IMG/VR virus record: IMGVR_UViG_3300046530_000359
Span: 1-31,233 of that record
DNA from: a virus
Length of the DNA stretch: 31,233 nt
Reading direction: 5' to 3' (one strand)
The position numbers and the translations under genes are program-made. Positions 1-31,233 of this stretch are shown here, in pieces; the first letter of the stretch is position 1; every line of letters begins with the position of its first letter. The notes beneath the pieces were generated by a model that did not search any database, was not told the origin of the DNA, and worked only from the letters and a program-made list of their open reading frames with translations.

Positions 1-63
1 CAGCACCAGGCACGCCGCCTGCTGTTTGAACTCCGGGGAAAACGTACGTCTCTGCTTGCTCAT
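1..63 (-). CDS. IS3-family transposase OrfA, N-terminal fragment (runs off the window)
   Basis: The 21 visible residues begin MSKQRRTFSPEFKQQAA, the characteristic start of IS3-family OrfA, a small helix-turn-helix protein that binds the IS ends and is joined by frameshifting to the DDE catalytic OrfB. The gene is cut by the window edge, not necessarily broken in the genome. The ATG is preceded by GGAGAGGTGTTTG, a good ribosome binding site. Confidence 0.75.
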   Translation of the reverse strand, partial: MSKQRRTFSPEFKQQAACLVL

Positions 64-127
64 CAAACACCTCTCCATGGCGAGCATTCTCGCCTAAATC
101 AGTGTCCGGGTACATTAAACCACTACA
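1..127 (-). mobile_element. Terminal fragment of an IS3-family insertion sequence
   Basis: The first bases read, on the minus strand, into the start of an IS3-type OrfA. Upstream of that start codon lies a terminus that begins TGTAGTGGTTTAATGTACCC on the minus strand, so the element would end in CA at about 127, as IS3-family ends do. Immediately beyond, the plus strand continues in the reading frame of a recombinase. That places the insertion junction near 127. Only this end of the element is in the window, so the other terminus and the target duplication cannot be seen. Confidence 0.75.
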
Positions 128-598
128 AACAGCTACCGTCGCCGCTTCGGCACACTCGAAAAAGCCTACGAGTACGCGGGCTTAAGACCATCGGAAAGAA
201 TGATGCAGCAGCGGCGCTCATGGCATCGAATCCACGATCTACGGATGTCGTTCTTCGAGAGGGTGAAAAGCTTTGCCCACTCACAGGGGCATATTGCAGA
301 ACAAGGGCCGACGCGAGAAATACTGATAATCGACCGCGACCTCGTTGTCAAAATGGTTCTCGCGCCAAGTTATTACAACTCGCTAAAGGGCGTTCGATGG
401 AAAATTAAATCCGCCAGCCAACCACTGGCAGACTTCATCATTACCGCAGTACTTGATGAGCCAAATCAGCAAATATCAGGCTACTATCTTTTAAACATAG
501 CCCTATTTGATACGCCTGCGATAACACTCAAGGCCGAGAAGCCAAGTTATCTAAGTGAGCACCACCACGAAAACCTTGAATCAATTTTCGGACTGTGA
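128..598 (+). pseudogene. 3' fragment of a site-specific recombinase gene, interrupted by the IS
   Basis: Directly after the IS end the plus strand reads NSYRRRFGTLEKAYEYAGLR in one frame with the open stretch that ends at 598. The YRRRFGtLekAYEyaGl pattern is the helix-turn-helix-like segment found after the catalytic domain of large recombinase-family proteins (serine recombinase type). About 155 codons of the 3' part remain, with no start codon of their own. The catalytic N-terminus is missing and must lie on the other side of the IS or be lost. Its stop overlaps the 3' end of the Q-like gene on the other strand by 18 bases (convergent). An internal ATG at 200 could give a shorter product, but no ribosome binding site supports it. 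The family call rests on the short motif and is moderately sure; the truncation is clear. Confidence 0.6.
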
Positions 599-1213
599 GT
601 GCTGAAGCAAGCGCGAAGCGGCGCGAGCATTGTGGGCATGAAGCAACCCCTCCAACTCACTGACCATATCCAGCACTCGCTCGCGCTCGAAGCCCTGCCC
701 GCCGACTTCGCTCTTGCCGATGCCCTTGCACGGAACGCAAATGCGCCGGTCCGACGTGTTGCCGCTGCCCGAGCAGGCCGGGCACTTTCCGTCCAACCAG
801 TGCGCCAGCGAGCGCTCAGCCACGCGACGGTATAGCGCCTCGGCGGCCTGCCCATCCCAAGCGTTACCGATCTTCACCCACTTCCGATCACGTCCCTTCT
901 CGATGACGCGCGCGGTCCAGATTCGCACCAGCTGCGCCAGGTTGGCGCTACCGGACTCGAAGAGCTTGTGCTGCGTGCCATCGGCGTACTTGACGCGAGA
1001 CAGCAGCGAGCCGATCCCGGCGCCAGCCGAATCCGCCACGGCCGCTGCGCACAGGGCATCGGTGGCGTGGTGGTGCTCGTCATCGCGCAGGTCGGATGAA
1101 TTAACTGCGTGAAGGTATCGGTCGGCAAAGCCCATTGTCATGCTCCAAGGTGTGTGGCTGGACGTTAACACAGTAATTTCCTCCGCGCTAGACTGTCGAG
1201 ATAGCAACGTCAT
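581..1213 (-). CDS. Q-like phage antitermination protein with DnaJ-type zinc motif
   Basis: 210 residues. Residues 144-165 carry two CxxCxGxG-like knuckles (C144, C147, C159, C162), which match the zinc-binding core of lambdoid Q antiterminators. The region before it (WVKIGNAWDGQAAEALYRRV) is helical and basic. In the family, Q lets RNA polymerase read through terminators into late genes. The start was chosen at 1213 because its ATG shares a base with the stop of the upstream gene (TGATG). Later ATGs at residues 25 and 27 are possible. It is the last gene of the leftward operon, where Q sits in lambda, but no late genes follow before the IS and recombinase remnant. A general zinc-finger phage protein is the main alternative. 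Confidence 0.6.
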   Translation of the reverse strand: MTLLSRQSSAEEITVLTSSHTPWSMTMGFADRYLHAVNSSDLRDDEHHHATDALCAAAVADSAGAGIGSLLSRVKYADGTQHKLFESGSANLAQLVRIWTARVIEKGRDRKWVKIGNAWDGQAAEALYRRVAERSLAHWLDGKCPACSGSGNTSDRRICVPCKGIGKSEVGGQGFERERVLDMVSELEGLLHAHNARAASRLLQHSQSEN

Positions 1214-1614
1214 CAGCCGCGCAGCTGCTGCAGCGCTTTCGCATACCCCGCAGCCAGCGCGCCCACTTCGAGCAGTGGCAGCGCACGCACGTAGTAGCTG
1301 ATTGCCAGCCGGATGGAGGCGTATTCGCCGGTCGTCAGGTCCAGCAACTCCGTCGGCCGCTCGCAGGCCTTGAGCAGCACCGTCCACGCCACTACCGCCT
1401 TTTCGTAGAGTGGACGATTACCCTGCTGCGACCAGATCGCCGCGCTGGTCAGCAGATGCTCCGTCAACGTGTTGGCCAGGCTCGCCGGCGCCGCGCCGCG
1501 CTTCGCCGCGTCGAGCGCGATCAGCACCAGCAGCGCGGTCTTGTCGCCCTCCTCCTGGCCGACCAGTTGCTTCGCCTCCAGCAGCACGAGCGGATTGAGG
1601 TACATGCCACCCAT
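1213..1614 (-). CDS. Phage protein of unknown function
   Basis: 133 residues, mostly helical, Leu/Ala-rich, starting MGGMYLNPLVLLEAKQL. No domain recognised. It sits between the small gene that follows the DnaC-like loader and the Q-like gene, joined to the latter by a one-base stop/start overlap, so the two are probably translationally coupled. An AAGGG-like site lies before the ATG at 1614. Location suggests a role in replication or late control, but that is position only. Confidence 0.6.
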   Translation of the reverse strand: MGGMYLNPLVLLEAKQLVGQEEGDKTALLVLIALDAAKRGAAPASLANTLTEHLLTSAAIWSQQGNRPLYEKAVVAWTVLLKACERPTELLDLTTGEYASIRLAISYYVRALPLLEVGALAAGYAKALQQLRG

Positions 1615-1616
1615 GG

Positions 1617-1802
1617 TCAGCCCTTGCAGAGAATTAGCGCTTGGTCTTCGCTGAAGCCCTCCTTCACTAGCGCGACATACTTCGCGCGCATCGTGTGCGC
1701 TAGCAGCTGGTTGAACTCAACGTGCGCTTTGATATTCTCGCGGTACCGCCGCACCATCTGCGCGAACTCGACCTGCTGCTTGTCCTGATCGCTGCCGATC
1801 AT
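1617..1802 (-). CDS. Small phage protein downstream of the helicase loader
   Basis: 61 residues, acidic/basic mixed and predicted helical (MIGSDQDKQQVEFAQMVRRY at the start). Its ATG overlaps the TGA of the loader gene (ATGA). No family recognised. Such short helical proteins are common between replication and Q genes of temperate phages. Confidence 0.6.
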   Translation of the reverse strand: MIGSDQDKQQVEFAQMVRRYRENIKAHVEFNQLLAHTMRAKYVALVKEGFSEDQALILCKG

Positions 1803-2623
1803 GCCAATACCTCCCGTCGTCCGCGATAAGATTCCCAGTCGAACACCACCACCTTGCCGCCGCCTTCGCGCAGGCGGTCGACCGCCCTGGCGCCCAGGTA
1901 CTTCTCCAGCTCGCCGATCGCCAGATTGCTGATGATGATCGTCGGCCGGCGCGACTCGTAGCGCCCGTTGATGATCTCGAACAGGATCAGCTTCTCGGCG
2001 TCGCTGCCGAATTGCACACCCACTTCGTCGAGGATCAGCAGGTCAGGCTCCACCAGGTCGCGCAGCGCTTGCGCCTCGGTCCGCTCGGCACCCTTGCTGT
2101 AGGTTTCCTTCACCGACCGCACGGCGCGAATCACCGACGAGAAGACAGCCTGGCCGCCTTGCTCCAGTACCACGTGCGCAATGCCGGCGGCGAGGTGTGT
2201 CTTGCCGGTACCGACGTCGCCGCAAAAGATCAAGCACACGCCCGACTTACGCACGGCACCGAAGTTGTCGGCGTATCGCTGCGCCACCTGCAGCGCATGC
2301 TGACTCTCGGGGCAAGTTGGTCGGTAGGTGTCGAGCCGGCGGTCTGAGAAGCGCTCAGGGATCGCCGCACGACCGAGACGAGCGTCCCATGCCCGCGCGT
2401 CCAGTTCGCGTCGCCACGCCTCGTTTGATGCATTTGCGGCGACCTTCTCGGCGTCCAGAGAGCACGACACGCAGGTCGACCAGCCGCTGGGCAGTTCCAT
2501 TGATGCATATTCGCCGTGCTGTTCGCAGTCGGTCAGCACTGCGCTGAAGTAGCGCGGGCGCCCCTCAGAACGAGCCATCGGCGCCAACCCCTGCGCGGTA
2601 ATCTTGCGTAGCGAAGCTGTCAT
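1799..2623 (-). CDS. DnaC-like helicase loader ATPase
   Basis: 274 residues. An N-terminal zinc-finger-like region (C33, H36, C51, C54) is followed by an AAA+ ATPase domain with Walker A GDVGTGKT (135-142), Walker B LLILDEVG (195-202), a sensor-1 Asn in ISNLA (231-235) and an arginine-rich ARAVDRLREGG segment (245-255). This is the DnaC/IstB family; in phages it delivers the host DnaB helicase to the origin, the task of lambda P. The ATG has AAGGACAGAAAC before it and lies inside the 3' end of the O-like gene (59-base overlap), so initiator and loader are linked. All ATPase residues look intact. Confidence 0.9.
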   Translation of the reverse strand: MTASLRKITAQGLAPMARSEGRPRYFSAVLTDCEQHGEYASMELPSGWSTCVSCSLDAEKVAANASNEAWRRELDARAWDARLGRAAIPERFSDRRLDTYRPTCPESQHALQVAQRYADNFGAVRKSGVCLIFCGDVGTGKTHLAAGIAHVVLEQGGQAVFSSVIRAVRSVKETYSKGAERTEAQALRDLVEPDLLILDEVGVQFGSDAEKLILFEIINGRYESRRPTIIISNLAIGELEKYLGARAVDRLREGGGKVVVFDWESYRGRREVLA

Positions 2624-3413
2624 GTTTCTGTCCTTTCTGCGGCGTACCGCGTTTCATCGTCAGTTGGTCCCACTTCTCGCGCAGCTTCGCCGGCGAGAGG
2701 ATGTTGGCGCGCCAGAAGTTGTCAGCCTGCGCCCACTGGAACAGCTCGCAAATCTCGGCATGCGTGCGCTTGTCGCGCTCCCGGAGCAAACGCACGTCGT
2801 CGGCCCAGCCATCGAAGTTCGGCGGCTTCGCCGAGTCGTTGTTCGCCAGCACGCGGCCGAACAGCCAGCGCGCGCACTTCTCGTCGTCGGCAGTTCCCCG
2901 GCGCTTTCCACGGCGCTCATCGCGCTCACCAGAGCCATCGTCCTCGCCACCCTCGGCCGGCTTTTTCTCGGACGAGGTTTTATGTTCTTTATCTTCTCTT
3001 CTCTTCTCTTCTCTAGTCCGCTTTTCTTCCGCATCATCTTCGGACAAATTGCGGACAGTTTGCGGACTTTTCCGGCCCTCGCGCTTGCGCTTTTGATCCT
3101 CCGCGCGACGCTTCCCCGACTTGCCGTTATGCTCGTCAAACTCAGGCAGAATCAGGGTTTCAGCCCCATCAACCTCCAGCCAGCCGACCGCAATTACAGC
3201 GTCGGCGAAGCCCGGCCAGCCGATGATGTGGTCGAGTGCTTCAGGCGTGTAGCCATCAAGCCGTCCATCGCTCGAATGCGTGTCGAACACGCTCCAGACA
3301 GCATGCAGTCCACCGATGACCCGAAACTTGTCCGATTTTGTTGCGGACAAAATGCGGACAATTTTCGGATGCGATTGGAGGTCCAGGCGCATCTTGATCC
3401 AATCACCTGCCAT
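2565..3413 (-). CDS. O-like phage replication initiation protein
   Basis: 282 residues starting MAGDWIKMRLDLQSHPKIVR. The N-terminal third resembles the winged-helix DNA-binding region of phage replication proteins. The middle (about residues 95-190) is a very charged Lys/Arg/Glu linker, and the C-terminal part (WLFGRVLANNDSAKPPNFDG onward) probably contacts the helicase loader. The start was chosen at 3413: its ATG overlaps the end of the upstream small HTH gene, and the longer in-frame extension is the shadow of that gene. The role as origin binder is inferred from its place directly upstream of the DnaC-like gene and from two groups of phased repeats inside the gene, as in lambda O. The charged linker is encoded partly by a TCTTC repeat. 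Confidence 0.75.
   Translation of the reverse strand: MAGDWIKMRLDLQSHPKIVRILSATKSDKFRVIGGLHAVWSVFDTHSSDGRLDGYTPEALDHIIGWPGFADAVIAVGWLEVDGAETLILPEFDEHNGKSGKRRAEDQKRKREGRKSPQTVRNLSEDDAEEKRTREEKRREDKEHKTSSEKKPAEGGEDDGSGERDERRGKRRGTADDEKCARWLFGRVLANNDSAKPPNFDGWADDVRLLRERDKRTHAEICELFQWAQADNFWRANILSPAKLREKWDQLTMKRGTPQKGQKHDSFATQDYRAGVGADGSF
2992..3014. repeat. Pentanucleotide tandem repeat (TCTTC x4 plus TCT)
   Basis: Four perfect TCTTC units and a partial fifth lie in the charged linker of the O-like gene, giving a purine-rich strand (GAAGA repeats) on the coding side. It adjoins the first group of iterons. The unit length is not a multiple of three, so a slip would shift the frame of the replication gene. 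Confidence 0.85.
3041..3067. repeat. Candidate origin iterons, group 1
   Basis: Three direct copies of CGGAC begin at 3041, 3052 and 3063, an exact 11-bp period. On the coding strand of the O-like gene they read AGTCCGCAAAC, TGTCCGCAATT and TGTCCGAAGAT. A period of 11 is not a codon multiple, so the protein sequence does not force it. The purine-rich TCTTC repeat and an AT-rich stretch (about 2978-2995) lie next to it, the same arrangement as the iterons and adenine-rich tract of lambda ori inside gene O. Confidence 0.6.
3330..3370. repeat. Candidate origin iterons, group 2
   Basis: CGGAC begins at 3344 and 3355 and CGGAT at 3366, again with 11-bp period, and an inverted copy (GTCCG) lies at 3330-3334. 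On the coding strand the units read CATCCGAAAAT, TGTCCGCATTT and TGTCCGCAACA, sharing the TGTCCGCA core with group 1 about 300 bp away. The group lies in the codons for the N-terminal domain of the O-like protein. Confidence 0.55.
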
Positions 3414-3594
3414 TGCACACCTCCCAAGTCGCCGCCGCGTAAGCGGTACGACCGGTGAGCGCATCGCGGACGGTGGAGACGCCGACTCCGAGGCGGCGCG
3501 CTAACGACTCGTAGCCGGCGCCACGCACACCAGGCTTGTACTGCGCGCGCAGCTCGCGCAACTGCTCGCTGGTTAAAGCATGTCGGCGCGTCAC
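3403..3594 (-). CDS. Small helix-turn-helix protein
   Basis: 63 residues with a Hin/resolvase-like HTH (YESLARRLGVGVSTVRDALT, about residues 28-47). It starts with GTG at 3594, overlapping the stop of the helicase-methyltransferase gene (GTGA), and its 3' end overlaps the O-like start by 11 bases. Probably a small DNA-binding regulator of the replication region; no target can be deduced. Confidence 0.65.
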   Translation of the reverse strand: MTRRHALTSEQLRELRAQYKPGVRGAGYESLARRLGVGVSTVRDALTGRTAYAAATWEVCNGR

Positions 3595-6221
3595 GATGCA
3601 TTCTCCTGGTCCAGTGCCACCAGGTCGAACAGCGTCGGCATGCTGACCTCGCGTTCGGCTTCTTGCAGGTAGTGCACCTGGTCGCGGAAATAGGTAGCGT
3701 TCAATTCTGAACCGGCGCCACGCCGACCCAGCTTCACGGCGCGCACGCCAACCGTGCCGAGGCCGTGAAATGGGTCATAGACCACCTCGCCCGGATTGGT
3801 GTAGCGGTTGATGAGGCGGTCAACGATGTCGATCTGGAACGGGCAGACATGGTTCTCCACTGCGCGCGCCGCCTGGGCGCCGTTCAAGGTCTTCATGCGC
3901 ACAATGTCGTGCCAGACCATCGGATCGCTACTGCCAGGCGCCAGGCTCATGTAGGTGGCCGGCAGCGCCTTGTTGGCCAGCATCTGCTCGCCAGTGTCCA
4001 CGTGGAGCTGATAGTCGTAGACGTTGGCCAGCGACAGCTCGGTGAACATCTTCGCCAACTTGGCCGGTCCGTAGCTGGCCAGCTCGGCGGCGCCCAGCAG
4101 CCGGTTGCCGCTGGAACGCCAGAACGCATGTGCATCGACCTGCCAGCGGGCGACGCTGTACCCGGTGCCGGGAATCGGCGGCAGCGCGCGATCGAAGTCT
4201 ACCGGCCGGCCATGATCGTCCAGGCAGCGTGGCTTGACCTTCGTCACCGGGGTGTCGGCGTAGCCGCGCGCGCGGTCTGTCTGCGGTTTGTGGAACAGCA
4301 GGATGTACTCTGGCGAGCCGACGCCCATCTTCGTGCCGTCCTTACACACTTCAGAATAGCCCAGGCGATAAGTCTGGTTGTTCTCCCGTACCACATCGGT
4401 TACTACCGTGATCATGCCCATGTAGTCGAAGCCATGCTTCAAGCCATGGAAGAGCGCCTCAGCATGGAATGGACTCACGGTCGGCACGCCGGCACCGGTG
4501 ACGTTTCCGAACAGGATCCGGTCCTTGACGTGGCAAGCGTAGATGCGGCCAGGCTGCAGGATGCGCAGCAGCTGCGGGGTGAGAAAATCCATCTGGCGCC
4601 AGAACTGCGCGTTATCCTGCGTGTGGCCGAAATCGTTGTAGCTCGGCGAATATTCATAATGGTTGGCGAACGGGATCGACGTCAAGATCATGCCAACGGA
4701 GTTTTCCGGCCGCTCCAGCGCCTCCAGCACGCAGTCGTTGTGCGCGACACTGAAGTGATCGCCGACGGCAACCTGGCGCTGCACGCCGATGGTCCGCGCC
4801 AGCGAGTCTTGCATCGACAACTGGTCCAGCCCGTAGGTGCGGATGATCTCGCCCATCTTGGCCTGCATCTCCTCGTGCTGCTGCCACTTCACCTGCAGGT
4901 CGGCCAGCACTTTGCGCTCGACTTCGGTGTGCACGATGTCGACGATGACCGGATGCGCCTGCTGGAAGCGCTGGACGCGGTGAATGGCCTGGATGAAGTC
5001 GTTGAACTTAAAGCCAATGCCGGCAAAAATCTCGCGGTGGCAGTGTACCTGGAAGTTGCAGCCCGAACCGGCGATGATCGGCTTCGTCGACAAGACGGGG
5101 AACTTGCCGTCGCTGAAGTCGGCGATGCGCTGCTCGCGCTCCTCCAGGTCCTGCGTGCCCCACACACTCACGGAGGCAGGGATCGCCGCTTGAATGGCGT
5201 GGCGCTCATCCTCTAGATCATGCCAGACCACGAAGTGATCTTCCGGCGCCGCCGCAATGATCTCTGCGACCTTGGCGACCCGCGCCGGCATGCTGTCCCG
5301 TTTCTCGCCGGCGGCGGCCGACAAGCCCATGGCCACGTTCGGGATCAACAGGCCCTGGCCATTCTTCTCGGCGCCGGCCCTATCGTAGTTACTCGGCACC
5401 TCGTGATACCGGACCTCGATCGGCGGCAGATCATAGCCCGCGTCCGAGTGTCCCAGGTCGCTAGGGCGCTGGATGAACACCGCCCAGCTGGCGACCCAGA
5501 GCCAGAATTCATGCTCCTTGTGTGGGTACAGGGTCAGGTTGCCGGCCTTCTCGCTGTCGCGCTGGAAGAAGCGGGTCAGCGCCTGGCCAGTATCCATGAC
5601 GCCCAGGTAGCCAGCGTAATGGATCAACTCCTTGAAGCGGTTGGGGCTCGGCGTGGCGGTGTATACGAACTTGAACTCGACCGACTCGAACATCGGCAGA
5701 AACTCCTGATAGGTCTTGCTGCCGTAGCTGCGCAGAACGCTGGCCTCGTCCAGGCCGGACGCCTGCCACTTCGTCACGTCGACCTTGGCCTCGCGGACCG
5801 ATTCGTAGTTCGTCATGTAGATCGTGGCCGGATCATCAATCTCCGCGTCCGAGCGGATAAAGCGCAGGTCGACCACCTGGTCGCCAGTAAAGCGCTTCGC
5901 CACCTCGCGCGAGAACTCTTGGCGCACGCCCAGCGGCGCCACGATGCCGCGCACGCCGCCCGGCCGGTGGATGCCGATCTGGCGCATCACTTCCAGGTTG
6001 GTGCTGGTCTTATGCAGGCCGAACGACGCGAAGATGGCGCGCTGGCCACCAGCGAGCGCCCAGCGCACAATGTCGCGCGTGTGTGGCTTGAGGCCTGGAT
6101 GGATCTGCTCCAGCGGCACGTCGAAGCCATTCTTCTGGGCCAACTTGATTTTCTCCAGCAGGAACTGGCCGTATTCGGCCTGCACCAGCAGCTTCTGTTC
6201 TTCAGGGTTAAATGCACTCAT
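3591..6221 (-). CDS. Helicase-like / DNA methyltransferase fusion protein
   Basis: 876 residues. Residues about 40-430 resemble an SF2 (SNF2/DEAD-like) helicase: a Walker A position reading ASFGLHKT (65-72), DEAS (158-161), TATPSPN (188-194), and an end motif QAIHRVQRFQQ (411-421). Residues about 485-876 form an amino-methyltransferase with motif IV reading TSIPF (514-518) and motif I DPFHGLGT (816-823) near the C-terminus. This permuted order is typical of N4-cytosine or N6-adenine enzymes with a C-terminal SAM site. Walker A has His where GxGKT has Gly, and motif IV is SIPF instead of (S/D)PP(Y/F), so both activities may be altered. The likely role is methylating phage DNA against host restriction. 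GGAGAAGCA precedes the ATG. Confidence 0.8.
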   Translation of the reverse strand: MSAFNPEEQKLLVQAEYGQFLLEKIKLAQKNGFDVPLEQIHPGLKPHTRDIVRWALAGGQRAIFASFGLHKTSTNLEVMRQIGIHRPGGVRGIVAPLGVRQEFSREVAKRFTGDQVVDLRFIRSDAEIDDPATIYMTNYESVREAKVDVTKWQASGLDEASVLRSYGSKTYQEFLPMFESVEFKFVYTATPSPNRFKELIHYAGYLGVMDTGQALTRFFQRDSEKAGNLTLYPHKEHEFWLWVASWAVFIQRPSDLGHSDAGYDLPPIEVRYHEVPSNYDRAGAEKNGQGLLIPNVAMGLSAAAGEKRDSMPARVAKVAEIIAAAPEDHFVVWHDLEDERHAIQAAIPASVSVWGTQDLEEREQRIADFSDGKFPVLSTKPIIAGSGCNFQVHCHREIFAGIGFKFNDFIQAIHRVQRFQQAHPVIVDIVHTEVERKVLADLQVKWQQHEEMQAKMGEIIRTYGLDQLSMQDSLARTIGVQRQVAVGDHFSVAHNDCVLEALERPENSVGMILTSIPFANHYEYSPSYNDFGHTQDNAQFWRQMDFLTPQLLRILQPGRIYACHVKDRILFGNVTGAGVPTVSPFHAEALFHGLKHGFDYMGMITVVTDVVRENNQTYRLGYSEVCKDGTKMGVGSPEYILLFHKPQTDRARGYADTPVTKVKPRCLDDHGRPVDFDRALPPIPGTGYSVARWQVDAHAFWRSSGNRLLGAAELASYGPAKLAKMFTELSLANVYDYQLHVDTGEQMLANKALPATYMSLAPGSSDPMVWHDIVRMKTLNGAQAARAVENHVCPFQIDIVDRLINRYTNPGEVVYDPFHGLGTVGVRAVKLGRRGAGSELNATYFRDQVHYLQEAEREVSMPTLFDLVALDQENAS

Positions 6222-6253
6222 TGCTTCTCCGTTCAGTAGTTATGGACCGGCCA

Positions 6254-6925
6254 TCAGGCAGCGGCCGCTTTCAGTTCTTTTAGTTTTCTCTTGTAGTGCG
6301 CGGTCAGGGCGATCAACTGGTCGACCGTGTAGTGGCGCGGCTCGCAATCACTTTCCAGCGCCTCGACCCTCGCCAGTCCGATCCTGGCGATCAAGCCGAT
6401 TCGGTAATCGACGGCGCGGCCGGCGCCGTGCCGGTTGCAGACGGTCAGCTGGCGGTGCGCGTTGTCTTCGTGGAAGCGCAGATGCGGTGCGCTGCCAGTG
6501 CTGCGGTAGTGACCGCAATCCCAGTTCGTGCCGGTCAGGTACTGCTTCTCCGACGTGCGGCCGCAGCAGATGCACGGCAGGTGCGCATCACGCGCGCGGA
6601 TATAGGCGTTGAAGGCGACCTGAGCAAGCTTCACGTAGTCGCGTTTCGTGCGCAACCTCGCTAGCCCGTCCTGGCGCTCGCGACGATCCTTGCGGATCTT
6701 TTCCAGCCGGACGAATTCCTGCGCACACTCCGGTCCGCAGGTTTTGTGCGTGATCGAGCGGGGCGCGAAAGGCTTACGGCATGTCGACACAGCGCACTTC
6801 CGCAGCCGCACTTTCTTTTCCTGGATGATGAGCTTAGTCACCTCGCAGGCTTCGATGCGCTCGCCGCGCGCGAAGGCTTGGCGCTTCATCGGCGCAGTGC
6901 GTGGCCCCATGGATGAGCGTCTCAT
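6254..6925 (-). CDS. ninG: NinG/Rap-like recombination nuclease
   Basis: 223 residues. Features of the NinG (Rap) family: an N-terminal zinc ribbon (C44, C49, C63, C67), a charged helical segment (72-100), and an HNH-like centre with CxxC around 118-121, CGHYRS (137-142), the signature SAPHLRFHEDNAHRQ (145-159) and VCNRHG (162-167). Rap of lambda is a structure-specific endonuclease that cuts branched recombination intermediates such as D-loops and Holliday junctions. It fits the place of the nin region between replication and Q functions, although here it lies upstream of O. The ATG at 6925 has GAAGAGGTC ahead of it; ATG at residue 13 is an alternative. Confidence 0.85.
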   Translation of the reverse strand: MRRSSMGPRTAPMKRQAFARGERIEACEVTKLIIQEKKVRLRKCAVSTCRKPFAPRSITHKTCGPECAQEFVRLEKIRKDRRERQDGLARLRTKRDYVKLAQVAFNAYIRARDAHLPCICCGRTSEKQYLTGTNWDCGHYRSTGSAPHLRFHEDNAHRQLTVCNRHGAGRAVDYRIGLIARIGLARVEALESDCEPRHYTVDQLIALTAHYKRKLKELKAAAA

Positions 6926-6963
6926 ATTGACCTCTTCGAGGGGAAAATATTAATCAGCAAGTT

Positions 6964-6969
6964 TGTCAA
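6964..6969 (-). promoter_or_regulatory. Possible -35 element upstream of the ninG-methyltransferase-replication genes
   Basis: The minus strand reads TTGACA here, followed after 14 bases by TATTTT. The spacing is short for a sigma70 promoter, so this is weak. It would give the distal leftward genes their own start downstream of the plus-strand insertions. Confidence 0.25.
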
Positions 6970-7011
6970 CGATTCGGTGCTACTATGAAACCCCGTCCGA
7001 GAAAGAGAGCT

Positions 7012-7278
7012 ATGTGCCATACCGTACAACGGACGTACCTCGGCTGGGACGTTACCATCAGATGCTCCACACGAACACCTACCTCTGACCCATTCAAGAC
7101 AGCGACCTATACCGCAATGGCTGTAGCCGAATTGCGGGACGAAGAGGATCCTTCGAAGTGGGTTGACTCCCGAATGCAAGTAATTAATACCGGCAATCAA
7201 TCGTTCGGCGCGGCTGGGCACTGTGTGGACAAGCTCTTCGATGAAGTAAAGGAGCTCATCGATGCTTTGAAGATTTGA
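7012..7278 (+). CDS. Small protein of unknown function, inverted in the leftward operon
   Basis: 88 residues starting MCHTVQRTYLGWDVTIRC; an upstream ATG at 6985 would add nine basic residues. The composition is protein-like (for example SKWVDSRMQVINTGNQSFGA and a helical C-terminal end KLFDEVKELIDALKI). The start at 7012 was preferred for the AGAGAG tract before it. No domain recognised. It is transcribed against the operon, as a moron would be. A minus-strand frame (6922-7383) that overlaps ninG by ATGA competes with it, but its residues look like antisense noise. Confidence 0.5.
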   Translation: MCHTVQRTYLGWDVTIRCSTRTPTSDPFKTATYTAMAVAELRDEEDPSKWVDSRMQVINTGNQSFGAAGHCVDKLFDEVKELIDALKI

Positions 7279-7417
7279 ATGCTTGATGCCGAGGTAGCTC
7301 TGCATCGACTTGGCAGTCAAGCCGAGTCCATCTGTACCTCGCAACCGGGCCTCGCCAGCGCCGAAAATATCGGATTGATTCATGCTACGATTGCCCCTCT
7401 ATTGTCAGGAGGTGGCC

Positions 7418-7585
7418 ATGTGGACATGCAAACGCTGCACGATCAACCTTAAGTTCGTCGAGTGTGAACCGGCGATCGACCATTTCGGCATGTACTTCCT
7501 TTGCCCAAGATGCGGCTACCGCAACAAGCTGGCAAACGTTGCCAAGCCCGGCGGGCAGATCGAACTGGCGCAGATTGGTGACTGA
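7418..7585 (+). CDS. Small zinc-ribbon protein
   Basis: 55 residues with CKRC near the N-terminus and CPRCGY about 27 residues later, a typical zinc ribbon. The start at 7418 is fixed by a strong AGGAGGTGGCC site directly before the ATG; a longer reading from 7382 lacks one. Small zinc ribbons of this sort in phages include nucleic-acid-binding regulators such as Com of Mu, but similarity beyond the cysteines is not evident. It is inverted relative to the leftward operon. Confidence 0.65.
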   Translation: MWTCKRCTINLKFVECEPAIDHFGMYFLCPRCGYRNKLANVAKPGGQIELAQIGD

Positions 7586-7599
7586 ATCAAGCGAGCGAG

Positions 7600-8037
7600 T
7601 CATGGCCGCGCTCCCAGCGACAGCGCCACCTCAGTCCGCTTCGCCGACAGGCCGGCCAGCTTGCAACCGGGGGATGTGGCGTGGAAGCAGAGCAGCTGCA
7701 GCAGCGGCTGGCCAGCGCGCACGAATCCGGCTGCGACTAGGCGCTCCATCGATGGCAGGTCGCGGCGGTTCACCAGATACTCGTTGCGGAAGCCCCAGCG
7801 TGCCATTGCGTGGTGCGGCGTAGCGCCCAGCATGTGATGCAGGATTTCCAGATCTTCCGGCCGCAGCGTGGCGGCGCGGTCCGTGAACTGGCAGGCCCCG
7901 CACTTGCCGTGCTGGGCAAGCTGCTTTGCGAAGGCTTTGTTGCCGCAGGCGCAGCGCTTCGATTCGAGCACCGGACCAGGCTTTTCGTTGGCGATGGCGC
8001 GGTGCTGGCGCTCTGCGCGGGACAGGTCGTAGATCAT
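7600..8037 (-). CDS. Phage protein with two Cys pairs, function unknown
   Basis: 145 residues. CACGN (residues 29-33) and CGACQF (46-51) form a probable zinc site. The rest is helical with a possible winged-helix region (PEDLEILHHMLGATPHHAMA). It belongs to the leftward operon. AAGGAAATATATTACC precedes the ATG at 8037. No specific family recognised; nucleic-acid binding is a guess from the zinc site. Confidence 0.65.
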   Translation of the reverse strand: MIYDLSRAERQHRAIANEKPGPVLESKRCACGNKAFAKQLAQHGKCGACQFTDRAATLRPEDLEILHHMLGATPHHAMARWGFRNEYLVNRRDLPSMERLVAAGFVRAGQPLLQLLCFHATSPGCKLAGLSAKRTEVALSLGARP

Positions 8038-8070
8038 GGTAATATATTTCCTTTTGACAAGATATTGACG

Positions 8071-8679
8071 ATGCTAGAAAAAGTTCGCCTTTGGTCAGAG
8101 GTCTTGCTTCTTGCGTGCATTTCCGCCTGTGCGTTGATAGCGGTCCTGTTATTCATCCGGGCGACTAGCACCATTCTTTGGTCCGAGGAGGCGGCAGGCT
8201 GGATGCAAGCCATAGGCTCGGTCATCGCGATTGTTGTCGCTTGGATGGCTGTCAGCTATCAGCTGAATCACGGCGAGCGCAATAAAGAGAAAGAGAACCG
8301 AAAAACGGATCTAATTCATCTTGAAATAGGACTCAGACTGGCGAAAGACGTATATGGCATTCATATGGACGTACACCGCAAGTACGTTATGAACAGAACC
8401 CTGTTTGCAGGTCATGAGAAAAAACTGTCCACTATCCGTATCGAAGAGATGCAAACGTCTTTGCATAACTTCACACTCAGGCCTATCGACCCAGTGCTCT
8501 ATGCAGAAGTGCTTACGCTGATTCGAGAGCTCGCCTACACATTGACGGCGGTCCGGGAACAGAATGCGAAGACTTACACATCGAGCAAGCGAGTAAAGAG
8601 GGCTTTCACCCGCGCAAATACCATGTTGAAATGCAGAGACCGCATACAAAAAATGTTGGATGCAGCTTCGACGGAATAA
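8071..8679 (+). CDS. Two-helix inner-membrane protein, inverted in the leftward operon
   Basis: 202 residues. Two hydrophobic segments (about 10-33 and 45-63) are followed by a charged, helical cytoplasmic region that contains RNKEKENRKTD and ends with a basic stretch. It is AT-richer than its neighbours and lies opposite to the operon, divergent from the gene at 8037 and convergent with the gene at 8945. A TTGACA at 8054-8059 is near the start but no matching -10 precedes it. Small membrane proteins placed like this in prophages are often superinfection-exclusion or lysogenic-conversion factors; that role is inference. The start at 8071 has no clear ribosome binding site. Confidence 0.6.
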   Translation: MLEKVRLWSEVLLLACISACALIAVLLFIRATSTILWSEEAAGWMQAIGSVIAIVVAWMAVSYQLNHGERNKEKENRKTDLIHLEIGLRLAKDVYGIHMDVHRKYVMNRTLFAGHEKKLSTIRIEEMQTSLHNFTLRPIDPVLYAEVLTLIRELAYTLTAVREQNAKTYTSSKRVKRAFTRANTMLKCRDRIQKMLDAASTE

Positions 8680-8699
8680 CTGGCAGAGAAGCTCCATAA

Positions 8700-8945
8700 T
8701 CATCGAATCCGGTGCTGGGTTACGCCTGTAATGCCAGCCGGAAGCGCCGGCTTAGGCGTCAAAAACTCACTACCGCCCTGCCCTGTCGCCTTCGCATACT
8801 CCACTTCGACTTTCGCCGTGTTGATGATCACCTGCGCCACACCGGAAATGGCCTTGGCCTTCTCGATATCGACCGAACCATCCTTCAAGCCGGCCAGCGC
8901 GCCGAACAGGTGTTCGCGCAGCGCGTCAATGTTGTTATTGCTCAT
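8700..8945 (-). CDS. Phage protein of unknown function
   Basis: 81 residues starting MSNNNIDALREHLFGALAGL. Largely helical (KAKAISGVAQVIINTAKVEV). The start at 8945 was chosen over an upstream in-frame ATG because it overlaps the end of the HNH gene by 11 bases and is preceded by GGAGTAAACGAG. Short helical proteins with this layout are common in early operons of Burkholderiales phages; no function is known to me. Confidence 0.7.
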   Translation of the reverse strand: MSNNNIDALREHLFGALAGLKDGSVDIEKAKAISGVAQVIINTAKVEVEYAKATGQGGSEFLTPKPALPAGITGVTQHRIR

Positions 8946-9596
8946 CTCGTTTACTCCGTTTGTTGATTTGGCGCGTGAGTGCACCTTGCAGGGCCATCAG
9001 GTCAGCGATTTCTTTCGGCAGGTTGTGGCGCGTGTGGCGGCGCATCCAATCGGCTTTGCTGATCAGTTCGAGGTTGTCGAGTGCGAAGTTGTTACGGTCA
9101 CGGTCGCGGAATGACAGCAAGTGCGTTGCCGGCGGAGCGGATCCGTGCGAGCGCTCCCAAAGTACGTGATGCTTCGGCCTCCACGCTTCTGGCCAGCCCC
9201 CGTCAGCGATCTTGAGCCACACATATCCCATATGCAGTTTCTCGGACCCGATGCCCATATAGTTGACGGGTCGTTCGCCTTTCTTGAATTCCGTGTCTGG
9301 ACTGAGGTGAATGCCCTTCTGCCCTTCTGCCCCTTGGTCCATGGCACGTGACCGGATGCAAACCGCGTGGCCGAGCCCCGCACGCCGTCGAGGCGTCCGG
9401 ATGCAGCGCTGCTCTTGAATTCTTCGGACTTCGTTAGCCCTAGGCGTTTGGCGCGGGCATAAAGGGTGGGCAAACGAATACCGAGCGCTGCAGCCACGTC
9501 GGCGGCACGCATGTCAGGATATTGATTGCGTAGTGCCGCATCCTGCTCTGGCGTCCATTTGTGCTTCGGTGCATTGATGCCACGAGATTTCGTCAT
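8935..9596 (-). pseudogene. HNH endonuclease gene split by an 8-bp tandem duplication
   Basis: Two minus-strand frames together make one HNH homing-type nuclease. The first (from 9596) encodes an N-terminal HTH region (WTPEQDAALRNQYPDMRAAD) and reaches GHVPWTKGQKG. The second continues with IHLSPDTEFKKGERPVNY, a KLHMGYVWLKIADG strand, the HH-type core KHHVLWERSHG, FRDRDRNNFALDNLELIS and a C-terminal tail to 8935. At the junction the sequence GGGCAGAA is present twice in tandem. With one copy the two parts join in frame without loss of a residue. The gene is therefore broken by a duplication, unless slippage restores it. Its ATG overlaps the upstream stop (ATGA). Confidence 0.8.
9312..9332. 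repeat. 8-bp tandem duplication in the HNH gene
   Basis: TGCCCTTC occurs twice in direct tandem, followed by TGCCC. Loss of one copy restores a single HNH reading frame. Confidence 0.85.
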
Positions 9597-9940
9597 GCTC
9601 GCGCTCCAGCTGCACGGCGCACGATGCGGACCTGCGACGGATGATAGGTGCCACGGAATGCCGGGCCAGCGACCTGGCCGACGTACGGCGGAGCTACTGC
9701 ATTGACCGGTTCCAGCGCGCGGCGCGCATCGTCGGTGAGGTGGTAAATGATGCCGACCACGCGAGCATTGCCGCCGATCAGGCGATCAAAGATCTTGCGC
9801 AGCGCATATTCCAGGCGTGTATCTTCGATGTCGAAGCCGGCGCGCTCGCAGACCTGATAGAAGGTGCCTGGCCCCTGCTGCAACGCGACCAGCAGCGTGT
9901 GCGAGCGAGTGCCCTTGGCTGGGAAAGTGGCGGTCGTCAT
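9593..9940 (-). CDS. Phage winged-helix-like protein, function unknown
   Basis: 115 residues. The segment HTLLVALQQGPGTFYQVCER followed by helices and a basic strand pair suggests a small winged-helix fold. ATG overlaps the stop of the upstream gene (ATGA), and its own stop overlaps the HNH start in the same way, so these genes are one translation-coupled chain. No specific family recognised. Confidence 0.65.
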   Translation of the reverse strand: MTTATFPAKGTRSHTLLVALQQGPGTFYQVCERAGFDIEDTRLEYALRKIFDRLIGGNARVVGIIYHLTDDARRALEPVNAVAPPYVGQVAGPAFRGTYHPSQVRIVRRAAGARA

Positions 9941-10146
9941 GGTTGCCCCGCCTTCTCGCTCAGGTTGTCGGCGGCGCCGCGCAGATCCTGGCGTGCACGG
10001 TACTCGGCGCGCTGGGCGTCGCGGTCGGCTTTATTGGCGATGTGTGCGCGGTCCTTGTGGCGCCAGTCGACCAAGGTGCGGACGGCTTTCTCCGCCGGCG
10101 TGCCGGTGTGCTCCGGCGCCGGTTCAGTTTGTGTTATATTTCGCAT
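9937..10146 (-). CDS. Small charged phage protein
   Basis: 69 residues starting MRNITQTEPAPEHTGTPAEK, very rich in Ala, Arg, Asp and Lys, predicted helical. The start at 10146 follows ACGAGGACTCA, a good ribosome binding site; a longer in-frame reading has none. Function unknown. Confidence 0.65.
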   Translation of the reverse strand: MRNITQTEPAPEHTGTPAEKAVRTLVDWRHKDRAHIANKADRDAQRAEYRARQDLRGAADNLSEKAGQP

Positions 10147-10173
10147 TGAGTCCTCGTAGGGATGGTTGTTCCG

Positions 10174-10197
10174 AAAGCCGCGCGCCAACGCGGCTTT
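10174..10197. terminator. Terminator-like hairpin between two leftward genes
   Basis: AAAGCCGCG and CGCGGCTTT form a 9-bp stem with a 6-base loop. On the plus strand the stem runs into TTTTTC, so it would stop plus-strand (antisense) transcription. For the leftward operon the U-tract is short, so it may attenuate rather than stop. Confidence 0.5.
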
Positions 10198-10199
10198 TT

Positions 10200-10322
10200 C
10201 TATTTCTGCTGGTCTGCCGCTGCTTCGCGCGCCAGGCGCTCGTAGTGTTCTCGCCCCATCACGTGTCCGGGTTCGGTCGGCAACGGCTCGGCGCCCTGCT
10301 CTTTCTTTTCCTGCTGCGTCAT
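10200..10322 (-). CDS. Short phage protein
   Basis: 40 residues starting MTQQEKKEQGAEPLPTEPGH and ending in a charged helix. Its ATG lies three bases after the stop of the upstream HTH gene, with GGGAAGG upstream. The spacing and phage-like composition support a real gene; no function can be given. Confidence 0.5.
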   Translation of the reverse strand: MTQQEKKEQGAEPLPTEPGHVMGREHYERLAREAAADQQK

Positions 10323-10325
10323 TGA

Positions 10326-10571
10326 TTACTGCGCCTTCCCGGCCAGGCCGGCGCGGATATCGGCCACCGCGAAGTTGAACTTCTCGTGTGCCTTCAGGAT
10401 CATGCTGTCGCCGAAGGGCAGCTTGCGGTGGCGGATCTTGCTGATCACCGGTGGTGCGACTTCCAAGGCCCGCGCCAGCGCGGCGTCGTTCTTTAATTTC
10501 AGCTTATCGATCAGTGTGTCGAGGAATGCTGGTGCGCCTGGTTGGGCTGCTACTGCTACTGCTACTGACAT
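10326..10571 (-). CDS. Small helix-turn-helix regulator
   Basis: 81 residues. The segment KNDAALARALEVAPPVISKI (about 26-45) is an XRE-like helix-turn-helix. An upstream in-frame ATG at 10583 adds four residues; the ATG at 10571 was preferred because GGAG lies nine bases before it. The N-terminus AVAVAA is encoded by a short GCTACT repeat (10551-10568). In the lambda order a CII-like activator would lie near here, but sequence evidence for CII is lacking. Confidence 0.7.
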   Translation of the reverse strand: MSVAVAVAAQPGAPAFLDTLIDKLKLKNDAALARALEVAPPVISKIRHRKLPFGDSMILKAHEKFNFAVADIRAGLAGKAQ

Positions 10572-10624
10572 AGGGTTCTCCATCTTCTGTGTCGCCGCGC
10601 GCGACGGGGCGCGGCATCCCGAAT

Positions 10625-11389
10625 TCACAAAGCGATCTCTGCCAAAACAGAATCAACCCACTTCACCTGCTGGATCGGCGTACCGCTACCGTGCGCCTTA
10701 CCGGTATCCAGTACGACAGCGTGCCGGCGGCCTTTCTCGGTCGGAACCCAGTGGCCGCCGACGCTCTCCTGCAGGCCGGCGTCAGCCAAGCGGCGGTTGA
10801 ATGTGATTGCGCTTTGGCAGAAGCGCTTACCCAGTTCGGTCGGCGTGTAGCAGATCTCTTGGGTCGGTGTTGGTAAGTGCGAGTGGCCTGCCATGGCCAG
10901 AAGGTTCACACCAGTTTGAGCAGTGGCGATCTGGTTGGCGCCGATGGCGGCTGCGTTCTTATCTATGCCGCAGGCGCGCAGCGCGCGAACCAGTGTCGGC
11001 ATCATCGCGGCGGCTTCCAGTACAGGCGCTTTCGGCGCCTTGACCTTGCGCGGAGTTGGTGCGGTGCCGGTCGCCGCTGCGTCGAACGTGCGGATCACCT
11101 GCAGATGGAACTTCGGGCTGATCCACATCGCATAGGCGTAGACCAACTCCTTGCCCGCGTAGGTGCCTTGATGCAGCCCTCCTTTAATGCTCACGACCGA
11201 TGCAGGAATTCCTGCATCACCTGCTTCCGCGCTTAACTCAGCGACCAAGTCCTGAGTCTGCTGATTTTCCAACCAGAGCGGTGGGCGGTGGCGCGCCTCG
11301 GCGCCGGCAGCCTTATGCAAGTCATTCAGGGAGAAGCGACCGTGTTCATCGGTGCGAATCTGCACGTCAGCGATCATCAGGTGGTTCAT
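10625..11389 (-). CDS. KilA-N domain antirepressor-type protein
   Basis: 254 residues. Residues 1-105 form a KilA-N DNA-binding domain (DEHGRFSLNDLHKAAGAE, LVYAYAMWISPKFHLQVIRT). The C-terminal half has the KilAC/antirepressor pattern YTPTELGKRFCQ ... WVPTEKGRRHAV ... GTPIQQVKW. Proteins of this kind relieve or modulate repression in temperate phages. The start at 11389 is supported by AAAGGACGAACCG. A much longer upstream extension in this frame is the shadow of the RHH gene. Together with the Rha protein at 15302 the element carries two phage-regulatory modules of the Bro/KilA/Rha type. Confidence 0.8.
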   Translation of the reverse strand: MNHLMIADVQIRTDEHGRFSLNDLHKAAGAEARHRPPLWLENQQTQDLVAELSAEAGDAGIPASVVSIKGGLHQGTYAGKELVYAYAMWISPKFHLQVIRTFDAAATGTAPTPRKVKAPKAPVLEAAAMMPTLVRALRACGIDKNAAAIGANQIATAQTGVNLLAMAGHSHLPTPTQEICYTPTELGKRFCQSAITFNRRLADAGLQESVGGHWVPTEKGRRHAVVLDTGKAHGSGTPIQQVKWVDSVLAEIAL

Positions 11390-11438
11390 CGGTTCGTCCT
11401 TTCTTGGTGCGACTTTTGGATCGCAGAGGGTCATCAAT

Positions 11439-11726
11439 TCACGAACGCATAGGGCGCAGCGCACCGCGCGAAACGCGACGCACACTCTGCCCTGGGAAAG
11501 AGAAGGCCCGGCGCAGGCCTGCACCAGCCCCTTCTTGCCGCCCAGGGAAGCGAGTAATCTGCTGGTGCGCTGTCGCGATGCGGATACCAGCCTGACGCAG
11601 GAACGCGCTGATGCTGGTGTCGCTGGCGTGACAGTGACTTTGCAGGGTGGCCTGCTCATCGTCGCCGAGGTACACCTTGACGACATTCAAGCGGGGATTG
11701 GGCTTGCGGCTACTGGTGGTGTTCAT
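11439..11726 (-). CDS. Ribbon-helix-helix-like DNA-binding protein
   Basis: 95 residues. NVVKVYLGDDEQATLQ followed by two helices (TSISAFLRQAGIRIA) fits a ribbon-helix-helix fold, related in style to relaxosome accessory and Arc-like proteins. The C-terminal 40 residues are Arg/Gly-rich without structure. ATAGGAAAAACC precedes the ATG. Probably a small transcription regulator of the early leftward operon. Confidence 0.6.
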   Translation of the reverse strand: MNTTSSRKPNPRLNVVKVYLGDDEQATLQSHCHASDTSISAFLRQAGIRIATAHQQITRFPGRQEGAGAGLRRAFSFPGQSVRRVSRGALRPMRS

Positions 11727-11801
11727 GGTTTTTCCTATAAAAGTGATTCAGGCTTTCAGGTGATGCGGGTGATTCAAGTCTTGCGAATTTCGTGGTGGGC
11801 G

Positions 11802-12083
11802 TCAGCCCGACAGGCCGGATGCTGCGGCGCCGGTGGCAACGTTTGCGGCGACCGTGGTGATGCCGAAGCCCGTGCCGTTTATGCCGACGTGCAGCGCGCG
11901 GTCGCCCTGCTTCGCCAGCACTTCCAGCAGCGTGGTCTGCTTGCGCAGCTCGGTCAGCAGCGGCTCTTGCAGCGCCAACAGCACGCCAGCGGCAGCACCG
12001 GCAACGACTGCTGGATCAGCCTTGTCGGCATCGAGGTTGAATGCGGCCAGCAGCGCGGCGGTCAGGGTTTCGTGGTTGCTCAT
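11802..12083 (-). CDS. Phage protein of unknown function
   Basis: 93 residues starting MSNHETLTAALLAAFNLDAD. A helical N-terminal half is followed by a Gly/Ala/Thr-rich tail (GINGTGFGITTVAANVATGA). Start at 12083 after AAAGGAAGCCTG. No domain recognised. The plus-strand gene at 12169 lies upstream of it, so this stretch of the operon is interrupted. Confidence 0.6.
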   Translation of the reverse strand: MSNHETLTAALLAAFNLDADKADPAVVAGAAAGVLLALQEPLLTELRKQTTLLEVLAKQGDRALHVGINGTGFGITTVAANVATGAAASGLSG

Positions 12084-12108
12084 CAGGCTTCCTTTCAAAT
12101 ATTCGGGC

Positions 12109-12168
12109 GGGAGATCCTAATGCGCTACAGTTGCAGTTCTCACACAACAACTTGCAAAGGGATCTCCC
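12109..12168. repeat. 9-bp inverted repeat between divergent genes
   Basis: GGGAGATCC (12109-12117) and GGATCTCCC (12160-12168) are perfect inverted repeats separated by 42 bases. The second copy abuts the ATG of the plus-strand gene at 12169 and overlaps its ribosome binding site (AAAGGGATCTCCC). It could be an operator pair or an RNA hairpin that masks the ribosome binding site. Confidence 0.5.
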
Positions 12169-12438
12169 ATGGACGATCTACAAAAAATTCATGTGGCTCT
12201 AACGGCGCAGCGACTTATTCTTCAACATCTATTCACGCGCTTTTACGAGCAAGATGCCAAGGCCGAACATCAGGCTGCAGCCAAGTTCCTGCTCGAAGCC
12301 GAGTCGGCCACCGTGCAAAACGAATCGCTACTATCGCTTCCAACAGACGAAGTCCGGGCTGCTGTAATCGGACAGATGCAGATGTTCTTTTCAGACATCG
12401 AGAGCTACCTAGCTTCACGCAGCACTACAGGCGCCTAA
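12169..12438 (+). CDS. Small helical protein inverted in the leftward operon
   Basis: 89 residues, mostly helical (MDDLQKIHVALTAQRLILQH; DEVRAAVIGQMQMFFSDIES). AAAGGG precedes the ATG. Its stop overlaps the end of the convergent gene at 12435 by four bases. It needs its own promoter in the 12084-12168 gap. It resembles no family I know; by place and orientation it is a moron candidate. Confidence 0.55.
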   Translation: MDDLQKIHVALTAQRLILQHLFTRFYEQDAKAEHQAAAKFLLEAESATVQNESLLSLPTDEVRAAVIGQMQMFFSDIESYLASRSTTGA

Positions 12439-12758
12439 ATGCGAAGACCGGATGTCATCTGGCCGCGCCGTTCCATTTCATCTTCGAGAACGGATTTCGA
12501 AGTGGTACCACCCACTGCGCCGGAACTTGCGCATGGTGAGCAATTCCGCACCGTCGCCTGGATATTCCACAACTTCGCCAGCGCAGCCTCGGCCTCGCCC
12601 GCCGCGACGGTCAGTTGCCGCACTGGCTCCAGCGCGCCGCGCACTTGGCTGTCATCCACCTCGATCTTCAGCGAGGCGACGACCAATTCAGATTTTTGCG
12701 GCGCGCGGACGTATCCCAGCTTCGCCACGAAGGCGTCCAGGTGCTTACGAGTGTTCAT
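12435..12758 (-). CDS. Phage protein, second gene of the leftward operon
   Basis: 107 residues starting MNTRKHLDAFVAKLGYVRAP. Residues 20-70 are helical with EVDDSQVRGALEPVRQ. The last 35 residues are low in structure and overlap the plus-strand neighbour's stop. GGAGAACCCC precedes the ATG, which lies inside the end of the YdaS/Cro-like gene. Function unknown. Confidence 0.6.
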   Translation of the reverse strand: MNTRKHLDAFVAKLGYVRAPQKSELVVASLKIEVDDSQVRGALEPVRQLTVAAGEAEAALAKLWNIQATVRNCSPCASSGAVGGTTSKSVLEDEMERRGQMTSGLRI

Positions 12759-12990
12759 GGGGTTCTCCGGTGGTGGCGAGTTCGGGCCAGATCAGATGCC
12801 AGTCATCTGGGCGCAGGTCGGCGCGAGTAACTGCGCCTTTTGTATGCAACTCAATTTGAGGGCAATGCTGCGGGGCGACAGGTCGAATCCGCTCGACCCA
12901 CTGATGAAGCAAGGCCGACGACACACCAATCGAACGAGCAAAGGCGGCCTTCGTGGTGTCCGAGCTCAAGAAGTAGTTTTTCAGGTCCAT
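12745..12990 (-). CDS. YdaS/Cro-like repressor, first gene of the leftward operon
   Basis: 81 residues. An N-terminal helix-turn-helix (TTKAAFARSIGVSSALLHQW) and the signature GAVTRADLRPDDWHLIWPEL place it in the YdaS (Cro superfamily) group. It is divergent from the cI-like gene and shares the operator region 12998-13063 with it, the place of lambda cro. Its ATG lies six bases after a TATTAT -10 box, with no ribosome binding site, so the message is probably leaderless. It presumably represses the cI promoter and turns down the early promoters during lytic growth. Confidence 0.85.
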   Translation of the reverse strand: MDLKNYFLSSDTTKAAFARSIGVSSALLHQWVERIRPVAPQHCPQIELHTKGAVTRADLRPDDWHLIWPELATTGEPHEHS

Positions 12991-12996
12991 GCCGCA

Positions 12997-13024
12997 ATAA
13001 TAGCACCGCTATTATATAAGTCAA
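12997..13024 (-). promoter_or_regulatory. Leftward early promoter (pR equivalent)
   Basis: On the minus strand TTGACT (13019-13024), a 16-base spacer and TATTAT (12997-13002) form a near-consensus sigma70 promoter. The predicted start falls at about 12990, the A of the YdaS/Cro ATG. The -10 box lies inside the outermost operator (12998-13014), so repressor binding would block it. A TATAAT at 13011-13016 is an alternative -10 without a good -35. Confidence 0.65.
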
Positions 13025-13063
13025 TAGCATTGCTCGTTGCGGCGATTAATAGCATTGCTATAC
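12998..13063. promoter_or_regulatory. Three-site operator between cro-like and cI-like genes
   Basis: Three 17-bp sites: TAATAGCACCGCTATTA (12998-13014), a degenerate CAATAGCATTGCTCGTT (13022-13038) and TAATAGCATTGCTATAC (13047-13063). Centres are 24 and 25 bp apart. Each has the half-site AATAGC; the first and third have a good mirror half. The same motif and spacing occur at 18416-18481. These are presumed binding sites of the cI-like and YdaS/Cro-like proteins. Confidence 0.85.
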
Positions 13064-13064
13064 T
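13037..13064 (+). promoter_or_regulatory. Repressor maintenance promoter (pRM equivalent)
   Basis: TTGCGG (13037-13042), a 16-base spacer and TATACT (13059-13064). The start would fall on the ATG at 13071, as with the leaderless lambda cI message from pRM. The third operator covers the -10 box. Confidence 0.55.
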
Positions 13065-13070
13065 CCGCGC

Positions 13071-13817
13071 ATGAAAGCAGACCCTAAGCCCCTAGAACAA
13101 TGGCAAGTCGACGATGCAGATCGTCTCAAGGCACTGTTCGACAAACGCGAACCAAAGATTTCGCAGTCGGAATTCGGCTCGCAGTTTGAGTTGGGCACCC
13201 AGGGGATGGTGTCTCAGTACCTCCTCGCACGGCGTCCGCTCAACATCAAGGCCGCCGCCGCCTTCGCGCGAGGCCTCGGCGTGGCCGTCGTTGACTTCAG
13301 TCCGACGATCGCCAGTCAGATCAACGAAGCATCGCAAGCTGCCGGCGAGATTCCTGGTGCGCGCGCGGTAACTGATGACGAGGACCATGCGGAACCAAAT
13401 GTCGAAATTAGAATGGTTTCGATCGATGTGCAGGCCGGCGTGGATCGCATCATTCTTGAGCCGCTGGATTATGATGGCGGCAAACACCATGTGCCTCGCC
13501 AATGGCTGGAGGAGAACGATCTCTACCCTGCCGCACTCGTCGCAGTGAAGGTCAAGGGTGATAGCATGCAGCCGCTTATGTACGAGGGCGACATTGCGGT
13601 AGTGAACACGGCCGATAAGGTCCGCAAAAACGGCGGCGTCTTCGCGATGAACTACGAGGGTCAGGCCGTCATCAAGCGCTTGCTCTATGATCGACGCGAT
13701 TGGTTCCTGGCTTCCGATAACCCGGATTTCAAGCCGGTTCCGTGTCGAGGCACAGACTGCATCGTTATCGGACGCGTCGTGCACTTCACCCCGAAGAATT
13801 TCCGAGATCGACTGTAA
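13071..13817 (+). CDS. cI: cI-like phage repressor (S24 peptidase family)
   Basis: 248 residues. An N-terminal helix-turn-helix region (about 20-75) is followed by a LexA/CI-type S24 domain with the catalytic serine in KGDSMQPLMYEGD (Ser165) and lysine in AVIKRLLYD (Lys202). An Ala-Gly at 122-123 lies 42 residues before Ser165, a fitting distance for RecA-stimulated self-cleavage, so the prophage would be SOS-inducible; the cleavage site is inferred. No ribosome binding site precedes the ATG, which is six bases after the -10. It faces the YdaS/Cro-like gene across the operator and should also bind the matching operator at 18416-18481. Confidence 0.92.
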   Translation: MKADPKPLEQWQVDDADRLKALFDKREPKISQSEFGSQFELGTQGMVSQYLLARRPLNIKAAAAFARGLGVAVVDFSPTIASQINEASQAAGEIPGARAVTDDEDHAEPNVEIRMVSIDVQAGVDRIILEPLDYDGGKHHVPRQWLEENDLYPAALVAVKVKGDSMQPLMYEGDIAVVNTADKVRKNGGVFAMNYEGQAVIKRLLYDRRDWFLASDNPDFKPVPCRGTDCIVIGRVVHFTPKNFRDRL

Positions 13818-13892
13818 TTGATGCAACAATTGGATAGATTTCCAACTTTCAATTCTCCTTACAATAGTGGCATCGAATTGACAGGGTAAATC

Positions 13893-14309
13893 ATGAAGAA
13901 CTGGGGTATCGCGATTTTAGTTCTAGGACTCGCGTTGGGAGCTTACTCATTGTCGATGGACGTTGGGATCGACGTTCCAGCTAGAGACTATGGCTACGGC
14001 ATCAAGTCTCCGGCGATGCAGGTCGCCAATATCGATAAAATCTCCCAACGTCAAAATGTCATGATTTTTTCGGGCATCTTGTCGGTGGTCGGAGCAATCT
14101 TGGTCGGCTTTGGGTCGATGCAGCAGCGACAGCCCGCGCGACCTGTCTCCCGGCCGCCGCAGGCGCAAACCACACCCGAAGAAGATGCGGAATTCATGCG
14201 CGACCTGGTTGCAGCGCCAAACAACTTCTCGATCTGCTCGAAGTGCCGACATATGGGTAGTGGTAAGGACGCGGCGTGCGCGAGATGTGGTGCTGAGTTT
14301 AGCGCATAG
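13893..14309 (+). CDS. Membrane protein with C-terminal zinc ribbon, at the rex position
   Basis: 138 residues. A hydrophobic N-terminus (about 5-20), a second membrane segment (57-78), a Pro/Gln-rich linker and a terminal CSKC ... CARC zinc ribbon (from about residue 118). GACAGGGTAAATC gives a ribosome binding site. It follows cI in the same direction, so in a lysogen it is either cotranscribed with cI or driven from the 75-bp gap, where a TACAAT (13860-13865) could be a -10. It lies where lambda has rexA/rexB. The role in exclusion or lysogenic conversion is inference. Confidence 0.65.
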   Translation: MKNWGIAILVLGLALGAYSLSMDVGIDVPARDYGYGIKSPAMQVANIDKISQRQNVMIFSGILSVVGAILVGFGSMQQRQPARPVSRPPQAQTTPEEDAEFMRDLVAAPNNFSICSKCRHMGSGKDAACARCGAEFSA

Positions 14310-14346
14310 CTGGCCCAAAGCATTCGAAGATCACTGGATGGCTATC

Positions 14347-14404
14347 GGCGCGAAATGATGTCGCGCCATTTCCATTCCTGTGGCGCCGATAATTCATCGG
14401 TGCC
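14347..14404 (+). terminator. Two hairpins downstream of the zinc-ribbon membrane gene
   Basis: GGCGCGA/TCGCGCC (14347-14367, loop 7) and GGCGCCGAT/ATCGGTGCC (14382-14404, loop 5, one G-U) follow each other. Neither has a strong U-tract. They may end or attenuate the cI-region transcript before the next gene. Confidence 0.35.
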
Positions 14405-14440
14405 CCATTAAAACCTCAAAAAGATAGGGAAGATTAAATA

Positions 14441-14734
14441 ATGAAAATAAGCGGCGCTGATCTAACTAGCTTCTTCAAAGCAAAAAACAGTTCAATCAAA
14501 TGTTCTTATTGCGACTCCGACGATTGGACGATCCCAAGTGACAACAAGATCGCAGATTCGCGCCCAGATGATGATCTGGCTCCCCAAATTTTTTTCCCGA
14601 CTATCTACAATATGGACGGCACTAAAACAATTGAAGGTGTTCAATTGCTCCCAATGTCCTGTGCTAATTGCGGCAATACTCGATTGCAAAATATCAACAT
14701 CCTACTCACCTGGTTAAAAGAGAGGGATGCCTGA
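14441..14734 (+). CDS. Small zinc-binding protein, first of a two-gene cassette
   Basis: 97 residues. CSYC (about 21-24) and CANC (74-77) form a probable zinc ribbon around an acidic centre (NKIADSRPDDDLAPQ). It is clearly AT-richer than the flanking genes, a sign of separate acquisition. GGGAAGATTAAATA precedes the ATG. Its 3' end overlaps the next gene by eight bases, so the two are coupled. No family recognised. Confidence 0.65.
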   Translation: MKISGADLTSFFKAKNSSIKCSYCDSDDWTIPSDNKIADSRPDDDLAPQIFFPTIYNMDGTKTIEGVQLLPMSCANCGNTRLQNINILLTWLKERDA

Positions 14735-15257
14735 AATGGCTTTTAGCGCAGAGGAAATCAAATCGAAATTGGAGCGTGCAGTGCCTTTGGGTACGCTATC
14801 TCGCACACCCACGGTTGACAAACCAATGGACCGTCCCCATCATGAGAACATGACTACTGTTAGCCAAGGTGAGCTCGACGCTAAACTCCTTCTCCTCGAA
14901 AAGACGATGGACGGAAGGGTTGCGTCGATTGAGGAATCAGTCAAGCAGTCTATTAAAGAAGCGCAAGAAACGCGTGCCGACATCAAGAACTTGAAATGGA
15001 CGACTATTGTGACTGCTGTTGCGACTGTCGTAGCTATCGCATCATTTAATGCTACCGTCCTCTCGAACATGGTCGCTTCGTTCGAATCGGGGAAGAACAC
15101 AGCTACTTCGCAAGCCGAAGTCAAGAAGGCCGCCGAGGAGGTGAAGAAATCTGCTGAGGAATCGAAAAAGACCGCCGAAGAAACAGGTGTTGCCCTCAAG
15201 AGAATCCAGCAGCAACTTGATGCACAAGACGCGGAGAGAGCAAAGCGAGGAAAGTAA
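14727..15257 (+). CDS. Single-span membrane protein with coiled coil, second cassette gene
   Basis: 176 residues. An N-terminal cytoplasmic region, a helical segment with ASIEESVKQSIKEAQETR (about 65-85), a membrane span near TTIVTAVATVVAIASF (92-107) and a long Lys/Glu/Ala coiled coil (EVKKAAEEVKKSAEESKKTA, 128-150). The layout resembles small membrane sensors or phage exclusion proteins. It ends before a strong hairpin at 15269 and pairs with the zinc protein upstream. Function unknown. Confidence 0.65.
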   Translation: MPEMAFSAEEIKSKLERAVPLGTLSRTPTVDKPMDRPHHENMTTVSQGELDAKLLLLEKTMDGRVASIEESVKQSIKEAQETRADIKNLKWTTIVTAVATVVAIASFNATVLSNMVASFESGKNTATSQAEVKKAAEEVKKSAEESKKTAEETGVALKRIQQQLDAQDAERAKRGK

Positions 15258-15268
15258 TACTCGGATTA

Positions 15269-15291
15269 GAAGCCCCGTCTGTCGGGGCTTC
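15269..15291. terminator. Bidirectional terminator between convergent genes
   Basis: GAAGCCCCG and CGGGGCTTC form a perfect 9-bp stem with a TCTGT loop. It lies between the plus-strand cassette (ending 15257) and the minus-strand Rha gene (ending 15302). The U-tracts are short, so efficiency is uncertain. Confidence 0.6.
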
Positions 15292-15301
15292 CAGCGCCCG
15301 C

Positions 15302-15889
15302 CTAGACCAGCTTCGGCTGAACCTTCTCACGCAATTCGTTCAGTTCCGGGTCAATCACCCTCTTCTCCCGCTTGCGCTGATTCAGGTCTTTGGCGTGGTG
15401 GCTGCCCCGCCGCTTACTGTCCTTATCTTCAAGTTCCAGCTCCATGCAGCGGAAGCGCAGACCGTCGCGCTGGTTTTTGATGAAAGCCGCCATCGCGTTA
15501 AATGCGTCGATATATGCCAACTTAAAAGCCAGCGCGCGCCGCCCCGTAAAGCCCATGGCGAGCAATGCGAACCCGTCGCGCGTGATCTCAAAACCTCGGT
15601 CGTTTCGGGTGGCGCCGCTGCCAATTTCCGTTGCGAACACCATGGGCACAAAATAGTGCCGATGGTCTGCCGGTAGTTGGGAGCGTAGGATATCGATGGA
15701 GCGTAGCACGGTCTTATGCTGACGGCCGAACACCATCGCGATCTTCATTGAATCGGTGATAAGAGATTCCCCGCTTTGCGCAATGAAGTCTTGAAAATTC
15801 AGCGGCGGCACGCTGACTTGGGTGATAGCGTCTATTGCGTGGCGCGCCGCCGCTGCCGCCAACAGTTCTTCAGATACTCGGTCGTTCAT
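15302..15889 (-). CDS. Rha-family phage regulatory protein
   Basis: 195 residues. The Rha signature is clear: DSMKIAMVFGRQHKTVLRSI (about 46-65), RGFEITRDGFALLAMGFTG (96-114) and LAFKLAYIDAFNAM (118-131), followed by a charged tail. Rha proteins of phages such as phi-80 and P22-like phages interfere with phage growth in IHF-lacking hosts or act as antirepressors. It is the only minus-strand gene between cI and the Rha/IF-1 gap, so it needs its own promoter, presumably in 15890-16460. Confidence 0.85.
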   Translation of the reverse strand: MNDRVSEELLAAAAARHAIDAITQVSVPPLNFQDFIAQSGESLITDSMKIAMVFGRQHKTVLRSIDILRSQLPADHRHYFVPMVFATEIGSGATRNDRGFEITRDGFALLAMGFTGRRALAFKLAYIDAFNAMAAFIKNQRDGLRFRCMELELEDKDSKRRGSHHAKDLNQRKREKRVIDPELNELREKVQPKLV

Positions 15890-16460
15890 GTAATGCTCCT
15901 ACGTGTTGCGTTGGGATACGAGTGCTGCGCAATACGGTGCTTCATCAAAATGCCAACGGCGCTGCATCCATCGCGCCAACCACGGCTGAACACAAGGCTA
16001 CCACCGAAATTTCCACCGGCATAGGCCAGCGAATCAGCCCGCCGTTGATCTTGGTAAGAGCGCTCATCTATGCGTTATTAGGCTGATACCACCTTTTGCT
16101 GTACACTGGGCGCCCCATCTCGGTACTTCGTCACCGTCCTGTATCTTTCCTGTCTAGGCCTAGCCCATTCCTGTCCGATTCTCGACCTATGGCTCTACTT
16201 TAGAGTTGGGCGCATTCGTCCACAGCTAGGAGCAGCATATCAGTACACATACAGGAACTATCCATTGGTTTAGCAGGTTAAAAGGTATTGGCCAGATCAG
16301 GCCGAATGCCGGTGGCTATGATGTTATGGCCAACATAAATGATTTCTCTGAAGCGCAGCCAGCAGGCTCGCTAGAACACAAGCTAGTCTCGTACAAGCTC
16401 GCCAACTCGGATTTCGGCGGACAAGCTCGACAAATCCACCTCATACAGGGGGTTTAAGTC
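15890..16460. other. Non-coding gap between the Rha gene and the IF-1 gene
   Basis: No convincing gene. A minus-strand frame at 15945-16067 could encode 40 hydrophobic residues but has no ribosome binding site. Notable are four TCCTGT elements (about 16137-16175, three of them TTCCTGT-like) and three copies of ACAAGCT at 16378, 16393 and 16421 before the IF-1 gene, two of them extended to ACAAGCTCG. The gap must hold the promoters of both divergent neighbours. Confidence 0.5.
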
Positions 16461-16727
16461 ATGGCAAAAGAAGAACTCATCGAGATGCAAGGCGTTGTCC
16501 AAGACATCCTCCCCGACAGCCGTTTCCGCGTGCAGTTAGAAAACGGACACAATCTTATCGCCTACACCGCTGGCCGGATGAAGAAAAACTTCATTCGCAT
16601 TCTCGCCGGCGATCGGGTCACCCTTGAGCTGTCAGCATACGACTTGAGCAAGGGCCGCATAACGTTCCGTCATATCGACTCGCCTAGAGCGACAGGCTCT
16701 CGGCCGGCCTTCCGAAGTAAGCGCTAA
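16461..16727 (+). CDS. infA: Translation initiation factor IF-1 homologue
   Basis: 88 residues. Residues 1-72 match IF-1 over the whole S1/OB fold, with [20 protein letters not shown] at the start, [19 protein letters not shown], the IRILAGDRV core and [11 protein letters not shown] at the end. Bacterial IF-1 is about 72 residues; here a basic tail of about 16 residues (ending RSKR) is added, as in the second IF-1 form of Burkholderiales. IF-1 binds the A site of the 30S subunit during initiation. CAGGGGGTTTAAGTC precedes the ATG. It is most unusual inside a phage immunity region; cargo or a chromosomal insertion are both possible. Confidence 0.9.
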
Positions 16728-16904
16728 AGTCACGGTCTGGTGCACTGCCCAGCATCGTGGTTGCCGCGCTCCTTTGCGACTTCCGGACGGCTTGCATTAG
16801 CTCTCTCTGCCGAACGCTTCCAGTGCAGAAAATGCTCTACAATCAGTAGGCTGACTGTGTTTGCCCTCGCTCAGTGCAATTTCACTGGGGCGAAAGGTGA
16901 ACTT

Positions 16905-17342
16905 ATGCAGCCGATTACCCAATCTACAAGTGCGGCATTGCCTCTTCAAGGTGTCGGCGAACGTCCTCGTCGCGTACTCATCCTTGATGACAATGCAGAC
17001 GCAGCATACGTTCTGCATCAACTGCTGCAATTCCTCGGCTATGACGTCATCAGTTTTCTTTCGCCACATGACGCTCTAGCATGCATAGAAGCATTTAATC
17101 CGGATGCGTGCATCTCCGATTTGAATATGCCAATGATGAATGGGTACGCATTTGCAAGAGCTCTTAGGGCGAATCCTCGATTCGGTAAACTTTTACTGAT
17201 CGCGCACTCAGGCTACGACTCCGCAGAGCATAGAAAAGCTGCTTTCGACGCCGGCTTCGACAAATATTTGTCTAAGTCAGTGGGCGCTGAAATCATCGTG
17301 CAGTCGCTGGGGCCCTGTACTTTTTCACCGTCTACTAAGTAA
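16905..17342 (+). CDS. Stand-alone response-regulator receiver protein
   Basis: 145 residues. A CheY-like receiver: acidic pair in LDDNAD (28-29), phospho-acceptor Asp72 in SDLNMPMMNGY, Ser102 in AHSGYD and Lys124 in KYLSKSV. There is no output domain. The usual Pro after the lysine (KPV/KPF) is Ser here. No histidine kinase is in the window, so a host kinase would have to phosphorylate it. The start at 16905 follows AAAGGTGAACTT; a longer frame to 16740 lacks a ribosome binding site. It lies downstream of the IF-1 gene in the same direction. Confidence 0.8.
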   Translation: MQPITQSTSAALPLQGVGERPRRVLILDDNADAAYVLHQLLQFLGYDVISFLSPHDALACIEAFNPDACISDLNMPMMNGYAFARALRANPRFGKLLLIAHSGYDSAEHRKAAFDAGFDKYLSKSVGAEIIVQSLGPCTFSPSTK

Positions 17343-17357
17343 TATAAGCAGGGGCTG

Positions 17358-17621
17358 ATGATGCAGAACTACGCTACATGCCTCGCGAGATTCCAGGGCA
17401 CCCATCGGCAATGCAGCGATATAGAATCCTGGTTGCTCATGCAGGACATAAACACGCGTCCGGTCCGCGTGCAATTTGCTCCGCCCCCCAGATCAGAAGC
17501 AATAATGTCAAGGTGGCAGGTCCGCTTTAACTGGCCACATGCCCTGGCTATGCCCTCCGCCAATATGGTTTGTTTCGCTATCACTGGCGTCACAAACGTA
17601 GTAGTGACTTGGAGGATTTGA
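17358..17621 (+). CDS. Possible small protein, doubtful
   Basis: 87 residues, starting 15 bases after the receiver gene with AGGGGCTG before a double ATG. No domain; composition (many Met, Trp, Pro) is not strongly protein-like. It may be a degraded or spurious frame. Listed because of the ribosome binding site and close spacing. Confidence 0.3.
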   Translation: MMQNYATCLARFQGTHRQCSDIESWLLMQDINTRPVRVQFAPPPRSEAIMSRWQVRFNWPHALAMPSANMVCFAITGVTNVVVTWRI

Positions 17622-17698
17622 TAACAGCAACTTAAAGCGCCACTTAAGTCCTCTGCGTCTTCGGCTGGGCCAGAGATGCCGCTGCGGCAAAAACATGT

Positions 17699-17968
17699 CT
17701 AGGCTTCATGATGGGAGTCACCCACCCTTTGTTTGACCGGGAATTGCAATTCGCCGCCGCGCGGTACTCGCCGCCTTTCACTGCGTACCAACTCGAGTTC
17801 CTTCATCGGAAAGACCTCGACTCGGAGTTCATGTTCCTCCTCCCACGCGCAAAACATAGTCGGAACTGAGCCGGGCTTCAAGTCTTGGTCGTCGGCTCGC
17901 CCAATGGCCAACATCTCGTGCCCACCACCAAGGCGTCGTACCAAGTCTCCAGTCGTCACATCATCCAT
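17699..17968 (-). CDS. YodC/DUF2158-like protein
   Basis: 89 residues. TGDLVRRLGGGHEMLAIGRA near the N-terminus, CAWEEEHELRVEVFPMKELE in the centre: the pattern of the YodC family, small beta-rich proteins of unknown function that begin GDxVxLKSGGPxM and end in a C-W ... FP motif. The start at 17968 follows GAGGCGAGCT; an in-frame ATG further upstream adds 19 basic residues without a site. It is divergent from the plus-strand gene at 18119. Confidence 0.65.
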   Translation of the reverse strand: MDDVTTGDLVRRLGGGHEMLAIGRADDQDLKPGSVPTMFCAWEEEHELRVEVFPMKELELVRSERRRVPRGGELQFPVKQRVGDSHHEA

Positions 17969-18118
17969 AGCTCGCCTCAGTAGACGTTTTAACCTTATGC
18001 TACGCCGAAATATGCGGTAGCTCAACCATTGGGATCTTGGCCTAGAACGTTGCCCGTGTCAGATGCACCTTGTTGAATCGCGGCCTCGCTCTAAGCGCGG
18101 TTGGGGGATAATGCCGGC

Positions 18119-18400
18119 ATGCAATATCCAGTAGCCATTGTCACCATCAAACGCCTCACCCTCGCCGCGATATTGGTCGAGCCGGATCAGACCTATCCGG
18201 TGCCGGGCGCGCGGCTGATTGCCGACGTTCAGCGCTACTTCCCTGCTCTGCCTATCATCTTGGTTTCGCCGCGCATCGGAGGCTTCTCGCGTAGCTTCGC
18301 GCACTTCGACACCACCAACATCATCAAGAACATCAATACGGATGAGATCGACTGGCGGCTGGCCGTGCTGCCAGCGAAAGAGTCAGAAATACCCTTCTAA
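18119..18400 (+). CDS. Phage protein of unknown function next to the rightward operator
   Basis: 93 residues starting MQYPVAIVTIKRLTLAAILV, mixed alpha/beta (LIADVQRYFPALPIILVSPR), ending just 16 bases before the first OL operator site. The ATG at 18119 is preceded by GATAAT at six bases, the same spacing as seen for cI and cro, but no good -35 was found. A TTG at 18101 could give six more residues. Function unknown. Confidence 0.6.
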   Translation: MQYPVAIVTIKRLTLAAILVEPDQTYPVPGARLIADVQRYFPALPIILVSPRIGGFSRSFAHFDTTNIIKNINTDEIDWRLAVLPAKESEIPF

Positions 18401-18415
18401 TACTAATCATTCAAC

Positions 18416-18481
18416 AAATAGCAACGCTACGAAATTATTTAATAGCACCGCTATTACATCTATCAAATAGCTTTGCTATTA
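18416..18481. promoter_or_regulatory. Three-site operator upstream of the rightward operon (OL equivalent)
   Basis: Three 17-bp sites: degenerate AAATAGCAACGCTACGA (18416-18432), TAATAGCACCGCTATTA (18440-18456, identical to the outer site at 12998) and AAATAGCTTTGCTATTA (18465-18481). Centres are 24 and 25 bp apart, the same as at 12998-13063. The cI-like repressor should bind here to silence the rightward operon. Confidence 0.85.
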
Positions 18482-18482
18482 T
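18454..18482 (+). promoter_or_regulatory. Rightward early promoter (pL equivalent)
   Basis: TTACAT (18454-18459), a 17-base spacer and TATTAT (18477-18482), embedded in the last two operator sites. The predicted start is near 18489, 30 bases before the first gene. The -35 is weak. Confidence 0.5.
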
Positions 18483-18518
18483 TTCTCCGTCGACGCATCA
18501 ACCACGATGGAGAACAAA

Positions 18519-18599
18519 ATGTCCCCAGCAGAACTCGCAGCACTCGCAGAAGCAACTCATCGCGGTGACGCCGCGTACGCCGCTAAGGTGGCGAAATGA
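18519..18599 (+). CDS. 26-residue leader gene of the rightward operon
   Basis: Encodes MSPAELAALAEATHRGDAAY followed by AAKVAK. GGAG lies seven bases before the ATG (an in-frame ATG at 18507 contains that site). The stop overlaps the next start (ATGA). It is the first frame after the pL-like promoter. It could be a small regulatory protein or simply load ribosomes for the next gene. It is too small to be a recognisable N protein. Confidence 0.55.
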   Translation: MSPAELAALAEATHRGDAAYAAKVAK

Positions 18600-18937
18600 T
18601 CGCCCTGATCATCGGCGTGCCGAGCGCCACCGGCATGAACTTGGTGGAGCTGGCCGCAGAAGACTTGGCGCCCAAGAAGCACCTGCAGCTTGTGAAGTCG
18701 CTGCCGGTTGCCAAAGGTGCCGACGGGATGCAGACCGTGGCCGAGCTCTGCGCTGCGCGCTCCATCACCCTGTCCATCACCGACATGAACCGCATCGGCC
18801 GCCGCGCCGCCGCCCTCTCGCGCAAGCAGGACTTGCAGCCGGTGAAGGTGCCGTGCGCGCTGTTCGGTGAAGTCAATTCGTACCGCGCCGACATCCTGGC
18901 GCTGGCGTACGAGCAGATCGACGCGGAGACCGCATGA
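18596..18937 (+). CDS. Phage protein of unknown function
   Basis: 113 residues starting MIALIIGVPSATGMNLVELA. A helical region (DGMQTVAELCAARSITLSIT) and a conserved-looking C-terminus (FGEVNSYRADILALAYEQID). ATGA overlaps on both sides couple it to the 26-residue gene and to the next gene. No domain recognised. Confidence 0.65.
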   Translation: MIALIIGVPSATGMNLVELAAEDLAPKKHLQLVKSLPVAKGADGMQTVAELCAARSITLSITDMNRIGRRAAALSRKQDLQPVKVPCALFGEVNSYRADILALAYEQIDAETA

Positions 18938-19338
18938 ACGCCCCAATCTCCGCCGCCCTGCTCCAGCTGCGCGCCGGCAACATCGCAGCGCCGGTGCGCG
19001 AGGGTGACGAACAACTGCGCGCGGTGCTGGTCGTCACGCAGCCGCTGGTGCCGAGCACGGCGCGCCTGCTGCGCCTCGGCTACGAACACGACGGCTTGCG
19101 CCTGGATCTGTTCGGCACGCTCGATGAGGCCGGCTACGAAGTCGAGCACGCATCGCTCAGTGGCACCGCCGACAGCATCGATGTCGCAGTCTGGTTGACC
19201 CGCGAGCAGCTGCGCCAGATGAGCGACTTCTGCGACCGCACCATGCCCAGCGCCCACCAGTTGCAGTTGGTGTCGCAGCAGGAAGCGCGCGCCGAGCGCA
19301 TGCAGTGGGAGCGTGCTTTCGCCGCCGAGCCACCTTGA
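18934..19338 (+). CDS. Phage protein of unknown function
   Basis: 134 residues. N-terminal helix, then beta-rich core (HDGLRLDLFGTLDEAGYEVE) and a C-terminal amphipathic helix rich in Gln/Arg/Glu. ATG overlaps the upstream stop. No family recognised. Confidence 0.65.
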   Translation: MNAPISAALLQLRAGNIAAPVREGDEQLRAVLVVTQPLVPSTARLLRLGYEHDGLRLDLFGTLDEAGYEVEHASLSGTADSIDVAVWLTREQLRQMSDFCDRTMPSAHQLQLVSQQEARAERMQWERAFAAEPP

Positions 19339-19490
19339 TCCGAATCCGGAGCGCGCTGCCCCGGTGCACAACGCAGCGATAGCCGTAGGCCAGGCGATAG
19401 AAATGCGCCCAGCAGGATCTGAAATGCCTCGACTCCCCCGCGCAGTCGACCCGAAAGGGCAAGCGCGGGAACCAATCAGGAGAAGCGGTC

Positions 19491-19610
19491 ATGAACAAAG
19501 ACACATTGATCAGGCTCATTTTTTTACTCGGATTGATCTGGATGATCGCGGATGCGTTTGTGGATCCGCAGCCTGATCCCGAGTTGAACCGGTATTACAA
19601 GATCAAGTAA
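19491..19610 (+). CDS. 39-residue single-span membrane peptide
   Basis: MNKDTLIRL is followed by a hydrophobic stretch (IFLLGLIWMIADAF, about 10-23) and a polar tail with PQPDPELNRYYKIK. CAGGAGAAGCGGTC gives a strong ribosome binding site. It lies in an otherwise empty 600-base region. Small membrane peptides of early phage operons often target host envelope or division proteins; the function here is unknown. Confidence 0.6.
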   Translation: MNKDTLIRLIFLLGLIWMIADAFVDPQPDPELNRYYKIK

Positions 19611-19938
19611 TGGAACAAGCCGTTCCGCGCCGGGTAAGCGCGGGAACCACATGGCTGCCGGCTGGCGGTCGAGGTAAGTGCTGCGACGTGGGCCGCCAGC
19701 CAGGTGTGCGTAGAAAGCTCTCGACGTGCTGGCCAGCGGTCAGCCGGGAGCCATGTGGTGAATGCGCAGACAACCGCGCCATGTAACAAGCAGAAAACTA
19801 TCCATTCGCAGCAGGGCTGAAAGGCCGCAGCACCGCGCTGTACTGCATGGAATCTACCACTCGCGAGCCTGATCGCGCACAGGCCCATGCCGGACATGGT
19901 GAAAGCCGGTCAACAACGAAGTCAACACGGAGAAACAC
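19611..19938 (+). other. Non-coding early-operon region with long inverted repeat
   Basis: No good gene; a 31-residue frame at 19847-19942 overlaps the next start by ATGA but lacks a ribosome binding site. Two 18-base arms (19647-19664 and 19741-19758, 17 of 18 matched) can fold into a long hairpin. A second arm pair (19659-19669 with 19692-19701 and one neighbour) can form a competing inner hairpin. AAGCGCGGGAACCA occurs at 19461-19474 and again at 19636-19649. The stretch may be a structured RNA or an antitermination/attenuation site. Confidence 0.45.
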
Positions 19939-20205
19939 ATGAGCGACCTTCGCGATACCCTTGACCAGATACTGACGCTGTGCGCGCAGTCGCGCACGTA
20001 CTCCCGCCGCACCCAACAGATCCACGAAGTCGCGATGCGCGGCCTTGGTTTGACGGCCAATCAGCGCGAAGCACGCCACCTCGAAATTCTCGGTCGCGTC
20101 GGCGGCAATCCGCGCAAAGATGCGTTCCTTGAGCGCAAGGCAAAGCGCGAAGCAAAAGCGCGTGCCCGCGCGGCGGCGGCCGAACAGATGCGGATTGCCG
20201 CATGA
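19939..20205 (+). CDS. Small basic phage protein
   Basis: 88 residues. Helical N-terminal half (MSDLRDTLDQILTLCAQS) and a strongly basic Lys/Arg/Ala C-terminus (ERKAKREAKARARAAAAEQM). CACGGAGAAACAC precedes the ATG. The basic tail suggests nucleic-acid binding. Stop overlaps the next ATG. Confidence 0.6.
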   Translation: MSDLRDTLDQILTLCAQSRTYSRRTQQIHEVAMRGLGLTANQREARHLEILGRVGGNPRKDAFLERKAKREAKARARAAAAEQMRIAA

Positions 20206-20555
20206 GCACCGTAACCCACATCACCGCCGGCCGCCAGTCGCGCCTCGCCGTATTCGCAGCCCTCGCCTTTGCCTATCAAGACTCAGGCCTGAACGAGTCG
20301 CTGATGGCTGGCAACCTGGATGCGCCGGAAGTGGCGCCGGCTGGGAGCCACGTCAGCCGCTACGAGATTGACGGCCGTGGCCGCAACAGCGTAGCGCCGC
20401 AGCTGGCGCGCCGCGAGTTCGGCCTGACCTACACCGTGACCGCACGCACCGCCGCCGGCGCACGCAGCTACACCGCCATCGGCGATGCGGGCCAACTGGC
20501 AAACGCAGCCTACGACGCCGGTGCCATGGGCGTAACCGTCATGGTGCGGCCGTGA
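20202..20555 (+). CDS. Phage protein of unknown function
   Basis: 117 residues starting MSTVTHITAGRQSRLAVFAA, with a beta-rich C-terminal half (FGLTYTVTARTAAGARSYTA). ATGA/GTGA overlaps couple it to both neighbours. No domain recognised. Confidence 0.6.
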   Translation: MSTVTHITAGRQSRLAVFAALAFAYQDSGLNESLMAGNLDAPEVAPAGSHVSRYEIDGRGRNSVAPQLARREFGLTYTVTARTAAGARSYTAIGDAGQLANAAYDAGAMGVTVMVRP

Positions 20556-20773
20556 GCGTCCAGTCTTTCGCAGCTTTGCAAAAGCAGGTGCGCCTGCTGA
20601 CAGGCAAGCCACTCAGCACCCTGTCTTTGGCCGCACTGGAAATCGCGCTCGAAGGCATGGGCGTGCCTGCCGCACGTCGCAAGGAGGAACTGCAGAAGGC
20701 AATCCAGCTGGGCCGCGACCAGGCCGCCGAACGCCGTGCACGCAAGGAGGCTCGCCATGAAGCTGCTCCGTGA
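20552..20773 (+). CDS. Small helical phage protein
   Basis: 73 residues from a GTG start at 20552 that overlaps the upstream TGA. Helical and basic at the end (AAERRARKEARHEAAP). The GTG is chosen because of the overlap. Function unknown. Confidence 0.55.
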   Translation: MSVQSFAALQKQVRLLTGKPLSTLSLAALEIALEGMGVPAARRKEELQKAIQLGRDQAAERRARKEARHEAAP

Positions 20774-20894
20774 CTTCATTGTGACGGCCGCCGCCGTCGC
20801 TGTGCTGATGGTCATCTATGCCGACCTGCAGCGTGCCGATGAAGAGAGCGCCGCACGCGAACTGGCAGCCTGGCGCGGGAAAGCGGACAAGTGA
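20757..20894 (+). CDS. 45-residue membrane peptide
   Basis: MKLLRDFIVTAAAVAVLMVI forms a single N-terminal membrane span or uncleaved signal anchor, followed by a charged tail (DEESAARELAAWRGKADK). AAGGAGGCTCGCC before the ATG is a near-perfect ribosome binding site inside the upstream gene (17-base overlap). Function unknown; layout is that of small phage anchor peptides. Confidence 0.65.
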   Translation: MKLLRDFIVTAAAVAVLMVIYADLQRADEESAARELAAWRGKADK

Positions 20895-21028
20895 TCGCTC
20901 TCGCCTCGCTCGCCGCCACCGTGTTGCGCAATTATCGCGCCGGCCACCGCCCAGCACATGCACTGCGTCTGGCGCTGCTGAATAACGAAGTCAACAATTT
21001 GAACCGGAGAATGAGATGGGAAGCATGA
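20891..21028 (+). CDS. 45-residue basic peptide with GTG start
   Basis: GTG overlaps the upstream TGA (GTGA), and the frame runs to 21028, 13 bases past the ATG of the ERF gene. Starts MIALASLAATVLRNYRAG, then HALRLALLNNEVNNLNRRMR. No domain. The support is the chain of overlaps, so confidence is moderate. Confidence 0.4.
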   Translation: MIALASLAATVLRNYRAGHRPAHALRLALLNNEVNNLNRRMRWEA

Positions 21029-21897
21029 ACGAAGTTCTGGACATGGAGGCGGTGGATAGTGCTTCCACCGCTCTTGCGGCGGCAGCTACGCACCAGGTCG
21101 CAACCCAGCCGACGCGTCAGGTCGCCACGAACGCTTTTGAATTGGTGGCGCACGCCGCAGCGCGCGGCGCATCGATGGACGAACTGCGAACCTTCATTGA
21201 ACTGCAAGAGCGCCTAGAGGCGAGTCAGGCGCGCAAAGCCTACGTCGCCGCCATGGCCGAGTTCAAGCGTAATCCGCCGCAGATCATGAAGGACAAGGCT
21301 GTCGGCTACCACAACAAGGATGGCTCTTTCACCGGTTACAAGCACTCTACGCTGGGCGCGGTGTGCGGCGCCGTAGTTGAAGCGCTGGGAGCGCATGGCT
21401 TCTCGCATCGATGGGATAGCGAGCAGCCGGACAGCGGCTTGATCGCCGTTACCTGCGCGATCACCCACGCAATGGGTCACTCAGAGGTGACGCGCATGAT
21501 CGCGCCGCCAGACAACTCAGGCAAGAAGAACGCCATCCAGCAGGTTGCATCGACCATAACCTACTTGCAGCGCTACACCCTTCTCGCGGCGTGTGGCCTC
21601 GCAACTCACGATCAACCGGACGACGACGGTCGTGGTGGTGCTGATGACCAGCACCAGGGCGACGCCCATACCAGCGGGGGCGCTAACCAGCCAAATAAGC
21701 CAGAGGGTCCGCCTCCATGCAGCGACCAGCAATTCGAGGCTGAAGCACCTAAATGGCGCAAGACGGTGGAGGACGGGAAAAAGACGTCGGAGCAACTGCT
21801 TGCCATGGTGAGCACGCGAGCCACGTTCACCGAAGCACAGAAGAAAGCAATCCTCTCCTGGGGAAAACAAACGGCTTCGGCCACTAACAAGGAATAA
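21016..21897 (+). CDS. erf: ERF-family single-strand annealing protein
   Basis: 293 residues. Residues about 55-205 match the ERF family: helix ERLEASQARKAYVAAMAEFK, DKAVGYHNKDGSFTGYKHST, a central AVTCAITHAMGHSE strand and IQQVASTITYLQRYTLLAAC near the end of the domain. The C-terminal 90 residues are acidic and Pro/Gly-rich, then a helical tail. ERF of P22 anneals complementary strands and circularises the genome. It is followed by the exonuclease partner, the normal two-component recombination pair. GGAGA precedes the ATG at 21016; 21025 is an alternative that overlaps the upstream stop. Confidence 0.92.
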   Translation: MGSMNEVLDMEAVDSASTALAAAATHQVATQPTRQVATNAFELVAHAAARGASMDELRTFIELQERLEASQARKAYVAAMAEFKRNPPQIMKDKAVGYHNKDGSFTGYKHSTLGAVCGAVVEALGAHGFSHRWDSEQPDSGLIAVTCAITHAMGHSEVTRMIAPPDNSGKKNAIQQVASTITYLQRYTLLAACGLATHDQPDDDGRGGADDQHQGDAHTSGGANQPNKPEGPPPCSDQQFEAEAPKWRKTVEDGKKTSEQLLAMVSTRATFTEAQKKAILSWGKQTASATNKE

Positions 21898-21899
21898 TC

Positions 21900-23786
21900 A
21901 TGCTGCGCGAAACCATACTGAGCCGCGAAATCCACAACCTGCTGCAAGGCAGCGACGACTGGCACGCCTTCCGCTTCGACCACCACGGCGCCAGCGAGGC
22001 GGCAGCCATGCTCGGCCTGTCCAAGAAAGTAACCCGCACTGAACTGGTACGCATGAAGGCCACCGGCCTGGCGAAAGAGTTCAGCGACTGGGTGCAGGAA
22101 AACATCCTGGACTACGGCCATGAAGTTGAGGCGCTGGCGCGCCCGTTCGCTGAACGCATCATCGACGACGAGCTGTATCCGGTAACCCTGTCGCTGGGCC
22201 GCGAAAGCGCATCGTGCGACGGACTGACCATGGCCGAAACCATCGGCTTCGAGCACAAGCAGTGGAACGCCGAACTGGCCGCGTCAGTGGCCGCCGGCGT
22301 GCTGCCGGATGAGCACCAACCGCAGGTCCAGCAGCAGTTGATGGTCACCGGTGCTGAGAAATGGATGTTCATGACTTCCGACGGCACCGAAGAGAACATG
22401 GTGTGGATGTGGGTGTATCCCGACACCAGCTGGTTCGCGCGCATCGTGGCCGGATGGGAGCAGTTCGACATCGACGTTGCCAATTACACGCAGGTCGACC
22501 ACGCGGTGAAGCCCGAGGCCGCGCCGGCCGCCGCCCTGCCCGCCTTGGTTGTGCAGACCGAGGGCAAGGTCGTCAGCAGCAACCTCATGGCCTACCAGAA
22601 GGCGGCAGAGAAGTTTCTCACCACGATCAAAACTGACTTGCAGGACGATCAGGATTTCGCTGACGCGGAATATAACGTCAAGTTCTGCGGCGAGGCGGAG
22701 CAAAAGTTGGAGCTGGCCAAGGCCGCCGCGCTGGCGCAGACCTCGACTATCGACGAGGTGATGCGCACGGTCGACCACATCAAGGCCCAGTTCCGCGCCA
22801 AGCGCCTGGAGCTGGAGAAGCTGGTCAAGACCCGGAAAGAGCAGATCAAGGAAACCATCCTCAACGAAGGCAAACGTGAATACACCGAGCACGTAGCCAC
22901 GCTGGAGAAGGAAATCATGCCGCTGCGCCTTGCGCTGCCGCAGCCGGATTTCGCCGGCGCCATGAAGAGCCTGCGGACGCTGGCCAGCCTGCACAACGCC
23001 GTCAACACCACGCTGGCTAACGCAAAGGTCGCCGCCAACCAGCAGGCTGCCGACTACCGCGCCAAGCAGGCCTGGTGCAAGGAACATGCCGCCGGCTACG
23101 GCCACCTGTTCATGGATATGGCGCAGATCATCGGCAAGGCCATGGACGACTTCCAGTTGGTGGTGACCACGCGCATCGATAAACATAAGGCCGACGAAAA
23201 GGCCAAGGAAGATGCCCTGCGCGCGCAGATCGCCGCGCAGGAGCAGGCCAAGGCCGAAGCGGCCGCCGCCGAGAAGCTGGCTGCCGAGCGTAAGGCTGAC
23301 GCCGAGCGCGCCGCCGCTGAGCAAGCCCGCGTTGCCGCCGAGGCCAAAGCCGCCGCCGAGCGGCAGGCTGCTGCCGATAAGGCTGAACGCGACCGCGTAG
23401 CCGCCGAGGTGAAGGCCCAGCTGGAGCAGAAGGCAGCCGCCGCCAGCGCAGCGCGCCAACACACCGCCGCGTCGGCCATCGCTGAGGCCAACGACCTGGC
23501 CGCGCAGGACCGCGCCTCCACGGCAGCACCGGCCACCAGCGGCACCGCCGACGTGCAGCGCACCGCCAGCTTCTACAAAGACCAGCCCCTGCGCGCGGCA
23601 CCGGCGCCGGCCACCACCACGGCCACGGCCGGCCTGTTCGACGCCGCCGACCGCGAGGCGCAGCAGGACATCGAATTTTTGACCTCGCTGGCCAGCGCCG
23701 CCGGCTTGCCGCTGGCAGCCCTACTCGAGCGTTTGGTCGTCATCGATATCGCAACCCTTCGCGCCGAACTGGGCGCTGCAGCATAA
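21900..23786 (+). CDS. YqaJ-type exonuclease with long coiled-coil extension
   Basis: 628 residues. Residues 1-200 are a YqaJ/lambda-Exo-like PD-(D/E)xK nuclease: GHEVEALARPFAERI (73-87), SCDGLTMAETIGFEHKQWNA (105-124; D107, E118 and K120 as catalytic set) and QVQQQLMVTGAE (142-153). It chews the 5' strand so that ERF can anneal the 3' tail. Residues 230-430 are helical, and 430-520 a long Ala/Glu/Lys coiled coil, then a Thr/Ala linker and a final helical part. Phage YqaJ enzymes are usually 200-350 residues, so more than half of this protein is extension. AAGGAATAATC precedes the ATG. Confidence 0.88.
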   Translation: MLRETILSREIHNLLQGSDDWHAFRFDHHGASEAAAMLGLSKKVTRTELVRMKATGLAKEFSDWVQENILDYGHEVEALARPFAERIIDDELYPVTLSLGRESASCDGLTMAETIGFEHKQWNAELAASVAAGVLPDEHQPQVQQQLMVTGAEKWMFMTSDGTEENMVWMWVYPDTSWFARIVAGWEQFDIDVANYTQVDHAVKPEAAPAAALPALVVQTEGKVVSSNLMAYQKAAEKFLTTIKTDLQDDQDFADAEYNVKFCGEAEQKLELAKAAALAQTSTIDEVMRTVDHIKAQFRAKRLELEKLVKTRKEQIKETILNEGKREYTEHVATLEKEIMPLRLALPQPDFAGAMKSLRTLASLHNAVNTTLANAKVAANQQAADYRAKQAWCKEHAAGYGHLFMDMAQIIGKAMDDFQLVVTTRIDKHKADEKAKEDALRAQIAAQEQAKAEAAAAEKLAAERKADAERAAAEQARVAAEAKAAAERQAAADKAERDRVAAEVKAQLEQKAAAASAARQHTAASAIAEANDLAAQDRASTAAPATSGTADVQRTASFYKDQPLRAAPAPATTTATAGLFDAADREAQQDIEFLTSLASAAGLPLAALLERLVVIDIATLRAELGAAA

Positions 23787-23809
23787 CTACCACCCACCAG
23801 GAGCACACC

Positions 23810-24115
23810 ATGCAAACCGCAAATTCCATCCCGCTGATGAAAGTCGCTTCCAGCCAGATCGCTGCTATCGGCCATGAGGCCGCCAGCGAAACCTTGGCAA
23901 TCCAGTTCTTCCACAAGGGTCAGCCGGGCAACGTGTACCACTACCGCAATTTCAGCGTTGCGGAGTACACCGCTTTCGCTGGCGCGGAATCGATCGGCCG
24001 CCACTTTAAACAGCACGTCAAGCCGCACGCCGAAAAGCACCCGTACCAGAACATGGGCGTGCCGGCGCCGGCCACCAACGCCGCAGCCGAGCACCAGCAG
24101 GAGCAAGCAGCATGA
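23810..24115 (+). CDS. KTSC-domain protein
   Basis: 101 residues. MKVASSQIAAIGHEAASETL, FFHKGQPGNVYHYRNFSVAE and AESIGRHFKQHVKP give the KTSC pattern (S-x-I-x-A-I-G-Y ... YxYxxVP ... SxGxxFN), with the motif reading SIG for KG/SVG. KTSC domains of about 60 residues occur in phage and some plasmid proteins next to recombination genes; their job is unclear. CAGGAGCACACC precedes the ATG. Confidence 0.75.
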   Translation: MQTANSIPLMKVASSQIAAIGHEAASETLAIQFFHKGQPGNVYHYRNFSVAEYTAFAGAESIGRHFKQHVKPHAEKHPYQNMGVPAPATNAAAEHQQEQAA

Positions 24116-24354
24116 GCCGCGCCGCACGCCAGGCAGCGGCAACCGACAAGCTGCAAGCCGAATGCGACAACTTCAATGCTGCGAACGAGGTCGGCGCCGC
24201 CGTCACGGTGCAGTTGGACGGTGGCGAGGTTCGCGAAACCATCACCACGAGCGAGGCTCAGGTGCTGAGCGGCCATAGCGCGGTGATCTGGCTGAAAGGC
24301 ATTAGCGGCTGCTACCTGCTGGAGCGCGTGACGCCGGTGAAGGTCGCAGCATGA
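24112..24354 (+). CDS. Small phage protein
   Basis: 80 residues: helical start (RAARQAAATDKLQAECDNFN) and a five-strand-like beta half (GAAVTVQLDGGEVRETITTS). Overlaps both neighbours by ATGA. Probably a small OB or SH3-like fold; no family recognised. Confidence 0.6.
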   Translation: MSRAARQAAATDKLQAECDNFNAANEVGAAVTVQLDGGEVRETITTSEAQVLSGHSAVIWLKGISGCYLLERVTPVKVAA

Positions 24355-24866
24355 GCTCGCTGGCCAGCATGTTCGCCAGTCTGCCGTTGATTGCAGTGCT
24401 GCCGGCGCAGCGCGACGAAGACGGCTGGTATGGACACAACGGCATTCCAGACTTCGACGAGGACCACCAGGCCTACAAAGCCTGGCTGATCGCCCAGGGC
24501 CTGGAAACCCGCTTTAGCTCGCTGGAGAGCGAGGACGACACGCACCCGGCGTACGACGCCTACTACGAGCAGAACGCCTGTCATGTACGCGACTGGTTCT
24601 GTGAGCCGCCCGCTGGCGAAGGATGGTTCACCCTGTCGATCCACGACAGCGAAGACGGTCCTCAGTGGGTGTGGGCGCGCCGCGTCGGCGCCGAGGTGCT
24701 GATGGCGAACATGCACGCAGACGCGCTGGCGTACCACGAGCGCTTTTACGCGTCGGCGCTGCCGGGCGGCCAGCGATACAGCGGCTCGCAGTTCAAGCCG
24801 AACGGCGAGCCGCACCTGCTGCGTAGCAACGGCGTGCGCAGCATCTTCTGCGACATCGACGAATGA
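24351..24866 (+). CDS. Phage protein of unknown function
   Basis: 171 residues, rich in aromatic and acidic residues (GWYGHNGIPDFDEDHQAYKA, HPAYDAYYEQNACHVRDWFC). It looks like a folded soluble enzyme or binding protein, but I recognise no family. ATGA overlap with the gene before. Its own stop overlaps the 13-residue frame at 24863. Confidence 0.6.
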   Translation: MSSLASMFASLPLIAVLPAQRDEDGWYGHNGIPDFDEDHQAYKAWLIAQGLETRFSSLESEDDTHPAYDAYYEQNACHVRDWFCEPPAGEGWFTLSIHDSEDGPQWVWARRVGAEVLMANMHADALAYHERFYASALPGGQRYSGSQFKPNGEPHLLRSNGVRSIFCDIDE

Positions 24867-24904
24867 AGCGCCGCGCTCAAAACCAGGTCGGGGGACCGCC
24901 TTGA
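24863..24904 (+). CDS. 13-residue mini-cistron
   Basis: ATG overlaps the upstream TGA (ATGA); its own TGA overlaps the TTG start of the next gene (TTGA). The peptide MKRRAQNQVGGPP has no evident function; it may serve to hand ribosomes to the DUF1367 gene, whose TTG start is weak. Confidence 0.3.
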   Translation: MKRRAQNQVGGPP

Positions 24905-25362
24905 CCGACATCGTGCTGATGAAGGTCTCCAACATCCTCGTGCCACACGACGAGGCAGCGGCGGCCTTCATCCAGAAAATGAAAGCCGGCGAACTGACCC
25001 ACGCCGATTTTAAGCGGGTCCGGAATTACAAGTTTCACAAGAAGTATTTCGCCCTGCTCGACTTCGCTTTCGAGCAGTGGGAGCCCAGCGGCGAGCTGAC
25101 CTACCAGGGCATGCCGGTGGCGAAGAACAAGGAACGCTTCCGCAAGGATCTGATCATCCTCGCTGGGTTCTACGAGTCGACGGTGAACCTGCGAAGCGAG
25201 GTCAGGCTGGAGGCAAAAAGCATCAGCTTCGGCCTGATGGACGAAGTCGAGTTTGAGCAGCTGTACAACGCGACCGTTGACGTGGTGCTGCGGCGAATTT
25301 TGACCAGATACACCAGGCAAGACCTGGATGACGTGATCAACCAACTATTGAGGTTCACATGA
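24901..25362 (+). CDS. DUF1367-family phage protein
   Basis: 153 residues. The signature RVRNYKFHKKYFALLDFAFE (about 39-58) is the core of DUF1367, found in many lambdoid phages near recombination genes. The start is TTG at 24901 with GGGGGA ahead; ATG at 24919 is an alternative. The family's function is unknown, its neighbours suggest DNA metabolism. Confidence 0.8.
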   Translation: MTDIVLMKVSNILVPHDEAAAAFIQKMKAGELTHADFKRVRNYKFHKKYFALLDFAFEQWEPSGELTYQGMPVAKNKERFRKDLIILAGFYESTVNLRSEVRLEAKSISFGLMDEVEFEQLYNATVDVVLRRILTRYTRQDLDDVINQLLRFT

Positions 25363-25751
25363 ACGCCACAATCGAGAACAAAGCAATGCCAGCCGCAGAG
25401 GAATGCTGGTCTGTGGATGAAGAAAACTACAACGCGCGCACGCTGGATGAGCTCATCGACAACCACGAACTGGCAGCAGGGGCGGTGGTATTCCGTGGTG
25501 AGGCATCCCATCCAGCGGCCAAAGAACTGATCGACGTGGAAGTCATCCTTGAAACGATGGGTGAACGCGCCTACGACATTGCCGGCGAATACGGCGAGGA
25601 CTACCCGAACGTCAGCGACGAAGCGGTGCAGGAACTGAGCGACTTCCTCGTTACCTGGGTCTCCAAACACGCCGCGCCGACCTTCTACACCGTCAACAAC
25701 GTGCAGCCCTACACCATCACCGATGCCGACATCGCGCCGCGCGCGGAGTAA
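25359..25751 (+). CDS. Acidic phage protein of unknown function
   Basis: 130 residues with many Glu/Asp (EECWSVDEENYNARTLDELI). Contains GEASHPAAKELIDVEVILET and GEDYPNVSDEAVQELSDFLV. ATG overlaps the DUF1367 stop. A very acidic protein in front of rdgC could mimic DNA, but this is only a composition-based guess. Confidence 0.55.
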   Translation: MNATIENKAMPAAEECWSVDEENYNARTLDELIDNHELAAGAVVFRGEASHPAAKELIDVEVILETMGERAYDIAGEYGEDYPNVSDEAVQELSDFLVTWVSKHAAPTFYTVNNVQPYTITDADIAPRAE

Positions 25752-25778
25752 TCGGCACACCATACGCAAGGATTTACC

Positions 25779-27230
25779 ATGTTCTTTCGAAACCTTCAAA
25801 TTTACCGGCTGCCGGCACCTTGGGCAATGACCGCCGATGCACTGGCCAATGCTCTCGCCCCGCAGGCCTTCGCGCCAGCCAGCAGCAATGAACTGGTGCG
25901 CCAAGGCTGGTCCGCGCCGCGCCCGAACGGCGGCCTCGTGCACACCGTCAACAAGCAGATGCTGATCAAGCGCGAAACCGAAAAGAAGCTGCTGCCTGCC
26001 ACGGTCATCAACCAAGTCGCCGCCGCGCGCGCCGCCGAGCTGGAAGAGGCACAGGGCTTCGCGCCCGGCAAAAAGGCGATGAAGGAATTGAAGGAGCGCG
26101 TAGCCGACGAGCTGCTGCCGCGCGCGTTCAGTATCAAGGCGCAGACTTTCGTCTGGATCGATCCGGTGAACGGCTGGCTTGCGGTCGATGCGTCCAGCGC
26201 AACCAAAGCGGATGAAGTAATCAAAATGCTGCTGAAGTCGGTCGACTGCATGCCGCTGGAGAGCCTGCGCGTGCAGCGCTCGCCGGTGGGCATGATGACC
26301 GGCTGGCTGGAGCATGACGAGGCGCCGGCCGGATTCACGGTCGACCAGGACGCCACGCTGCGCGCCACCGGCGAGAGCAAGGCGCAGGTCGCATATAAGA
26401 AGCACACGCTCGATCCAGCGAGCATCCTCTGGCACATTCGAGGCGGCAAGCAATGCACGCGCCTCGCGATGACTTGGGACAGCAAGATCAGCTTCGTGCT
26501 GGACGAGAGCCTGGCTGTCAAGTCGGTGAAGCCGCTGGACGTTCTGACCGAGAACGACAAGGGAGCGATCCGCAACGACCAGGAGCGCTTCGACGGCGAC
26601 TTCATGCTCATGACCGGCGAGCTGGCCAAGATGCTGGCAGACCTGGTGGAAGCGCTGGGCGGCGAGGCGACGGAAGGCGCGGCTGGCGAAGGCGCGCGCG
26701 CGGCACCGGCCGGCCAGCCGAAGATCGAGCGGGCCGTGCGCCTGGGTGCGGAACTGTACAAGCAGCGCGCCCTCCACCGCGACGTGCTGGGCACGCTGTA
26801 CGAGCAGACGATCGAGCCCTACATGGCGCGCGTCCGGGAGCGAATGGACGAAGCTGGCGGCGCCCTCGAGGCAGCCACAGCGCTGGCGAAGGAGCAAGCC
26901 ACTGGCTCGACCTCGGCCCAACTGTTCCTGGTTGCGGCGGTGGAATTTGCGGAGCCAAGCCCGCGCCCCGCAGCCGGCGATGAACAGGTGCGCGAGCAGC
27001 GCGTGGTGACGAGCCTTGGCGCCGATGCGCCAGCCGGCGACGGCAGCGCCAGCGATCCGCTGTACGAGCAGGCCGTGGCCGTGGTTCGCACCAATCAGCG
27101 CGCTTCGGTATCGCTGGTGCAGCGCCACCTGAAGATCGGCTACAACCGGGCGTCGAGACTACTGCATGCGATGGAGGGCACTGTAGTTGGGCCTATGCAT
27201 TCAAACGGCGACCGCGATTTGTTGGAGTAG
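25779..27230 (+). CDS. rdgC: RdgC with C-terminal FtsK-gamma DNA-binding domain
   Basis: 483 residues. Residues 1-296 are a full RdgC: MFFRNLQIYRLPAPW at the start, LPRAFSIKAQTFVWIDPVNG, and FMLMTGELAKMLADLVEALG at the end. RdgC forms a ring on DNA and limits RecA filaments. Normal RdgC is about 300 residues and stops there. Here a linker and helical segment (about 313-385; LYEQTIEPYMARVRERMDEA) lead to residues 426-483, an FtsK-gamma winged helix with DPLYEQAVAVVRT, RASVSLVQRHLKIGYNRASR and a NGDRDLL end. In FtsK this domain reads the KOPS polarity octamers and contacts XerD. AAGGATTTACC precedes the ATG. A fusion of this kind is unknown to me. Confidence 0.9.
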   Translation: MFFRNLQIYRLPAPWAMTADALANALAPQAFAPASSNELVRQGWSAPRPNGGLVHTVNKQMLIKRETEKKLLPATVINQVAAARAAELEEAQGFAPGKKAMKELKERVADELLPRAFSIKAQTFVWIDPVNGWLAVDASSATKADEVIKMLLKSVDCMPLESLRVQRSPVGMMTGWLEHDEAPAGFTVDQDATLRATGESKAQVAYKKHTLDPASILWHIRGGKQCTRLAMTWDSKISFVLDESLAVKSVKPLDVLTENDKGAIRNDQERFDGDFMLMTGELAKMLADLVEALGGEATEGAAGEGARAAPAGQPKIERAVRLGAELYKQRALHRDVLGTLYEQTIEPYMARVRERMDEAGGALEAATALAKEQATGSTSAQLFLVAAVEFAEPSPRPAAGDEQVREQRVVTSLGADAPAGDGSASDPLYEQAVAVVRTNQRASVSLVQRHLKIGYNRASRLLHAMEGTVVGPMHSNGDRDLLE

Positions 27231-27231
27231 G

Positions 27232-27486
27232 TCATTTCAGCCGGAGCTCATTCTCGATCCACTCGTTGGCCACGGTGCGTGCCGTCAGGCGTGCGGACTC
27301 GCGATCGCCGAAGTGATGCCCGGCCGCTGCGTGCCATATGTATTCGGCGTGACCCTTGAGGATTATCGTAAAAACACCCGTCCAATGACCGGGGGTAGCT
27401 AATTCAGATTCGTAGACAGCAATTTTTACTTCATAGCCTTCGTGTTCGAAAGAATCGCTGTATTTGAGCTCGGCTGGAACAGTCAT
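27232..27486 (-). CDS. Small protein inverted in the rightward operon
   Basis: 84 residues. EVKIAVYESELATPGHWTGV and a C-terminal helix (ARLTARTVANEWIENELRLK) suggest a small alpha/beta fold of the type seen in many uncharacterised Burkholderiales proteins. GATGAGGTTCCA before the ATG at 27486. Its 3' end meets the rdgC stop tail to tail. It must use a promoter in the 47-base gap to the divergent gene at 27533. Confidence 0.6.
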   Translation of the reverse strand: MTVPAELKYSDSFEHEGYEVKIAVYESELATPGHWTGVFTIILKGHAEYIWHAAAGHHFGDRESARLTARTVANEWIENELRLK

Positions 27487-27532
27487 TGGAACCTCATCAA
27501 CAAGTTGATAATTAAACAAGGACAATTTTAGC

Positions 27533-27982
27533 ATGGCACTCCCTTACGAAAACTCCACCAGCGGCGCCAATGCTCTGGAGGAAATCGGCAAGATCCTGAC
27601 GAGCTTCGGCTGCGCCCGGTTCGGTCACATGACCGACAACGAAGCCGGCCACCTGCTGGTGCAATTTACGCATCGCGGCGTCGACGTGTCGGTGAAGGCG
27701 AGCTATCGCGGCTACGCTGCGGCCTGGCTGAAGGAGCATCCGCACTCCAGCCGCATGAAGGCCAGCCGGCCGCAGCACGAGAAGAACGCGCTAGAGCAGG
27801 CAAAGATCAGCGTCTGCTCGATCCTGCGCGACTGGGTGAAGTCGCAGGTCACCATGATCGAAATTGGAGTGCTGTCGTTCGAAGGAGCGTTCCTTGGTCA
27901 GATCATGCTCGGCAACGGCAAGTCTGTGCTGGACCACGCAACGGCAGCCGGCCTGCTGCAAATCGAAGGCGGTACAGCGTGA
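27533..27982 (+). CDS. Phage protein of unknown function
   Basis: 149 residues. Starts MALPYENSTSGANALEEIGK; a beta-strand part (HLLVQFTHRGVDVSVKASYR) is followed by long helices (QHEKNALEQAKISVCSILRD). Resembles phage hypothetical proteins in recombination operons. AAGGACAATTTTAGC precedes the ATG. Confidence 0.7.
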   Translation: MALPYENSTSGANALEEIGKILTSFGCARFGHMTDNEAGHLLVQFTHRGVDVSVKASYRGYAAAWLKEHPHSSRMKASRPQHEKNALEQAKISVCSILRDWVKSQVTMIEIGVLSFEGAFLGQIMLGNGKSVLDHATAAGLLQIEGGTA

Positions 27983-27989
27983 GCATCGC

Positions 27990-28256
27990 TCACGCGAAGT
28001 CGTCTGTGGTCAACAGAATGTCGCCTTCGTGGCCGCCGCCGATATAGGCGCGGACTATGCCCTCAAATCTTGGGCGATGAGCTACGAACAGTGCCACGCG
28101 ATCGGCATCGTTCTTCGCAGAGTCGCCGCCGAAGTGATCATTCAGCGCCTCGTCCGAGACCAAACACATGCGCGGTAGTCGGTCGACACGGACAAAAAAA
28201 CGAACACCAAGACGGTGGCTGTCGTACACAGCGGCAACTGGGAAATCAATATCCAT
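27990..28256 (-). CDS. DUF1488-like protein, inverted in the rightward operon
   Basis: 88 residues. Starts MDIDFPVAAVYDSHRLGVRF with a further FVRVDRLPRMCLVSDEALND segment and a typical ending (RFEGIVRAYIGGGHEGDILL). The pattern fits DUF1488, a small beta-rich family common in Burkholderiales chromosomes. The ATG at 28256 is preferred over a TTG four codons earlier. It lies opposite to the phage operon, like the gene at 27232. Confidence 0.65.
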   Translation of the reverse strand: MDIDFPVAAVYDSHRLGVRFFVRVDRLPRMCLVSDEALNDHFGGDSAKNDADRVALFVAHRPRFEGIVRAYIGGGHEGDILLTTDDFA

Positions 28257-28290
28257 GAAAACGCTCAATTAGATGGAGTGTAATTTTAAC

Positions 28291-29031
28291 ATGAGCCGAC
28301 ACTCGAATATCCAATTCGCGGACCACACTGTAGTTCAACGTGGGGATGTGAAAGAACACGCAATTTTATTCAGCCCGCCGATGGTACGCGCGCTTCTCGA
28401 TGGCAGCAAGTCGCAAACTCGACGCGTGGTCAAGCCGCAGCCCAAGATGTACGAACCCGGCCAAGACGTGGGCCTGTCCGACTATACCTGCGATATGCTG
28501 GTATGCCCATATGGGCAGCCTGGCCACCGCATCTGGGTGCGCGAAACCTTCTACGCCTTCGGTCGGTGGGAGACGCGCCACAGCGCGAAGAAGAAGCGCG
28601 ACGAGTGGCATTTCGTCGATATGACCGTCGAATGCGACCGGCACCACCAGTACGCGGCCGACAATCCTGATGTGCCGCTGGCAAAGGGGCGCGGCGGCGG
28701 GCTGCCTGGCTGGTACAAGCGCCCTGCCATCTTCATGCCGCGCGCGGCCTGCCGGATCCTGCTGAAAATCACCGGCGTGCGAATGGAGCGGCTGGACAAG
28801 TGCAGCGCGGCGGATGCGCGCGCCGAAGGCTTGGTCAGCTACGAGCACTTCTGGCGCGACAGCGAATATCCGTTGCCGGATGCGGCCTACGAGCCGTTCA
28901 GGGGCAGTCCCGTCCGGTACTCCGACCCCATTGCCGCCTATGCCGCGCTGTGGGAGTCGATCAACGGCGCCGACATCTGGAATGCCGATCCGTGGGTCTG
29001 GTGCATTGAATTTTCGCGGGTGGCGCCATGA
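28291..29031 (+). CDS. ASCH-like phage protein
   Basis: 246 residues. The frame HAILFSPPMVRALLDGSKSQ then TRRVVKPQP, CPYGQPGHRIWVRETFYAF, RAACRILLKITGVRMERLDK and WNADPWVWCIEFSRV matches the ASCH/PUA-like phage protein group often labelled morphogenetic. ASCH domains are RNA-binding or nucleic-acid-processing folds. The start is uncertain: ATG at 28291, ATG at 28273, or GTG at 28348 after GGGGAT, which would begin near the ASCH core. It overlaps the next ATG. Confidence 0.75.
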   Translation: MSRHSNIQFADHTVVQRGDVKEHAILFSPPMVRALLDGSKSQTRRVVKPQPKMYEPGQDVGLSDYTCDMLVCPYGQPGHRIWVRETFYAFGRWETRHSAKKKRDEWHFVDMTVECDRHHQYAADNPDVPLAKGRGGGLPGWYKRPAIFMPRAACRILLKITGVRMERLDKCSAADARAEGLVSYEHFWRDSEYPLPDAAYEPFRGSPVRYSDPIAAYAALWESINGADIWNADPWVWCIEFSRVAP

Positions 29032-29408
29032 AGGAAGCCCATGATCACCACCGCGTTAGCCCAGAGGGAAAGAAGCTCGGCTCGCTGTCGGCGCAGCTCG
29101 AAGACAGCGAGTGCGCTGCGCTGACCAGTGAAGGTGAGGCCGACGAGCGTTGCAGGTCCTGCGCCTTCCGTTCCGGCACCGTACCGAACGGCTGCCTGCA
29201 AACACAGCTCGATGTGATGAAGGCCGTGGCCGAAGATGTGCCGTTCATGTGCCATCAGCACCTTGACCAACGCGGCAGGCCATCCAAGGTTTGTCACGGG
29301 TGGTTCGCCGCGCGCCGCGTAGTAGATCGGATTGAGGCGGCAACCGGCCAAAAGATGCCACCGGCACCGTATGAATTTTCACCACCCGACGAACTGGAGA
29401 AGCTGTGA
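29028..29408 (+). CDS. Cys-rich phage protein
   Basis: 126 residues. Clustered cysteines (CRSCAFRSGTVPNGC, CHQH, CHGW) form a likely metal site (zinc or Fe-S). ATGA overlap with the ASCH-like gene; its TGA overlaps a GTG start. No known family beyond phage hypothetical proteins. Confidence 0.65.
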   Translation: MKEAHDHHRVSPEGKKLGSLSAQLEDSECAALTSEGEADERCRSCAFRSGTVPNGCLQTQLDVMKAVAEDVPFMCHQHLDQRGRPSKVCHGWFAARRVVDRIEAATGQKMPPAPYEFSPPDELEKL

Positions 29409-29530
29409 ACGAAGACCTGCAAGCCCCGATGTCCAGCGATCCGCACTGCCGGCGGCGCGCGTTCTGGTTGATCGCCCTGCTCTACGGCGCGGCGGCACTG
29501 GCCAACGTGTACTACTGGTGGATCCGATGA
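29405..29530 (+). CDS. 41-residue membrane peptide with GTG start
   Basis: A polar start with CRRR leads into the span AFWLIALLYGAAALANVYYW. The GTG at 29405 overlaps the upstream TGA, and its stop overlaps the next ATG (ATGA). Function unknown. Confidence 0.55.
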   Translation: MNEDLQAPMSSDPHCRRRAFWLIALLYGAAALANVYYWWIR

Positions 29531-29769
29531 GCGCGCGCGACAAGCTGCCGGCAGCGCCGGCCGAGACCGCGCAGGACGCGGCGGACCGCCACGACCGCAT
29601 GATCCACCGCTGCAAGCAGTTGTGCCGTCCAGTGCTGCACGCTGGCTTGAAGCGGTTCATCGCCGGTTTTTGCCACCACAAGGGTGATGCGGAAATGGTC
29701 GTCTACCTGGAGGGTTGTGCCGATCCGGTGCGGCCATGTGACATAACGATTATTGAGGAAGCAACATGA
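29527..29769 (+). CDS. Small phage protein
   Basis: 80 residues starting MSARDKLPAAPAETAQDAAD, with basic helix (HRCKQLCRPVLHAGLKRFIA) and a beta end. Start chosen at the ATGA overlap; a longer upstream frame is the antisense or out-of-frame shadow of other genes. Function unknown. Confidence 0.6.
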   Translation: MSARDKLPAAPAETAQDAADRHDRMIHRCKQLCRPVLHAGLKRFIAGFCHHKGDAEMVVYLEGCADPVRPCDITIIEEAT

Positions 29770-30002
29770 GTAACGATATCCCAGTATTGGCACGCTGCGG
29801 CCTTCTCGACGTCGCAACGTCAGTTGAGCCATCGAATGCCGACTTGCTGCGTGCCATCGCCACACTCACCGCCAAGGTAGATAAGCTACAGGCTCTCATC
29901 GCACCACGGCGGTCGCCATTGGCAATTAATCCAGGCGAGATCGCTCGAACCATGGCCCTCCTCCGCACGGTACGGACGGTTTCCAGGGAGACGCGATCAT
30001 GA
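29766..30002 (+). CDS. Small phage protein with coiled-coil-like segment
   Basis: 78 residues; NADLLRAIATLTAKVDKLQA (about 24-43) is a short leucine-heptad helix. ATGA overlaps on both sides. No family recognised. Confidence 0.55.
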   Translation: MSNDIPVLARCGLLDVATSVEPSNADLLRAIATLTAKVDKLQALIAPRRSPLAINPGEIARTMALLRTVRTVSRETRS

Positions 30003-30328
30003 TGATGAGCGATGACGAACTGCAGCGAGTGGCGGAACTCGTTGCCAAGACAACATCCGGAGGGCTGAATCGCCAGCAAATCTGTGCAGCGTTAGGGGTT
30101 AGCGAGTCGACGATTCGCCGCCTTGAACAAAGCGGCCTCCCCTACACGCCAGTCGGCAAGCGCGCGAAACGCTACGATTTGGTGGAATGCAAAAAATGGT
30201 TAAAGGAACATCAACAATGTCCATCTGGGACGACAAAGACGGTCGCAAGCACATCGGGTTCATGGTCGCCGGCCAAAGATTTCACAGAATCCTGCCGAAA
30301 GGTACAACTTCGCGTGATGCCAAGCTGA
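29999..30328 (+). CDS. Excisionase-like helix-turn-helix protein overlapping the integrase gene
   Basis: 109 residues. LNRQQICAALGVSESTIRRL then GLPYTPVGKRAKRYDLVECK is a MerR/AlpA-type winged HTH (about 22-67), the usual form of excisionases. In its position just before integrase it should control excision direction. The last 37 residues are translated from the same bases as the start of the integrase gene, in another frame (112-base overlap), and have low complexity. Confidence 0.7.
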   Translation: MMMSDDELQRVAELVAKTTSGGLNRQQICAALGVSESTIRRLEQSGLPYTPVGKRAKRYDLVECKKWLKEHQQCPSGTTKTVASTSGSWSPAKDFTESCRKVQLRVMPS

Positions 30329-31233
30329 TCGAGGCGGAAATGCGAGGCGCCGTGGCGCGCGCGCCAGTCAAGAAGCAAATCGACATGCCTGGCGATCCGC
30401 CTATGCTACAAATCTTGGAAATCTACATCGAGCACGCGGCAGGCCTGCGCAGCGAAGAGACATCGACAAAGCACGCGCTTCGCCTCGCGCCATGGGCTGA
30501 AAAATACCGCGCCAGCCAGGCGCAGGAATTTGCAGATAACGTGATCCGCGACATGTCTAAGCTGATCGAAGATCCTAAAACCAAAGAGAAGCGGCCGGCC
30601 TACGCACCCGCGACAATCAATCGCTCCCTGGCCTGCGCAAAAAAGGGGCTCACCTTAGCTTGGAAGCGCCGGCTTACCAGTGAAAATCACGGGCTGCGGA
30701 TCGAGTCTGTACGGGTCAACAACAAGCGAGAAGTCTTCCTGTCGGTTGCGGAAGTTGAGCAGATTGCGCGACACTGCAGCAAGGATGCGCAGGCGGCGAT
30801 CTGGGGTGCGCTCCTGACTGGAGCGCGACGTGGCGAGCTGTTCAAAATTCGGGCGGAGCATATCGGAGTCGATACCATCACGCTACCTGCAAGCCACACG
30901 AAGACGCTCCGCATGCGAGTGATTCCGATCATTCCAGCGCTGCGTCCATGGCTTGAGTACTATCCTCTGCAACTCACGGTGGACGGTGTGAAATCAGCGT
31001 GGCGGCGAGGTCGGGTGAAGGCCGGCATGCCGCATGTGAATTTCCACGATTTGCGGCACTCGTGCGCGAGCATTCTGCTCAGTCTGGATGTCGACCTCTA
31101 CACGATCAGTAAGATATTGGGGCACAGCAATGTTCAGACGACGCAGCGGTATGCTCACCTTCAGGTAGATGCCCAGCGCGCGGCGCTCGACAAGCTGTCA
31201 GCTCTGATTCTTCCTGTGAAGGCGAAAAAATAA
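30217..31233 (+). CDS. int: Tyrosine integrase
   Basis: 338 residues from ATG 30217, which has AAGGAACATCAACA ahead; a frame from 30187 would add 10 residues. Core-binding domain about 65-155 and catalytic domain from 175. Catalytic set: Arg204 (TGARRGELF), Lys229, His277 and Arg280 (HDLRHS), His303 (LGHSNVQTTQ) and Tyr312 (RYAHL). The gene is complete and ends on the last base of the window, so the attachment site must lie beyond. It integrates and, with the excisionase, excises the prophage. Confidence 0.93.
   Translation: MSIWDDKDGRKHIGFMVAGQRFHRILPKGTTSRDAKLIEAEMRGAVARAPVKKQIDMPGDPPMLQILEIYIEHAAGLRSEETSTKHALRLAPWAEKYRASQAQEFADNVIRDMSKLIEDPKTKEKRPAYAPATINRSLACAKKGLTLAWKRRLTSENHGLRIESVRVNNKREVFLSVAEVEQIARHCSKDAQAAIWGALLTGARRGELFKIRAEHIGVDTITLPASHTKTLRMRVIPIIPALRPWLEYYPLQLTVDGVKSAWRRGRVKAGMPHVNFHDLRHSCASILLSLDVDLYTISKILGHSNVQTTQRYAHLQVDAQRAALDKLSALILPVKAKK

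Follow-up and report, generated by a model that had tools for sequence, protein, structure and literature searches.

Where does replication of this phage genome begin? The question is raised by an O-like replication initiator gene in the window, by which we mean the whole analysed stretch of 31,233 nucleotides (IMG/VR record IMGVR_UViG_3300046530_000359), since the initial annotation had proposed that repeats inside this gene form the origin. On the minus strand, the frame is open from 2565 to 3464, but the start codon most likely lies at 3413 (MAGDWIKM...) rather than at 3464, as judged from the conservation of this start in homologues, giving a gene at 2565-3413 that encodes 282 amino acids. 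The next gene downstream (1799-2623, minus strand) encodes a DnaC-like helicase loader, an IstB/DnaA-type ATPase matching PF01695 and phrog_50. Upstream on the same strand, a short ORF (3403-3594) that overlaps the initiator start resembles a small helix-turn-helix protein, and an 876-aa ORF (3591-6221) combines a match to a phage helicase-like profile (phrog_16) with an N6/N4 DNA methylase domain (PF01555).

The initiator contains 2 recognised domains. The N-domain (3069-3413, minus strand) matches 2 profiles of replication initiation proteins, phrog_2509 (E about 4e-57 to 1.8e-54) and phrog_9474 (E 4.7e-38), both of which are matched by all 105 of 105 aligned members. An AlphaFold2 model of this domain (m982dab053a56; 138 residues, mean pLDDT 80) predicts a winged-helix fold followed by a C-terminal basic helix. 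The C-terminal domain (2619-2915, minus strand; the phrog_391/2357 region) is O-like by its matches to phrog_391 (E 1e-40) and phrog_277 (E 5e-35), and is the probable partner-recruiting part. The protein has no match in NCBIfam, a plasmid collection yielded only 3 matches, all distant, and Phage_rep_org_N (PF09681) does not match the window protein and reaches E ≤0.1 in 13 of the 105 members, with 4e-4 as the best value. None of 404 Foldseek matches of the N-domain to solved structures had E ≤0.001, and the top VIA-align score (Z 5.8) falls among common winged helices.

All of the repeats named in the initial annotation are present, with CGGAC at 3041, 3052, 3063, 3344, and 3355 and CGGAT at 3366 on the plus strand, an inverted copy at 3330, and a spacing of exactly 11 bp. 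In the initiator gene, 5 pairs of exact 7-mers are spaced by 11 bp, compared with a mean of 0.1 and a maximum of 3 in 5,000 shuffles that held both the protein and the codon usage of the gene fixed. Because the repeats lie within coding sequence, they could in principle be a by-product of peptide repeats or codon usage, but this explanation was rejected by the codon shuffles; together with the fact that an 11-bp step does not fit a whole number of codons, they exclude it and leave it a negligible probability. By itself, the word TGTCCGCA shows no enrichment in the window (with up to 1 mismatch, 38 matches compared with 36.6 expected). The signal is the phased clusters and not the single word, and only 2 places in the whole window score as arrays.

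Group 1 also contains inverted copies on the coding strand that had been overlooked, AGCGGAC at 3016-3022 and TGCGGAA at 3027-3033, and with these both groups are dyad arrays. They follow a common plan, in which half-sites approach a dyad in 11-bp steps, the step across it is 12 bp, and 11-bp steps lead outward again on the opposite strand: (GTCCGCA N4)n [GTCCGCA]N5[TGCGGAC] (N4 TGCGGAC)n. Read in the sense of the minus strand, group 1 (3016-3067) runs from GTCCGCA at 3061-3067 and 3050-3056 and GTCCGAA at 3039-3045 to the 2 inverted half-sites; in gene coordinates, counted on the minus strand with 0 at 3413, these stand at 346, 357, 368, 380 (TGCGGAA), and 391 (AGCGGAC). Group 2 (3330-3370) begins with a degenerate ATCCGAA at 3364-3370 and continues with GTCCGCA at 3353-3359 and 3342-3348 (54 and 65 in the gene) and an inverted ATCGGAC at 3330-3336 (77). 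The codons of group 1 specify the linker of the protein, and those of group 2 specify helix 1 of the predicted winged-helix fold; we refer to the 2 groups as the linker array and the N-array. The proposal of a candidate origin is supported, with the correction that the repeats make up 2 distinct dyad arrays, some 300 bp from each other, rather than a single block of iterons.

The purine-rich pentanucleotide tract that had been seen beside group 1 is indeed there. This candidate unwinding element, AGAGAAGAGAAGAGAAGAGAAGA (2992-3014, minus strand), has a period of 5 and begins 1 bp beyond the last half-site, and local GC falls to 0.46 there from about 0.6-0.7 in the surroundings. Among 185 homologues that could be classified (see below), 166 have 15 or more consecutive purines after the linker array. 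The half-site closest to the tract in these 166 genes is inverted almost without exception; its distance from the tract is usually 1-2 bp, or 12 bp in some genes with the GTCCGCA half-site. Pooled over homologues, 7-mer pairs number 2,364 at spacing 5 and 1,434 at spacing 10, compared with 43 and 22 in codon shuffles. Of 232 arginines in the REEKR peptide encoded by the tract, 229 use AGA, compared with 60 of 950 in the N-domain, a bias indicating that the tract is selected as DNA.

The comparison was extended from about 150 loci in 2 first scans, through 4 further scans with divergent members, to 425 genes, of which 251 are nonredundant (Uetakevirus epsilon15, Pseudomonas, Burkholderiales, and others). 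An origin here would have been called into question had homologues lost the 11-bp period, but the period is kept across the family, with 669 direct exact 7-mer pairs at 11 bp in the 251 genes and 23.5 expected from codon shuffles. Inverted pairs at spacing 12 number 179 (18.9 in shuffles), and those at 14, 23, and 25 number 130, 125, and 93 (12-19 in shuffles). Near relatives, among them the Salmonella phages epsilon15 and SPN1S and the Pseudomonas phage phiPSA1, have GTCCGCA arrays in both positions. When diverged members were scanned with no motif given in advance, the same geometry emerged, built from other words, and we distinguish class I (GTCCGCA), class II (GTCACGC), and class III (GTAACGC); 36 of the 251 genes could be placed in none of these 3 tested classes, and the array counts refer to 185 classified genes. 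The N-array stands at 137/148/160 in GTCACGC genes and at 148/160, if there is one, in GTAACGC genes, and genes with both arrays use the same word in each. The idea that the array is a general genome motif was rejected, because there is no other array in the window and none scoring at least 10 in 706 kb of flanking DNA. Arrays are absent from 2 relatives (L057, L128) whose similarity is confined to the C-terminal domain.

Which protein binds these arrays? The basic helix after the wing has the pattern HNGxSAKRRAxxxxRKxxxR, and 3 positions on one face of it, 8, 12, and 16 counted from the H of HNG, change with the half-site. In the window these putative recognition residues lie in residues 100-115 (codons at 3069-3116, minus strand), which are modelled with moderate confidence (pLDDT about 66-77). 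Class I genes (107) have R8 in 105, D or E at 12 in 106, and K16 in all 107; among the 31 class II genes, position 12 is A or G in 29 and position 16 is Q or K in 30; and class III genes (47) have T12 in 45 and V16 in 44. The first half-site begins after helix position 16 in most genes, so that overlap does not trivially account for the correlation, although in a few (L238 and the class I genes L221 and L229 among them) the array begins inside the helix codons and site and helix are not fully independent. In the WDDPR subfamily of the winged-helix domain, 26 genes belong to class I and 34 to class III, and the 2 classes are interspersed on a tree built without the helix region. The best tree implies 11 half-site switches, and strongly supported branches force at least 4. 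In each of the 4 strongly supported pairs, half-site and helix change together, for which the sign test gives p 0.125, a test that cannot reach significance with only 4 independent pairs. The natural reading of these patterns is that the basic helix reads the half-site. Since the half-site covaries with the helix of the O-like protein, the arrays are likely bound by this protein itself, and such binding is well supported by the comparison of sequences.

Dyads are also typical of operators, and a different protein could be imagined at these sites, such as a repressor, the KilA-N protein of the window, or host DnaA, whose box TTATCCACA differs from TTGTCCGCA at only 2 positions. This is improbable, because the half-site changes with the initiator's own helix and tracks the N-domain, relatives do not conserve the DnaA-box consensus, and no arrays were found elsewhere in the flanks. 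The dyads might instead act in the mRNA as hairpins that control translation, and both window arrays can be folded as RNA with minimum energies near −26 and −25 kcal/mol. Hairpins would have no need of extra copies at exact 11-bp steps, some members (L015, for example) have mainly copies in the same orientation, and covariation with a protein helix is not expected of them; we regard this explanation as even more remote than that of a foreign binder.

Synonymous positions, whose comparison among related phages had been suggested as a check, give a clear result for the N-array. In 82 nonredundant genes of class I, to which all of these figures apply, its codons are almost invariant: Ser is TCC in 82 of 82 (16% background), Ala is GCA in 72 of 81 (21%) and at another site GCG in 64 of 64 (25%), Leu is TTG in 54 of 60 (11%), and Asp is GAC in 78 of 78 (59%). 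No such excess is seen in class I for the codons that lie between the sites (90-98). The N-array is a clear case of DNA-level selection acting on the codons of a folded domain. It occurs in 78 of the 81 canonical class I genes, in 19 of the 31 in class II, in 9 of the 13 class III genes outside the WDDPR subfamily, and in 0 of 60 WDDPR genes. Nearly all homologues have the linker array (162 of the 185 classified), and 57 of the 60 WDDPR genes keep a strong linker array although they have no N-array. This difference makes the linker array the probable origin core and the N-array an accessory element.

Two more specific accounts of the second array can be weighed with these data. In one, only the linker array is the origin, and the N-array is an autoregulatory roadblock, where bound initiator would repress both its own gene and that of the loader downstream. 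The near universality of the linker array, its persistence in WDDPR genes that have dispensed with the N-array, and the position of the N-array about 20 codons past the start all agree with this account, as does the lack of firm helical phasing between the arrays (for the distance from N-array to linker array, p is about 0.09 over distinct distances in class I and about 1 in class II). No promoter or terminator was found near the N-array, which weighs against a regulatory role, though the transcript may come from upstream; we give this account close to an even chance. In the other, both arrays form a single bipartite origin, with initiator complexes paired through a DNA loop for activation or handcuffing. 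The half-sites and dyad geometry common to the 2 arrays point this way, and so do the very strong synonymous constraint on the N-array and its regular presence in canonical class I (78 of 81 genes), but the N-array is dispensable in the WDDPR subfamily and the spacing shows little or no helical phasing, so that a bipartite origin appears rather unlikely. More broadly, the N-array is probably an accessory site for the same protein, which may serve autoregulation or pair with the linker array through a loop.

Comparison with homologues, through both the kept period and the covariation of half-site and helix, strongly supports the proposal of an origin inside the O-like gene. Judged from sequence, the region is very probably a lambda-type intragenic origin within the gene of its own initiator, working as follows. 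Initiator monomers would insert their basic helices into successive major grooves one turn apart and would thus lie on one face of the DNA, as was reasonably suggested earlier. A cooperative, one-sided O-some would assemble from the dyad outward and, by analogy with lambda and from general knowledge, melt the purine tract beside the last half-site. By the same analogy, the C-terminal domain, together with the DnaC-like loader from the next gene, would then recruit the host helicase; this C-terminal module differs between phages, being O-like in the window and DnaT-like in epsilon15. Lambda provides the model for both the opening of the tract and the handover to the loader (PMC7466680).

The likeness to lambda O and ori-lambda is considerable. 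In both, the sites lie in the middle of the initiator gene (348-432 of the O gene in lambda) and adjoin an AT-rich or purine tract (452-469 in lambda), the dyads have a 5-bp spacer (TCCCTC N5 GAGGGA in lambda), and the C-terminal domain of the window protein matches the O-like PHROGs 391 and 277. The phrog_277 match covers the window protein only from residue 113 on, so kinship of its N-domain with that of lambda is not seen by sequence. The arrangement of sites differs: lambda has 4 tandem 18-bp palindromic iterons every 20-24 bp, ending about 20 bp from the purine run, whereas the window has single half-sites in 11-bp steps from one dyad that end 1-2 bp from the tract. No second array was found in lambda O, in which the known block contains every iteron-like site within 6 mismatches.

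Further parallels exist in the initiators of epsilon15 and SPN1S, which have the N-domain, GTCCGCA arrays in N-domain and linker codons, and the purine tract; the epsilon15 protein differs from that of the window in its DnaT-like C-terminal part. No origin is annotated in the stretches of the epsilon15 and SPN1S records that were covered. One N-domain type is joined to DnaT-like, O-like, and other C-terminal modules, as seen when epsilon15 (L153) and L144 are set beside the window, and the initiators form a modular family.

Bacterial oriC, in which a DnaA box lies at a fixed short distance from the DnaA-trio, offers a parallel to the closeness of recognition site and short-period element. The window differs in having a period of 5 instead of 3 and a different initiator. 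The pentamer tract beside the last half-site raises the question of whether unwinding at short-period purine elements is a general principle that extends beyond DnaA.

Origins inside initiator genes are already known, from lambda and from RepA_N plasmids. In the available part of a study of RepA_N initiators such as pSK41 Rep, the Rep boxes are central in the rep gene, they are bound by a winged-helix N-domain, and the middle of the protein encoded by the ori is a linker (PMC5703833). The window resembles this in its central sites and the linker that they encode, with a predicted winged-helix N-domain as the likely binder; that part of the source reports no array in winged-helix codons, unlike what we find here. 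Weak fold matches of the N-domain include Rep-DNA (5kbj, Z 5.8) and the DnaD N-domain (2v79, Z 4.8), but the former is tied with unrelated CAP-type winged helices, so no kinship to RepA_N can be drawn from the fold.

What sets the present arrays apart from these known origins is the use of half-sites in 11-bp steps around one dyad, their fixed abutment to a period-5 tract, a helix code that switches, and a second array in winged-helix codons. Our search, which was confined to the open-access literature (subscription papers lay outside its scope), found no description of such arrays; for Pseudomonas phage MD8, one paper mentions repeats in the O-like gene without detail (PMC8508860). Within the parts of the phage records examined for this group, no origin is annotated. 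Our results provide a predicted origin for a large group of phages and a predicted recognition code in which helix positions 8, 12, and 16 correspond to GTCCGCA, GTCACGC, or GTAACGC, which could allow origins and their cross-compatibility to be predicted from sequence and offers natural specificity switches for study. More tentatively, and as a proposal we lean somewhat against in its full form, this could be a widespread origin type of its own design, with a three-residue helix code of a winged-helix initiator, 7-bp half-sites laid out from a dyad outward at intervals of one helical turn, sequence-specific melting of a period-5 tract, and the winged-helix codon array as a control, so that gene, origin, and regulator make up one self-specified module.

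Several subfamilies vary the arrangement. In L132, L135, L302, L304, and L316 the commonest 6-mer is GTAGAC/GTCTAC, and in all of these but L304 the helix resembles AKERGLKNARQARWR; this group is likely a further half-site class. Others (L145, L146, L148, L151, and many of L357-L436) have VTRNVTRNVT-type peptides inside the N-domain, within the first ~220 nt of the initiator gene, that are encoded by GTTACGCGTAAC-type repeats in steps of about 12 bp, with similar peptides in the linker. This subfamily apparently realises the same array idea as an insertion. A small insertion in the winged-helix codons of L014, L016, L020, and L025 (gene positions ~60-100) adds a direct half-site at 76, so that L014 and L016 have GTCCGCA at 54, 65, and 76, and the array thus seems able to reshape the protein.
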